Below the pieces are notes generated by a model. It was not told the origin of the DNA. It searched no databases and saw only the letters and a program-made list of their open reading frames with translations. A stretch of DNA of 64,000 nucleotides from Lucinisca nassula (taxonomy: Eukaryota; Mollusca; Bivalvia; Lucinida; Lucinidae), in NCBI GenBank assembly GCA_963580285.1, contig OY757023.1:93211108-93275107 (forward strand), given 5' to 3'. The position numbers and the translations under genes were made by a program. Positions 1-64,000 of the stretch are shown here, in pieces. Each line of letters begins with the position of its first letter. The first letter of the stretch is position 1.

Positions 1-383
1 ACTCACATATCTTTCTAAAAGTACACGAACGCGTACTCAGAATCATTAGAAATATAGATTTGAAAGAGGGGACAATAAATTCATCTGAGACTAACCTTGC
101 TTGGAGGTGTTTCCGTTCAGCTCAAAGCAGTATTAAAGTTTGCAGTATTATATATACTGTCGATAGATCTCAAGTATGGCCATTAAGTACACTTTAGTTC
201 AGAAATTAAAGCGCGGTGTAAAGATATCGTGAAATAACTGCACCGCGCTGCAAGAAACCCAGATTTAAAACGAGCGGGCTGCGATGACAAGATCAGAATA
301 CGCAGATAAGTAGTCAGATCGTAGCTTTTGTCATGTGCACGATGCTTGTATCGCTACTAGGTTATCCATTTTGCGAAAAACGA
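1..383. other. No gene recognised
   Basis: No coding or RNA gene is recognised here. A short inverted repeat (GCGCGGTG at 211-218 with CACCGCGC at 241-248) could form an 8-bp stem around a 22-nt loop. Nothing else stands out. Confidence 0.5.
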
Positions 384-434
384 CCCAGCAGGCACATGAC
401 GTAATTGTGACGACAAGTCAATGTCGGTGCAATT
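384..434 (-). mobile_element. Fragment of CCCAGCAGGCA TIR element
   Basis: The segment starts with CCCAGCAGGCACATGACG and matches, in inverse orientation, the right end of the fuller copies at 25778-25925 and 63219-63406. The other end is missing, so this is a truncated copy. The assignment rests on shared terminal sequence plus the adjoining GTCACAATTACGTCA block read on the other strand. Confidence 0.6.
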
Positions 435-648
435 TGCTTAAAATTGGAATTTAAGGGTTAAATGAAACAGTTTAAATCTCAGTCCAGGGCTATTTTCCCA
501 GCCTGCACTTGGAGACAATCGACCCACCAATGCACTCAGCGTCAGCTGTGGAAGTCATGTCCATATTATACACCCGCACAAAAGTTAGGCATCACCAGAT
601 TATTTTACATTTCACCCTTCATGTAGTATGAAACGTTTTACTAGTACC

Positions 649-981
649 GGCCCCGATAGCTCAGTTGGTAGAGTGTCCGCTCCGGGGAACGGGAGGTCAC
701 GGGTTCGATCCCGGGCCGCGACATACCAAAGTCGTTAAGAATGGTACTAGCTTCTCCTCGCTTGGCACCCAGATTTACGGGGTAGAGCTAGGACTGGTCG
801 ACCCAGTGTCAGGATATTGTGACTGGGTGTGGCATCATGTAATGTGTCCGGAACATGATACTTCAGTGAGGCAGCACTATAAAAGTGAGCATTGAGCTCC
901 CTGTCGCAACCAGACACAGCCGTGATATGACTGAAAAATTGTTGAAAGCGACGTTAAACCCGAATTCACACACACACACAC
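649..981 (+). mobile_element. tRNA-derived SINE with (CA)n tail
   Basis: The 5' part (649-721) is tRNA-like: it has an A-box-like stretch TAGCTCAGTTGGTAGAG and a B box GGTTCGATCCC. An unrelated body follows. The end reads TTGTTGAAAGCGACGTTAAA and is followed by a CA repeat. Head, body, LINE-like tail and simple-repeat end are the normal SINE plan. The same tail type occurs in the SINE at 34095-34318 and in family F. The anticodon arm is degenerate, so this is not a functional tRNA gene. I do not assign a named family. Confidence 0.75.
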
Positions 982-1246
982 AGTAGTCGCAGATAAAATT
1001 GACCAGGCGGAGCTATCGTTTGCACCTGCCTTTGAGATGATCTATTAACAAAAAAGTAAAGCAAGTCACCAGATTGTGTGAATTCAACTGCAACACAAAC
1101 AAAGCTGTGGCGTATAAGGCCATTTGGTCCGCTTGTAGAAAGCATGCTAAAGGCAGTCTACCGAATCTTCTGGTGGACTCAGCGAATTTGACGTATATTG
1201 ACAATACCTGAATAGCTCCGCCTAGTCAATCTTAACTGCGACTACT
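982..1246. mobile_element. MITE-like element with ~37-bp TIRs
   Basis: AGTAGTCGCAG..ATTGAC.AGGCGGAGCTAT at the left is repeated inverted at the right end (about 1208-1246) with few mismatches. The 265-bp length, long TIRs and absence of coding potential fit a non-autonomous DNA transposon. It abuts the CA tail of the upstream SINE. No clear target duplication is visible. Confidence 0.7.
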
Positions 1247-1815
1247 ATATCCGAAGATCAAAATTAATTACATGTAAGTTACACAGGAATGGAACGGGAA
1301 ATTTCTTCACCTCGAATTAAAGATTCTCGTTGGCGTTCTGTTGAACTTAAAATAAGATGCTAACCTGAAAATTAAAAAGTACATCAAAGCTGGCCATCTT
1401 TTTCGTGACACCACATTAAATTTGTCAGCGTTAAATGTCTGCAAATACATGTATTCAAAAATACAAACTGGAGCAGACATTTAACACTGAATTGTAGCGA
1501 AAGTGGTGCTTACCATTTTTGCGGGTGTATATTATTTGTTTCACGATATTTATAGTACAAACCCAAAGCTTTCTGTGAACAGAGCATGGCAATGACAAAT
1601 AACGTCCCTATTTAATAATGTGTTACCGTTTCTTTTGCTGGTGGTTATACATAGAGCAAGCTTTATATAAATTAAATTCACATTGTCCTTTACTGTTCGA
1701 TAATAAAACAAGAAAATAATACGTGTGACGTCTGATTGAACCCCCAAAAACTGTGTTTAGTAGGATAACACCCCATGAAATGGGCCCCGTAAAGCGATTT
1801 TAGTACTTATCGCCT
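1247..1815. other. No gene recognised; small hairpin
   Basis: AT-rich sequence without a recognised gene. A hairpin is formed by GCGTTAAATGTCTGC (about 1428-1442) and GCAGACATTTAACAC (about 1473-1487). Short open frames here look like chance. Confidence 0.45.
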
Positions 1816-1817
1816 AT

Positions 1818-1881
1818 GCGAGCAGCGAAGGTTCAGGCGAGCCTGCGCATCCGCGCAGTCTCGCCAGAGCCTTCCCTGCTC
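1818..1881. repeat. Imperfect hairpin with GC-rich centre
   Basis: CGAGCAG and CTGCTCG enclose GGCGAG/CTCGCC and a TGCGCA..GCGCA core, giving an imperfect dyad of about 64 nt. A hairpin with the same TGCGCATCCGCGCA-type core lies at 5337-5401, so this is probably a dispersed foldback repeat. Confidence 0.55.
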
Positions 1882-2218
1882 GCTCATACAAGCAGTGAAT
1901 CAAGAAGAACCTTCAGACAGAAAGCCATATCCCTGGCCCCTCTGAATGGCTGGGCATGCAGAGTTAAAATTTGTCATGACGGAATGCTCGAAGACACAAA
2001 TTTGCTTGGCGGGGCTCAAATGAAGTAACACGTCAGTGGTTTGAACACGGATATCTCGTTCACAATGGCTGATTCCAAGTAGCTCATCATACATGTCTAA
2101 TTTGCTCTTGCTGATTCGAAATCTTTCTATTGCTCCCAAAGTTCTCTATTCACCATATTTGCATTATTTGATGGCTCCAAGCTTGCACATTGTCAATATT
2201 GGACAAACAGGTAACCGG

Positions 2219-2251
2219 GTGTGTGTGTGTGTGTGGGGGGGGGGGGGGTCT
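2219..2251. repeat. (GT)n followed by a poly-G run
   Basis: A GT dinucleotide tract runs directly into an uninterrupted G run. This is a simple repeat only. Confidence 0.9.
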
Positions 2252-2321
2252 GGTTACCTGTTTTTCCAACACTGATATTCTTCAGACAAGGAACCAGCAG
2301 ACAATGCAAATAAGGTGAATG

Positions 2322-2550
2322 TTGAGGGGAATGGGAATACCTGGCAGATTGTTCCGCCATTTTTCAAAGGGAGACAACTTTCAGGACTTCCTCATCGCTT
2401 TTCTATACTGAAAAAGGGGTCTACTCTTGGAGGAAAGAGTTTGCTCCTCAGGAGCAAATTCGTTCCTGTAAGAGTTGACCCCTATTGACCTGGGAGACAA
2501 AATACTTTCGTAGAAGTTGCCTCCCCCGAATGTGTATCCGCCCCGCTTAA
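2322..2550 (+). mobile_element. Foldback element, family G, diverged copy
   Basis: It starts GAGGGGAATGGGAATACCTGG and contains the family hairpin around GGAGCAAATTC and its inverse TTTGCTCC (2428-2465). It ends near CCGCCCCGCTTAA. The complete relative at 5893-6134 has TTAA at both ends. Here only the right TTAA is intact. Confidence 0.65.
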
Positions 2551-2935
2551 CATATTTAGGATCATTTAGGAAGATTTTGTTTTCTATTTTATCTTGAAAA
2601 TGTATATTATGCGTATACATTGGTCGACTTCACCTGGAGCCAGTTGCTAGCTTTCGCTACTTTGGTTGCTGTTCCATTTTCCTGTATCACGCCTACGGCA
2701 AGGGTCAAAGTTAGGCAAATCTATAAACAGCCAATAAAAATTAAATTAAAGAGTCGTCATGAGTGCGCATGCGTGGAAAACCGGACTAACCGTTCCTCAA
2801 GGTATGGTACCATTGGTTTTATTGACATGCGCAGAGACTGAACGCATGACCTGCCAATAGTACTAGCCGTCTATGCTCAGCTGATACCTTCGTTGTCATT
2901 TGACTTACTGTGGTTCGAGATGAAGTCAGCCATTA
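2551..2935. other. No gene recognised
   Basis: Unassigned sequence. A TGCGCATGCG palindrome at about 2764-2773 resembles an NRF1 site and ACATGCGCAG follows near 2826, but no transcript structure supports a promoter. Confidence 0.4.
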
Positions 2936-2966
2936 TAATTGCCTCGATTAGGCAATTCTAATGAGT
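2936..2966. repeat. Solo remnant of the hairpin-core module
   Basis: TAATTGCCTCGATTAGGCAATT followed by CTAATGAGTGCAC is a diverged copy of the CCTCGATGAGG hairpin core seen in families P and Q. The flanking arms are mostly missing. The right flank ACAGCAG agrees best with the pogo-like family (15672-16020). Confidence 0.55.
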
Positions 2967-2972
2967 GCACAG

Positions 2973-3048
2973 CAGCCCCTGTGGTATAGTGGTTACGCTG
3001 CTCGACTTGTAAACCAGGGTTGTAGGATCGATCCCGGGCTTCTCCAGA
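2973..3048 (+). repeat. tRNA-like SINE head (Thr-UGU-like loop)
   Basis: The segment has an A box (TGGTATAGTGGTTA), a seven-base loop CTTGTAA giving a UGU anticodon, and a T-loop region GATCGATCCC. The acceptor ends GCCCCTG and TTCTCCA pair poorly. It is more likely a SINE head or tRNA pseudogene than a functional tRNA gene. About 70 nt of unassigned body follows. Confidence 0.55.
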
Positions 3049-3229
3049 CTTTCGGATGAGTCTAAGAACGAGTTTAACAGCCGTGAATAAACGAGCCGTC
3101 GGTGTTTCTACTTTGATCAGCTATGGGGATATCATGTTGCTCATACCGGTTCACGCGACGTCAAATGATTATTCAGTGGCGTCAGAAACACCATTATAAT
3201 GAGACGACTGTGACGTCTAAAAATACCTC

Positions 3230-3724
3230 CATTCTTCATATTTTCTTGCATACATAAAATTGAGTATTCAAACATGAAACGTGACGTCACTAAACATCAC
3301 ATTGACATCACATTCTGACGGACGTCGACAATCGACTGACTGCATTATTGAAATCCGCGCTCAGCAATGAAAGGATATACAAAAGGAGAAACCATACATG
3401 GGTGGGAAGAGTAGATAGAAAAATCCATCCCTCGGGATTACAGGCTTGCCTCGTGATGCCGGACAGTAACAATCTGTAAACCCCTCACGCCCGTGCAAGA
3501 TTATAAAATCTTATATGGGTGGTGGGGGTGGATGGCAAAATCTGTCCCGAGGGTCGCTGTCCGGCATCACGAGGCTTGGTGTGACGTCAACCGTAATAAC
3601 AGCGCATATGAGGTCGTATTCAACCAGCGTATTTATCAAACACGCGAGAATACTAACAGAATTTCTATCCAAAGCTAAAATTTTGAATTTCCTTATCTGC
3701 ACTTCCCACATTTCTGTATTATAA
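3230..3724. mobile_element. Family M foldback repeats, partial copies
   Basis: 3230-3500 is an inverted, decayed copy of the sequence at 3870-4000; the CGCGGATTTTTAATGCTGCAG-type segment is read on the other strand. 3510-3720 is a direct partial copy with GGATGGCAAAATCTGTCCC and the GTCCGGCATCACGAGGC block. The arrangement suggests repeated rearrangement within one palindromic element family. Confidence 0.6.
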
Positions 3725-3869
3725 GAATCTTATATGGGTGTGAGGGGTGGATGGAAAAATCCGTCCCGAGGGTCACTGTCCGGCATCACGAGGCTTGCCG
3801 AGTGATGCCGGACAGTGATCCCGAAGGACGGATTTTTTTCTATCCACCCCTCACACTCATATAGGATTC
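3725..3869. repeat. 145-bp near-perfect palindrome (family M core)
   Basis: AATCTTATATGGGTGTGAGG at the left is matched inverted by CCTCACACTCATATAGGATT at the right. The arms run through TCCGTCCCGAGGGTCACTGT and GCCGGACAGTGATCCC to a centre at GAGGCTTGCCGAG. The arms are about 65 nt with only a few mismatches, so the DNA could extrude a long cruciform. Confidence 0.85.
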
Positions 3870-4130
3870 TTTTTCTTGCATACCTTTCAGCGCGGATTTT
3901 TAATGCTGCAGTCACTTCGGTTATCGACGTCCGCCATATTGTGATGACACTGCAGGAATGTTTAGTGACGTCAACTTTAACGACGGCGCATAAGAGGTCG
4001 TAATCAACCAGTGCATTTATCAAACACCCGATTATATTCGATTTTGGGTCGGAACACCAGGGTCAGAACATACATTTCTATCCCAGGTTAAAATCACGGA
4101 TTACCTTGTCTGGTGTACACGAATCTTATT
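3870..4130 (+). mobile_element. Family M element, right portion
   Basis: This matches 7190-7475 nearly base for base across GCGCGGATTTTTAATGCTGC, CACTGCAGGAATG and CAGGGTCAGAACATA. The second copy confirms it as a dispersed repeat. There is no coding potential. Confidence 0.7.
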
Positions 4131-4258
4131 TCTTGCAGTCTTCTGGGATGCGCTCGACGGATTCAAATTAGCGTATCCAGTCAGTCAGAAGGTATGATTT
4201 GAGCCGAGGAACAACATTTCCTATAGTTACCAGGTACGCCCAACAAAGATGTAACACG

Positions 4259-4367
4259 TCGACCGTGTTGCTCGGTAGCTCAGTCGGTAGAGTGTTCGCA
4301 CGGTAGAGAAGCCCTGGGTTCGAGTCCCGGTTGAGCCATGTTCTTTTTCCACCCTTGTGACATTTTT
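4259..4367 (+). repeat. Left tRNA-like arm of a convergent pair
   Basis: GTCGACCGTGT is followed by a tRNA-like segment: A box TAGCTCAGTCGGTAGAG, B box GGTTCGAGTCCC, acceptor-like GCTCGG and TTGAGCC. Then comes TTCTTTTTCCACCCTTGTGA. The whole ~110 bp is repeated inverted at 5146-5250. It ends where the minisatellite element at 4368 begins. The anticodon arm is short and malformed, so a working tRNA is unlikely. Confidence 0.75.
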
Positions 4368-5112
4368 AGCTCGGCTGTTTTCGAAGAAAACGACGAGGCA
4401 TTGTCATAGCTCTGCCGTCGTCTGCGTCGTGCAAAAAACCTTGGACATTTTTTAATAACTCCGTCATTACTGAACATATTTACTTGAAACTCGGACTGGT
4501 TGTTCTTTATGTAAAGGGGAACTCATACCAATAGGTGAGGTAACCCTCAAAATATTTTTGGCACAGTTATGCCCCTTTTTCGACTTAGAGAAACTTTGAC
4601 ATTTTGTAATATCTCTGTCATTACTGAACATATTTACTTGAAACTCGGTCTAGTTGTTCATTATGAAAAGGGGAACTCATACCAATAGGTGAGGTAACCC
4701 TCAAAATATTTTTGGCACAGTTATGCCCCTTTTTCGACTTAGAGAAACTTGGACATTTTGTAATATCTCTGTCATTACTGAACATATTTACTTGAAACTC
4801 GGCCTAGTTGTTCATTGTGAAAAGGGGAACTCATACCAATAGGTGAGGTAACCCTCAAAATAATTTTGGCACAGTTATGCCCCTCTTTCGACTTAAAGAA
4901 ACTTGGACATTTTGTAATATCTCTGTCATTACTGAACATTTTTACTTGAAACTCGGCCTAGTTGTTCATTATGAAAAAAGAGAACTCGTACCAATAGGTG
5001 AGATAACCCTCAAAATAATTTTGGCACAGTTATGCCCCTTTTTCGACTTAGAATTTTTGTTTTCTAAAAGAAACTGCAGCCGAGCGTTGGCACCCGCATG
5101 CGGTGCTCTTGT
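4368..5112 (+). mobile_element. Helentron-like element with four 154-bp units
   Basis: The 5' end AGCTCGGCTGTTTTC folds back on GAAAACGACGAGG. The array has units at about 4444, 4598, 4752 and 4906, exactly 154 bp apart. Near the 3' end CAGCCGAGC repeats the 5' arm inverted, then GCACCCGCATGCGGTGC forms a hairpin, then CTCTTGTT ends the element. This plan matches non-autonomous Helentron/DINE-type rolling-circle elements as described in insects. There is no protein. Insertion is next to a T run, as expected for T/T target use. The superfamily call is inference from structure. Confidence 0.75.
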
Positions 5113-5145
5113 TAGATCTTAGAACCCCCACACTGGCCACCAAAT

Positions 5146-5250
5146 GTCACAGGGGTGGAAAAAGAACATGGCTCAACCGGGACTCGAACCCAGGGCTTCT
5201 CTACCGTCCGAACATGCTTCCGACTGAGCTACCGAGCCACACGGTCGACC
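5146..5250 (-). repeat. Right tRNA-like arm of the convergent pair
   Basis: The reverse complement repeats the arm at 4259-4367, including the tRNA-like part, the TTCTTTTTCCACCCCTGTGA stretch and the outer GTCGACCGTGT. Because sequence upstream of the tRNA-like head is also shared, an inverted duplication or a TIR element explains the pair better than two independent SINE insertions. Confidence 0.75.
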
Positions 5251-5336
5251 AGTTACAATTAGCCTGTGCATCCATATAGTATTACCAAAGACTACTCTTG
5301 TTGCATGAAGGAACTTTGGGTCCTTAGCTATCCTTA

Positions 5337-5401
5337 GAGCGCACAACGAAGACTGATCGGACTGCGCGGATGCGCAGGCTGATCTGATTCTTCGATGTGC
5401 G
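5337..5401. repeat. Imperfect hairpin with CTGCGCGGATGCGCAGG core
   Basis: GCGCACA.CGAAGA..TGATC on the left is matched by TGATC..TTCTTCGATGTGCGC on the right around a GC-rich centre. It resembles the hairpin at 1818-1881. A non-palindromic relative, GCGCAGCAAAGGCTGATCAG, follows near 5480. Confidence 0.65.
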
Positions 5402-5583
5402 CATATGTAAATTGCAGGAAATGCTGTGCCCCGGCTCATTTCCTGTATTTATGATGAAGCTTTTGGTCAGCAGGTATAATGCGCAGCAAAGGCTGATCAG
5501 AATGTTTGAATGTGCATGTTGATCTGGGTCTTCACAAGGCGCTTAGGTCCGAAGACACAATTTCTTCGGACGCTGATGTCATG

Positions 5584-5585
<2 letters not shown>

Positions 5586-5667
<82 letters not shown>
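5586..5667. repeat. (GA)n microsatellite
   Basis: About 41 uninterrupted GA units. The Arg-Glu open frame across it is an artefact of the repeat. Confidence 0.97.
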
Positions 5668-5670
<3 letters not shown>

Positions 5671-5892
5671 TCCTAACTTGCCCCCCTTTTGGATAATAAT
5701 TTGTCAGTCGACCCAAAGTTAATAGTACTGCTAGCATTTAGCTTAAACTGCCATTATCCACAGATTCACACATGAAAATAAAGGACCCATTCTAAGTATA
5801 GGCTCAGAATTGTTCCATCTTACACTTAGAGGCGATTCACTCACCATCACCGCCAGAGTTTTGATGTTCAAAAGTCAAAGAAGCAGCTCAGC

Positions 5893-6134
5893 TTAAGGGG
5901 AATGGGAACACCTGGCACATTTTCCGCCATTTTTTCAAAGGGAGACAACTTTCGGGACTTCCTGTTCGCTTTTCTGTAAGCCTCGTCGCAATGAAAAAGG
6001 GGTCTACTCTTAAAGGAAAGAATTTGCTCCATAGGAGCAAATTCTTTCCTTTAAGAGTTGACCCCTATTGACAGGGGAGACAAAAATACTTTTGCAGGAG
6101 TTGCCTCCCCTGATGATGTTCCCATTCCCCTTAA
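5893..6134 (+). mobile_element. Complete family G foldback element with TTAA ends
   Basis: TTAA flanks both sides. The TIRs are GGGGAATGGGAACACCT and its inverse ending CCCATTCCCC. The centre is a strong hairpin, TTAAAGGAAAGAATTTGCTC with its inverse. TTAA duplications occur in the piggyBac and Kolobok superfamilies. The terminal GG favours Kolobok, but this is inference. The element is 234 bp between the TTAA copies and non-coding. Confidence 0.8.
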
Positions 6135-6154
6135 GGGGAATGGATACATTCCCC
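6135..6154. mobile_element. 20-bp minimal TTAA-flanked remnant
   Basis: GGGGAATGGATACATTCCCC lies between two TTAA sites (6131-6134 and 6155-6158). It consists only of the two outermost TIR segments of family G joined head to head. This looks like an extreme internal-deletion derivative or a rearranged end. Confidence 0.6.
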
Positions 6155-6158
6155 TTAA

Positions 6159-6410
6159 GGGGAATGGATACACCTTCAGGGCAGCCAACTCCTAAAAGTA
6201 TATTTGTTTCCCATGTCGATAGGGGCTAACTCTTAAAGGAAAGAATTTGCTCCTTCCCAGTAAGCATTCTACATAAATCTACAGCGGCCCGTTAGCGGCC
6301 CGTCAGGGTAGCTGACGGGCCGCTAACGGCCCGCTGTAGATTTATGTAGAATGCTAGCAGGGAAGGAGCAAATTTAGGAGCAAATTCTTTCCTTTCTTCT
6401 GTTAGAAACT
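6159..6410 (-). mobile_element. Family G copy interrupted by another palindrome
   Basis: It starts GGGGAATGGATACACC after TTAA and continues with CCAACTCCTAAAAGTA and CTCTTAAAGGAAAGAATTTG, the reverse reading of family G. At the hairpin centre it is interrupted by the palindrome at 6243-6373. After that, AGGAGCAAATTCTTTCC resumes and the copy then loses similarity. Confidence 0.65.
6243..6373. repeat. 131-bp palindrome nested inside family G
   Basis: Arms of about 60 nt, running from GAATTTGCTCCTTCCC through AGCATTCTACATAAATCTAC and AGCGGCCCGTTAGCGGCCCG, surround the loop GGGTAGC. The inner element has ends CCCAGTAAGCATTCTAC and GTAGAATGCTAGCAGGG. These resemble the CCCAGCAGGCA-type termini found elsewhere in the window. 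Confidence 0.85.
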
Positions 6411-6544
6411 TTTCAAACATATTTTGCATACAAGGAAACAGTGTTGCCATGACCAGTCTGATCTGGTCCACACAGTTTGAAACAATGACTTTTAAAGAAA
6501 CCTGCAAACCACAAAACAGACAACATTTGTTGTGACTGGTATCT

Positions 6545-6728
6545 TTAGGGTGCTACAAAATGATCAGGAATCGAATCGATACAATTAATCTACAGCTCCC
6601 GTCAGAGACACTAAGGGAAAGAACCACATACATGAAACAACTAGACCCTAATGGAAACATCCCTAGCGGAAAGCCTAAAGGACTGTTACTTTCCCACAAA
6701 ATTGCCAATTGGCTATCCAAAGCAAAAT
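6545..6728 (-). mobile_element. Penelope-like element 3' tail fragment
   Basis: ATCAGGAATCG..ATACAATTAA and AACAACTAGACCCTAATGGAAA match the 3' region that directly follows the Penelope-like ORFs at 10.6-11.1 kb (minus) and 51.4-51.95 kb (plus). This copy is 5'-truncated and has no coding sequence. Confidence 0.75.
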
Positions 6729-6734
6729 AATATA

Positions 6735-7060
6735 AGCTCCATTTTGGAGATCTTCCAAGCAGTTTTGGGTGTATTTAAAGTTTCTGAATAGTTTTTGACT
6801 ATATTTGATGTAAAAAATAAATTACGTTTGTATTACAAATTTGAAAAAAAAATACACATAAAATGGCAGTTTCGTTAAACGTTAGAAACTGACAATATTT
6901 TTTTCTTCAAAGGCTATTGTTGTTGTAAAAAGTTTCATGTTTCCTTAGTTTTTGAAAAATGTCATCTGCATTCAATGAGCCACAATCGGGTATTCACTGA
7001 GCCACAATCGGGCACTTAGGCAATGCAGCAGTGGAATATCAAGTAAATAGAGAATACCAG
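6735..7060. other. No gene; short direct repeat
   Basis: AT-rich sequence. CACTGAGCCACAATCGGG is nearly duplicated in tandem (about 6976-7013). Nothing else is recognised. Confidence 0.45.
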
Positions 7061-7061
7061 G

Positions 7062-7480
7062 TTGGTGTCTTTTGATATCAAGTTTATCAGGCAAGGCTTC
7101 GAGAACGCTTGTAGAATCGCGAGGCTTGCCGAGCGATTCTACACCGAGGGACGGATTTTTCTATCCACCCCACACACCCATATTGGATTCTTTTTCTTGC
7201 ATACCTTCCATTTCTCAGCGCGGAATTTCAATGCTGCAGTCACTTCGGTTAACAACATCCGCCATATTGTGTTGACACTGCAGGAATGTAAAGTGACGTC
7301 ACGGATCGTGCATGGCGTCAACCTTAACGACGGCGCACACAAGGTCGTAATCAACCAGTGCATTTATCAAACACGCGATTATATTCGATTTGGGGTCGGA
7401 ACACCAGGGTCAGAACATAAATTTCTATTCCAGGGTAAAATCGCGGATTTCCTTGTCTGGTGTGCAAGAATATCCTGTAT
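7062..7480 (+). mobile_element. Family M element, second locus
   Basis: The left end carries TTTGATATCAAGTTTATC and a short hairpin (AGAATCGCGAGGCTTGCC with GAGCGATTCT). It is then colinear with 3840-4130. It covers the region where a 143-codon open frame appears. That frame is only the repeat read through and has no protein similarity I can recognise. Confidence 0.7.
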
Positions 7481-7489
7481 TGTTATTAA

Positions 7490-7930
7490 TTGACGTGTGC
7501 TACAATGCAATTTATATAGGTGATGACTGATAAAATACCAAAAACGCTTTTTTAAATTAATGATTCAGAAAACTGCAGAAAAGTATTTGTTATCAGCAAA
7601 CCTAGTACAACTTTTGGTAGTAAATAGTAACCAAGCAGCAAGCTCATTGCTGGACGAGGAGCCGAATCTTTTGAATTTTGCTGTGTACGTCGTTGGCATT
7701 CTTCGATGTTTTGTCGTTAATTTAATTCATTCTTTGTTTTACTTTTATTCAAGCAATAGATAACAGTCGTTGCTTTGATAGCATCAGCTTTATTCTGTTA
7801 GTTATCAGTAAACCCCTATATTCATTGCATTGCAACACCTTGACCTGATAAAGATATGCTTTCTCCTGAGCTTTATCAGGTCAACATGGCATTTTAATTT
7901 TATGAATGAACCGGACTCCTGGAAAAATTG
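7490..7930. other. No gene; one 14-bp stem hairpin
   Basis: TTGACCTGATAAAG (7840-7853) pairs perfectly with CTTTATCAGGTCAA (7871-7884). A 67-codon open frame at 7560-7763 has no recognisable features. Confidence 0.5.
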
Positions 7931-7932
7931 AT

Positions 7933-9209
7933 AAAAGCACCGCAGACACTGCATAATACCCCGCCACTGCTAAGCAATGTAACTTATTTGAAAATATATC
8001 AAGGTTAAATAACTAGAAAGGGGATAGCAGAGATATGATCCGCAAGTGTAATGTCTTAATGTGAGTGGATGAAGTTGTTAGAAGATGTAGGAAGCATATG
8101 TAGTGGTCCTTGGCCACAATATGTACCCTTCATTCCTCTATATAGTCCTTGGTCACAATATGTACCCTTTAGTCCTCTATATATCTGTAAAGTTTAATCC
8201 AAATATTTCATAAAGTAATGGAACTACAGGCCAAAAACTATTTTTCAGATACTGAAAAGGGACAGACAGACAGATGGACAGACATACAAATGGATGGACA
8301 GACAGACAGACAGCAGAGGGTGTAGAAGTTTTATCCATATATTTCAAATAATAAATGAACTATAGGCCAAAATCCCTTTTTATATATTTCAAGGGCAGAT
8401 AACTCAATTGCTGGGAAAGCCAGAGTCATGTTCCTTTGCCACAGTATGTAACATTTAATCTGCTACATATCTATGAAGTTTCAGCAAGATATTGTAAATA
8501 ATAAAGGAACTACAGTCTAAAATGCATTTTAAATACTTCAAGGACAGATAACTCAAGAACTGGTATAGCCAGAGTAGCGGTCCTTGGCCACGATATGAAC
8601 CATTAAGTCCTCTATATATCTGTGAAGTTTCATGGACATATTCCATATAGTAAGGGAACTAGAGGCCAAAAACCATTTTTCAGATATTTCAAAGGCAGAT
8701 AACTCAATCGCTGGGAAAGCCAGAGTCATGTTCCTTTGCCACAGTATATAACAATTCATCTACTACATATCTATGAAGTTTCAGCATGATATTGTAAATG
8801 ATAAACGAACTACAGTCTAAAATTCATTTTTAAATACGTCAAGGGCAGATAACTCAAGAACTGGAACAGCCAGAGTAGCAGTCATTGGCCACAATATGAA
8901 TCGTTTAGTCCTCTATATATCTGTGAAGTTTCATCCAGATATTCTATATAGTAAGGGAATTAGAGGCCAAAAACCATTTTTCAGATACTGAAAAGGGCAA
9001 TAACTCTGCTAAAAATAAACGGAGTTTGCCCATTAACAATCCCAAACCACTCATCCCCGATACCAATATGTATGCAAAATTTGAACAAAATCCGTGAAAA
9101 AATACTCAAGTTAGCGATCGGAAACGAAGTGCGGACGGACAGACATACGGACGGACGGACACCGGAGGGTATAACTTAATACCCCGCCACTATCGTGTGG
9201 CGGGGTATA
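7933..9209 (-). mobile_element. Helentron-like element with alternating ~150-bp units
   Basis: On the minus strand the element starts ATACCCCGCCACACG, which folds on GTGGCGGGGTAT. At the far end GTGGCGGGGTATTATGCAG repeats the arm inverted, GCAGTGTCTGC forms a small hairpin, and GGTGCTTTT ends it. Internal units of 147-152 bp alternate between two variants: TCCTTGGCCACAATATG at about 8575 and 8878, and TCCTTTGCCACAGTATG at about 8425 and 8724. GACAGACAGACGGA-rich stretches lie near both ends of the array. There is no protein. Confidence 0.7.
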
Positions 9210-9221
9210 AAAAATTTGAAA

Positions 9222-9392
9222 CATCACGAAAACACGCCTATATAATTTTGTCTCCCTTGAACCCCACTTTTATATTGTAAAACTGGGGTTTCCGGGGGTA
9301 ATAAGAAAAATATCACAATTATTCATCATAATATTTTTATTTTTTGGCGATAAAGGTGGCAATGTTTTTTGTATAGGCGTGTTTCCGTGATG
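9222..9392 (+). mobile_element. Family P MITE lacking the hairpin core
   Basis: The TIRs are CATCACGAAAACACGCCTAT and ATAGGCGTGTTTCCGTGATG. The internal GAACCCCACTTTTATA and ACTGGGGTTTCCGGGGGTA match other P copies. Where those carry the CCTCGATGAGG hairpin plus TTATTTCTGCTC arms, this copy has only TAATAAGAAAAAT. Confidence 0.8.
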
Positions 9393-9462
9393 TATTACGT
9401 GGTAAAAACACAAAGGAAAAATTACGGTCAGATGATAATAAATGTATGGACAGCTTATTACA

Positions 9463-9530
9463 CTCCGGAACTTTGGAACGCAGAGAGGACAACCGATAAC
9501 TGGTCGTAAATTGCATATTTAAAGATTATA
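9463..9530. repeat. Left copy of a ~67-bp direct duplication
   Basis: CGGAACTTTGGAACGCAGAG through GCATATTTAAAG is repeated at 9797-9864 with few changes. The two copies flank the MITE at 9562-9795. Confidence 0.85.
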
Positions 9531-9561
9531 CAAGTGGTTAAAGTGATAAATAGAATACCTG

Positions 9562-9795
9562 GGGCCAGTTGTTCAAAACTAACGACGTTGTTAGTTAACG
9601 TATCGTTAAAATTTTGATCATTAAATATGGCAAATATGCAGAATATTTTGCTGAAAAAATGGAAGCAAAAGCTGCTCATATTTGTCAGCAAAAAAAAAAA
9701 AAACAACAAAATTTTCGATATTGTACTTGCTAGAAGAGTTAACAATATGACCACTAACGAGCTCGTTAAGCTAACGATGCTTAAACAACTGGCCC
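9562..9795. mobile_element. MITE with GGGCCAGTTGTTCAAA TIRs
   Basis: Left GGGCCAGTTGTTCAAAAC and right TAAACAACTGGCCC are inverted repeats. CTG and CAG flank the ends. A second copy at 46146-46387 shows the full internal palindrome; here half of that palindrome appears deleted. Harbinger-type ancestry is possible because of the 3-bp target, but is not shown. Confidence 0.75.
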
Positions 9796-9796
9796 C

Positions 9797-9864
9797 AGAA
9801 CTTTGCAACGCACAGAGGACAACCGATAACTGGTCGTAAATTGCATATTTAAAGAGTATACATA
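9797..9864. repeat. Right copy of the ~67-bp direct duplication
   Basis: It matches 9463-9530 across CAGAGGACAACCGATAACTG and GGTCGTAAATTGCATATTTA. The sequence between the copies is the MITE plus about 30 bp of unique DNA. Confidence 0.85.
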
Positions 9865-10200
9865 GAGGGTCTTACATGAGTGCTCATGTATTATTGAATT
9901 TATTAAACGAGTTGAGGAAAACGAGTTTTTTTTTTCAATGAGTTTAATAAATTCAACAATAAATGAGCACGAATGCAAGATTCTATTTATCATATGACAT
10001 TTATAACGCATTTTATTAACGGTTTGTTACAAAATTGTCAATATTCCGCATTAGTAAACGCGACGTCGTTAAGGGCGTCGTACGTGTAACGTTACGGGGT
10101 GTATCTACCTAATTTGCATATTTAATCCACTGGTGGATTATCAAATTTATTACATGGCGTCTCAGACGCGACGTCATATGATAAAAGGGGTTAAACTGAA
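9865..10200 (-). mobile_element. Family N foldback element
   Basis: It begins with an inverted repeat around GAATTTATTAAACGAGTTGA and its partner. TTTATCATATGAC (9986-9998) and GACGTCATATGATAAAA (about 10169-10185) then bound a second segment containing AACGCGACGTCGTTAAGG. It is colinear, on the opposite strand, with copies at 27838-28155, 43637-44005 and 47995-48255. Confidence 0.7.
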
Positions 10201-10204
10201 AAAT

Positions 10205-10340
10205 AGAATACCAGATTTTTGTCATTTGATATCAAGTTTATCCGGCTCGGCTTCGAGAACGATTGTAGAATCGTTCAGGAATCCTCGCGATTCTAAAAGT
10301 GTTCTCGAAGCCTAGCCTAATACACTTCATATCAAAGGAC
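10205..10340. mobile_element. Family M-related hairpin fragment
   Basis: TTTGATATCAAGTTTATCCG and GGCTTCGAGAACG are matched inverted by TGTTCTCGAAGCC and CTTCATATCAAAGG. It corresponds to the left end of the copy at 7062. Confidence 0.55.
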
Positions 10341-10559
10341 ACGAACCTCTGTTGTGCTTCTTCTTCTTTGATTAAATGCATGCTTCATTTTAATTTTAGT
10401 CATACAATAAACATCAATTTCTGCATTCGCAGCATCCGTCCGAGCTTTATTGTGTCAATTAACTGTGCATATATGATTGGAAATTTGATACAGAAAAGAC
10501 ACCTCAACTAAATGTATGAAACCAATAACAATAAAAATAAAACAGCTTAGCCCACAAGA

Positions 10560-11110
10560 GCCTGTCCAGCACAATAAAATAGAAGTGAAGGCAATAATCA
10601 GGAATCGATACAATTAACCCACAGCTCCCATCAGAGACACCAAAGGGACAGAAATACATACATGAAACAACTAGACCCTAATGGAAACATCAATACCAGA
10701 AAGCCAAAAGGACAGTTACTTTCCCGCAGAATGGCTAGTTGGTTATTCAAAACAAAATAATATAAGCGATATACACTCTTAATATCAAGCCATAACAAAA
10801 ATAAACCATGGTAGAAGAACCGCATTGGAACGGTCAATTAAACAATTTAAATCGATTTTACGTGTCCACAATCCTCGCCCCTTACTTCCGTCGCGATTTA
10901 GACATATAATTTGTTCAGCGCGCATGGCCTCCTAACTCATCAGTGCAACATCTTCGTGAACACAAAAATCAAACAAACACAGAGATGAAACAACGGTGAG
11001 GACTCGACAGCAAGAAACCACTGAAATGCTGGAGCAAAAGAAAACCAACAAGTAGACTCCAATGGGCCCGACCAGAGATAGAGCATCAGGCACTGAGCAG
11101 CATTACATAA
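10560..11110 (-). mobile_element. Penelope-like element 3' region
   Basis: This ~550-bp non-coding region follows the minus-strand ORF directly. It is colinear with 51386-51955, 22435-22998 and 34547-34930. Shared blocks include GGATTGTGGACACGTAAAA, CTAATGGAAACATCAATACC (read on +) and AGGAATCGATACAATTAACC. Confidence 0.8.
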
Positions 11111-12311
11111 AATTAGATACTCTCTAATTCTCAGTTAGCCTTTACGCTGGAACCGTCATAGAATCTGAGGCCTGAACCACCGGCGTGCAATTAAAGAGGG
11201 AAGCATAGTTGTCAACAGTGATTGGGTTAACTACCATACATGCAGTCAGCCGTATAACATTTATGTTGTACCCTATCTTTTTATATCGAATAATGATTTT
11301 ACGAAATTGGGTGCTGAAGTCACTGCATTTATATATTTTTCTAAATTTGTATAGTAAGTCACCAAAAAAATTCGGAATGTGATAGACCTTGTCACTGAAG
11401 AGATTTAAGTCCAACATTAAATTTTGAAATTAAATCGGAATGACGTATATAAAATTTTTAAAATGCTTTGCGTAGTTTATGATATAAGAAGTTTAGCAGT
11501 TAACAAATTATTACGGGTTTGAAGTCAGTTACTTGACTAGACACTCTGGCAAAACGAATTAATTGCGAAATATAAAGTTAACGCCATAGGTTGGTGCACG
11601 AGGAACATCACCATCCAAGAAAGGAAAATTTACAATCTTAAAATCAAAATCATCGCGTTTCTCATAGATTTTGCAAGAAACAAACCCATCTGCAGTAGAC
11701 AGATATAAATCCAAAAACGGGGGCTCGGTATCAGAAGAATTTGCTTTATTTAACTGAAGTTCCTGGGGATAAATTTGACTGATCAAACCATCGAAATAGG
11801 ATTGTCAATATTTAGTAAATCATCCAAATATCTAGGAGTCGAGCTAAAGGCTTTAATGATTTCAGATTGGTTTTCAACGGGAAGGGACATCATGAAGTCT
11901 CTTTCATAACAAAACAAGAACAGATCAACCACAATGGGTGCGCAATTCGTACCCATCGGAATACCCACAATTTGTCTGAATAACTTAGTACCAAATTTTA
12001 TGTAAATATTGTCAGGTAGAAAGGTGAGAGCTTCACACACTTTCTGACATGACCATAAAGTATAACTTTTATGCTCTTCAGAAGTGAAAAAAGCATTTCT
12101 TACATTACACGCAAGATACAGGGAGTCTACCCCATGAAATGTCAATTCAATTAAATCATTAAGTTTTTCTTTTGTAAGAGTATGAGGAAGTGTAGTGTAA
12201 AGGGTGGAAAAATCATAAGTAGACAGACTTGAAGCACGAAAACCCGTCTGGATTTCAATTTATTTAAACTCACGTTAGAATGTTTTATACTAACAAATTT
12301 CTACCTGATCT

Positions 12312-12645
12312 TTCAAAAACCCCATATTTTCCAGTTCTGTGGTGTAATCCTTGCTCCCAAAGGATAACCCTTTCTAGAACATATTTGACGTCACTACAGC
12401 TGGTGTCTGAGAATGTCTGGCGGCCGTAAAAAGTCTCTCTGCCCTACATCATAGTGTACTTTATATTATCTTGTCCTTTGGGATCATTGATTCCATTGTG
12501 GAATTTTGGAAAAAAAAATGAGGGTCACTGATGAGGCCTAAATGGCCGAAACTAGCTAGTTTGGCACAGAAAATTTGAAACTCCATATTCTCCAGTTCTG
12601 TGGCGTAGTCCTTGCTTCCAAAGGATAACCCTTTCTAGAACATAT
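12312..12645 (+). mobile_element. Retrozyme-like insert with 261-bp period
   Basis: The sequence from CCATATTTTCCAGTTCTGTG through TAACCCTTTCTAGAACATAT (12312-12384) recurs at 12574-12645, so the insert is about 1.3 units of a 261-bp repeat. One hammerhead core lies just before the second copy. It interrupts the reverse transcriptase between ..IRYCDR and ERSGRN. Animal retrozymes are short tandem units with type I hammerheads, reported in bivalves among other animals. This fits that plan in opposite orientation to the Penelope ORF. No target duplication is clear. Confidence 0.7.
12522..12567 (+). ncRNA. Hammerhead ribozyme core (type I-like)
   Basis: CTGATGA (12528-12534) is followed by stem II GGCC-TAAAT-GGCC (12535-12547), then GAAA (12548-12551). 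A very short stem III follows: A12551 pairs T12560 and C12552 pairs G12559, with a further T-A pair. The predicted cleavage site is after T12561 (GTT). Stem I pairs GGTCA (12523-12527) with TGGCA (12562-12566) by A-T, C-G, T-G and G-C, with one mismatch further out. All invariant core bases are present. Self-cleavage is inferred, not shown. Confidence 0.8.
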
Positions 12646-13061
12646 CTGTCGCAATATCTAATCACTTGTTTTTGATGGCAGTAAAACATGAAGTTAATAA
12701 TTTGGAGAGTTCAGTGGTGGTACAAGTGCTTGTATTTGCGATAAACCGTGCTTTGTACGGTCTTTTATGAAGTTTAGGCAACCAATATAACGTTGGAAGA
12801 TTGTCTTGGCCTTCTGTAGCACATACAGCACACTGGGTTACTGAGTGGCAAATGTGGTAATCAACTAAAGCCGTCTCTACAGCCAAAGGCTGCAGTTCAT
12901 AGGCCTTAGTACCACCAAGTTCTTGCTGAAGAGTGTTATCATAGTGTTAACTTGTTAACCCTTCTCTTGCTGAATATTCATTTAAGGCACACCCATTTCT
13001 GTCTATCAACCAATCAGATTACTTGATGTAATTTATTGCTACAAATTCATACACTGAATGC

Positions 13062-13127
13062 CAAACAGTGTAGATCCTGATCAGATGGCTTCTGAAGAAG
13101 CCATCTGATCTGGATCTACACTGTTTG
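13062..13127. repeat. AAACAGTG foldback hairpin
   Basis: CAAACAGTGTAGATCCTGAT and CAGATGGCTTC are matched inverted by GAAGCCATCTG and TGGATCTACACTGTTTG, a 66-nt near-perfect dyad. Relatives occur at about 26978, 48305, 48810 and 61460. Confidence 0.85.
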
Positions 13128-13174
13128 CAAAGATAGGGGTTGTCGTGAACAGCAAGATAAGGGTTAAACTTGTC

Positions 13175-13290
13175 AGTGCAAATGCTTGTGTTTCTTTCCC
13201 TTTGGTGTCACTGCTGGGAGCTGTGGGTTAGTTCTATCGATTCCTGGTCATTGCCTTCACTTCTATTCTATTCTCGTTCCATGACTAAGT
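13175..13290 (+). mobile_element. Penelope-like 3' tail, terminal fragment
   Basis: TTTCTTTCCCTTTGGTGTCA, GAGCTGTGGGTTAG and TCGATTCCTGGTCATTGCC match the last ~110 bp of the Penelope 3' region. It is strongly 5'-truncated. Confidence 0.75.
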
Positions 13291-13378
13291 GATTTTTTAT
13301 TTTCAGTAAAATGTTACATTGGTCCACATGTGCCACAACAAACAAACAACTGACGTTTTGACAAATCAGCTAGATGAT

Positions 13379-13620
13379 CTATCTGTCTGTCCGTCTATCC
13401 GCCTGCCCGCCCGCCCGCCCGCCCCAACCAACCATCCATCCATTCATCCATCATCATTCCATCCATCCATCCATCCAGCCATCCATCCATCCATCCATCC
13501 ATCCATCCATCCATCCATCCATCCATCTACCCATCATCATTCCATCCATCCATCCATCCATCCATCCATCCATTCATTCATCCATCCATCCATCCATCCT
13601 TCCATCCATCCATCCATCAA
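13379..13620. repeat. (CATC)n microsatellite, ~240 bp
   Basis: Imperfect CATC/CCAT tetranucleotides with a CCCG-rich start. Because there are no stops, two frames stay open (IHPS-type repeats), but neither is a gene. Confidence 0.95.
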
Positions 13621-13751
13621 TCAGCATCAGGGATTACGTGCAGATGCGCGTCTGTGCGATGTTAGTAAATGTATTGTTAAAAATAAAAAAAAATCCCTTA
13701 AGGCATATTAACACAGGTGAAATAAAGGTGACAGAGTTAAAATGTTAAAAG

Positions 13752-14768
13752 TCAGAAGTAAACTGACTGTGCATATTGAAAGGTTAAAAACAACGCGCTG
13801 GCATTTAAGACAATTGGGTATGAGATTTTGAGGGGTCTCCTAGGGTGCAGTACGTACGGTGGAAGGCCAACAGCTACAAGACCATAGTCGATCTTGTAAA
13901 ACAGACGTAGTCGGGAGTCGGATCTTCTTTGCGCAAGCGATTTCCAGCCAAGGGATTGGAGCATCTCTGTGACACTTGCATAGGGTGAATAGTTATGAAG
14001 TGTCCACCTGGCAGCTCGACGCTGCACCATCTCAATTTCATCAATGCTAAGTTTGGTGTAAGGGCTCCAACCTGGGGAGGAGTATTCCACCAAAGGACGG
14101 ACCAGAGTCCTGTATGTCATTTCACTTAAAGTTGGGTTTTGGGCTCTAATAATTCCCATCAGGAAGCCCAATGACCGACTTGTTGAAGTGGTTATGTTCT
14201 GTATATGTTTGTTGAAGTACATCCAGCCTAGAATACAGTAAAATTCCTATATTAAGACCACCTTTGGGACTGTTCAAAAGTGGTCTTTAAGACCACTTTT
14301 GAACAGTCCCAAAGGTGGTCCCTGATCCGAGGACACTATGAGCAGTAAACACAAAGAAGAAATATTAAGTGCAACCTTCAAAATAAGCTTTTTAAAGCAG
14401 AATTATTCTCAATTTTAGGTGGTCTTAATAGCGGAATTTTACTGTTCTTGGAACTCGGAACTGATTCCAAACGCTGGTCGTGTAAGTAGTACTGTACTGA
14501 CTTTCGACTGGAGTTCTAGCTCTTGTTAGGTCTATGACAAGGCATTTGTTGGATTGAACTCCATGTCCGACTGAAGTTCCCATCTATGGAGTAGGAGCTC
14601 TGCATCTTCCAGGCTGGATACTGCCAAGTAGATGGATGTGTCATCAGCAAACAACCGTACCTTAGATTTCGTCTTTTCGGCTTTTCGGCATAATTTGTTC
14701 CACTGCGTCTGAATACTTTTTGGCTTGTCATGTAGCTGAATTGTCACAATCTGAACGCAGGTGAACAT
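13752..14768 (-). pseudogene. LINE (Jockey/CR1/L2 group) reverse transcriptase relic
   Basis: On the minus strand, 14768-14532 encodes RT motif C in VRLFADDTSIYLAVSS and then DMEFNP. After a MITE (14237-14453), 14222-13752 encodes the C-terminal region with SRSLGFL, TYRTLVRPLVEYSSPGWSPY, QRRAARW and LQSLGWKSLAQRR. These are standard for non-LTR retrotransposons of this group. The N-terminal half of the RT and the endonuclease are missing, and there is a frameshift between QSDMEFNP and the next part. The relic is inactive. Confidence 0.88.
14237..14453. mobile_element. pogo-like MITE (CAGTAAAATTCC ends) in the LINE
   Basis: The ends are ACAGTAAAATTCC and GGAATTTTACTGT, with further inverted repeats TTAAGACCACCT and AGGTGGTCTTAA. 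A long hairpin (GGGACTGTTCAAAAGTGGTC and inverse) lies near the left. It splits the LINE relic just before its FNKHIQN motif. CAGT ends suggest a pogo/Tc1-mariner origin. A second copy is at 28590-28785. Confidence 0.8.
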
Positions 14769-14934
14769 TTATTAGGGATGGCATGATAACAAGAGGCCAA
14801 TGTCGTTACAGTATATGCAGGAAGAAGGCTACATGGCTGAACTTTTGTGGTATATACATTGGTTATTAGGCAATATGAAATCTGAATGACATATGCTATG
14901 CAAATAATGCCTTTCAGATTTACCGCTATTTCTC

Positions 14935-15540
14935 AAAATGACCGCCAAAATGAAGGAAGAATCAAGATGTGTTTGTGAAACACGAACATGTCTTTGTACC
15001 AAGGTCAATTTTTCCTTTAAAGTAGGACACAGGTCAAGGTCACGGGTCAAGATGTTTTGCATGAGTAGGAAGCCTTTGCAACAAGGCAACCACATGCCGA
15101 AGGCTCTATCTGAAGCGGTTGAAAAGTTATGACCAATGTTGGATAAGAGCGCTGACTCTTAATCATTAGGTCTCTCACCGCTGTGGGTTCGAGCCTGGCT
15201 CGGGTCACATGTGAGACACCAAGTTCTGCAACGGAAGGTCAGGTGGTTTTTGTCCGGGGTACTCCGGTTTTCGCCAACCTCTGATTAACGATCGGCTCGA
15301 TATGAGTGAAATAATCTTGAAAGGGCCGTAAATCCAAAAAAAAAAAAAAAAAAAAAAAAATGACCAATGTTAATGTTGTCTTTAAAGTAGGTCACAGGTC
15401 AAGGTTAAGTTCACAAGCCAAAATGCTTTGTGTGAATAGGAAGCCATTGTCGCAAGAAACATGCATGCCAAATATGGAGGGATGTTAGGAAAGTTGTAGA
15501 ATTTTGTTATATCTCTGATAAATGAATCTAATTTACGTGA
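14935..15540 (+). repeat. Two diverged AGGTCA-rich repeat units split by a SINE
   Basis: TAGGACACAGGTCAAGGTCAC with GGTCAAGATGTTTTGCATGA (about 15025-15075) recurs as TAGGTCACAGGTCAAGG with GCCAAAATGCTTTGTGTGA (about 15385-15435). The RUDI-type SINE (15141-15360) lies between. This resembles a two-unit remnant of the minisatellite elements described elsewhere; its termini are not found. Confidence 0.55.
15141..15360 (+). mobile_element. RUDI-type V-SINE, 5'-truncated, with target duplication
   Basis: It begins inside the tRNA-like head (GGATAAGAGCGCTGACTC), keeps the B box GGTTCGAGCC and the V-domain block (TACTCCGGTTTTCGCC), and ends CTTGAAAGGGCCGTAAATCC plus a ~26-base A tail. TGACCAATGTT occurs immediately before (15130-15140) and after (15361-15371), a clean 11-bp target duplication. 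The duplication and A tail imply a fairly recent insertion. Confidence 0.92.
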
Positions 15541-15671
15541 AAAGTAATATGCACGAACCTTTACTTATCCTAAAGTATTTGTAAAGACTAAAACAAAACC
15601 GACCACGGAAACCAAATATACGAGTTGCCATAGCAACTTCATTATGAGTAAACGGAGCAGCCAGATAATAA

Positions 15672-16020
15672 CAGTAGAACTTCGATGGCTCGAACACCGA
15701 TGGCTCGTTTACCATGGCTGGGTCGAACTCCTACTTGAGCCCCTAGGGAAATCCTCATGATAAGAAATGATGGGGATGATTGAAGAGATTTTAGTCTTTT
15801 ATCCTGCAAATGTATGCTGTGTGTACTTATTAGAATCGCCTCGATGAGGCGATTCTAATGAGTACACACAGCATACATTTTCATTATAGAACACCGAAAA
15901 GATGTCAAAATGTATCTCGTTATGCCTCCTGACAGTAACCGCATTGGCTCGAACTACCGCTGTCTAGAACAGATTTTCGAGGTCCCAAAGGTGTTCGAGC
16001 CATTGAAGTTTGACTTTACT
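15672..16020. mobile_element. pogo-like foldback element (family Q) with hairpin core
   Basis: The left end CAGTAGAACTTCGATGGCTC and the right end GAGCCATTGAAGTTTGAC are inverted repeats. Its centre carries TGTATGCTGTGTGTACT..TTAGAATCGCCTCGATGAGG and the full inverse arm. The CAGT end and size suggest a non-autonomous pogo/Tigger-type element. A right-truncated copy is at 61129-61362. Confidence 0.8.
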
Positions 16021-16446
16021 ATTTTCTTTTCAACATGTTTTTGAAGAAATAAACTTAATTTCCGACTGTTTGCTCAACGTCGAAAATGCACGGAAACGTT
16101 AAGCGTTAACTCGACGTCACGACGTTATTTTCAAAAAATTTCTAAACAACTCGTTCTTCCGGAAGAAAACTATAGCGTATTTGTTATCTTGCTGTGGCAG
16201 CACCAGACCTGTTTCATGTTTTTGAAACAGTTTTCATTCACCCATAATTAAAATAACTGAATTTCATTTTAATACATGATCAGTTTGTAGACCATGACAT
16301 CTGCGGATGAGTTTACAACGCTTTGGCCAACTGCAAAGTACACAGTTGATAAGCGGCTGTTCCCGTTTGTTCCACTCGTCCAAAAGAGCATGTTTTAGAC
16401 CATGAAGATTTCGAACTTTTCGCTTTTGCTATCGTTTTTAATTAAG

Positions 16447-16615
16447 AAATAGATCAGCTCTAGCTGTGATTTGTTGAGTAATAAATCACAGTTTGGAGGT
16501 CAGTTGTAAAGTAGACAAATCACAAGCGCGTAGCGCGCGTGATTTGTCTACTTACAACTGACCGACAAACTGTGATTTATTACTCAACAAATCACAAACT
16601 ATAGCTGATCTATTT
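16447..16615. repeat. 169-bp near-perfect palindrome
   Basis: AAATAGATCAGCT..GTGATTTGTTGAGTAATAAA and further bases are matched inverted to the other end, with the centre at GCGCGTAGCGCGC. The arms are about 80 nt with only a few mismatches. Confidence 0.88.
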
Positions 16616-16619
16616 CGAT

Positions 16620-17756
16620 TCTAACAGCCTGAAAATCGGCAATAATGCTGTTGTTGCCTTCAAAATCTCACATCTTTTCGCCATTGTTAGAAGAAATCCC
16701 GCTAAAATTATCGACTGAAACACATTCATTTATATCCGTTTCTAACAGTAGCGAATCTCAGAGGCCGGCGTAGGTAGATTTAAAACATTTTTCTCGTGCC
16801 AAAATTCGATGGGACTATAATTCAAAGATGAAAATGCCTGTCGAGTCTGAATTTCATGCTTTTGACACAGCCTGTTTGATAAAATTCACCTTTGAAAAAT
16901 AGACAGATATGAAACTTTGTGGGCATTTCTTTCCGATGAAATACAAAACAAACACGATTCTCAGCAAAAAGTGTATATATCAGAATCAGAATGACATTCA
17001 TACACGTCAAATGACATTCATACACCAAACATTTCACGTTTACCGCATATAAAAATGCGGTAAACGTGAAAGAAATCTGGGTCGTTTCAGTGGGTTCAGA
17101 AAAGACAAAAATTAATATATTTAGCGATAAACTGGAAATTTTTCACCGTAATCATTAAATCGGAAATTGAATAATCTGCAACTGAGTTAAATTTCAGGAA
17201 AATCTATGTCTGACCATTTTTTTATTCCAAAAAAACTAAACTAGTTCCGGTCGTTGAACAGGAACAAAAGCCATCCAACATGGCTGTAAACACAGGAAAA
17301 TAATGAGACGAAAGGACTAACCCTGAAGTATTTCCCCAGCTACTGATTTGTTTACCCCGCCTGCAGTTCATCAGGTTTCAACGGCAATTCTGAACTCCAA
17401 TACACACACGATGTTTAATTTATTTTCCATTTAAGTCAAAAATAGCCTCGAAGACCCTGCCAATAGTTGCATTTCCATGCCATAATAGGTGTATTGCCAA
17501 CAACAACAACAAAAACATGTGACGTATACATTTGTACTGACGTCATATACGAAAAACCAATACTACCTTATAATACCCATCTAATAATCAAGGTCAACTA
17601 ACAATATAGACTAACAATGTAGACAAAATGAGCACCTTACCCTGTTAATTGCCATTTCACGCGCAGCCTCAGTTTGAACTTAGCCCATCCACCTCGAAGC
17701 ATTTCCATCACGTTTACTTAATGATACTTTATTTTAGTTGTCACTGCTGCTCAATC
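16620..17756. other. No gene; one perfect hairpin
   Basis: AT-rich, non-repetitive-looking sequence. TTTCACGTTTACCGCAT (17032-17048) pairs perfectly with ATGCGGTAAACGTGAAA (17055-17071). CTGACCATTTTTTTATTCC at about 17212 recurs at about 21871, showing a distant dispersed repeat. Confidence 0.5.
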
Positions 17757-17758
17757 AT

Positions 17759-17798
<40 letters not shown>

Positions 17799-17817
17799 GA
17801 TAGAGATAGAGAGAGAG
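17757..17817. repeat. (GA)n/(GATA-GA)n microsatellite
   Basis: GA units pass into GATAGA units. It is a simple repeat without gene content. Confidence 0.95.
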
Positions 17818-17867
17818 AGCCAAAAAATCATGTAGCATAGCATTTCGGGACATCATTGTCGGCCCGA

Positions 17868-18170
<303 letters not shown>

Positions 18171-18284
18171 GGCACTCTCCGCAAGAAAGAGATACCTGGG
18201 TCTAAAATTGGAACCACAAAAGTCGCGCGGTGGAGAATGCTCCTAGAAACCGACCGAAAGTGGATAATTTATTTTCATTCGCAG

Positions 18285-19618
18285 TGCTCAGCTATGGTGG
18301 CATGTAGCTGCCATCGAGATGCGAGATATTAAGTATACTTATTATACAGATAAAACAACAAAAGTACCATTAATTCTACATAATTTTCTTGTTCATTGAG
18401 ATATTTTAAGTCTACATGAAATATGTTCTCTTATATTTAGTCGACATAAAATATGTCGTCTTATATTTCTGTCATTTTTATCTAAATTTTTGCTAAAAAA
18501 TAGTGAGATAGTGCTTTAATATGACATACAAAAACTTGATAAAAATAGCTTATAAGGCGCCTTGCGGAACCGGCAAGTCGACTTATTTTAAAAACGACAC
18601 TTTATTTATATATATTTTTTAGTTCACTACAAAGTCGTCTCAGTGCTTTAAACTGACATTACAATAAACCGTGTAGCATTTAAGGAGTATAAAAGCCGGT
18701 ATTAGGTCGCCGTTAAATTAGAGAATGTAACAGAATAGAAAAGATTATTTAAGTATGGGTTAAAGGCAAATCTTCAGAATAACAGAATACGTTCAGAAAT
18801 GGAGACCTTATGAGTTGATTATACTACGTCCTCGTTGCACCCAACAAAAGTATAAAGACTCTTAAGCCACAGCTCCACTTTCACGCCTTGAGCATTAGCT
18901 TTTATTCAGGAAATAGATTCGTGCTGGTAGTGACTAGTTGCTTAATATATATCTGGCAGGAGGTTTCGTAAAAGTGAAAAGAACACGACGCACGCGAGCG
19001 ATCTATGCACTAACGACTGACCGACAGACAACACGGTATTTCTAAAAGTTTTATTGTATGAAATACAAGTTCATAATATGGGTGTGACATTTTCGAAAGT
19101 TAAGTATATGAATGGGTCCCTTTTTTCAGAGTACAAGTATATGACTGGGGTATGTTTTCAAAATCCTGTCCGCTCACCCATACCAAATGGCCCTTAATTC
19201 CCCCACCCCCACACGAGGCTTCAACTCAGGGTTTGTATCTGACATATTAAAACACGCTCGTTTTCCATGTGACAACTAGACGTGAAGCGGTCATAGATAT
19301 TCGGAATTTACCTCGTGGTAACTTAAAAAACCTAAGTCGACATACCCTATCCTGATGTCATTATAAAGCAATAATCACAAAAATTACAACGAGTTTACGT
19401 CAACATAGTAAGTAACACTTCGTTGTAAAAATATCAATGAACTGGGTGTCATTGTAAAGCAGTTTCTGAGCTAGTTAATGAAAATCGAGATATTTTTTTA
19501 TCATAACGATAAACAAACCAAATATGTCGCCTTACACTGGTATGTCAGCATAAAATACATCGACTTATTAAGTAGGATCTCGCATCTCGATGGCAACTAC
19601 ATGCCACCATACTCAGCA
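18285..19618. mobile_element. 1.33-kb element with 42-bp TIRs, non-coding
   Basis: TGCTCAGCTATGGTGGCATG through CATCGAGATGCGAGAT (18285-18327) is repeated inverted at 19577-19618 with three or four differences. The interior has no convincing open frame and holds short direct repeats of GACATAAAATATGTCGTC. This is a non-autonomous DNA transposon or a decayed one. No target duplication is evident. Confidence 0.75.
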
Positions 19619-19620
19619 AG

Positions 19621-19785
19621 TTTTTTTTTTTTTTTTTTTCATCCCTTTTAGTTTTTTTTTTTTTTGTTTTGTTCGTGATGGCGTAATTTATCAGGCTTTG
19701 TCACAAAGTGCGATACAGCTTGTTTGTAGAAATTATATCTACAAACAAGCTGTAGCGCAATTGCGCACCCCCCCCCCCCCCCCCC
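19621..19785. repeat. Poly-T runs, hairpin and poly-C run
   Basis: Two T runs (19621-19640 and 19653-19665) are followed by a perfect hairpin, TACAGCTTGTTTGTAGA with TCTACAAACAAGCTGTA (about 19713-19754), and a ~17-base C run. Confidence 0.85.
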
Positions 19786-19891
19786 ATTCTCCTTTTAAGG
19801 CAGGTAATCTTTGGAAGACGGCAGCTGCCTCACCTTGAAATTCACATTTAGTGGATAATGAATGTCATGTCATATTAAAACCCCGTCTGAG

Positions 19892-20192
19892 TTTTGTTTA
19901 TTTGATTTGAGGTTTAACGTCCCCGTCAACACTGCAAAAGTCATTTTGGAGACGTTGCTTCCAATTTTGTGGGACTTTTACCCGACATTGAGATGAAATG
20001 ACATCTCAAGCCCTGTCGCCCATTGAAATCAATAGGGTTTATTAGCATGGACGGTCCACCTCGCACCGCGGTTCCTGGACAGGCTTAGATCCTCTATGCG
20101 GTTGACCAGTACGAGTGTGCGGGCCGGATTCAGCTCTGCGTGGAAGCATCATGCAGCCCATATATTTCTTCAAGCCCCTATGGGTGGGGGCC
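19892..20192 (-). mobile_element. Family F retroposon
   Basis: On the minus strand it runs from CCCCCACCCATAGGGGCTTG through CATGATGCTTCCACGCAGAG and ATCTCAATGTCGGGTAAAAG to GACGTTAAACCTCAAATC plus an A-rich end. It has about a dozen relatives in the window. The copy at 26604-26915 ends in a run of A, which supports retroposition in this orientation. Confidence 0.75.
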
Positions 20193-20237
20193 GTCCCGTC
20201 TGAGTATATGCTGAGAAAAAAGTCCGTATTTGTTTAC

Positions 20238-20447
20238 CGTCCCCGTCAACACTGCATGTATATATATATAGGTCATTTTAGAGACGTTGCTTCCAATTTT
20301 ATGAGACTTTTACCCGACATTAAGATGAAATGGGCAAGCTTAGATCCTCCCAGCGGTTTCCCAGTACTCCTGTGCGATCGGTTTCAGCTCTGCGTGGAAG
20401 CATCATGCAGCCCAGCTATTTCTTCTAGTCCCAATGGGCGGGGTCGG
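20238..20447 (-). mobile_element. Family F retroposon, truncated copy
   Basis: It matches family F from CAGTGTTGACGGGGACGG (tail side) to the CCCGCCCATTGGGACTAG head, but lacks part of the middle. It sits in tandem with the copy just upstream. Confidence 0.7.
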
Positions 20448-20606
20448 GCATTTACTCAGCTGTTAAAAATCTAAGGTTTCTACAGAGTATACTGTTCACA
20501 CATACGAATGCAAACAGTGTAGATCCAGATAAGATGCCGCAACATAAGTCATCTCATCCATAATGATTGCCATTCTGTTACTGATTTACATTGACCAAAA
20601 ACCCGA

Positions 20607-20708
20607 TGGGTGAGTACCATCACAAAAACAGACCCGTATAATTTTGACACCCTTTACACGCCACTTTTAACTGTAGTAAAACTGGGGTTTACAGGGGTAT
20701 ATTTTGCC
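20607..20708 (+). mobile_element. Family P MITE, left half only
   Basis: CATCACAAAAACAGACCCGT, TATAATTTTGACACCC and AACTGGGGTTTACAGGGGTA match the left arm of P elements. The hairpin core and right arm are absent and family F sequence follows. Confidence 0.65.
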
Positions 20709-20711
20709 ACC

Positions 20712-20870
20712 GCACACCGGCGCTTTCAAAATAGATTGGGCTGCACAATGCTTCCTCCACGCAGAGCTGAAACCGACCGCACACGAGTACTGTTAAACTG
20801 CTTAGACGGTCTCAGCCTGCCAAGGCAAAGTGGTGCGAGTCGGCCCGTCCAAGCATATAAACACGCAGCA
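20712..20870 (+). mobile_element. Family F retroposon, 3'-truncated
   Basis: GGGCTGCACAATGCTTCC, CACGCAGAGCTGAAACCGAC and GGTGCGAGTCGGCCCGTCCA match the first half of family F. The 3' tail is missing. Confidence 0.7.
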
Positions 20871-21041
20871 TGATGTTGCATCGACGTTTAAAAGTCATTT
20901 GCCCAGGGAGGGGGGTGGGGATCAGAAGTGGTCCTGCAGGCTTTGACCGAAGCGCAGTACACTAATCCAATCTTTCTATAATTCGGTGTCATTTTATGAA
21001 GGCTCGAACATTTAGCAGTCACCACTCACAGGCTGCAGTAA

Positions 21042-21283
21042 TTTTTTTTTTTTTTTTTTTTTGGTTTGGGTTTTACGGCCCTTTCAAGATTATTTCACTC
21101 ATATCGAGCCGATCGTTAATCAGAGGTGGGCGAAAACCGGAGTACCCGGAGAAAAACCACCTGACCTTCCGTTGCAGAACTTGGCGTCTCACACGTGGCC
21201 CGAGCAAGGCTCGAACCTACGGCGGTGAGAGACCTAATGACTAAGAGTCAGCGCTCTTATCCACTAGGCCACGGAGGCCCGTT
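21042..21283 (-). mobile_element. RUDI-type V-SINE, near full length
   Basis: On the minus strand it starts with a tRNA-like head (GGCCTCCGTGGCCTAGTGGA), then the B box (GGTTCGAGCC), V-domain TTTTTCTCCGGGTACTCCGG, tail CTTGAAAGGGCCGTAAAACC and an A tail. GGCTGCAGTAAT flanks it on both sides (21031-21042 and 21284-21295), a clean 12-bp target duplication. This is the best-preserved SINE in the window. Confidence 0.95.
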
Positions 21284-21329
21284 GGCTGCAGTAATGGAAT
21301 ACCGACAGATACAATGCCGTCAGATAGAC

Positions 21330-21330
21330 T

Positions 21331-21385
<55 letters not shown>
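21330..21385. repeat. (GA)n microsatellite
   Basis: Uninterrupted GA units. The open frames over it are artefacts. Confidence 0.97.
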
Positions 21386-21386
<1 letters not shown>

Positions 21387-22434
21387 GTACTAGTGATGCG
21401 TTTTGCATAGGATTAGCATGTATCTGGTGAAGGATTGTCCAAGGATGTGACACCAATAAAAAATCTGATTCTGATCTACGTGTTCACAAACGGCTTCTGT
21501 CTATCTATCTATCTCCTTACGATACTGAGTAGGTCATACCTCAGTTGCCGCATCAAAAAGTGTGAAACTGCTTAACTTACCGACAAAAATAAAGAATTCC
21601 AGAGACAGTTAGTTTAGTTGTGGTCTAACAACCAAGGTTCATAACGTATTTTGACGAAATACGCCTTCTTTAAGCGTTTAAATTTTAATATACTTTTCTT
21701 TGCAGCCATGTAATTTAAAAATTTGTGTGTGCAAGCGTTGCGACTAGTATTGACCCAACTTCTGACGTCAACATTTCCAATACTGTGTTTACTTTAGTGT
21801 AGATACTCAGCTGAAAGATAGAATAATGTATGACAAACATTTTGGGAAAATTTGAACCAAATTTTTTTCTGACCATTTTTTTATTCCAAAATAACTGACC
21901 GGTACTGTTTGACCAGAAGTTTGTTTAAAAATATGGGTTACCTGATAAACGAAGCTTCGAAAACGTTCCATTTCAGTGACAACCATAACTGAAGTAATGA
22001 AACGTTTTAGGAAGTGTTGATGTTTTCATTTGTGCTTTTGAATGCAAATTTTATCATTTGTGACGACGGTATGCTTATGTTAAAATGATCGGAGGTAGCT
22101 TCCGATTTCACAATTTTTTTTGCTATAAAATATAATCCCTTTCGCGGAAGCTTACAAAAAATTAAAATCTTGACGACGGCCCTAGCAACTCTCCTACTGT
22201 AACGATTTCGATGCAAGAATATGACGTTACACCGTCTAACGCCAAGGAAATTGACTAGTGACGTCATAAATTTGCAGTTTTAATGACGTCACTCGTCACG
22301 CTCTTCTTTGCCGTGATTTGTTGTATAATAAAACACAGTTGTTTTCCATTGCCTATATAGGCGCACTGTGTTAGAATATGCCACATATATCAGAAGTTCA
22401 CTTTAGACAGTGCCTAGCGCCAGTTCAGGTGTAT
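21386..22434. other. No gene recognised
   Basis: Mostly AT-rich sequence with a short TATC microsatellite near 21500. An 86-codon minus-strand frame at 22007-22267 has no recognisable motif. GACGTCA-rich sequence near 22259-22300 resembles the repeat at 44310 and 44870. Confidence 0.4.
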
Positions 22435-22998
22435 CAAACTTTATGCAATGTTGGTTGGTGCCTGATGCTCTGTCTCTGGTCGGGCCCATCGTAGCTAACT
22501 GTTGGTCTTCTTTTGCTCCAGCATTTCAGCTGTCGAGTCCTCAATCCTGTTTGATTTTTTGTGTTCACGCAGATGTTGCACTGTGCACTGATTTGATAGT
22601 AGGCCTTCATGCGGACTGTACAAATTATTTGTCTTAATCGCGACCGAAATAAGTCCGAGGATTGTGGCCACGTTAAAACGATTTAAGCCCCCCCCCCCCC
22701 CACACACACACACACCCCATCCCCAATGTAATTCGTTTCACTGACCGTTCTAAGGCGGTTCTTCTATCGCGTTTTTTTATGTTATGGTGCGTCTTTGAGT
22801 GTGTGTATCGCTTATATTATTTTGTTTTGGATGGACAATTGGCCATTTTGTGGGAAAATAACTGTCCTTGGCTTTCCGCTATTCATGTTTGCATAAGGGT
22901 CTAGTGTTTCATGTTTGTGCTTCTTGACCTTTGGTGTCTCTGATAGGAGCTGTGGGTTAATTGTATCGCTTCCTGGTTATTTCCTCCATTTCTATGTA
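22435..22998 (+). mobile_element. Penelope-like 3' region without ORF
   Basis: TATGCAATGTTGGTTGGTGC, CTGATGCTCTGTCTCTGGTC, TCCGAGGATTGTGGCCACG and TGTATCGCTTCCTGG follow the same order as at 51386-51955. A C run plus CA repeat interrupts it near 22688-22714. No reverse transcriptase precedes it, so it is 5'-truncated. Confidence 0.8.
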
Positions 22999-23402
22999 TG
23001 GAGATAGTTTAGAGATACACGCAACACATTTGAACTGTCTTATTGTACATGCTCTGTGGTACAAGCTGGCTTTAAATGTGCTACGGTTTCAGTTATAGGT
23101 TCTACGAAACAATTAACAAATTAAACTAGTACCGAAAATGTGACCTTTATGACAACTGCTTTGATGCAAAGCCGACACCGAAAGCATTATCTTCGAAATC
23201 ACGGTGGTCTTTGATGATCAGCAAAATGTATAAAGTCGTGCCTTGTCGAATCGGTACCTGAAAACTGCAAATTTAATTGGAAAAGAAAACGCGAACAACA
23301 ATGTAAATAAAAAGCCAACTACAATAAACTCATTTATCATACAAGTAAAAAATTGCTCCATGTTGGAGCAAAGGTGGAAGCGCTGCGGAAAACAACTTTT
23401 TT
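22999..23402. other. No gene recognised; target of an insertion
   Basis: Unassigned AT-rich DNA. A 105-codon open frame starting at 23243 runs out of this stretch into the repeat element at 23403, so it is not a gene. Confidence 0.4.
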
Positions 23403-24558
23403 ATACCCGCTTTTTCGAAGAAAAATCGGGTATATTGTTTTCGTGTCAGAGTCGAGTGTCTATCAGTCCGGGGGTCTGTATGTATGTATGTAAGTATATG
23501 TGTGTGTGTACATACGTCCGTCGAGTTTCTATAGAATGGATCTGCTCTGAAACCGGTTAAGATACATTTTTCAAACTTTGCCTGTGGATAATAAATGGAA
23601 TGTAGATGGCACTGGGCTACTTTTGGCGTGACCTTGACCTCAACATGGCCCCAAGGTCAAAGGTCAAAAAGTATTATTTTGTCATATCTCCTAAACTATT
23701 GGAGTTACACTTCTGGAACTTTGGTTATTGGATGACCCTTGGAATATAGAATAAATTGGGCTCCTTTTGGTGTTACCTTGACCTTAACATGACCCCAAGG
23801 TCAAAGGTAAAAAGTATGAATTTGTCATATCTTCTAAACTATCGGAGTTACACTTCTGAAACTTTGGTTATTGGACGGCCCTTGGAATATAGAATATATT
23901 GGGCTACTTTTGGTGTGACCTCGTTCTCAACATGAACCCAAGATCAAAGGTCAAAAAGTATGATTTGCCATATCTTCTAAACTATTGGAGTTACACTTCT
24001 GAAACTTTGGTTATTGGACGGCCCTTTGAATATAAAATAAATTGGGATACTTTTGTTGTGACCTCGACCTCAACATGACCCCAAGGTCAAAAGTTAAAAA
24101 GTATGACTTTGTCATATCTTCTAAACTATTGGTGTTACACTTCTGAAACTTGGATATTGGATGGCCGTTGGAATATAGGATAAATTGGGATAATTTTGGT
24201 GGACCTCAACATGATCCCAAGGTCAAAGGTAAAAAAGTATAACTTTGCCATATCTTCTAAACTATTGGAGTTACACTTCTGAAACTTGGTTATTGGATGG
24301 CTGTTGGAATATAGAATAAATTGGGATACTTTAGGTGGACCTCAAAATAACCCCAAGCTCAAAGGTCAAAAGTATGGCTTTGCCATATCTTCTAAACTAT
24401 ATGAGTTACACTTCTGAAACTTTGCTAATCAGTTAGAATGTTCTTTGCAATTTTTTTTAACTTATATGTAGTTTTGGCTAGCTAATACATAGTCATTAGT
24501 GTTATTCATAGAAAAAGCGGGTATTTGCGATGGTATACCATCGACTGCGCGATCTAGT
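23403..24558 (+). mobile_element. Helentron-like element with six ~140-bp units
   Basis: ATACCCGCTTTTTC folds on GAAAAATCGGGTAT at the 5' end. Six units marked by CTAAACTAT lie at about 23691, 23834, 23977, 24121, 24257 and 24392 (135-144 bp apart). Each has a CCAAGGTCAAAGGTCA-type block. Near the 3' end GAAAAAGCGGGTAT is the exact inverse of the 5' arm. GCGATGGTATACCATCG forms a hairpin and CTAGTT ends the element. It is flanked by T runs and non-coding. Confidence 0.8.
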
Positions 24559-24559
24559 T

Positions 24560-24879
24560 TACCTTTAATTTCATTTAAAGATTTCATAATTGTGCATGTC
24601 TTTAAAGGGTTGGACCTAATACATGAGAATGAGCCTTTTCTTACCGATTCATTATAGGAAAGGTTTTCTAAGGCCATTCCCAATTGCGGTCAGTTCACAT
24701 CATAAACAGAGAAGGTGGAAAAAGAGTATAAAACATCGCGAGCAGGTCATAAAGAGCATTTCGCCGCAAATAAACAACAGAATACTTTAGGAATTTTGAA
24801 TGACTTCAGAATTATAGCTTTGAGATCTATCTGTCACCAGTCAATGACACATTACATGATTGTTCGTTATTATCCCCTG
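24560..24879. other. No gene recognised
   Basis: Unassigned DNA downstream of the minisatellite element. A 73-codon minus-strand frame (24462-24683) overlaps the element end and is not supported. Confidence 0.4.
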
Positions 24880-25245
24880 ATCGATACCATACGTCCGTGT
24901 GTGGGTGTTTGTGTGGGTGTCCGTTTGTCCGGAAACTTGTGAACAGGATTAAAGGCAATGCCATCATCGGAGAAGCATCATACCTTCCATAAATGTTCCC
25001 CATGGAGAGAGAATAAATCCTATTGATTTTCAAGGTCAAGGGTCAAATGCCAAGTTAACAATGGACTTGACATTGAAAACATTGTGAACAGGATGAAAGG
25101 CAAAGCTATCATCATTGAAGTATCAAACATTCCACAAATGTTTCCCGTGGAGCGATGATGAACATTATAGATTTTCGAGGTCAAGGGTCAAATGTCAATG
25201 TCACGATGCACCGTGTGAAAAACACTGAAGTGTCCTATGCACTCT
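24880..25245 (+). repeat. Two-unit AGGTCA-type repeat remnant
   Basis: GAACAGGATTAAAGGCAATG..TTTTCAAGGTCAAGGGTCAA (to about 25040) recurs as GAACAGGATGAAAGGCAAAG..TTTTCGAGGTCAAGGGTCAA (to about 25195), with a period of about 155 bp. A GTGTGGGTGT-rich stretch precedes it, as in other minisatellite elements. Termini are not resolved. Confidence 0.6.
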
Positions 25246-25389
25246 GAGGTGAGTGACTATATTTGCCTTCTGGGATGAACCTAGGAAATGCTGGTTCTTC
25301 TCCATCGGTAGAGTCACATACCAGAATCAGCATTCGGAATTATTACTGAGGATACGTCAGATGTCATTCAAAGATCAGGACCTGTGAAG

Positions 25390-25540
25390 TTAGTCCCTTG
25401 CTCTCATGAAAGAGGCAAAATTAGCTTCAGTATTATCAGCACCTTCAACTGTGGAAATGATCGAATCGGAAAGAGCATTCCACTCTCTAATGGTCCGACG
25501 GAAGAAAGATTCTTTGTACATACGGGACAATTGGGATCAT
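25390..25540 (-). pseudogene. LINE C-terminal fragment
   Basis: The minus strand encodes SRMYKESFFRRTIREWNALS followed by ..TVEGADNTEANFASFMRARD and a stop (TTA on + at 25390-25392). The FFxRTIxEWNxLS pattern is typical of the extreme C-terminus of CR1/Jockey-group LINE proteins. No RT core remains. The region is about 50 codons long and clearly a relic. Confidence 0.75.
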
Positions 25541-25777
25541 CATGCCTCATGTCAAATCAAGGGACTTTACCTGTACTGGCATTTTTTCCAGCTCCGAAAA
25601 TCCCGAAAAAATTAAAACAACCTCAACATGACCCAATTTGTTTTTATTTGATTTTCTCAAATTGAACATTGAATGAAAGAAAAATAATTGTTCTACTTAA
25701 ATTTTCACTCCATTTTTCATTGCATATTGAATGTTTTAAATACAGTAGTTTAAAATCAGTATGAGAACATCAATAAC

Positions 25778-25925
25778 ACAGCAGGCACACGTCGCAAGGG
25801 CAACGTCAACTCAACGTCGGTGCAATGTCACGACGTTGCACCGACGTAGATGTGACGTTGCATTAAAGTCATGACGTTGCACCGACGTTGATGTGACGTC
25901 ACAATTACGTCATGTGCCTGATGGG
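25778..25925. mobile_element. CCCAGCAGGCA TIR element with two 40-bp units
   Basis: It runs from CACAGCAGGCACACGTCG to TACGTCATGTGCCTGATGGG. Inside, the block GACGTTGCACCGACGT.GATGTGACGT occurs twice. It is 148 bp long, against 188 bp at 63219 (three blocks) and 106 bp at 46691 (one block). Confidence 0.8.
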
Positions 25926-26069
25926 AAGTAACCGACAATGTCGGAAATCACTGTTAATTCCACCCCTCCCAGACCCACACAAAAACACTTATGGGTCGAT
26001 TGTTTGCCAATCGACCAAAGTTACTAAGCACACAACTTTCAACGTTGCGCTCACGTGACTATCACTCTT

Positions 26070-26335
26070 TACCAAAGAACACCTATTCAAATACATTGAA
26101 AATTTTACCGTCAAAAAAACTTTCAGATAGAAGAAAATCTGATATTTATAATATTTCTGTTCAAAATATAGATTGTGATTACTCGTTAGATCCGCCTCAG
26201 CCCGGCGGTTCTAACGGGCATCTACAAGCTATTTTAATCAGAAACAAGAAAAAATAATGGGTATCACCGTTAACTCCAGTTTCACTATATAAAAGTGGGG
26301 TTTAATGGGGTCAAAATTATATAGGCGTGTTTTTT
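26070..26335 (-). mobile_element. Family P MITE, diverged full copy
   Basis: On the minus strand it starts CGCCTATATAATTTTGACC, has AAACTGGAGTTAACGGTGAT and a degraded hairpin core (GTTAGATCCGCCTCAGCCCG on +), and ends near TCAATGTATTTGAATAGGTG. Confidence 0.65.
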
Positions 26336-26392
26336 TAGGAAATCAAAGGATCATTTACAAAAAAAAAATAAAAATAAAAAAATAAAAAACCT

Positions 26393-26602
26393 CCCCGCCC
26401 ATCGGGGCTTGAAGAAATAGATGGGCGGCATGATGCTTCCACGCAGAGCTGAAACCGACCCGCACACGAGTACTGGTAAACCGCTAAGAGGATCTAAGCC
26501 TGGCCGGGCAAAGCGTTGCGAGTCGGCCCGTCCATGCTTATAAACCCTATTGGTTTCATTGGGCGGCAGGGCTTGCGTTGTCTTTTCATCTCAATTTCGG
26601 GC
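26393..26602 (+). mobile_element. Family F retroposon, 3'-truncated
   Basis: Head ATCGGGGCTTGAAGAAATAG to TCATCTCAATTTCGGGCGG. The tail is missing and a second F copy begins immediately after, giving a head-to-tail pair. Confidence 0.75.
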
Positions 26603-26603
26603 G

Positions 26604-26915
26604 GCCCACGTCCATCGGGGCTTGAAGAAATAGATGGGCTGCATGATGCTACCACGCAGAGCTGAAATCCGTCCCCACACGAGGACTCAGTGGTAAACCA
26701 CTTAGAGGAACTAAGCCTGCCCATGTAAAGCAGTGCAAGCCAGACAGTCCATGCTTATAAACCCTATTGGTTTCATTGGTCGACATGGCTTGAGATGTTA
26801 TTTCATCTCAGTGTCGGGTACAAATCCCACAAAATTGGAAGCAACGTCTCCAAAATGACCTTTACAGAATTGACCGGTACGTTTAACCTCAAATCCAAAA
26901 AAAAAAAAAAAAAGG
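26604..26915 (+). mobile_element. Family F retroposon, full length with A tail
   Basis: It runs from CCATCGGGGCTTGAAGAAAT to TACGTTTAACCTCAAATCC and a 16-base A run. The A tail fixes the transcription direction and supports retroposition. I do not recognise a tRNA, 5S or 7SL head, so the SINE class is open. Confidence 0.85.
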
Positions 26916-26977
26916 CCGCGTTATTTACATCTTAGAGAATTATCTGTAGAATCTGGACTGCAATCATGTGTTGGGTT

Positions 26978-27041
26978 TTGCAAACAGTGTATACCCATAT
27001 CAGAACGCGGTGTCTGTTCAGGGTCTACACTGTTTGCTTAG
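26978..27041. repeat. AAACAGTG foldback hairpin, diverged
   Basis: TGCAAACAGTGTATACCC and GGGTCTACACTGTTTGC enclose CAGAACGCGGTGTCTG. It belongs to the same family as 13062-13127. Confidence 0.75.
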
Positions 27042-27049
27042 GGTAAAGG

Positions 27050-27837
27050 GTTAAACGAAACAGTTCAAGTTCCCCTTCAGTGCCATTTTTTTCAATCTAC
27101 ACTTAGAGATACTCGACCTATCAGTGCTCTCAGTGCTTTGATTTATTTATCCTCTTCAACCCTTCCACCCCTGAGTAATCGGCGCGGGCTCTACCATCAT
27201 TGACTTTGGGCACGTCCATTCTACTTTATATAGTATCTTGCTTAAAAGAGTAATCAGGATAACAAGTTATATATCCCTATAAGGTGGCTCATTATGCGCC
27301 ATCTCATCAGGATCTACATGTTTGCATTAGTATCTGTGCCGGGCTTCAGGGTTGAAAGGGTTAACCTTTGCTGTAGTAACAGTCTTAAATATTGCGCAGT
27401 AAACAATCATTGAAATCGAAAGGGATACGTTTAAACCGTAGATTGTACCATTCTGTGTAGAAGCACTGTCATCTATTTTAAACACACATAGACTTTTGTC
27501 ATCCATTTCAAACAATGAATTTTAATTTTGGGATAATTCAACAATGAAATGTCAGGAGTATATTCAGGACTGTACGGACTGAAAATAAAATAATAATCAA
27601 AAACCGAATACCCTTTCGATGATTAAAACAAAAAACATAGTTCGTTATTAAAAATCCAGAATGTATCAAAAATAGAATTCGAATGGGAAAAATTCAGATT
27701 TCAAATGTATAATTGAAAGTAGTAGCAAATTAAAATTGTTAAAAAAGTGTTTTAATTTTATCAATAACGCGAACTTCTGTAACTGACAATTCGCTTACAT
27801 CATTGAAAAATCAAGTTTCATGATTACATAGTCCGTG
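27050..27837. other. No gene; fragments of a dispersed repeat
   Basis: Near 27055-27140, AGAGATACTCGACCTATCAG and AGTGCTCTCAGTGCTTTGAT resemble sequence at about 510, 45960, 61600 and 62140, showing a dispersed repeat. The rest is AT-rich with no recognised gene. Confidence 0.45.
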
Positions 27838-28155
27838 TCTCAAACTCATTACAAATGGCGCTGCGTTGGTACGCAGCGCAATGACGTCGCGCCTGAGACT
27901 GTAATAACGCCATGCAATATTTTCGATAATCCACTGTTGGATTAAATATGCAAATTAGCAAGATACGTCCCGTAACTTTACATGTTCGACGTCCTTAAGG
28001 GTGTCGCGTTTACTAATGGCGGATTATTGATATTTTTGTAAACAATCGTGAATAAAATGCGTTTTAAATGTCGTAAGATAAAGTTGATAAAGTTTTCCTC
28101 AACTCGTTTAATAAATTCAATAATACATGAGCGCTCATGTAAGATCCTCCATTTA
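27838..28155 (+). mobile_element. Family N foldback element
   Basis: ATGACGTCGCGCCTGAGACT through AATGTCGTAAGATAAAG, then TTTTCCTCAACTCGTTTAAT and AATACATGAGCGCTCATG, match the copy at 43637-44005. The outer TTTATCATATGAC repeat is mutated at the left. Confidence 0.7.
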
Positions 28156-28170
28156 CATGCATTTAATTCG

Positions 28171-28245
28171 TGGAGCGCTATGGAGCAGTGGTAAAGCATA
28201 GCACTCGAGTTCGAGAGGTACGCGGTTCGATCCCCACTAACATCA
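28171..28245 (+). repeat. tRNA-like SINE head
   Basis: A-box-like ATGGAGCAGTGGTAAAGC and B box GGTTCGATCCC are spaced as in a tRNA. The acceptor ends do not pair well. About 110 bp of unassigned body follows, ending in a T run. It is likely a SINE head. Confidence 0.6.
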
Positions 28246-28492
28246 ATTGTTGTTTCCTAGTACTTGTTTTCTACACAGGAAAAGGAAGAAGATGGCCACG
28301 TGGACACCTTCGGTTGGACCACGAAAGTACTGAGTAACTCTTTTTTTTTGACAATCAACATTGTAAAACAATCGCATGATGCCGCTTTAATGTAACCCTG
28401 ATATGGTTAGCTTTTGGACTTTTAAGATCTTACGCCTGAATTTTTTTTTTCTTGAAGTCAGTGCACTTTGTGCCAATATTTTAAAATGTGCA

Positions 28493-28590
28493 GCCTCGAT
28501 AGCGCAGTGGTTAACGCGTTCGACTCATGATCGAGAGGTTGTGCGTTCGAATCCGTCACCGGTATCGAGGTGTGTCCTTGGGCAAGACAC
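28493..28590 (+). mobile_element. tRNA-derived SINE, 5' part
   Basis: GCCTCGATAGCGCAGTGGTT is followed by CGACTCATGATCGAGAGG (CAU loop) and GCGTTCGAATCC, then TGTCCTTGGGCAAGACACTT. The minus-strand copy at 49160-49316 has the same head and more of the body. Here the body is cut off by the MITE at 28590. Confidence 0.8.
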
Positions 28591-28785
28591 TTAAGACCAC
28601 CTAAAATTAAGACTAATTCTGCTTTTAAAAGCTTATTCAGTAGGTTGCGGTTATTCTTTCTTTGTGTTTTCTGCATACAGTGTCATCTGGTCAGAGACCA
28701 CCCTTTGGCCTGTTCAAAAGTGGTCTTAAAGACCACTTTTGAACAGTTCCAAAGGTGGTTTTAATATAGGAATTTTACTGTATAT
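28590..28785. mobile_element. pogo-like MITE, second copy
   Basis: AAGACCACCTAAAATTAAGA, CTGTTCAAAAGTGGTC with its inverse, and GGAATTTTACTGTA match 14237-14453 in inverse orientation. The left terminus is missing where it joins the SINE. Confidence 0.75.
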
Positions 28786-28893
28786 CAGAGAGATTTGGAG
28801 TAATGGCGATCACAACGTTGTGCCGATTTTCGGATGCGCAGACAGATGCCAGGTTGTTCGCTATACCCTCAAACCTATTTCTTTGTTTTGTAG

Positions 28894-28998
28894 CAGATAA
28901 ACGGACCAGCCATTACTAAATGGGTTATACTGAGCCGGCCAAAACACCTAAATACACTTTTGCGGGACAGGCTTAACCAGTACAATGCTCATACTTTC
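28894..28998 (+). other. Exon-like open segment (unproven)
   Basis: A pyrimidine-rich acceptor (TTTCTTTGTTTTGTAG) precedes 105 nt that are open in one frame (..GPAITKWVILSRPKHL..), followed by a donor-like GTAAGA. The length is a multiple of three. I recognise no protein family, and chance is quite possible. Confidence 0.22.
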
Positions 28999-29324
28999 GT
29001 AAGAAACTGACGGGTAAAAAGTGGGAGGACGATAGAGGCGATAATGCAGCTAGGGCAAATTTACTATGCCACAGCTTCTAATGGATATCACGCTAGTGAA
29101 CTATAAAATTATGACTTTCACGGAAATCCTTTTATCTCCTGAGCCAACAAGCAAAATGCATACATGTACAAAGTTTACACGTAGATATAATACTATTGAA
29201 ATTATGATGAGCTGTTTTCAAGATCTACGCGTATCAAGGCAATGATGAAGTAACAGTATGAGATGACATGCAGCCAAACAGAGAACTTTGCCATCTGATA
29301 TGGTTGGTTCAGCTCACCTCTCCA

Positions 29325-29391
29325 GCACAAGAAGAAAGTGAAGAACATCTATTGAGTAACCATGGACTTCTTCAGAGTCAACCCTTCAGCT
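29325..29391 (+). other. Possible coding exon with start codon (unproven)
   Basis: ACCTCTCCAG could be an acceptor. AACCATGG has a good start context and encodes MDFFRVNPSA before CTGGTAAGTC, a near-consensus donor. An alternative frame across the same bases is also open. There is no similarity I recognise. Confidence 0.28.
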
Positions 29392-29399
29392 GGTAAGTC

Positions 29400-29987
29400 A
29401 AAAATCTGTTTCAAACCGTTTGCAGTTTAGCAGGGGTGTTGTATGGCTCAGCATAACAAGTCTGTAGCAAATCACAAAACAGAATGAAAATGGCAGCCGC
29501 CCTGTAACTGATCCGGATTGCATAGCAATAGCGTCTAACTCATAAAACGCCTAAGCGAGACTGAATTTGTCACCAATAACAGAAATCCTTAGGTTACCAG
29601 TTCAATGTGTTGTCGTGCAAAAGCACGAGGCACTTCCAGCCACTTCGTGCCGCGTGAACGCACCACAAAAGTCCCATATTTAAACCAGCAGTCCCGACAG
29701 ATCATTTGAAGAGTATTTGCTCGCGCATTCTAAGTCCGACATCACTATGCTATTGGCATAAAAAGATACCGGGAGCTATCATTAGGTAGATCTAAAGGAA
29801 GCCATAGGTACATGTTTGTGAATGGCTACGTTATGTCGTATTAATATTCTGTCAAAGTAAAGCTTCATCAATGGGTTGATTGTATGTCATTTGACCCAAA
29901 GTTATATCTATTGCTGAAGACCACCTGATTTCCATCTACAAACAAAGGTAAATCCCGCGCAGATATTTTTTTTTAGATTGAGCATAT
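29400..29987. other. No gene recognised
   Basis: Low-repeat sequence downstream of the exon-like segments. It could be intron if a host gene exists here. No further exon was identified by eye. Confidence 0.35.
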
Positions 29988-30540
29988 CTTACATGCGTGT
30001 TCTTGTACTATTTAATTCATTAAACAAGTTGAGGTTTTGTTTGTTTGCGTTGAGGTTAACGTCCCCGCCAAAACTGTTGACGTTGCTTCTAATTTTGTGC
30101 GACTTTAACCCGACATTGGGATGAAATGGTATTTCAAGCCTGCCACCAAGGCTTATATGCACCGGACGGTCTGACTCACAGCACTTTGCCTGGGCAGGCT
30201 TAGTCCTTCTAAGCGGTTTACCAGTACTCATGAGTGGTTAGTTTCACCTCTGCGTGTCAAGGACCCGATGGGCGGGGGGCGAAAAACGACTTGAGATGAA
30301 GGGATAATATACGAGGCTTCGCCGAGCATTTTATGCATTTTTCCTCAATGAGTTTAATATATTCAATCATTCAACCAATGCAGGATTCTGTTTATCATAT
30401 GGCATTTATAACGCATTTTATTCATGGCTGTTTTGCAAAATGTCAATATTCCGCCATCAGTAAACTTATGTCGTTAACGTTACGAAGCGTTTCCAAATAA
30501 TTTGCGTATTTAATCCCTATTTAAGGATAATATAAAATGG
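29988..30540 (-). mobile_element. Family N element split by a family F insertion
   Basis: GTGTTCTTGTACTATTTAAT and AACAAGTTGAGG (29998-30033) are the left arm of N. ATACGAGGCTTCGCCGAGCA through TTTATCATATGGCATTT (about 30310-30425) and CTTATGTCGTTAACGTTACG continue it after the insertion. Confidence 0.7.
30034..30285 (-). mobile_element. Family F retroposon nested in family N
   Basis: The minus strand ends GTTAACCTCAACGCAAAC next to the N arm and begins near CCCATCGGGTCC. It lies between two N segments that are contiguous in other copies, so it inserted after N. Confidence 0.75.
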
Positions 30541-30544
30541 CTGC

Positions 30545-30995
30545 CACCCTGTATTAAAAATTGATCAAGTATGAAGATGAAGTTGTTTTTAGAAAGCAAT
30601 TATCACAAATATTATTTTTGTGCGTTTTTCCATGAAAGCATAATATTTCGGCTTTAAGTAGCACTATTGCTACTAACATTTACTTTTCAAAAGGCAAAAA
30701 CAATCAGGGTGAAAACTGTCAATTTTCAAACGTTTCTGCAGAGCTGAATTTTCATACAATGTTTCTTTTTAGCACAAAGTAGTCTTTCGTATAACCTCTC
30801 CTAACAAAACCTACCAATGATTTTCAAAAATTCTTTCCCATTACAAAATTGACCAAATTTTCATCTTGCCACCTCCATGCACTTCAAGTTGAAGAAACAT
30901 GGCTGCTCTTGAGCACATGGTGAAAACATGTAAACAAAAATAAAGTAGTTCCTTCTATGTACTATGGGCTGAATTGGTCATAACCTCTAGAGAGT
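30545..30995. other. No gene recognised
   Basis: AT-rich sequence with no recognised feature. Confidence 0.4.
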
Positions 30996-31268
30996 GTGTT
31001 TGAACTGAGGTTTAATGCCCCATCAGCACTGCTTCCGATTTTGTGGGACTTTACCCGACATTTGAGATGAAATGACATCTCAAGCCCTGCCGCCAAATGG
31101 AAGCAAAAGGTTGGACGGTCTGACTCACACCACTATGCCTGTGCAGGCTTTGTTCTTCTAAGTGGTTTACCAGTACTCGTACAATGTGTAATCAGCTTCA
31201 GCTCTGCGTGAAAGCACCATGCAGCCTGTAGACTGATGTATTACTCAAAGCCCCAATGGCCGCGGGGC
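30996..31268 (-). mobile_element. Family F retroposon
   Basis: GTGTTTGAACTGAGGTTTAA at the tail side and CAAAGCCCCAATGGCCGCGG at the head side bracket the standard internal blocks, with small deletions. Confidence 0.75.
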
Positions 31269-31316
31269 CCAAACCTCTGTACCAAATCGAATCTTCCATC
31301 TTATATAATCACACTG

Positions 31317-31957
31317 GTAAAGGCAAGCGCGCAGGGTAAGGAACAAACCCACAGGGTAAGGTTTTTTCCTTTCAGGATAAGGAAGAAAATGGCGGAATCG
31401 GCACCACATGTTCATGCTTGTTGTTGTTCTGGATCTCATGTTATGGTTACTAATCAACACGGCTGCTCACATTAGCTTCACAGAAGACATATATTATTCA
31501 CAAATTTATCTTCGATGGTCCGAATTCGACAGTTAAAGCCAGTCAAGCGGAGAACCGGACACAGCGGAGATCCTCAACCACGAAATCCCATTATTTTACA
31601 TGAAACGCTCTTCTGGGAAGATGGCATTCACTTTTTTGTTGGTTGTAGACATACACATGATAAATCGGACTGTTGCAAATACGATTTAAGGAAAATTGGA
31701 AATTGGAAGGCCCACATTGAGAAATCCTAGTTCCTTTTTCAATACAACGCCCACGGGCAAGGAAATGGGCACAACGCATTTGATAAGACACAAAATTTTC
31801 CGGGGAAAATGGTAGTTTTATGGTCGTAGCTCTAGTATATTTCCATCTCAGACTAGGTTTTCCGATATTAATAATTAATCCTATATAGTTTAAAGCACCA
31901 ATTGTGACCCTTAGGAAACGTTCAAAGTTTGTGTGTCTTGTGTTGGCATGCGCATTG
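31317..31957 (+). repeat. Left arm of a ~0.6-kb inverted repeat
   Basis: TAAAGGCAAGCGCGCAGGGT through GTCTTGTGTTGGCATGC is repeated inverted at 36440-36968. The arms share CCGAATTCGACAGTTA-type sequence, AACCGGACACAG and a CATGAAACGCTCTTCTG block. This arm has about 100 bp extra near 31697-31800. ATGGCGGAATCGGC at about 31388 gives a short open frame without similarity. Confidence 0.85.
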
Positions 31958-32825
31958 CTCTGGTTCTAGCAATATAATCATCTCCTATTGGGTTGGATTG
32001 GGTTCATCGCGATCATGGATTAGAGAAATGATATATATGTCCATGCAGTATTTCTGGTAGAAAAGTGTATGCTTCTTCTTTTGGCTGAAAATAAGGTAGA
32101 TAACCTCGCCAAATTCGTGAGACATCATTAAAGGGCCTGATATGATATGGCTCCTTTTTTGCCCCCACTCAAATCCTCTTCAGTGTGCATCGTTTCACTT
32201 GCTAACAGGCTTAGTTAATTGAAACATACAGAAACAAATTGTTTCGTCATCATGTATATTCAGAATAACTTGACTTTTGATGTGTCTGTATTGAGTTAAT
32301 AAATTATGACGAAAATAGTAAAAGAAGTGTGATAAAAGTATATCCCTTCGAAAGAAAAAGACAATAGAAAGTGCCTTTGGAAGCAACTGATTATATAGGT
32401 TTCAACTGGCGCATTAATATATCAGGTAGTACTGTTAACCATTTGTACACTACGTGAGTCGTATCTAGTTACTCCACCCACTTGCATTATCATGGAGATA
32501 TACGAAAAATGAAACATTACATGATCAAAACGAAACAGGTAACAAATTCTTCATTGGGTTCTTCTAAATAAGAAAATTAGTAATAACAACATATATTTAT
32601 GAATTATGACAATTTTTATGTTGAGATTTCTGAGAATAACCAAAAATTAAGTTCTGAAAAATTAAAAAATAAACACCGAGACCATCTTTCATTTTTTTTT
32701 TAATTTTTAACAACAGGTTAACACATCAAAACATTATCTGTATACAAAATATTTAGTGGCAGGGGGTGGTGGGATATAAGGCAAATATTAAAGTATGTAC
32801 ATGTATTGGTAACTGAATTTTTATG
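31958..32825. other. No gene recognised
   Basis: AT-rich, largely non-repetitive spacer of the inverted repeat. Confidence 0.4.
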
Positions 32826-33104
32826 TCGGCCTCGGTAGCTCAATCGGATGCGCGTCTGACTGGTAATCAAGAGGACTCGGGTTCGATACCTGCCGGGGTC
32901 GGCAACATTCTTTCGTCCAACATTCTTTGCCCAGGAACAATTTGGATAGGTGAACTGGCCAACTCAAAATTACCTAAACGTAAACGGTTATCCAGAATGG
33001 TGCACAGTCTTGATCAATCTCCACGAAAGAATATTGCCGACCCCGGTAGGTATCGAACCCGCGTCCAGTCATACGCGCGCCCGACTGAGCTACCGAGGCC
33101 GGCC
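32826..33104. repeat. Convergent pair of tRNA-like sequences
   Basis: On + at 32826-32905: GGCCTCGGTAGCTCAATCGG, B box GGTTCGATACC, then GGGTCGGCAACATTCTTTCG. On - at 33104-33022 the same order recurs with GGTTCGATACC and GGCAATATTCTTTCGT. The two face each other around a ~115-bp spacer. The arms share about 90 bp. This mirrors the pair at 4259 and 5250. Confidence 0.75.
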
Positions 33105-33528
33105 TAGAGAGATAGGGGAGACAAAAATAAAATAAAACAGAAAATACTCAGATATCTTCAATTCATTTAATATACAGTCAAACTAAATTGTGTCTATTTC
33201 ATTCAAACTTGTGTGTGCAGAGTGATCTTTATCCACACTGTTTGCAAACATTATTCATAACTTTGGTGTGGGTGCAGAGTAAACTGTTGCCTCATCCGAG
33301 ACGATTATAATGTGCAGCCACAACATATACTACTGACAAGAAATAAGGAAGTTTATCCCAAATTATCTTTGGAACACATCCTAACAAGGGTTTGTTTTAC
33401 AAAATCCTAAAAGTATGTTGTGGTTCCATGTTAAGAGTTAATGAAAAATATCACAATGTATACAGAAACAAACAAAACCAACACTTTAAGTGTGAAAAGT
33501 GTAATTGAGAAAGCAAGGAAACATGACC
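33105..33528. other. No gene recognised
   Basis: AT-rich DNA with a partial AAACAGTG-type fragment (CCACACTGTTTGCAAAC near 33234). Confidence 0.4.
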
Positions 33529-33672
33529 AGTCAACAAATCAGTCAGCCAATTAACCAAGTGCTAAGTCAACAAATCAGTCAGCCAGTTAACCAAGTGCTA
33601 AGTCAACAAATCAGTCAGCCAGTTAACCAAGTGCTAAGTCAACAAATCAGTCAGCCAGTTAACCAAGTGCTA
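33529..33672. repeat. Four-copy 36-bp minisatellite
   Basis: AGTCAACAAATCAGTCAGCC plus AGTTAACCAAGTGCTA occurs four times in tandem, almost unchanged. Because 36 is a multiple of three it reads as repeated SQQISQPVNQVL, but nothing else supports a protein. Confidence 0.92.
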
Positions 33673-33679
33673 ATTGATC

Positions 33680-34094
33680 TTGTCTTCCAACAAGTTTAAA
33701 CAAAATCATTAAATTTATCTATTTTATTTTTGTATAGTTATCAATTATTATGTCTTTGCCACTAACGAATTTGGCCAGTCATAATATCACAGGCTTAAAG
33801 ATATAGTTTGAAAACAAAATAAAATTTCTAATCGATTTTGATTATAAAGGTTCCTTTTAAAAGGAAAGGCTTGCCTGGTTTTAAGGGTACTGTTCCTGGT
33901 GTAAATGTAGCCATATTGCCGCCACATGGATGTACGAGTTGATTTAGATGAAAGTACTGGTTAGGAAGCAAGTTACACTGTTCTTGTTAATGGGACATAG
34001 ACTTTAAAAAGAAGAAATGGACAAACAAAACAAAATAAATGTCCCTAACAGATTTATGAGAGACAATAATGTGGTAGAATACATCATACATACT
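33680..34094. other. No gene recognised
   Basis: AT-rich sequence without recognisable features. Confidence 0.4.
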
Positions 34095-34318
34095 GTTTGT
34101 TTTGCTAGGTTTTACGCCTGTTCAACAATCTTTCAGTCCTATACAGGCGGGCAGTTTCCCAACCATCGTTCCTGGAAAGTACCAGTACTAGACTCCGATC
34201 CTCCTACTCAAATTACCAAATGTTATCACATAAACGATCATGGCCGGTAGCGGGGCGCGAACCCATGACCCTCCAGTGATTACAAGTCAGCGACCTTAAT
34301 CACTGGACCACAGAGGCG
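34095..34318 (-). mobile_element. tRNA-derived SINE (Thr-UGU-like head)
   Basis: On the minus strand: head GACCGCCTCTGTGGTCCAGT, loop CTTGTAA, B box GGTTCGCGCCCC. A body with CTTTCCAGGAACGATGGTTG follows, then tail ACTGAAAGATTGTTGAAC with GGCGTAAAACC and AAAACAAAC. The tail is homologous to that of the SINE at 649-981. Confidence 0.8.
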
Positions 34319-34546
34319 GTCTTCCATACATACTGAGTATACATTCATGTCATGTGGCCAGTAAACATGTTATTGTTAGGTGACGACACAAATATACATA
34401 CAAGGGAGTATAAGACGAAGGAGGAAGAGACATTAAATGTTAACATCTTTTATTAGCAAAGTATAAAAATATTATAAACAAGAGACAACCAAAGTAAACA
34501 ATGTTACCAGTGTTAACAGTTTTTATCTGAAAGTCTAAAAAGAAAT

Positions 34547-34930
34547 AAACAGTATGAAAAGTAGAAGTAAAACAAAGATCAGGAATCGATACAATTAACT
34601 TACTCCACCCATCAAAGACACCAAAGGGAAAGAAACACAAACATTAAGCGACCAGACCATAATGGAAACCTAAACAAAGGAAGGCCATAAGGACAGTTAC
34701 TTTCCCACAAAATGGCCATATGGCCATCCAAAATAAAAGGACACAAGTGATACACACAGTAAGTAACAAACAACAACATAAATAAATCGCCACAGAAGAA
34801 CCGCCTTGGAACGGTCAGTGGAAAGATTTCAACTGGGGGGCTTAAATCGATTTTACGTGGTCACAATCCTCGCCCTTACTTCCGTCGCGATTTAGACAAA
34901 TAATTTGTTCAGTCCGCATGAAGGCCTATT
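34547..34930 (-). mobile_element. Penelope-like 3' region
   Basis: ATCAGGAATCGATACAATTA, ACTTTCCCACAAAATGGCC, ACAGAAGAACCGCCTTGGAA and TACTTCCGTCGCGATTTAGA are in the family order. It has no ORF and is truncated at its 5' side near 34930. Confidence 0.82.
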
Positions 34931-35032
34931 AAAGCTATTTAAGGTGAATCTTAATCTAGATAAAAACTAGTCCAATTGACTATCAGTACGCCGTAAACTT
35001 CGTTCATTTATTGGTGACAGTACCTTCAATAT

Positions 35033-35852
35033 AACTAGAGCTGTCAGTGAAACTGACTAGCGCCCCGGCAGCGCTATCAGAGCAGTAGGAAAATGTTGAT
35101 GTTGAAAAACTATAAAGAACAAGGAAATGAAAGAACATAGCTCAAAGAATCATTTTGAACATGATAACTCGGTTTTGGAAACCAACCTGGGTTTTTCGCA
35201 CAACACATCCTCTCATAATGATTAACATTACTGTAAAGTTATTCTAAAATCAATCCAGGAATAAGAAAGATATTGATCGGACACGATAAAAAAAGACGGT
35301 TTTTTAGCTTTCACCTCTAAGTATGACCTTGACCTTTGAGGTACGGACCTGGGTCTTGCGCGTGACACACTGTCACATTCTGGTTAAAAGTTCTGCTAAG
35401 TAATATTTAAATCCATCAAGGTATAAGAAAGTTATAGATTGGACACAATAAAAAGACGCGTTTTTGACCTTTTATCTCGAAGTATGACCTTGACCTTTGA
35501 GGAACGGCTGTGGGTCTTACACGAGACACTCCGTCACATTATGGTTAACATTTCTGTCAATTAATATTTAAATCCATCAGGAATAACAAAGTTATTGATT
35601 GGACACGACAAAGACCCTTTTTTTGACCTTTAACCTCTAAGTATGACCTTGACCTTTGAGGTACGGACCTGAGGCTTGCGCGCAACACTCCATCACATTA
35701 TGGTTTACATTTCTGCAAAGTATATATTTAAATCCATCCAGGAATAAGAAAGTTATGGAGGATAAAAAAATTGTGGACAGACAGACAGACGAACGGACAG
35801 AGTGATTACTATAGAGCACCCACACTTTCAACAAAACCCATCGAGTTTTGAC
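35033..35852 (-). mobile_element. Helentron-like element with ~160-bp units
   Basis: On the minus strand it begins near CAAAACTCGATGGGTTTTG (a small hairpin) and has three array units marked by the + strand motif GTATGACCTTGACCTTTGAG at about 35322, 35482 and 35641. It ends AGTCAGTTTCACTGACAGC (hairpin) then CTCTAGTT. GACAGACAGACGAACGGAC lies near the 5' end. No protein is encoded. Confidence 0.7.
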
Positions 35853-36439
35853 GTTCGAGTGAACTGTAGACTGCTACACAGATGATTTATGAATGTGGTC
35901 AGGCAAACTGTATTGACGGTAGTGCTGAGTAGACCGTGGCCTAGTGGATAAATTCGCTTCGGTGTATAGTTAAACTTCCGCACAGAAACGATAGCTCTGT
36001 CACTAGACCATCTCTCACTAAACTGGTACCCTGTATTCTTTTAAAATATGCGAAAGCTTTTGGGCTATACGGTAAGGGAACCAGAACACCGGAAAAAGCG
36101 GACTGTATCTCTGATTTTTGTTTAAGAAAACACACCTGAGGATCCAAAATAACATAGAAAGAGAAGTCTAAAACCGGATCCACTTTTCAAATCTAACTGG
36201 CTTGCAGCCGTCGCTGCAAGCCAAAAATCTTCTTTAAAATGTTCCTTCCACAAGCATTACAGAAAACAAACCCAAAACAATAAATTGTCAATTTGAACTG
36301 GACATTATATTAACCAGGCCAAATTGTCCTACCCAATATTTTTTGCTAGCCAAATTGCCCTAGGCCGATTTGTCTTAGGTCAAATCGTCCCGGCCACATC
36401 GTCCTAGATTCATAGTGGGTTTGTGAGGGAGGGGAGCAA
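35853..36439. other. No gene; SINE-head fragment
   Basis: CCGTGGCCTAGTGGATAAAT (about 35935-35954) matches the start of the RUDI-type tRNA head and is all that remains. The rest is unassigned. Confidence 0.45.
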
Positions 36440-36968
36440 TGCACATGCCAAGACGAGGCACACAAACTTTGAACATTTCCTAAAGGTCACAACTGGTGCT
36501 TTAAACTATGCTGGACTAATTATTAATATCGGAAAATCTAATCTGAGATGGAAATTTACTAGTGCTACGACCATACAACTACCATTTTCCTTAAATCGTA
36601 TTTGCAACAGTCCGATTTATCATGCGTATGTCTACAACCAACAAACAAGTGCATGCCGACTTTTCAGAAGAGCGTTTCATGTAAAATTATGAGATTTCGT
36701 GGTTGAGTAGCTCCACTGTGTCCGGTTCTCCGTTTGACTGGCTGTAACTGTCGAATTCGGACCATCGAAGATAAATTTGTGAATAATATGTGTCTTCCGT
36801 GAAGCTAATGTGAGCAGTCGTATTGATTAGTAATCATAACACGAGATCTAGAACAACAACAAACCTGCACATGCGATGCCGATTCCACTATTTTCTTCCT
36901 TATCCTGAGCGGAAAAATTACCTTATCCTGTGTGTTTGTTCCTTACCCTGCGCGCTTGCCTTTACCTG
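36440..36968 (-). repeat. Right arm of the ~0.6-kb inverted repeat
   Basis: Inverse of 31317-31957. The 100-bp segment at 31697-31800 is absent here, so the join ATACGATTTAAGGAAAATGG is direct. Confidence 0.85.
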
Positions 36969-38464
36969 AATGATAACAGCACAAGTCCATTTTTTTTAAT
37001 TTTGAATGCCAGGTTGTGTTTCTCTTCAAACTTTATTAAAAAAATGGCTGAACTTTATGCAAACAGTGCAGGCCTTGATCAGATGCCGCATTGTGTTCAC
37101 CTTCCTTTATGTGATGTGAGTTTCCACACTGTTACTGGCTTTATCCTGCGGGTCAGAAACAAACTTTCATGGGGACTGACTGTGAAATTGTTTCTACTCT
37201 CATTATGTCAGTTCATCCGGTTCAAGAAGGGCAGATGTCAGCTTCTTACAAAAAATAACCTTGCACTGATTAACAACTTATGCACAAGCCAGCTCAGAAA
37301 AAAATAACGTCCCCCATCCGAAGGAATTAGGATGCTGCCCCTGTTGCTAGAAACCCCATCCCCGATTTGATCCCCTAAAGCGGTAATTTTGGTGTCCGAT
37401 CATGCTCCACATGCATCATTAGCAGGGATGAATGCCACATAGTGCACTGTTCTTCGGATCGGAATGTTAACTGGAAACCCCCTGTGCAAAGAGACCCCGC
37501 TGTGCAGGTTATAAAATCCCTACTGTAATGACATGACTGGGTATACGCTTTCATCCTTCAAACCTGGAGTGTATGTAATGTACACCTGCAAATCTGCTGC
37601 GAGTAATGGTCAAAGATGACAGACTGATCGCAGTATCAGTAGAAAGAGTACAGTTTGCCATGACACAATGCAATCACCATACAAAATAATAATTTCCTTG
37701 TTCAAGAACCGTGGTTAATTTTCAAAGGAACTTTTCTAGAAACAGTTTAAAAAAAGAAATATTCCGGTCTGCAAAATATATTCATTTTCATAAAAGGGGC
37801 TCTTTCATGATATCGGAAATTTACATTGGTTTCTGCCCACGCTTGAAATTTGATGAAATTATGCACAATAATTACCTTGGGTATAGCCTTTGTAATTATG
37901 ATGTATTTGCTTTCAAATGCGATTTCATTGTAAATTTATTATGTTTTGTACGATGTCACTACCAAAACAGACGGTACGATCTTACTACAGTTATCAGAAT
38001 TTCATAATTTTATGTAATGCTGAAATATTTTATGAATTAAAGCCATCATTGGTGAGTTAATTTATATGAATGGCTTTATGTGCGTTGTAATAGTGGCTGG
38101 GCATTCAGTTTGCTACAATGATATCCCAATATTTGAGCTGCAAGCTTTGTATTCATTAAAATTTGATATGTTATTCATCCATGTTCCAATCTTTGTCAAG
38201 ACACTATTTCAACGTTAAATATAACCAACTATGTTAGGAATTTGTAGCTGATATTTCATGAAAATTGACGACCGGTAACATGTTGTGTAAACAAACTGAA
38301 TACAGAAAGTCCATATTCAGCAAAATGTGAAATTATACGATATTATGTTTCAGTCATGCTGTGTAAGAATACTTTACTGCTGCTTTAAATGTGGCTGACT
38401 ACGGTATAGTATGGTTTGTGTAAGTAGTCCATAACATAATTATAAAAAAAAAAACATTATTGAA
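36969..38464. other. No gene assigned; AT-rich, possibly unique
   Basis: A 98-codon frame at 37711-38007 (+) contains ..GFCPRLKFDEIMHNNYLGYS.. but matches no family I know and lacks any convincing start or splice context. An AAACAGTG fragment (AAACAGTGCAGGCCTTGATC) lies at about 37060. The rest is low-repeat DNA. Confidence 0.35.
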
Positions 38465-39090
38465 GGCTATGATCAGGAATCGATACAATTCGCCAAAAAG
38501 CTCCCATCAGAGACACCAACGGGAAATTAAGACAAACATGAAACAACAGACCCTAATGGAAACATCAACAGCGGAACACCAAAAAGGACAGTCACTTTCC
38601 AATTAATTGGCCAACTGGCTATCCAGATCAAAATAATACTAGAGCTATCACTAAAGGTGATGAATACCCCCACAAAAACTGCCTTGATAGTACAACAGCG
38701 GCATTTTGCAATTTTTTCACTTGAAAGGGGCCATAACTATGTCGAAAATTGACGAATTGTAGTGGAAATCGAACTTGACCTGTATTTTATGATGTTACAT
38801 CAGTGTACCAAAAATTATAAAAATCGGTGAAGTGCTTTTTGAGTTATCGTCTGGAAACCAAGTCAACAGACCGACCGACCGACAGACCGACCGACCGACC
38901 GACAAGCTCACTCCTATATACCCCCCCCCCCAAATTTCATTTGTGGGGGTAAAATAAGCGATACAAACACCCAAAGACAAACCATAGCAACAATAAACCG
39001 CGACAGAAGAACCGTCTTGGAACGGTCAGTGAAACAAATTCCACTGGGGGGGGGGGGTGCTTAAATCGATTGTACATAGTATTATTTCAA
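38465..39090 (-). mobile_element. Penelope-like 3' region split by a small element
   Basis: ATCAGGAATCGATACAATTC through CCAGATCAAAATAATA (38465-38637) and AAATAAGCGATACAAACACC through TGCTTAAATCGATTGTACA (38952-39073) are contiguous in other copies. The gap is filled by the element at 38638-38951. Confidence 0.8.
38638..38951 (-). mobile_element. Short Helentron-like element without an array
   Basis: On the minus strand: 5' TACCCCCACAAATG folds on ATTTGGGGGG, followed by a GTCGGTCGG-rich tract. The 3' side has TTTGTGGGGGTATTCATC (inverse of the 5' arm), ATCACCTTTAGTGAT (hairpin), then AGCTCTAGT. It has the same plan as the minisatellite elements with only one internal segment. It sits inside a Penelope tail, so it inserted later. 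Confidence 0.78.
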
Positions 39091-39478
39091 AACATCCAGT
39101 TCCCTTAAATTGCCCTTTGTAGGATGTCATGGCCAAAAACAACGTTTTTGTTTAGAAGTATACCACAAAGGCCTTGATGATAAACCACATTAAGTGTTCC
39201 CATTAAATCCTTTGCATAGATTTTTCTTTCTATCTGTCATGTCTAATTTTATATTGGCGCTAAGGTTGTGTTAAGATTTAACATCCAGTCATTTTGGACG
39301 TAGTTTCAAATTTTGTAGGATTTTTATCTGACTTGAGAAAAGGACTCTCAAGACTAACTGTTGTTTGTTTATCCCTAACTGTCCATTAAAACTGCAAAGG
39401 TTTTCTCCAGGGGCAGAATAACACTTGAGAATACTTTTAATAGACATATTTTGTGCCACTGAATGATTTTCAGTATTT
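39091..39478. other. No gene; possible family F fragment
   Basis: AACATCCAGTCATTTTGGAC and TTTGTAGGATTTTTATCTGA (about 39278-39332) resemble the tail half of family F. Nothing else is recognised. Confidence 0.4.
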
Positions 39479-40803
39479 ATCCCCTCGCTTTTAAAAAGCG
39501 TTCCGGGATATTGTGAACGCCTCCGTCCGTCACGCTATCTCCTCCTCAACCACTGGCCGGAATGCAACCATATTTGCTACATGACTTCCTTACATGGTGA
39601 GGGCGTGCAAGATGGGCGTAATTGTTGGCTCCGCCCAAAAGGGCCATCTTAAGGGGTCAAAAGGTCACGTCTGCTATTTAACTACACTGTAAAAGTCACG
39701 CTATCGCCCTAGCACCTACATTTCTCTACCGATTTCAGTATAACTTCACACAAATGTTCCTTATGACAATAACTCGAGTGTGTTTGAATTTCAAGGTCAA
39801 GGTCACTGTGGCTATTTTTAGGAAAGCTTTGTCATCGCTCAAGCGCCTACATTTCTTGTCCGATTTCAATATAACTTCACACAATTGTTTCTTGTGACAA
39901 TATCTCGAGCGATTTCGACTTTGAAGGTCATGGCCTCAAGGTCAAGGCCACAGTGGCTATTTTTAGAAAAACTTTGTTATCGCTCTAGCGCCTACACTTC
40001 TTGACCGATTTCAATATAACTTCATACAGATGTTTCTTATGACAATATCTCGAGCGAGTTTGACTATCAAGGTCGTGGCCTCAAGGTCAAGGTCACTGTG
40101 GCTATTTTTAGAAAAAAAACATTGTAATTGCTCTAGCGCCTATATTCCTTGACAATTTCAATATTATTCACACAAATGTTCCTTTCAAGGTCAAGATCAC
40201 TGTGGATATTTTAGGAAACCTTTGTCATCGCTCTAGCGACTACATTTCTTGCCCGATTTCAATATAACTTCACACAATGGTTCCTTATGACAATATCTTG
40301 AGCGAGTTCGACTTTCAAGGTCAAGGTCACTGTGCCTGTTTTCAGAAAAACTTTATCATCGCTCTAGCGCTTACATTTCTTGTCAGTTATCAATATAACT
40401 TCACACAAATGTTCCTTATGACAATATCTTGAGCGAGTTCGACTTTCAAGGTCAAGGTCACTGTGCTTGTTTTCAGAAAAACTTTATCAACGCTCTAGCG
40501 CTTAAATTTCTTGTCCGATTTCAATATAACTTCACACAAATGTTCCTTATGACAATATCTTAAGCGAGTTTGACTTTCACGGTCAAGGTCCCTGTGCCTA
40601 CATTTAGAAAAAACTTTGTCATCGCTCTAGCGCCTACATTTCTTGTTCGATTTCAATATAACTTCACACAAATGTTTCTTATGACAATATCTCGAGCGAG
40701 TTGACTTTCAATGTCATGACCTCAAGGTCAAGGTCATGGTGGCTATTTTTTTTTTAATTTTTGTCATCGCTCTAGTGACTACATTTATTGATGGTTTTAT
40801 ATT
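39479..40803 (+). mobile_element. Helentron-like element, long array, 3' end missing
   Basis: ATCCCCTCGCTTTTAAAAAG with AAGCGTTCCGGGATATTG forms the 5' hairpin. GCTCCGCCCAAAAGGGCC follows. At least eight units marked by GCTCTAGCG.CTACATTTCT and CAAGGTCAAGGTCACTG follow. The array stops mid-unit at about 40800, where the next element starts, and no 3' hairpin is present. Confidence 0.75.
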
Positions 40804-41082
40804 ATTCCCACGCTTTTAAAGAAAGCGTTGGGGGATATTGTGAACGCCTCCGTCCATTCGTCTGTCTGTCCGTCCGTCTGTCAGGCTTTCTCCTCCTTAA
40901 CCACTGGCCGGGATGCAACCATATTTGCTACATGACTTCCTTACATGGTGAGGGCGTGCGAGAGGGACATTATTGTTGGCTCCGCCCAATAGGGTCATCT
41001 CAAGGGGTCAAAAGGTCACGTCTGCTTTGTGGCAAAAAGCGTGGGGATTTGCAATGGCTTGCCATAGACTGCTCGCTCTAGT
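40804..41082 (+). mobile_element. Complete short Helentron-like element
   Basis: It starts ATTCCCACGCTTTTAAAG with its foldback GAAAGCGTTGGGGGAT. The interior closely matches the first ~190 bp of the preceding element (GGATGCAACCATATTTGCTA). It ends AAAAAGCGTGGGGATTTGC, then AATGGCTTGCCAT (hairpin), then CTAGTT. It lacks the array. Confidence 0.82.
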
Positions 41083-43636
41083 TGTATTTGCATCAGGCAC
41101 CAGTCAACCTATCTTAATGTATTTTTTTGTGTAACACGAATTTATATAAAAGTTCCTTTATATGTATAGATAACATATAGTAAACACAAAAATATGGACA
41201 TCTTGTCCAAAACTCATCTTATAAACTTTTGGATAAATGCCTAAAATAACAAAATTTCAAAAACAATGAATGTGTGTGAAGATAACAATGTAATTGCATT
41301 GTACTTGATCACTTTTAGTAAATACAAAGAAGTACACTTCTTGTCCAAATCTCATCCGAATATCACTTAGCTGATAATTACAAGAACTCTTAATATTAAA
41401 AACAATTACTACATTAAAATGCCCATGTGGTTAAAGTAAAAAAAAATCAGACTGAGCAAAAATAATAAGATGCAGTCCAACCAAACAATCAAAAGACACT
41501 CATTACCTTCAAAAAGGATGTGGAGGAAACTTGCATTCAGCAGAAGTGTTCAATAATCGGGTGAAAGTTTTACAGTGTACATGAATACCAGAGTATATTT
41601 AAGGCTAAATCTGGCCATGAATATATGAACAGTACAGCCTATTGGCCAACATGACTATGTGTACAAGTAACAAACAACCACTGACCATTGCGTCTTGCAC
41701 ATCATCGCAGTATGGCAAAGGAAATAATGGATCTCCTTGCCTTACACCTATTTTAGTAACATGGCATCTGCAAAGTAATTAAACAAAGTTCCATATGTTC
41801 ACAATAATTTTGCTGCTAAGAAGAAGAACAATAGATGTTGTTAGGCCTAATTTGTTAATAAGAATATCTTTTTATTTGTTGTATTCTATTATTCTATTTC
41901 TATTATTTGGATAGACCACAGTGCATAAATGGAAGGCAAATACTAAAAACTCATGACAGTTTAATGGTTTCTATGCTAGGTTAGCTCAAGATATATTTAT
42001 TTTGATCTGTATAAACTCATTTTATAAGATAAGTGTTAGGAATTTCGAAAGCAATGGATTTCTGTAAGGTTCTTGGTTGATTTCAACAAAAAGGTTTAAT
42101 TATGCAAAAACGACCTACATCCATTTAAGGTGAAAAATTACAGGGTTACCGTTTTTGAATTTTCATGCAATTCAGCAGAGCTACAGACGATACAAATATC
42201 AAGATTTCCTGGTAATATTCTATCTTTAGAAAGACCAGACGATATTTATCTTCGGAATTGAAATCGGATATTTTTTTTTGAAATTTTGATTAAAAATAAC
42301 ATTTTTGATAATTATTTTATCAGAACATGTATATTTCAATTAATTCAAAAGGTTTTGTGGTATCAAAAGAAAGCCCATGAAGTTTTGCATTCAATTCAGT
42401 TCACAAATCTCTAAACTAAATAAAACTTCAGATTCAAGACAAACTTATTTAAAGACAGACATCAGCTCAAGGAGGGAGTCAGTCAGGGTTTCCTCCTGAT
42501 TCCTACTTTTATTTGTTTATTCAATAAATACATTTTCATAGGTTGTATATGATGAGTTATTAATATACTAAGTTTTAAGAAAAAACATACGTGGGCACAG
42601 ATGAAAGATTCCCTTTGTCACGTGACAACAAATCTTCAATTTTTGTTTACACTGCTAAAACACGCGGTTTCCATCTTTATTTCCAAAACCGATAGTGTTT
42701 GACATAGCTACCGGTGTGGAATTCGAAAAAAAAATAATATCCGTATTACTGAATAACTGATTTCGTGATCAAGGCCCAAAAGTCTAAAAAATACGAAGAA
42801 AACGTGCTGCATGTTTTTTATTTTGCCATTTATATTCTGCTGGTACCCGAGTGCTTTGATTAAACAAATTTTATGACAATGATGCTTTCTAGTGCCGAAA
42901 ACCAGTCCAAGAGAAAGCGGATGCAACCAACCGAATTACCATTAAAGTGAAGGCACACACGCAAAAAAGTAAAACACAAAAACACTCACAATGCCGAAAT
43001 AGCTGGTCTTAAATCATTATGATAAAACAGAACTTAAATGTGCTCTATTAAAATGTAAATATGGTATGAAATTCATCAAGTTTTATCACGCTTTTAACAT
43101 GTGCGCAATAACAAAAATCAGCTGAAACAGTGATGAGGTCGTCGGAAAGAGTGGCAGATTTCTCTGTTGTAAACAAACCGAGGGCAATATTTTGAAAGAC
43201 GTTTAAAATACCTGACGCAAAATGGCATGAAGATCAGGTTGATGATTCTGCAAAGCCATTGGTTAAGCAACTGCAAGAGGTAACTGTCATCATCCGATCT
43301 CGACTGACAGGGAAATAGTTGGGGTTTGAATTTCATTAAATCCAGGGTAAGAATTTTGTCGAAATCTAAGATCGCGATTAAATTTATTATGTGGTAATCG
43401 GTGAAATTTTCACAAAAGTGTTTAAAATGTAGAAAGTAAGAAAAGTACGCCTCGTCATTGCTACCTCAGAATACATAACAACTGAAAATGATAATATTTT
43501 AAGGTGAGTGCTCCTGCCTTGTCGGTATCCTTGTTCGAAAATTAAGGGGATTTGCCTCATTTTGGACAACAACTCTTCCTGTAGTGGTCTTATCGGACAA
43601 TTATTGGGACTTAAACTGTAGTTGTTGAATTTGCTT
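41083..43636. other. Mostly unique AT-rich DNA, no gene
   Basis: This is the longest stretch without clear repeats. Apart from the RT relic at 41698-41772, I see no coding signal, RNA gene or TIR element. Short frames near 42708 and 43118 (both minus) have no recognisable content. Confidence 0.4.
41698..41772 (-). pseudogene. Tiny LINE reverse transcriptase relic (motif B)
   Basis: The minus strand reads TKIGVRQGDPLFPLPYCDD. GVRQGDPLxPL is the motif B signature of non-LTR reverse transcriptases. Only about 25 codons remain. Upstream, TTTAATTACTTTGCAG resembles a splice acceptor. Chance is possible but the motif match is specific. Confidence 0.5.
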
Positions 43637-44005
43637 TATCATATGACGTCGTGTCTGAGAGTGTAATAACGCCATGTAATATTTTCGATAAGCCACTAGT
43701 GGATTAAATATGCAAATTAGCTAGATACGTGCCGTAACGTTACATGTGCGACGTCCTTAACGAAACGACGTCGCGTTTACTAACGGCGAATTATTGACTT
43801 TTTTGTAAACAATCGTGAATAAAATGCGCTTTAAATGTCATATGATAAATAGAATCTTGCATTCGTGCTAATGTATTATTGAATTTATTAAACTCGTTGA
43901 GGAAAAGGAATAAAATGCTCGGCAAAGCCTCGCATTTTATCCCTTTTCCTCAACTCATTTAATAAATTTAATAATACATGAACACTCATGTAAGATCCTC
44001 TATTT
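43637..44005 (+). mobile_element. Family N foldback element, best copy
   Basis: TTTATCATATGAC (about 43637) and GTCATATGATAAA (about 43838) are perfect 13-bp inverted repeats. They are followed by a ~145-bp palindrome centred on GCTCGGCAAAGCCTCGC with arms through TTATTAAACTCGTTGAGG. Together they make a two-part element. Confidence 0.8.
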
Positions 44006-44193
44006 ACACAATGTATTTGCTTTATGAACTTATATTGCAACCCCCAGTATTGGGAAACAATTTGGAAAATATTAGTTTATTTTGCATTGCTGTCTAGATG
44101 TGTGATTACTGTATACCTTAATCCATTTATCATATATTAACATTTCCAGTGGGAAGTCTAATGCCAACCTATAAAAAACAACGTAGTTTATAC

Positions 44194-44701
44194 TTCCCCG
44201 TCAAGAATCAAAATAACGGGTTTGTTATACAGCAAAGCATTTTAATATCATATTATAATTTGAACAGCATATTAAACATTGTTGCACCGTTTTCCAAACA
44301 ATGCTTTTGTTGCTGACGTCGTGAGAAGTATATGTTTACATGTGACGTCATCAGTCGCACCATTATGCATGCATTGCGCTGTTAACGTTGCTCCGTCGAA
44401 AAAGGTTTACGGCATGATAGATGATTTTAACAGAAACAAATGAAATAAAATATGAAATAAAAACAGTCAAAAGTTCATGTAGTTATTGGCTGGAAATTAG
44501 TGTGGTGCTTTTATTTCTTACCAACAATGCAGTAGATCCAAGATGGCGGCCATCGCAGTCAAGTGAAGGCAAGCGCGAGAAGGTAATATATTTTTGCTCA
44601 CGGGGTATATGGAAAATAATTGCACTGACACCGTCCAATAAAAAGCCTTCACATTTCTTTGCAGTGTAACAATATAAGTTATTTTGACTCTTGACGGGGA
44701 A
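44194..44701. mobile_element. TIR element with TTCCCCGTCAAGA ends
   Basis: TTCCCCGTCAAGAATCAAAA (44194) and TTTTGACTCTTGACGGGGAA (44701) are inverted repeats of 24 bp including AAC/GTT. The interior has GCTGACGTCGTGAGAAGTAT and CAAGATGGCGGCCATCG, with no open frame of note. A related stretch lies at 44865-45180. Confidence 0.75.
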
Positions 44702-44710
44702 CAAGAGATT

Positions 44711-44794
44711 ATATTCCCCGCCTGAGAGCGATATTTGCCAGAGCCGTTAGGCGAGCGCAAATCTCGCTTTCAGGCGGGGAATATATGGCAATCA
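44711..44794. repeat. Hairpin with CCCCGCCTGA arms
   Basis: TATTCCCCGCCTGAGAGCGA and TTTGC are matched inverted by GCAAATCTCGCTTTCAGGCG and GGGAATA, around GAGCCGTTAGGC. Confidence 0.82.
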
Positions 44795-44864
44795 ACAAAA
44801 TAACGAAATTGTCATACTGCAAAACCTTTACATGACATTTTGTATATCGATCCAATGTTTTCTT

Positions 44865-45180
44865 TTGTAGCGGACGACGTGAGAAGTAGATGTTTATATG
44901 TGACGCCATCAACCACGCTCTTCTGCTTGCACTACGTTGATCACGGTACTCAGTGGGAAAATGTTTACGTCATGTTAAAATGAGAGCCAATGGAATAAAA
45001 AACTGAATGAACGAAAAACAATCAAAAGTTTCTATTTTATTTTTATTTTTTGCTTATATGTTTTATCAACTGCAGTAGCTCGCAGTAGATGCGAATGCAA
45101 GCGCGAGAGGGTAATACATTTTTGCTCACGGGGTATATGGAAAATACTGTAATTGCCCTTGCAATGTCCAATAAAAAATT
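44865..45180 (+). repeat. Direct partial duplicate of the 44.3-kb element interior
   Basis: GACGTGAGAAGTAGATGTTT, AAGCGCGAGAGGGTAATACA and TTTTTGCTCACGGGGTATAT correspond in order to 44320-44620, offset by about 550 bp. Confidence 0.7.
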
Positions 45181-45239
45181 CTTTGCAGTAAGCAATCTAC
45201 GATATACTGTGGGAAACCGGACGTCATCATTTAACGCCG

Positions 45240-45540
45240 GTTTTCAGAACTTATTTGTCTTTACTGCAGCTTGTCACGGTTGTGCCGTGTGGCTGTGGTA
45301 AAAAGTCTCCCCGTACAACATCATAGTGCAGATTATATTTTCCGGCCCTTTGGAATGATCGAGTTCATTTAGAATCAGTTTAAAAAATATAGTTCTGCTT
45401 AAGCCGGTGCTAGATGGCGTGGCCGGTGTTGCACATTTCAGTACTGGTCATGAACAGACGCAATAAAACCGACTCTGCTATTTTCGTTTATTTGGTGTAT
45501 TCTTTGCTTCCAAGGGATCAAACTATTCAGAACTTCTTTC
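45240..45540 (+). repeat. Diverged relative of the retrozyme unit, no hammerhead seen
   Basis: CAGAACTTATTTGTCTTTAC, TAAAAAGTCTCCCCG and CAACATCATAGTGCAGA align with 12377-12470. TTCTTTGCTTCCAAGGGATC and CAGAACTT at about 45500-45535 align with the start of the next unit. The CTGATGA...GAAA core is not present. The period is about 283 bp. Confidence 0.5.
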
Positions 45541-45544
45541 ATTG

Positions 45545-45840
45545 GTTGACATTTGGTTTTGCGCAGCTCACAACGCTTGCGGCGTACATTTTTAAGAAAA
45601 GCAACCGAAAAGTTGCATTAGACTGGTAATACATATAATTGTAACAAAACTTGTTATTTGGGGAGGAAATCGTCGGTTTAACGGTCGCCGTAAAACGAAA
45701 TTCCCGACCGTAAAACCGACGATTTGTCAATCTGGAAGGGAAATCGTCGGTTTAACGGTCGCCGTTAAACGAAATTCCCGACCGTAAAACCGACGATTTG
45801 CCTTCCAGAATGACAATTTTCAATACATTTATCCCCTAAA
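45545..45840 (-). mobile_element. Family I foldback element with duplicated core
   Basis: ATCGTCGGTTTAACGGTCGC with its inverse ACCGTAAAACCGACGAT occurs twice in tandem (about 45668-45727 and 45738-45798), followed by GACAATTTTCAATACA. Related copies are at 53402-53772 and 61752-62125. Confidence 0.7.
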
Positions 45841-46024
45841 TGCACTATGTCCAAAAATGGGATATTGACACACAGTGTTTACCCAGATTAGACATATCAG
45901 CACACAGTGTCTGCACTGTGTGCGTACAGTACAGTTTAAAATCCCTTTTTCTAGCAACAATCGAACACAATCGACCAATCAGTGTTGTCAGTGTTTTGAT
46001 GTTTTGTCTTTAAATCATAAGTTG

Positions 46025-46143
46025 GGTGAAAACCGGAGTATCCGGAGAAAAACCACCCCGCCATCCGTTGCAGAATTGGTGCCTCACATGTGACCCGAGC
46101 GAGGTGCGAACCACAGCGGTGAGAGACCTAATGATTAAAAGTC
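46025..46143 (-). mobile_element. RUDI-type V-SINE, split copy (body part)
   Basis: On the minus strand, TTTTTCTCCGGATACTCCGG and the B-box region lie here. The rest of the head is at 46391-46420. The 3' tail is missing. A MITE separates the two parts. Confidence 0.82.
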
Positions 46144-46145
46144 AG

Positions 46146-46387
46146 GGGCCAGTTGTTCAAAACTAACGACGTCGTTAGTTAACGAATTTTTAAAATTTTG
46201 ATCATGATATATGGCAAATATGCTAATATTTTTGCTGAAAAAATGTGAGCAGCTTTTGCTTATGCAAAAGCTGTTCACATTTTTTCAGCAAAAATACAAA
46301 CATTTTAAATATTAAACTTGTTCGAACAGTTAACAATATGACCACTAACGAGCTCGTTAAGCTAATGATGCTTTGAACAACTGGCCC
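46146..46387. mobile_element. MITE with GGGCCAGTTGTTCAAA TIRs inside a SINE
   Basis: GGGCCAGTTGTTCAAAAC and TTTGAACAACTGGCCC are the ends. CAG is duplicated at both sides (46143-46145 and 46388-46390). Removing the MITE and one CAG restores the SINE head. The centre is a hairpin, GCTGAAAAAATGTGAGCAGC with its inverse. The second copy is at 9562-9795. Confidence 0.88.
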
Positions 46388-46420
46388 CAGGGCTCTTACC
46401 CATTAGGCCAAGGAGGCCCG
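46388..46420 (-). mobile_element. RUDI-type V-SINE, split copy (head part)
   Basis: GGGCTCTTACCCATTAGGCC and AAGGAGGCCCG are the reverse complement of the tRNA-like head, resuming after the MITE. Confidence 0.8.
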
Positions 46421-47427
46421 TTGGCGTCGCAGGTAATAACAGTCATACAAAGGCTTTCTTGTAAATGAGATACTCAAGAAGCGGTCATTAAACCCCAAAA
46501 CAAATAAAAATTAAACCTATTATGGCGGGCAGCGGGAAAGTGTGCTTCCTAGTAGCATGGACGCCAAGCAAAAACGTCGATCAGCCGGTGTGGTAGCGCA
46601 GTCTAATCAGTGTATTCGGTGTATTAACTTGAATAACAGTTATTCAGTTTATCTCAAAGCTCATTTGGTGGTAACGGAGAAACGGCTCGACCCAGCGGGC
46701 ACACAATGTACATTCAACTCGTATCAACGTCGATGCAACGTAATAACGTTGCATCGACGTTGATGCGACGTTGTTTTACGTCATTTGCCCGGTGGGTCCT
46801 ATCTGGCTATACATGTGCATGGGATGAGCTGTCCAGGAGAAGAAGACACATTCGCGCGCTACATGGCAATTCATTGTAGCGTTAGAAAAAAAGATCGTGA
46901 CAGCTGAGCTGTTTTGACGGGCTTGTCATCACGTTTAAGACAATAGCGAATTATATTTTTGACAGTATGTTGGCCAGGATGCCACTTTTACCGACTAATA
47001 AAATTCAAAATAAGGTATTTATAACCCGTAAAATCATTTATATTTGGAAATTAAGCATGACAGTTACTTTTTTATTAAACCTGTCAAGGAGAAGACAATA
47101 ACTTTCGTATGCAACTACGTTATGCTGTTACTTACAGATGAAATACGCAAGGAAGATTATTAATTTGACTGGAAAAATCCAGTCAGTACCAAAAAATGCG
47201 GACCATCATCGCGCCTACATTGATACATGTGTACGACGTTAAACGCCTTATCGATGCGGGCCCGACACTGACCCGACGCTCTGTGTTGGCTGGGTAGTAG
47301 ATAGGGTCCACCATTTGGCCCTGCTATTGTTACTTTTCAACCCTAGGGTTCACAGGAGCTTGACGTAATAAAACCTCAACGGATTGTCCCTGCGTTTCTA
47401 TATAATAGCACCAATCAGCCATCACGA
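46421..47427. other. No gene recognised apart from a small TIR element
   Basis: Unassigned DNA around the element at 46691-46796. CCCGACACTGACCCGACGC near 47267 resembles part of the element at 17868-18170. Confidence 0.4.
46691..46796. mobile_element. CCCAGCGGGCA TIR element with one 40-bp unit
   Basis: CCCAGCGGGCACACAATG and CATTTGCCCGGTGGG form the ends. One GCATCGACGTTGATGCGACG block lies inside. It is the smallest of the three complete relatives. Confidence 0.78.
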
Positions 47428-47736
47428 AAACATCACGAAAACACGTCTATATAATTTTGTTACCGCTTGAACCCCACTTTTATGGTGTTTACAGGGGTAA
47501 ACCTTATTTTTCTTATTTCTGCTCTAAAATATAGACTGTGGATACTCGTTAGAACCGCCTCGGAGAGGTGGTTCTAACGTGTACCCACAATCTATCGAGG
47601 CGGTTCTAACAAATACCCACAGTCTGTATTTTGAGCAGAAATAAGAAATATATCACAATTTTTCATCTTAATATCTTAATGTTTTCGGCGGTGAAGTTTA
47701 CAATGTATTTGTATAGGCATGTTTTTGTAATGAGTG
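47428..47736 (+). mobile_element. Family P MITE with a rearranged double core
   Basis: The ends are CATCACGAAAACACGTCTAT and the degraded ATAGGCATGTTTTTGTAATG. Just upstream of 47428, CATCACGAAAA is duplicated. The core reads GTTAGAACCGCCTCGGAGAG..CTATC and then GAGGCGGTTCTAAC again: a 1.5-fold hairpin. Confidence 0.82.
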
Positions 47737-47994
47737 ACCTTTATAAACTCGAGTGACATTGTGCTTCGGCTGAGCACTATGTATTTTTTTTTTAATTTTC
47801 GTCCTCCAAACATAGGGACAAGCCCTCCCTCGGGTTCGAAACGCCCATCTACAACAGATCCCCGTAATGGATTCTTATATGATTCAGCCATGACAAACCG
47901 GCCATCTGTGTTCTATACAATGAGATACTGCTGTACTTATTGTAGTCGGACAAGTTTCACATCGTTTTGCATGGTTTATCTTGTCAGAATATTG

Positions 47995-48255
47995 CGCATT
48001 TATCATATGACGTCGCGGCTGAGAATATAAAAAACGCCATGCATTAAATTCGGTCACCCAATACTAATACTGACATTTTATTTAAAAAATATCGTACATA
48101 AATGCGTTTGAAATTTTTAATGATAAATATATTCTTGCATTCGTGTAGATTTATAACTCGATTAATGCTCGGCGAATGTCCGCATTTTATCCCTTTCATT
48201 CAACTTGTTCCACAACTTCAATAATGCATGAACACTCATGAAAGATCCTCTATTT
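47995..48255 (+). mobile_element. Family N foldback element, decayed
   Basis: TTATCATATGACGTCGCGGC and AATGATAAATATATTCTTGC, then GCTCGGCGAATGTCCGC and CATGAACACTCATGAAAGAT. The middle is shortened. Confidence 0.65.
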
Positions 48256-49159
48256 ATGAAATAACCTCTTTTCTGACATAGTTACATACGTGGCTAAGCG
48301 GCCCATATGCATATTCAAACAGTGCAGATCCAGATCAGACGCCTCAGAACGTGGCGTCTGATCTTGGTCAATTAACTTTTGTAAAATTTGCCATAAAATC
48401 TGACATCCGTATAATTAGAAATGGATCACTCCAAACTTACTAGGTGGAATATTCCAGTGTCATAGTGTTTTTACAGGAGAGTGTTTTGATTATTTTTCGA
48501 GAATTTTGAATTGTCTCCCTTTCAACATACATGTGTAGTTGTGCGATATAATGCTGTTAACTCATCGAATAATCTGCACTCTGTTGGAGAAGAGTCAGTG
48601 TGTCAGTTTCAGCATTTCAGGGGTGGGGGTGAGGTCTATTGTTTGGTTCATATTATATTTTGACGTGCAATCCTGTTATCAGACAGTGCAGATCCTATTC
48701 AGAGGCCGCAATCTACACCGTTTGCCTATGCTCCTTTGTCGGCCTTTCCGGTTAGAATAGATTATCTATTACCGTAATGATTCTAAGTGTTGGGGCAGAT
48801 AGACCTGAGCAAACAGTGCAGCAATCTGATCAGGGTCTACTCTGTTTGCCATTCCGTCTGCACATTTTGGAGTCATTGCTGTGTCTTGAAACAAATTTGC
48901 AAAATGTTTATGAGAATTACAGCAAGTTCTCAAGATGTCCGAATGTTTCGAATTTTTACCGTAGGGTATACATACTCTTGGATAGTGTTGGACATGTCAG
49001 TCTTCAATTTTCCTGTGACATAGCGTCCTATATACTATTTATTATTCTTTAGTTTATACTAATTTATTTTAGTTCGATTGCGATGGAAGCTTCAAGCTTA
49101 TTTAATCGCTCTCGAACACTCATTCCGGATGTTTTCAAGCGCGCGCGAGAGAGGCAGTG
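48256..49159. repeat. AAACAGTG-type hairpin fragments, no gene
   Basis: ACAGTGCAGATCCAGATCAG with TGGCGTCTGATC (48308-48366), CAGTGCAGATCCTATTCAG (about 48685) and AAACAGTGCAGCAATCTG with CTACTCTGTTTGC (about 48810-48850) are three copies of one foldback repeat. No coding signal is seen. Confidence 0.6.
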
Positions 49160-49316
49160 AATATTACACCACTGCTACCCATTTACACTTTGGTGGAGTG
49201 AGGCAGTGTCATTACGTGTCTTGCCCAAGGACACACCTCGGTACCGGGTGCCGGATTCGAACGCACATCCTCTCGATCATGAGTCGAACGCGTTAACCAC
49301 TGCGCTATCGAGGCTG
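49160..49316 (-). mobile_element. tRNA-derived SINE (CAU-loop head)
   Basis: On the minus strand: GCCTCGATAGCGCAGTGGTT, CGACTCATGATCGAGAGG, GCGTTCGAATCC, GTGTGTCCTTGGGCAAGACA, then a body with TGCCTCACTCCACC. It shares its head with 28493-28590 and is the longer copy. Confidence 0.82.
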
Positions 49317-49497
49317 ACATTATTCTTTGAGTTATCATATACACGTTCATACGAGAGCACTTGAAAAAACATTTTGGCCTCACAATAAGTATAGCAAGCA
49401 GGCCATTAATCATTCATTGGTTTTAACATAGTCTGCATGAACTGCAAGACATTTAGCCCACCAACATTTAAGCAAGCTAGACAACTCTAAATTAACT

Positions 49498-49690
49498 GGC
49501 CTCTGTGGCCTAATTGGCAAAAGCGCCGACTCTTAAACATTACTGGTTTCTCATCGCTGTGGTTCGCTGCGGACCACATGTATGCAATGAAAGGTCAGTT
49601 GATTATTCTCCGGTTATTGCGGTTTTCGCCAACCTTTGATTAACGATCGTCTCGAAATAAGTGAAATAATTTTCAAAAGGCCGTAAAAAA
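49498..49690 (+). mobile_element. RUDI-type V-SINE, diverged
   Basis: GGCCTCTGTGGCCTAATTGG, GCGCCGACTCTTAAACATTA, TTCTCCGGTTATTGCGG, GATTAACGATCGTCTCG and TTTTCAAAAGGCCGTAAAAA follow the family order with many substitutions and no clean A tail. It is an old insertion abutting the mariner relic. Confidence 0.8.
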
Positions 49691-49900
49691 CTCTTGCTGA
49701 GCATCAATAACGTCATCATCGTTTTGAGCCAAACTGCGCAAGTGAGATTTCCGTTTAGGTAAAAGTCAGACGGTGCAAGATCCGTTGAGTTTGGGCAATG
49801 TGACAACAGTTCAATTCCTCATTGTTCAGCTTCTGTCATTGTCACTCATTCTATGTGGCCCGGGGCGTTGCCCTAAGTCAACAGAATGCCTGCTCGAAGT
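49683..49900 (-). pseudogene. mariner transposase relic (C-terminal part)
   Basis: The minus strand contains GILLT.GNAPGHIE, then ..GIELLSHCPNSTDLAPSDFYL, and in another frame KSHLRSLAQNDDDVIDAQQE. These correspond to the mariner DNAPxH block, the PPYSPDLAPSD region with the third catalytic Asp, and the LKxHLRG..FxxDDDV segment. Stops and a frameshift make it non-functional. The catalytic DD upstream is absent. Confidence 0.8.
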
Positions 49901-49904
49901 TTTT

Positions 49905-50339
49905 TTTTTCTTTTTGTTTGACTGTTTCTTTCAGCTGTCCAGTAGCGTAGCCAGAACAGAAATATTATTACGCACAACAAGGAAAATCTTCGTAAAAATC
50001 ACCTTTCTCCTAGATGGGGCTACTCTAAATGGAAAGATTTGGCTCCCAATCGGAGCAACTTCATTCCATTAAAAGTAAACCTTACAAAATATAAAGGAAA
50101 ATGCTGTTGTTATTTAACGCGTAATATGCGTTATGGGTGCTACGCCTATATATGCTGTCACAATTCCGATTTATAATAGGCCCCGTTTATAACTTGACCC
50201 TTTCTTACAGAATTCAATAACGGGCACTCCCGCACCGACCTAGAAAACAGAGACCACCAGATGTTTCCACTGTTTGATTTGATACTACAGTCAGGATCAA
50301 AATGATGGACTTAAAGGTTTTGACTAGTCATCCTCAAAC
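49905..50339. other. No gene recognised
   Basis: Unassigned sequence before the Penelope-like fragment. Confidence 0.35.
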
Positions 50340-51385
50340 ACAAACATTACGAAATCACGCCTATACAAACGCAGAGAAGATTCTCTCAATCTTGCATGTA
50401 ATGTCAGAAATGCATTTTTCACTTCTAAAGAGCATAAGAATTATACACTTTGGTCATGTCAGAAAGTGTGTGATGCCCTCCCCTTTCTACTTGACAATAT
50501 TTATATTAGATTCGGCACTAAGTTATTTAGACAAATAGTGGGTATTCCGTTGGGTACGAATTGTGCACCTCTTGTGGCTGATCTGTTCTTGTTTTGTTAT
50601 GAAAGAGACTTCATGTTGTCGCTTTCCATTGATAACCAATCTGAAATTATTGAAGCTTTTAGTTCTACTTCTAGATATTTAGATGATTTATTAAATATTG
50701 ACAATACTTACTTTGATGGTTTGATCAGTCAGATTTATCCCCTAGAACTTCAGTTAAACAAAGCAAATTCCTCTGATACCGAGACCCCGTTTTTGGATTT
50801 ACATTTATCTATTGTAGATGGATCTTTTTCTTGCAAAATTTATGATAAACGTGATGATTTTGATTTCGAGATTGTAAATTTTCCTTTTTTGGACGGTGAT
50901 GTTCCTCGTGCGACATCGTACGGGGTTTATTTTTCGCAGTTAATTCGATTCGCTAGAGTATCTAGTCATGTATCCGACTTCAAAACTCGTAATAAATTAT
51001 TAACCGCTTAACTTTTAATCAGGGGTATCGGTATCAAAAACTACGTAAAGCCTTTACTAATTTTTATAGACGTCATTCTGATTTTGTTTCAAAATTCAAT
51101 GTTGGACTTAAAACACTTCTGCAACATGGCCTATCGGAACCCGAATTCTATGGTGACTTAGTATATAAATTTAGAAAAATACATGCCTGCAATGACTTTA
51201 GTACCTAATTTCGTAAAATCGTTCGTCGATATATAAAGATTGGATACAACATAAATGTTATAAAACAGACTGCATGCTTGGTGGTTAACCCAATCACGGT
51301 TGGCAACTTTGCTTCCATCTTTGATTGCCCACCGATGGGTCGGGCTTAAGATTATATGACGGTTCCAGCGTAAAAACATAAATGG
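50340..51385 (+). pseudogene. Penelope-like reverse transcriptase, second copy
   Basis: The open reading frame from about 50373 to 51011 carries LACNVRNAFF, the SCQKVCDALPF region, motif B GIPLGTNCAPLVADLFL, catalytic SRYLDDLLNI, and LQLNKANSSDTETPFLDLHL. It stops at TRNKLLTA. The family's C-terminal segment continues in another frame (GLKTLLQHGLSEPEFYG, then NVIKQTACLVVNPITVG) to about 51345. The N-terminal half, including motif A, is missing, so it is 5'-truncated. It is better preserved than the copy at 11-13 kb. Confidence 0.9.
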
Positions 51386-51955
51386 AATTTTATTTTATTT
51401 TAGTATTCTTTATGTTGGTTGGCGCCTGATGCTCCGTCTTTGGTCGGGCCCCTCGGAGTCTAACTGTTGGTTTTCTTTTGCTCCAGCAATTCTGTTGTTG
51501 TATGCTTTCGAGTCCTCAAACTTGTTTCATCTCTGTAGTTTTTTTATTTGTATGTTCTCGGAGATGTTACACTGATGGGTTAGGAAGCCTTCATGCGGAC
51601 TAAACAAAATCAGTGTATACCGCGACAGAGGTAAGGGCGAGGATTATGACCATGTAAAATCGATATAAGCCCCCAGTGGAATTCTATCCACTGATCGTTC
51701 CAAGGCGGTTCTTCTGTGGCGGTTTATTTATGTTGCTGTTTGTTAGTTACTGTGTGTATCATTTGTGTCTTTTTATTTTGGATGGCCATTTGGCCATTTT
51801 GTGGGAAAGTAACTGTCCTTATGGCCTTCCTTTGTTTAGGCTTCCATTATGGTCTGGTCGCTTCATGTTTGTGTTTCTTACCCTTTGATGTCTTTGATGG
51901 TTAGGGTAAGTTAATTGTATCGATTCCTGATCTTTGTTTTATTTATACTTTGTAA
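51386..51955 (+). mobile_element. Penelope-like 3' region attached to its ORF
   Basis: It continues directly from the C-terminal coding part. TTGGTTGGCGCCTGATGC, GAGGATTATGACCATGTAAA, CGTTCCAAGGCGGTTCTTC and AATTGTATCGATTCCTGATC define the family 3' end and identify the orphan tails elsewhere in the window. Confidence 0.88.
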
Positions 51956-51959
51956 ACAT

Positions 51960-52145
51960 TACCACCGAAAAACGAAATTTTTAAGATAAAAAAAAAATGT
52001 GATATTTTTCTTATTTCTGCTCAAAATATAGATTGTGGGAGCTCGTTAGAACCGCCTCATGGATGCGCTTCTAACGAATACCCACAATCTATATTTTAGA
52101 GCAGAAATAAGGAAAATAAGCTTCACCCCTGTCCAGGGTCTGAAT
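51960..52145 (+). mobile_element. Family P MITE, hairpin core and inner arms
   Basis: TTATTTCTGCTCAAAATATA, GTTAGAACCGCCTCATGG and the inverse TATATTTTAGAGCAGAAATA are present. Outer TIRs are missing. Confidence 0.7.
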
Positions 52146-53401
52146 TAAGAAAACCCATCTTGCTAATCCCAAGAATATCGACCAAATCAGCATGACCTAA
52201 ACCAACATGAAAATATGTAGGACTGTTACAAATGCTCGATTCAATCTTTTGATCTATAGTGTAGATTTTTGGGGGACCCGACCGCAGAACTTCATCAGTG
52301 CTCGTATTGCCTCGCGACAATTTTAATATGAAGGTGTTTGCTTCATTAAGGTCACTGACCAGACTGAAGTATGCAGCATTTTTATCTTTATTTTTTTTTT
52401 TTGTAAATGTGGCAAAAGACATGGGATCAGGGGGGAAACAGTATAAACCTGATTTTTCAGACCACCCCAGTATAAAAACATCAAAGAAAATTTACCAAAA
52501 CATTTACCACATTTTTCTTTCAAACCGGTCGACCAAAATGAAGTAAGCAAATTATATCCAAATTAAATTTTAAAAAAGCCACTGGAGTGGATAATATTTC
52601 GGCAAAAATTTTGAAAGCTTGTGGACCTGCGATAAGTCATACTGTTTCAAATCTGATAAACACAGCTTTTGCAGTGTCAAACTTTCCTCCTAGTCTGAAG
52701 GTTGGCCAGGTGTTACCCTTGCATAAAAAGAAGGATCCATTGGATAATGGACCTGTCAGTATCCTGAAAACAACATCCAAAATTTATGAGAGGGCGATGC
52801 ATGACCAACTGGCAGAATACTTTGAGGAAGTGTTTAACCCCTTCCTAGCTGCGTTTAGGAAGGGATTTGGATGTCAGACGACCCTGCTACGTCTCCTTGA
52901 AGACTGGAAGAGGGTCGTGGACAATCATGAGTGTGTAGCTGCCATTCTCATGGATTTCTCGATGGCCTTCGACTGTCTTCCGAATGAGTTACTGAAAGCT
53001 AAGCTTCTGGCTTATGGTCTGTCTGAAGATGCAGTGACTCTGCTGGAGAGTTACCTGAGTGACAGGCGGCAAAGGGTCAAGATAGGCTCTCATACTAGCA
53101 GCTGGGAAAAACTTTTTAAAGGTGTCCCACAAGGATCTATTTTAGGGCCTCTAATTTTTAACATTTTTATCAATGACATATTTTACATCATCAAACATGG
53201 TACCCTTTATAACTATGCAGATGACAACACACTGTCTTCCATTCATTAATGTCTTAACAGTTTAAAGGAAATTCTACTAATTGAATGGTTTTCAGAAAAT
53301 TTTATGAAAGCAAATCCGGAAAAATTTCAAGCCATCTGCATAGGTCAAAAACACATGGTGCTATATCCTTTTTCCACTTAAATGATACCATCATTAAATT
53401 A

Positions 53402-53772
53402 GGGGATAACTGTATTCAAAATTGTCATTTGGGGAAGTAAATCGGAGGTTTTACGGTCGGAAATTTTGTTTTACGGCGACGCGTCAGCGGAGCCGTAAAA
53501 CGGAATTTGCGACCGTAAAACCGACGATTTACCACCCCAAATGACAATTTTCAATACAGTTATACCCATTCTAATGCATTTATTCGGTTGTTTTCTTAAT
53601 AAAGTGTGCAAAGTGGCAAGCGCTGACAGCTGCGTAAAACCAAATACCAGCCAATGGAAAGCGACGTTACATGATGACGTCGGGTTTCCGACAGTATATC
53701 GCAGAATATACTGTCGCAAATTTTTGACGTTATCCAATCAGACGTCACGTTACATACGCAAGTGCATTAGAA
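53402..53772. mobile_element. Family I foldback element in the LINE
   Basis: GGGGATAACTGTATTC..AAATTGTCATTTGGGG, with its inverse to CAGTTATACCC, makes one palindrome (53402-53569). ATTCTAATGCA and TGCATTAGAAT bound a second part. TTA lies on both sides (before 53402 and at 53767-53769), consistent with a 3-bp duplication that restores the LINE reading AAATTAGAATATGAA. Confidence 0.78.
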
Positions 53773-53928
53773 TATGAAGATAATGTGACACTTTTAGGAA
53801 CAAACATAGATTTTATGTTAAATTTAAATGACCACATTTCTGACATTTGCAAGAAGGCATCACAGCAGCTATCAGGTTTAAAGCGGTTAGGTAAATTTTT
53901 AACTAAACAAGGCAAACCTACCATTTTT

Positions 53929-54847
53929 AGCTCGTCTGTTTTTTGAAAAAAAACTTTCGAGCTATTGTCATCACTCCGGCGTCTGCGTAGTCATCCTGCG
54001 TCGTCCTGCGTCCTGCGTCGTTCCAAAAAAACTTAACCTTGGCTATAACTTAAAAAGTATTAGACCTAGCCTCATGAAACTTCATACACACACTCATCAT
54101 CACAAGAGCTACATTTTGACCAAGGACCATAACAACATTGTTGATTTTGGCTGAATTATCTCCCCTTTTCCAATTTTTTTCTGAAACACATTTTTTGCTC
54201 TCATTTTAATACTATTCACAACAGAGCCTTCAAACTTCACATGAATGTTCCTTGGGACAAGACCTTTTCAATGATACCACACTTTTTGATCTGTGACCTT
54301 GACCTTTGAACTTTGACCTATTTTTCGAAAATTTAACCGAAAACCTTAACCTTGACCATATTTCCAAAAGTATTTGGCCTACCTTCATGAAACTTCATAC
54401 ACATACTCACCATCACAAGAGCTACATTCCCTACAAGTTATATAACTCCATCTTGCAATTTGATTGAATTATCTCCCCTTTTCTCTCCGTTTTTTTTAAA
54501 TTGTTTTTGTCTCTTATTTCAATACTATTCACAACAGAGCCTTCCAACTTCACATGAATGTTCCTTGGGACAAGACCTTTTCAGTCATACCACGCTTTTT
54601 GACCTGTGACCTTGACCTTTGAACTTTGACCTATTTTTCGAAAAATTAACCAAAAAACTTAACCTTGACCATATTTCCAAAAGTATTTGGCCTACCTTCA
54701 TGAAACTTCATACACATACTCACCATCACAAGAGCTACATTCCCTACAAGTTTTATAACTCCATCTTGCAATTTGATTTGACTTAGAACTTTTGTTTTCT
54801 AAAAGAAACTGCAGACGAGCGTTGGCACCCGCTTGCGGTGCTCTTGT
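53929..54847 (+). mobile_element. Helentron-like element in the LINE, 313-bp units
   Basis: 5' AGCTCGTCTGTTTTTTG; units marked by CATGAAACTTCATAC at about 54073, 54386 and 54699 (313 bp apart); 3' CAGACGAGCG (inverse of the 5' arm), then GCACCCGCTTGCGGTGC (hairpin), then CTCTTGTT. It interrupts the LINE between T runs. Removing it rejoins TACCATTTT with TAATC, consistent with T/T insertion without sequence duplication. Confidence 0.85.
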
Positions 54848-55304
54848 TTAATCTTTTATCATGTCAAATTTTAACTATTGTCCGCTGACTTGGCATTTCT
54901 GTAGCCAAGCAAGTACCAACACAATGGAAAAGATACAAGAGAGGGCTTTAAGATTTATTAACGATGATTTCTCCTCTCCATTTGAAATACGTTTAAGGAA
55001 CAACAACATGTACACCACACCTTTACATATAAGAAGACTGAAATTAATGGCTAATGAGGTGTTTAAAATTTTAAACAAACTTGCACCCTCTTATATCCAA
55101 GACTTAGTCATTGTGAAAGTCTCAACATATAACTTGAGGAACCAAAAACAGGTTGATGTTCCTCAAGTTAGTACCAAAAAATTTGGGATGAAGTCCTTCC
55201 GGTTCGGGGCTGCCCAGGTATGGAAAAGTCTCCCTAACGAATTTAGGCTGGTTGAAAACATATCCTCAGTTCAAGGGGCTGCTTCGTTCCTGGGACGACT
55301 ATAA

Positions 55305-55751
55305 CTGTAAGTGTACTTCGTGTTCTAGATGAAGATCTGTGCATGTTGTATGTTACCATGGTTCACTCTGGTTTATTGTCTGAACCGATTTTACATGCTT
55401 CTTATGTCTTTTCTTGCTCGCTAACTGGTATTTCGCATTTCGACACAAGACCCTTGCAATAAAATGTTGTCAAGAGAGCTTGTTTTTCCAAACCTTCGTT
55501 TTCGACCCCTCCATATTTCCACCAGTTTGGGGGCATACAAGGCGAAATGTCATCATTTGAACAACTTTGATGGGACCGGGATCCCCAATATTGCATACCA
55601 AGGTCGACTGGTTCCTGAGAAGGCGATTTTCAAAGGTTTTTGCCATATATGTACATGGTGGACATTTTGGTCATGTGACCCAAACATTCAGTATATATGT
55701 CTGTTCTTACACCCCATGCCAGCTTCACATATAATTTGGTTCCTTCACACA
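55305..55751. other. No gene; LINE 3' flank
   Basis: Possibly LINE 3' UTR and unassigned DNA. The 151-codon frame at 55464-55919 runs into the inverted repeat below and is not a gene. Confidence 0.4.
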
Positions 55752-56823
55752 CAAACCTTTTGTCTCCTCCCAGGTCCAGTTGCCGTAAGTCTACTCAGGG
55801 TAGACTCTTCTCTGAGAGGATGGCTGTTCAACAGGGAAGTATGTTATTCCCTGGGAACAGGACCAGTGGGTTCTAGTAGTTTCAGAGGAGATGTCGTTTG
55901 GAATTGTTTGGATGCTTAAATGAGAAAAGATGGTAGGAATATTTATCTCCCCTTTTTATGTCTTTTTCCCCACTTTTTTTATTTTCGAACTCCATTTTCA
56001 AGATGCTGAGAGACCTAATATCATATCATAGTTAAGTGTGAGAAAGTAAGGTGCATTAAACTCCTTAAATACGGGTGCTACGAATTTCAAATTCCGGACT
56101 ATTTATATTGCTATTTGTTTTGGCATACGTCATCCGCTTACATGGTTAGATGGCACAATTGAGTGTATTGTGGCGAAAATTAAATGACAAAAATGCAAAC
56201 AGAACAGAACAGAACAGATTATTTCTTTATTGTCGAATATTTGAAACAAATCAACATAAGCCCTGTATGGCTTTTATTTCGACATACAGGGGTATATCAA
56301 CAATGAGGTTAAATATCACAGAGAATTTAAAACTATCACAGACAACTTGTACGCATATACATATATCTGAAATAAAATGGTAATATTAAGACATTGACAA
56401 ATTTAAAATTAATGATATTATAGCATTTGAAAAGCCTATTATGTTGGATAAGATGCAAGATAATATTCTGTTAATTAAAATAATAAAGAATTACAGTTTT
56501 ATATGTCATGCAGAGAGAGGTATACTTCAGTAATGCTCAGGGAACGGGTGATATCCAAGTTCAGCTCGATTTGCTACACAAGGATGATAGTCACCAGCCC
56601 CATAAGCATGACTAAAGTATACAATTAACAATTAATTAAATAGATACAGACTGTATGCCCCTCCCGCATTCCAGTCGGAGCGGTGGGTCTATAACATACT
56701 AGAACCCACTGGTCCTGTTCCCAGGGAATAACATACTTCCCTGTGGAACAGCCATCCTCTCAGAGAAATGTCTACCCTGAGTAGACTTACGGCAACTGGA
56801 CCTGGGAGGAGACAAAAGGTTTG
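55752..56823. mobile_element. Element with ~126-bp terminal inverted repeats
   Basis: CAAACCTTTTGTCTCCTCCC through ACCAGTGGGTTCTAGTA (55752-55878) recurs inverted at 56698-56823. Each arm contains smaller dyads (AGTCTACTCAGGGTAGACT, TTCCCTGGGAA). The ~820-bp interior has a short GAACA repeat at about 56203 and no recognisable protein. It is a foldback or TIR transposon candidate. Confidence 0.72.
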
Positions 56824-56984
56824 ACTGCAAGGTCACATTCGGTCACTTGGGATTTTGTATGGAAAAGACAGGATTTTCTGGTTCTGTTGCAGCTTATGAC
56901 ATCAAAGTTGATATTTGCAATCTGCTTAATGATCCCGAGGCCGTAAGATTAAATATTTCTTAACTTTCTAAAACTACTGGGCTA

Positions 56985-57288
56985 ATTTGTTTTTGTTTGA
57001 ATTGAGGTCTAACGTCCCCGTCAACACTGTAAAGGTTATTTTGGAGACGTTGCTTCCAATTTTGTGGGACTTTTACCCGACATTGAGATGAAATGACATC
57101 TCAAGCCCTGTCGCCCAATGAAACCAATAAGATTTATTAGCATGGACGGTCCGCCTCGCACCGCGGTTCCTTGACAGGCTTAGATCCTCTAAGCGGTTTA
57201 CCAGTACTAGTGTGCGGGCCGGATTCAGCTCTGCGTGGAAGCATCATGCAGCCCATATATTTCTTCAGGCCCCTATGGGCGGGGGCCG
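56985..57288 (-). mobile_element. Family F retroposon, near full length
   Basis: Tail ACGTTAGACCTCAATTC and head CCCGCCCATAGGGGCCTGAA frame the standard interior. It lies next to a Penelope tail fragment. Confidence 0.8.
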
Positions 57289-57314
57289 TAATTAACAATA
57301 CATACATCTTAAGG

Positions 57315-57545
57315 ATAATAAAACACAAAAGAGGACCGCCTAGGAACGGGGTCAGTAAGAATTTTACGGGAGTGGGGTGGACACTTTAATTGATTTTAGG
57401 TTGCCACAATACTCGCTCTTGATTGTCCACTCTGCCTGATGGAGTTCTAACTCTTCAGTGCAACATCTCCGAGAACAGAAAATCAAATGAATAAAGAGAT
57501 GAAACAACGATGGGGACTCGACAGCATGAAATAGGTATCAATTAG
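57315..57545 (-). mobile_element. Penelope-like 3' region fragment
   Basis: GAGGACCGCCTAGGAACGG, TTGCCACAATACTCGCTC and GATGAAACAACGATGGGGAC correspond to the middle of the family 3' region. Confidence 0.72.
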
Positions 57546-57778
57546 CCCAGTAGTACTGGTAAACCACTTAGAGGATCTACGCCTGTCCAGGAACCGCGGT
57601 GCGAGGCGGACCGTCCATGCTAATAAACCCTATTGGTTTCATTGGGCGACAGGGCTTGAGATGTCATTTCATCTCAATGTCGGGTAAAAGTCCCACAAAA
57701 TTGGAAGCAACGTCTCCAAAATGACCATTACAGTGTTGACGGGGACGTTAAACCTCAAATCAAACAAAACAAACAAAT
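57545..57778 (+). mobile_element. Family F retroposon, 5'-truncated
   Basis: AGTACTGGTAAACCACTTAG through GGGGACGTTAAACCTCAAAT and CAAACAAAACAAAC. The CAAA-rich end again marks the 3' side. It faces the copy at 56985-57288. Confidence 0.8.
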
Positions 57779-57789
57779 GTATTGCTAAT

Positions 57790-57935
57790 GCATTTTTTTC
57801 TATTTTTGGATAGCCGTTTGGCCATGTGGGGAGATAACTGTCCTTCTGGCGTTCCATTCGTGACGTTTTCATTTTGGTGTTTTGAATGAGAGGTGCGATA
57901 TATTTTGTATAGATTCCTGATCATAGCCTACACTC
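57790..57935 (+). mobile_element. Penelope-like 3' tail fragment
   Basis: GGATAGCCGTTTGGCCATGT, AACTGTCCTTCTGGCGTTCC and TAGATTCCTGATCATAGCC match the last part of the family. Confidence 0.72.
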
Positions 57936-58224
57936 TGTTTTTCAAACGTGATAACTCCTGATGGCTTGTCATAGAAGGCCTTTTTGGCCAATCTGTATGG
58001 GACAATTGAGGTGGTTGGGTGAGGCAAAGTCGACGTGTACCTTGCGTCAATAGGGCATCCAACTGATATTGGCTTACAGCTGGACCAGAACTTCTATTAT
58101 TGCAGCAGGCAAGGGTAGAGGGGGGGGGGGGGGGGTACTGTTATTTGTTCTGTTTCTCCCCTTTCTCCTCTGTCCCTAACTTTCATCTGCTCAACTATAT
58201 CTTCTATCGCCTTTCTCCAAGGGT
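57936..58224. other. No gene; poly-G run
   Basis: Unassigned DNA with a long G run at about 58119-58135. Confidence 0.45.
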
Positions 58225-58413
58225 TGACTGCCTTTAAACCCAAAACAATCAATATATGGATTGTGGGTACTCGTTAGAACAGCTTCAGTGAGGCGGTTTT
58301 AACTATGTTTTGAGTAAATACCAGACAAATATCACACATTTTCATAAAAAATGTCGGTTTTTTTAAGATATTTAAAAATGCACTATGTGACACGGGTGCG
58401 TTATCGTAATGAT
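58225..58413 (+). mobile_element. Family P MITE, right part
   Basis: GGATTGTGGGTACTCGTTAG and a degraded core, then CAAATATCACACATTTTCAT and the P right end GTGACACGGGTGCGTTATCG. Confidence 0.68.
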
Positions 58414-58436
58414 CCAAGACGACAACAACAACTGCA

Positions 58437-58437
58437 T

Positions 58438-58469
<32 letters not shown>

Positions 58470-58510
58470 TTTCTACTACTACTACTTCTAATACTACTAC
58501 TTCTACTTCC
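58437..58510. repeat. (CTA)n microsatellite
   Basis: ACT/CTA triplets with a few TTC interruptions. The minus-strand poly-Val frame across it is an artefact. Confidence 0.95.
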
Positions 58511-58788
58511 AAAAAAGCATCAATAGTGGTAATAATAAAAATTCTACTACTACAAATAGTAATAATAATAGTTAGAAGAAGAGTATAATAACAACAGTAG
58601 TGCCAACAAGCCACCTTAAAAGAAAAAGTGTTATGCTTTGTCATATAGTTTACATAAAATATTATAATCAAAACACAAACAGACAGGATGCAAAACATAT
58701 GTACTGCGCAATCAAAGAGAATGCAAATTCCCTGCAAATATTATAAGACTGGGCATAGAGAAATCTGCAAATTGACATGAGAAGTTTT

Positions 58789-58966
58789 TGTTTTGTTTGA
58801 TTTGAGGTTTAACACCCCTGTCAACACTGTATAGGTCATTTTGGAGACGTTGCTTCCAACTTTGTTAGACTTTTACCCGACATTGAGATGAAATAACATC
58901 TCAAGCCCTGTCGCCCTATCAAACCAATAGGGTTTATAAGCATGGACGGTCCGACTCGCACCGCTT
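58789..58966 (-). mobile_element. Family F retroposon, 5'-truncated
   Basis: TTTGATTTGAGGTTTAACAC through ACGGTCCGACTCGCACCGC. The head half is missing. Confidence 0.75.
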
Positions 58967-59059
58967 TTACACGAGAAGACTCCGTACAGTTTTTGTATCC
59001 GCCCAAGCAATGTGTTCAGTGTGTTCCCTTGCATAATCTAAGAAACAGCATACGCGATG

Positions 59060-59361
59060 GCTGATCTGAGGCTTCGCTTGCGCAGGGAAAAGCATCACGT
59101 TAATAAGTTCGTGTAATGAACACCCTATAAACCCCACTTTATATAGAGAAAATTGGGGTTTACAGGGATATGCATTATTTTATTTCTGCTCCAAGACATA
59201 GGTTGTGGGTACTCGTTAGAACCGCCTCATTGAGGCGGTTCTAACGAGCACTCACAACCTATGTTTGCAGTAAAAATAAGAAAATTATCACGGACTTTCA
59301 CCAGAAAAGTAGCCATTGTGGAGATGTGAGAAAATGCACTATGTCGCACGGCTGTGTTATC
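59060..59361 (+). mobile_element. Family P MITE, first of a tandem pair
   Basis: TAAACCCCACTTTATATAGA, TTATTTCTGCTCCAAGACAT, the perfect core TAGAACCGCCTCATTGAGGC with its inverse, and CACTATGTCGCACGGCTGTG. The pre-element sequence TGATCTGAGGCTTCGCTTGC recurs before the next copy. Confidence 0.82.
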
Positions 59362-59660
59362 GTGGTGTGATCTGAGGCCTCGTTGGTGCAGTGTAAAGCA
59401 TCATGTTAAAGTCCGTGTAAAGAACACCCTAAAAACCTCACTTTATATAGAGAAAATGGGGGTTTACAGGGGTATACATTATTTTATTTCTGCTCCAAGA
59501 CATAGGTTGTGGGTACCCGTTAGAACCGCCTCATTGAGGCGGTTCTAACGAGCACCCACAACCTATGTTTGGACTATAAATAAGAGAAATACCACATAAT
59601 CTCATCAGAAAACTCACATTCCGGAGATATGAAAGAATGCACTTTGTTGCACGGAGGTGG
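59362..59660 (+). mobile_element. Family P MITE, second of a tandem pair
   Basis: TGATCTGAGGCCTCGTTGGT, AAAAACCTCACTTTATATAG, the core and GCACTTTGTTGCACGGAGGT follow the same order as 59060-59361. The flanking ~30 bp is included in the duplication, so this is a tandem duplication of a ~300-bp segment rather than two insertions. Confidence 0.82.
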
Positions 59661-59982
59661 CGAGTAGTTCTGCAGTTAGCCGGTCCATAGTTATATGCCC
59701 GGCACGAAACTTACCCGTGCGGTTACAGATATGATTTTTTATATATACAAACCTTTTATTTGCCCTTGTTTTTACAATATTTTGCGGTTTTCATCGAACT
59801 TTTGTGAGCAATATTTCACCGTAGGTGGTCGGAGTAAAGGCAACTAATGTTTAAATTGAAAAATGTTGAAAGCTTTTCTTTTATTTTGGTTTCTCATGCA
59901 CATATTTTTCGTACATGCCTATGTAAAACAGAATATTAATGTATTTGAACTAAGGGACATGCAATCTATTTTAATATGTTGT

Positions 59983-60415
59983 GCGAACAAGATAATATCT
60001 TGTGCGCACAAGATATTATCTTGTGCAAACAAGATATTATCTTGTGCGCACAAGATTTTTATCTTGTTTTTATTCTGACAACATAATATCTTGTGCGGAC
60101 AAATTATTATCTTGTTCGCACAACATAATATCTTGTGCGCAAAAGATTGCACAACTTAATATCTTGTGCGGACAACATAATATCTTGTTTGTACAACTTA
60201 ATATCTTATTCGCACAACATATCTTGTTAGCACAATTAAATCAGACGCATAAGATATTATGTTGTCCGCACAAGATCTATGTTATTCAACAAGATAATAT
60301 CTTGTCCGCACAAGATATTAAGTTGTGCGAACAAGATATTAATATTGTGCGCACAAGACTACAGAAGATAATATCTTGTTGGCACAACTTAATCTCTTGT
60401 TCGCACAACATATTA
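59983..60415. repeat. Palindromic ~21-bp satellite array
   Basis: Units of the type TTATCTTGTGCGCACAAGATA repeat for ~430 bp. Each is a dyad and they are partly inverted relative to each other. The 21-bp period is divisible by three and has no stops in one frame on either strand, which explains the 193-codon (+) and 77-codon (-) open frames. The array decays towards the right. Confidence 0.88.
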
Positions 60416-60489
60416 AAAATAAAGCCCGGGTTCTGTAGAACTGTCCTTATGAAAACACATTTTTTTCAATTTCTAAGTTTAATTGACAG

Positions 60490-60780
60490 CTTTGTTGATG
60501 AAGTACGGGGAACCCCTTTACAGGCTCCACAACTACACTTAACATCGGCTGTGGCAAATACATGTAAATGCATAAATTTTTGAGAATGAAGCTGAAAAAA
60601 TGCGACCAGAACTGGACTCGAACTAGCGATCTCTTGCTAAAAGGGCAAGTGCTCCACCGACTGAGCTATCCGGCCGCTGATAACATTTTTTCAACTAGTA
60701 ATAAACAGCGCTGTTTATGAAGTACGGGGAACCCTTTTACAGGATCCACAACTGCACTTAGCACAGGCTGTTGCCACCCT
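60490..60780. repeat. ~70-bp direct repeats flanking a tRNA-like sequence
   Basis: GAAGTACGGGGAACCCCTTT with CCACAACTACACTTAACATC (60500-60560) and GAAGTACGGGGAACCCTTTT with CCACAACTGCACTTAGCAC (60718-60775) are direct repeats on both sides of the tRNA-like element. Confidence 0.75.
60604..60675 (-). tRNA. tRNA-Lys(UUU)-like sequence, probably a pseudogene
   Basis: On the minus strand: acceptor GGCCGGA pairs with TCTGGTC (with G-T pairs); D arm TAGCTCAGTCGGTGGAGC; anticodon arm CTTGC-CCTTTTA-GCAAG with UUU anticodon; T loop TTCGAGT with one stem mismatch. The fold is nearly complete. The T-stem mismatch and the repeat context suggest a tRNA pseudogene or SINE head, but a functional gene is not excluded. 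Confidence 0.55.
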
Positions 60781-60811
60781 CAGTGTCTCGAACTAGCCTT
60801 TACGATAACAC

Positions 60812-61060
60812 ACCAGTAAAGCATAGTGCATTTTTTCATATCTCAGAAACGGGCATTTTTCTGATGAAAATTTGTGATTTTTTTCTTATAAATACTGCAA
60901 ATATAGGTCGTTGGTGCTCGTTAGAATCGCCTCGTTGAGGCGGTTCTAACGAGTACCCACAGCCTACGTATTGGAGTAAAAATAAGAAAAAATAATGTAT
61001 ACCCCCGTAAACCCTCGTTTTCTCTATATAATGTGGGGTATATGGGGGTCTTCATTTCAC
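60812..61060 (-). mobile_element. Family P MITE
   Basis: On +: CATAGTGCATTTTTTCATAT, TTTCTGATGAAAATTTGTGA, the core GTTAGAATCGCCTCGTTGAG with its inverse, ATGTATACCCCCGTAAACCC and ATATAATGTGGGG. Confidence 0.8.
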
Positions 61061-61128
61061 AGACTAGTTCACTCGATGGCCTCGAACTTTGTTGATGACC
61101 ACGTTTCTATGACAAATTCGAATGAAAT

Positions 61129-61362
61129 CAGTAGAACTTCGATGGCTCTAACACCAATGGCTCGTTTACCATGGCTGAGTCGAACCCCTTCTTGAACCCC
61201 TTGGGAAATCCTCTACATAAGACGTAGTGTGGGTAATCGAGAGAGTTTTGTCTTCTATCTTGCGAATGTATGCTGTGTGTATTCATTAGAATCGCCTCGA
61301 TGAGGCGATTCTAATGAGTACACACAACATACATTTTCATTATAGAACACCGAAAAGATGTT
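61129..61362 (+). mobile_element. Family Q foldback element, right end missing
   Basis: CAGTAGAACTTCGATGGCTC through the core TTAGAATCGCCTCGATGAGG and its inverse to ACATACATTTTCATTATAGA. Colinear with 15672-15910 and then truncated at GAAAAGATG. Confidence 0.8.
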
Positions 61363-61454
61363 CGACCGTATTTGTAAAAGCAATATTCGTATCGTTGTGA
61401 TGCCAGTGTCGAAGAAAGAGGGTTCGCAGAATAAATGAATTAGACTGGGCTCAT

Positions 61455-61560
61455 GTTGGGTTTTGCAAACGGTGTAGACCCAAATCAGAAGCCACAGAAC
61501 GCGGCATCTGTCCATTATCCGCATTGTTTGCATAAAGTACAGGACTTTAAGGGTTAAAAG
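61455..61560. repeat. AAACAGTG-type hairpin, degraded
   Basis: TTTTGCAAACGGTGTAGACC and GCATTGTTTGCATAAAG enclose GAAGCCACAGAACGCGGC. Same family as 26978-27041. Confidence 0.6.
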
Positions 61561-61615
61561 GGGTCCCTGTCTAAGTCCTTGATCTGGATACACTCAGAGA
61601 CAATCGACCGACCAG

Positions 61616-61750
61616 ACCCAATTTGTTTCATTGGGCGGCAGGCTTGAGATGTCATTTCATCTGAAGGTCGGGTAAAAACCCATAGAATTGGAAGCAACGT
61701 CTCCAAAATGGCCTTTACAGTGTTGACGGGGACGTTCAACCTCATTTCTA
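61616..61750 (+). mobile_element. Family F retroposon, 3' half
   Basis: TTGTTTCATTGGGCGGCAGG through GTTGACGGGGACGTTCAACC. The head half is missing. Confidence 0.75.
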
Positions 61751-61751
61751 A

Positions 61752-62125
61752 TGCACTTGCGTATGTAACGCGGCGTCTGATTGGATAACGTCAACAATTT
61801 GCGACAGTATATTCTGTGATATACTGTCGGAAACCCGACGTCATCACGTAACGTCGCTTTTCATTGGCTGGCATTTGGTTTTACGCAGCTCACCGCGCTT
61901 GCCGCCTTGTGCAAAATAGTACAATTTTTAGCTTAACAACCGAAAAAGTGCATTAGAATGGGGATAACTTGATTGAAAATTGTCATTTGGGAAGGTAAAT
62001 CGTCGGTTTTACGGTCACAAATTACGTTTTACGGCTCCGCTAACGCGTCGCCGTAAAACGAAATTTCCGACCGTAAAACCTCTGATTTACCTCCCCAAAT
62101 GACAATTTTCAGTACAGTTATCCCC
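61752..62125. mobile_element. Family I foldback element, intact order
   Basis: AATGCACTTGCGTATGTAAC, CAGTATATTCTGTGATATAC (small hairpin) and GTGCATTAGAATG bound the first part. GGGGATAACTTGATTG with AGTACAGTTATCCCC bounds the palindromic second part centred on GCTCCGCTAACGCGTCGCCG. Inverse orientation to 53402-53772. Confidence 0.78.
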
Positions 62126-62298
62126 TAAATCAAAACCAACCAGTGCTGTCAGTGCTTTGATTATCTTCAGCAAAACAAAGCCGTGTTGACGTTATCACAT
62201 TAATCAGACAACCGCTACGTGACAGGGCGAAAGTGGCTTCTTTCAGCTCACCAATTACTGCATCATCCGACTACACGATTTTGACCACGCCGCCCACT

Positions 62299-62500
62299 TA
62301 TACGAGGGGCGTTCAACAAATTATGAAAACTGTTCTGAAGCGTTTTTAAATAATTATTATGATATCTCTATTCTACCTCAGAGCTTTAATTTTATTTGTT
62401 TCTGAAAATTTAAGCCGATGTCATGGAAATGTGTGTCGTCATATTTCATGAAACTATGCATGCGAAAAAACATATTTTTTTGCATTACAAAAACATAGTT
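62299..62500 (+). mobile_element. mariner-like terminal fragment
   Basis: TACGAGGGGCGTTCAACAAA resembles mariner TIRs (a CGAGGGG.GTTCAA pattern) and follows a TA. No transposase or opposite TIR is visible. It is inferred from the end sequence only, and the right boundary is arbitrary. Confidence 0.5.
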
Positions 62501-62529
62501 GAAAGTTTTTATTTACCATCACGTGAACA

Positions 62530-62845
62530 AGTCCATGAAATAAAGATCCCCTAAACCCCACTTTACATAGAGAAAACTGGGTATTAGTGGGGTAAACATT
62601 ATTTTCCTTATTTCTGCTCCAAGACATAGGTTGTGGGTACTCGTTAGAACCGCCTCAATGAGGCGGTTTTAACGAGCACCTGTGGGTACTCGTTAGAACC
62701 GCCTCAATGAGGCGGTTTTAACGAGCACCCAAAACCTATGTTTGGAGTGTAAATAAGAAAAATATTACAATTTTTCATCAGAAAAAAAATGCCTTTTCTG
62801 AGATTTGAAAAATGTACTATATCACACGGATGTGTTATCGTAATG
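62530..62845 (+). mobile_element. Family P MITE with tandemly doubled hairpin core
   Basis: TGTGGGTACTCGTTAGAACC GCCTCAATGAGGCGG and its inverse arm occur twice in a row (62632-62680 and 62681-62729), inside otherwise standard P arms ending ATCACACGGATGTGTTATCG. Confidence 0.85.
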
Positions 62846-62984
62846 AATTTCGTTTTTTTCAGTCCCCTTGGACTTCTTCTCATAGGTTCCGATAGTGAGC
62901 GAAAGTTTAGCAAGCTTTTCTTTCTGTTTTTAATCTTAAATTGTAATCTTAAATTAGAATTTCCTCGAGGACTATTAAGGGGAA

Positions 62985-63195
62985 AGGGAACACCTGGCAG
63001 ATTTTTCCGCCATTCTTCAAAGGGAGTCAACTTTCGGAACTTTCTGTTCGCCTTTCTATAAGTCGTGTCCCACTGAAAAAGGGGTATACTCTTAAAGGGT
63101 TAACTCCATTAGAGTTTAAGAGTTAACCCCTATTGACATTGGAGACAAACATGCTTTTGCAGGAGTTGCCTCCATTGAAGGTGTCATGTCAAATT
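62985..63195 (+). mobile_element. Family G foldback element
   Basis: TTAAGGGGAAAGGGAACACC, TCAAAGGGAGTCAACTTTCG, a degraded central hairpin (CTCTTAAAGGGTTAACTCC with TTAAGAGTTAACCCC) and GCAGGAGTTGCCTCCATTGA. The right TIR is decayed. Confidence 0.7.
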
Positions 63196-63218
63196 GTTTT
63201 AGGGATGTCAAATCACTA

Positions 63219-63406
63219 CCCAGCAGGCACACGTCGCTAGGGCAACGTCAAATCAACGTCGATGCAACGTCATGACGTTGTACCGACGTAGATGTGACGT
63301 TGCATATACATCATGTCGTTGCACCAACGTTGATGTGACGTTGTATATACATCCTGACGGTGCACCGACGTTGATGCGACGTCAAGTACGTCATATGCCT
63401 GCTGGG
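63219..63406. mobile_element. CCCAGCAGGCA TIR element with three 40-bp units
   Basis: CCCAGCAGGCACACGTCGC and CGTCATATGCCTGCTGGG are the ends. Blocks of GATGTGACGTTGCATATACA type repeat about every 41 bp. Longest of the three complete relatives. Confidence 0.82.
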
Positions 63407-63784
63407 AAGTATCTGTCTGCGGGAAAACAATAGTAGGTGTATAAAATGCGAAAAAACGTGATAGAAAAGCAGTTTGAATTGACACTTTATTTTGGGAGTT
63501 AAGACAGTTGTCAAAGTACGGATTTTGGCTTATTGGTACTAAATGACAAGTGAAAATTGTAATATGCAAAATGCGACAGCATTAATTAAAGCCAAAGATA
63601 CATCATTTATTGCTGACACGATTTAATCTTAAGCGCCAAGAAAAATTCTAGAGCGGCTGACGATTGATTTTTGGGTTGGATGGTTGACAATCGACCCAAA
63701 GTTACTAAGCACTATAGTTAAACATTGTTGATGTCAATCTGATTATGACTGATGGTAAGGGTCATTTACAGGCGTGCTATTCTT

Positions 63785-64000
63785 ATAAGCATTACAAAAA
63801 CACGCCAATACTAAAACATTGTAAATTTTACCGCATAAAAATGACAATTTTCAGATGAAAAATTGTGATATTTTTTTATTTCCGCTCAAAATATAGATTG
63901 TGGGTACTCGTTAGAACCGCCTCGATGAAGCGGTTCTAACGGGTACTCACAATCTATATTTTAGAGCAGAAATAAGAAAAATGTTCTAACGAGTACTCAC
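63785..64000 (-). mobile_element. Family P MITE running off the window
   Basis: GCATTACAAAAACACGCC at the left, core GTTAGAACCGCCTCGATGAA with its inverse, and TTTAGAGCAGAAATAAGAAA. The last bases GTTCTAACGAGTACTCAC are a second partial core arm, so this copy too may carry a duplicated hairpin. Confidence 0.78.

Follow-up and report, generated by a model that had tools for sequence, protein, structure and literature searches.

How small non-coding RNAs with a hammerhead ribozyme spread in animal genomes is an open question, and it is raised by a locus in a 64-kb stretch of Lucinisca nassula DNA (the window, here meaning the whole stretch that was analysed), in which a hammerhead-bearing repeat lies inside the reverse transcriptase (RT) gene of a larger retroelement (Table 1). 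An earlier note, made from the window's letters, had proposed a direct repeat with a period of 261 bp and a 1.3-unit retrozyme insertion. The repeat was borne out by a direct-repeat search (12317-12390 against 12578-12651, 91% identical, spacing 261), and alignment to the family consensus refined its two copies to 66 bp each, identical at 61/66 positions within these consensus-derived boundaries. At 1.26 units, the insertion begins and ends with the same 66-bp stretch of the unit, and we read this overlap as the trace of more than one turn round the unit. The description as a retrozyme-like unit stands, with the length being only one outcome of a fixed 3' end and a variable 5' end, the latter falling here at consensus position 195; the 3' end lies at the family's fixed site and would mark the start of reverse transcription. 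The insertion shares 92.7% identity with the 260-bp family majority sequence, has no target duplication and lacks about 4 target bases. Its antisense position within the RT gene was confirmed by aligning the flanks to retroelement locus L070 (window 12946 to 12649 matching L070 1012-1310, and 12320 to 10576 matching 1315-3084), the RT reading frame being split because the insertion interrupts the host copy. A plasmid search using the unit sequence gave no match. This anatomy fits the metazoan non-LTR retrozymes, a published kind, circles and cleavage being putative here. In our preferred account the locus would be a dead-end copy, left by a retroelement of the metazoan retrozyme type that carries a hammerhead and is non-autonomous.

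Table 1. Features of the retrozyme insertion, its host retroelement and related copies in the window.
Feature	Position	Strand	Remarks
Retrozyme insertion	12319..12645	+	327 bp = 1.26 units of the 260/261-bp repeat
Terminal direct repeat, first 66-bp copy	12319..12384	+	alignment to family consensus
Terminal direct repeat, second 66-bp copy	12580..12645	+	end = fixed 3' boundary
Shared motif, 12-kb copy	12416..12439	+	two mismatches to TGTGGCGGCCGTAAAAAGTCTCCC
Hammerhead, type I layout, helix I open	12519..12572	+	geometry read from sequence; predicted cut after 12561
Helix I	12522-12527/12562-12567	+	6 positions, one G.A mismatch
Core CTGATGA	12528-12534	+	
Helix II	12535-12538/12544-12547	+	GGCC-TAAAT-GGCC
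GAA	12548-12550	+	in GAAA after helix II
Helix III	12551-12553/12558-12560	+	3 bp, palindromic AGCT loop
Host retroelement, downstream part (RT gene remains and 3' end)	10576..12320	-	85.1% to L070
Host retroelement, upstream part, 5'-truncated	12649..12946	-	82.6% to L070
279-bp-family insertion	45243..45540	+	about 1.05 units, without recognisable hammerhead core
Shared motif, 279-bp-family copy	45288..45311	+	three mismatches
Second copy of the same retroelement	50328..51952	+	RT frame 50328-51008; ends at same fixed 3' site (L042)

All elements of the hammerhead that had been claimed, together with the predicted cut, were found, and the window copy has a complete core; scanning the window with a loose pattern gave two matches, with helices (judged by eye) only at the one in Table 1. 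Relative to the family majority this copy carries GUU instead of GUC at the cut and has lost one helix I pair, so that it may cut slowly, and with its single hammerhead its transcript alone could probably release no unit-length RNA or circle; at least two strictly intact cores were present in 13/39 arrays of the 260-bp family. The covariance-model check that had been proposed came out negative, all Rfam hammerheads staying below their gathering scores in the window and only Hammerhead_HH9 leaving a trace there (16.3 bits, gathering score 52, E 1.4). Nine loci gave no Rfam hammerhead at E up to 1, and the best score in five loci was 28.0 of 48.5 bits for RF00008 (E 0.022). Such sub-gathering scores fit a short helix III. 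Minimum-free-energy folding of the 68 nt from the window did not give a hammerhead. The pattern CTGATGAGN{10,13}CGAAACTANNTAGT was found at 52,191 exact matches in the 2.93 Gb genome and its reversed control at 0, although copies of one repeat are not independent matches. It is known in two families, with repeat units of 260 and 383 bp. Their cores are identical, but from the 260-bp to the 383-bp family C-G becomes U-A in helix II and U.G becomes U-A in helix I, and the helix III loop, palindromic in both, reads AGCT in the former and ACGT in the latter.

Pairing was assessed in an alignment (A2) of 48 of the 105 hammerheads found, with one 260-bp-family sequence per locus and six of the 383-bp family, leaving out the 53-nt hammerhead of L038. 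Standard pairs occupied 93.0% of 559 pair cells (43 distinct sequences), compared with 11.4-43.6% when the partners were slid. Covariation was thin, with changes on both sides at one pair in three cells (20/500 shuffles reached as much), and the other covariation measures, reached more often by shuffles, did not stand out; covariation was rejected as proof of a hammerhead, the sequences having changed too little. The score of the window copy with our R1 hammerhead model (80.3 bits) was likewise rejected as independent support, since R1 was built from an alignment with this copy in row 1. With the abundance of the pattern and its pairing set against sub-gathering Rfam scores and thin covariation, we regard self-cleavage as likely rather than demonstrated.

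Further genomic copies with the same unit and core, for which a search had been suggested, are plentiful: in addition to the pattern matches, a search with the 260/261-bp unit gave 54 matches (40 of 4,937 candidates were scored), dispersed over many contigs. Three related families were recognised, with units of 260, 383 and 279 bp that have only parts in common; G+C is 41.9% for the 260-bp consensus and 37.3% for the 383-bp unit. The suspected core-less, diverged relative at 45240-45540 does resemble the 12-kb repeat (79.5% over 45287-45369 and 75.8% over 45479-45539) and belongs to the third, 279-bp family, the boundaries of which are alignment ends only; no hammerhead core was recognised in this window copy, either by eye or by the R1 model. 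Among the copies of this family is one array with at least five units (G000:C4:16215248-16216654). Units within an array were nearest neighbours of each other in 23/49 cases, against 1.2 expected; the units of one array share variants. The circular folds of the three units exceeded shuffles in stability only slightly (z -1.97, -1.37 and -2.55, the 383-bp unit having been entered with one base doubled), and fold stability was set aside as support. Elsewhere in the window, an inverted repeat of 32 bp, nearly perfect (97%) and with a gap of 2 bp, lies at 13062-13127; related pieces occur at 20509-20558, 26977-27036 and elsewhere, and its Rfam miRNA matches fell below the gathering scores. Three tRNA matches exceeded gathering, at 4269-4338 (+), 5169-5238 (-) and 60603-60675 (-); the first two, with low scores of 33.3 and 29.5 bits, could be repeats derived from tRNAs.

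The ends of the copies were compared in 39 arrays of the 260-bp family (41 loci minus L003, which is the same place as L009, and L019, the inverted twin of L020). As these are the best-scoring matches to a 361-bp query, short insertions are under-sampled. The 3' end was found 83-96 nt past the predicted cut in 37/39 arrays, with a circular concentration of 0.95, and the 5' ends of the same arrays were scattered (circular concentration 0.22, Rayleigh p about 0.16), with array lengths of 1.24 to 5.0 units. A single 3' site was also used in 9/10 arrays read of the 383-bp family. The tenth (L075:2000-2040, G000:C1 near 95.7 kb) ends in telomere-like CCCTAA repeats. An apparent second 3' end of this family at query position 87 was rejected as an alignment artefact from a T run in the query, direct reading of five ends at or near that position giving the usual site; a tally of this family's 3' ends that covered 40 of 42 was set aside as incomplete. 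The host retroelement itself ended at L070rc 3082-3094 in 32/34 stopping rows (3 of the 37 rows run on into another unit; the count takes in rows that reach at least position 3000, with more than one row from some loci). Fixed 3' ends with variable 5' ends are the pattern that internally initiated reverse transcription would be expected to leave.

Partial 5' pieces were counted in two families. In the 279-bp family 28/33 counted pieces start at query 232-239, a cluster possibly blurred by about 30 nt by extra bases in the window copy, and in the 383-bp family 15/35 start at 334-337 (L075:1703-1706), away from the hammerhead cut. These tallies omit near-complete pieces (279-bp starts 12, 39 and 47; 383-bp starts 7 and 14), and some pieces share one array. 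Both families may therefore have preferred stops or defined 5' ends, and both ends of the 279-bp family may be defined. Target duplications at the insertions did not exceed those of shuffles (mean 2.87 against 2.49 +- 0.29), and so the junctions do not prove target-primed insertion.

The most informative part of the locus, absent from the account of the earlier note, lies just past the 3' site, 3' of the putative start, where the retrozymes and the autonomous retroelement have the motif TGTGGCGGCNGTAAAANGTCTCCC in common. It starts 28 nt past the 3' end of the autonomous element, and its spacing is nearly the same in the retrozymes: a mode of 29 nt in the 260-bp family (20-33 nt in 37/39), 26-29 nt at four loci of the 383-bp family and about 31 nt in the 279-bp window copy. 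The 383-bp unit matches the retroelement over 39 nt at 94.9% (score 68, the best of 500 shuffles being 42) and the 260-bp unit matches the retroelement motif with a score of 41 (best of the shuffles 34). By BLAST of the three units against pieces of the retroelement, the motif stretch was the sole match (25, 39 and 38 nt for the 260-, 383- and 279-bp units). The 24-base motif had 34,176 exact matches in the genome, with 0 for its reversed control, and the retroelement's own 33-base variety had 1,065; retrozyme copies of the motif seem to outnumber the retroelement's own, the two counts being of unequal strictness. A predicted hairpin around the motif was weak (40/500 shuffles were as low) and was rejected as support. 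No mention of an initiation motif common to a retrozyme and its partner was met in the titles and abstract openings of open-licence papers, and as far as our searches go it appears to be new within the literature searched.

The retroelement that carries this motif is the presumed autonomous partner. A genome search for its RT gave 150 scored matches among 81,728 candidates, many with open frames; the element is about 4.15 kb long, with some copies in tandem, 4150-4161 bp apart, and with motif copies 4150 bp apart. We consider it probably Penelope-like, from its tandem copies, from RT motifs that we take to resemble those of the Penelope class, and from a YVGQT..R..EHYRR-like stretch upstream of the RT, nearly invariant across an alignment of 16, which we presume to be akin to a GIY-YIG endonuclease. 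Of the claim that the insertion splits a minus-strand Penelope-like RT, the split is evident, and the class was not confirmed by profiles or structure models: the RT scored 12.6 bits against 29.6 with the RVT_1 profile, its structure model was poor (pLDDT 42), a PDB search found no match, the YVGQT stretch had no Pfam match and likewise a poor structure model, both models being too poor for a fold search, and searches of Pfam, NCBIfam and PDB left the element without a class. The R1 model, run unfiltered on 11 retroelement loci, found no hammerhead within element copies. Its top score there, 15.3 bits at L069:328-379, falls past the 3' end of that copy and is followed by 11.1 bits (L080, E 0.41) and then 9.9 bits and lower. 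As R1 finds no hammerhead in the readable host-element copies, the ribozyme belongs to the inserted unit.

Two further loci involve this element. At L052:1135-3474 (-) its RT stands in frame behind an Exo_endo_phos endonuclease domain in an open frame of 779 aa, perhaps because the retroelement inserted in a LINE-like element. At L055 (G000:C16:10758527 on), an array with three or more retrozyme units seems, by eye, to have been entered twice by 5'-truncated retroelement copies, one of these insertions having a 4-bp duplication, CCAA (also by eye); together with the window locus, this suggests that retrozyme and retroelement insert into each other.

Units, hammerhead core, fixed 3' ends, the shared motif at its nearly equal distance and the insertion in the host copy can all be read directly in the DNA, and on these we base the proposal, to which we give a probability of about 80%, that the hammerhead retrozyme is copied by the enzyme of the 4.15-kb element through a shared initiation signal. 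From these features we infer four things, namely cleavage, RNA circles, protein binding and use of the partner enzyme. Multimeric transcripts of arrays with at least two hammerheads would cut themselves into unit-length RNAs, which would probably be ligated into circles. The protein of the 4.15-kb element would bind the 24-39-nt RNA motif, as the fixed 3' ends and the shared motif suggest, and reverse transcription would start internally, about 28 nt upstream of the motif, at a nick in the target DNA. With the same motif and the same start site, the enzyme would treat its own RNA and retrozyme RNA alike, and the retrozyme could be mobilised because its initiation signal is that of the autonomous element. 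Copying round a circle or along a multimer, for more than one unit and with variable stops, would yield the arrays of 1.24 to 5 units.

The strongest competitor dispenses with the circle: transcripts of tandem arrays, partly cleaved, would serve as linear templates copied from the internal start, and array length would follow from the length of the source transcript and from early stops. We think this unlikely, though well short of negligible, as most of the data fit a linear multimeric template too. It accounts equally for the fixed 3' ends and for the similarity of units within an array, and the published Penelope-like enzyme used linear RNA in vitro, with hammerhead mutants still inserting (PMC11167929). 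The clustering of partial 5' pieces in the 279- and 383-bp families speaks for it and counts against our account, since free drop-off on a circle predicts no clusters. On its own, however, it leaves unexplained the retention of the hammerhead in two families and the scattered 5' ends of the 260-bp family, and published animal retrozymes are abundant circles (PMC7229834).

A different origin of the motif would be descent, with the retrozymes being shrunken derivatives of the retroelement and the motif recognised by no protein. Retroelement-type motif copies repeated at 219- and 173-bp spacing (G000:C1:201363641-201364111 and G000:C2:22466593-22466971) are probably internally deleted retroelement mini-units and suggest that such derivatives arise, and a 2024 review proposes that retrozymes originated by reduction of Penelope-like elements (PMC11722881). 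Against this, BLAST similarity is limited to the motif stretch in all three units, and the motif keeps a nearly constant place relative to the 3' end in each family, so that we judge descent alone improbable. Still less credible is ordinary satellite DNA, growing by unequal crossing-over and moving at the DNA level with the hammerhead as a passenger: tandem arrays with variants common to one array are what it would give, but not short arrays scattered over many contigs that end at a single 3' site and begin at varying 5' positions, nor a nearly equal boundary-to-motif distance in three families with only partly alike units. Least credible is a chance hammerhead look-alike within a repeat, which the failure to reach the Rfam gathering score and the weak covariation would allow, but against which stand the excess of exact over reversed pattern matches, albeit with copies of one repeat that are not independent, and a second family that keeps the core despite changed helix letters.

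If the retrozymes are copied through a shared signal, as we propose, the shared sequence at the putative copying start implicates, in one genome, a particular enzyme and a particular RNA signal, and with both named the question of the partner can be reduced to a simple biochemical test. The comparison of fixed 3' ends with the adjoining motif can be applied to any retrozyme-bearing genome. In a broader and tentative reading, which we hold somewhat less probable than its opposite, animal retrozymes in general would be ribozyme RNAs, probably circles, that bear the initiation signal of the local retrotransposon, one element serving at least three families here; the signal would perhaps be a hairpin with a GUAAAA loop that sets the fixed internal start. 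Were this true, the retrozymes of each animal would carry the signal of its own element, and partners could be found by the same comparison. Recruitment of a retrotransposon enzyme to a chosen start by a short RNA signal would also be relevant to studies of target-primed reverse transcription.

The published metazoan non-LTR retrozymes (Cervera and de la Pena 2020, PMC7229834) are expressed as circular RNAs. Like the units described here, they consist of short tandem repeats of 170-400 nt with a type I hammerhead and a G+C below 50%, occur as dimers to multimers in thousands of copies, and co-occur with Penelope-like elements; the salamander repeats share the short helix III and palindromic tetraloop. 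They differ in that their partner was left open and that their expression and cleavage were demonstrated, where our account is drawn from sequence. Their target duplications, where present, exceed 4 bp; here none rose above shuffles, and about 4 bases are missing at the window site. Penelope-like elements were named there as candidate partners because they co-occur, are tandem and bear hammerheads. Penelope-like elements and Terminons have minimal hammerheads (Cervera and de la Pena 2014; Lunse et al. 2017) that are likewise type I, tandem and weak in helix III, but these lie in the pseudo-LTR of the autonomous element itself, whereas here the ribozyme lies in separate small units. Plant LTR retrozymes are also non-autonomous and hammerhead-bearing, with a partner suggested by common end signals, and differ in their type III hammerheads, their LTRs and their Ty3-Gypsy partner (PMC7761336).

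The closest mechanistic parallel is PAc, a Penelope-like Poseidon element of Anolis, for which internal initiation was obtained in vitro (Frangieh et al. 2024, PMC11167929). As proposed here, its RNA start is internal and not homologous to the cut DNA, and its genomic copies have fixed ends; it differs in bearing its own hammerhead, with none found by R1 in the 4.15-kb element. A similar spacing from cut to start (87 nt as the 260-bp mode, against 85-92 computed for PAc) was considered as a link and dropped because the spacing in the 383-bp family is 64-67 nt. PAc requires RNA downstream of its start (start at +111-118, minimum RNA to +172), that is, 54-61 nt past the start sites, with which a motif spanning about 28-52 nt beyond the putative start is compatible, without being proof. 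As to the partner, a 2024 review leaves LINEs or Penelope-like elements open (PMC11722881), and a 2020 review describes animal retrozymes as having no conserved motif from which the autonomous partner could be deduced (PMC7761336); unlike in that description, the retrozymes of this genome have, near the start of the insertion, a motif in common with an autonomous element.
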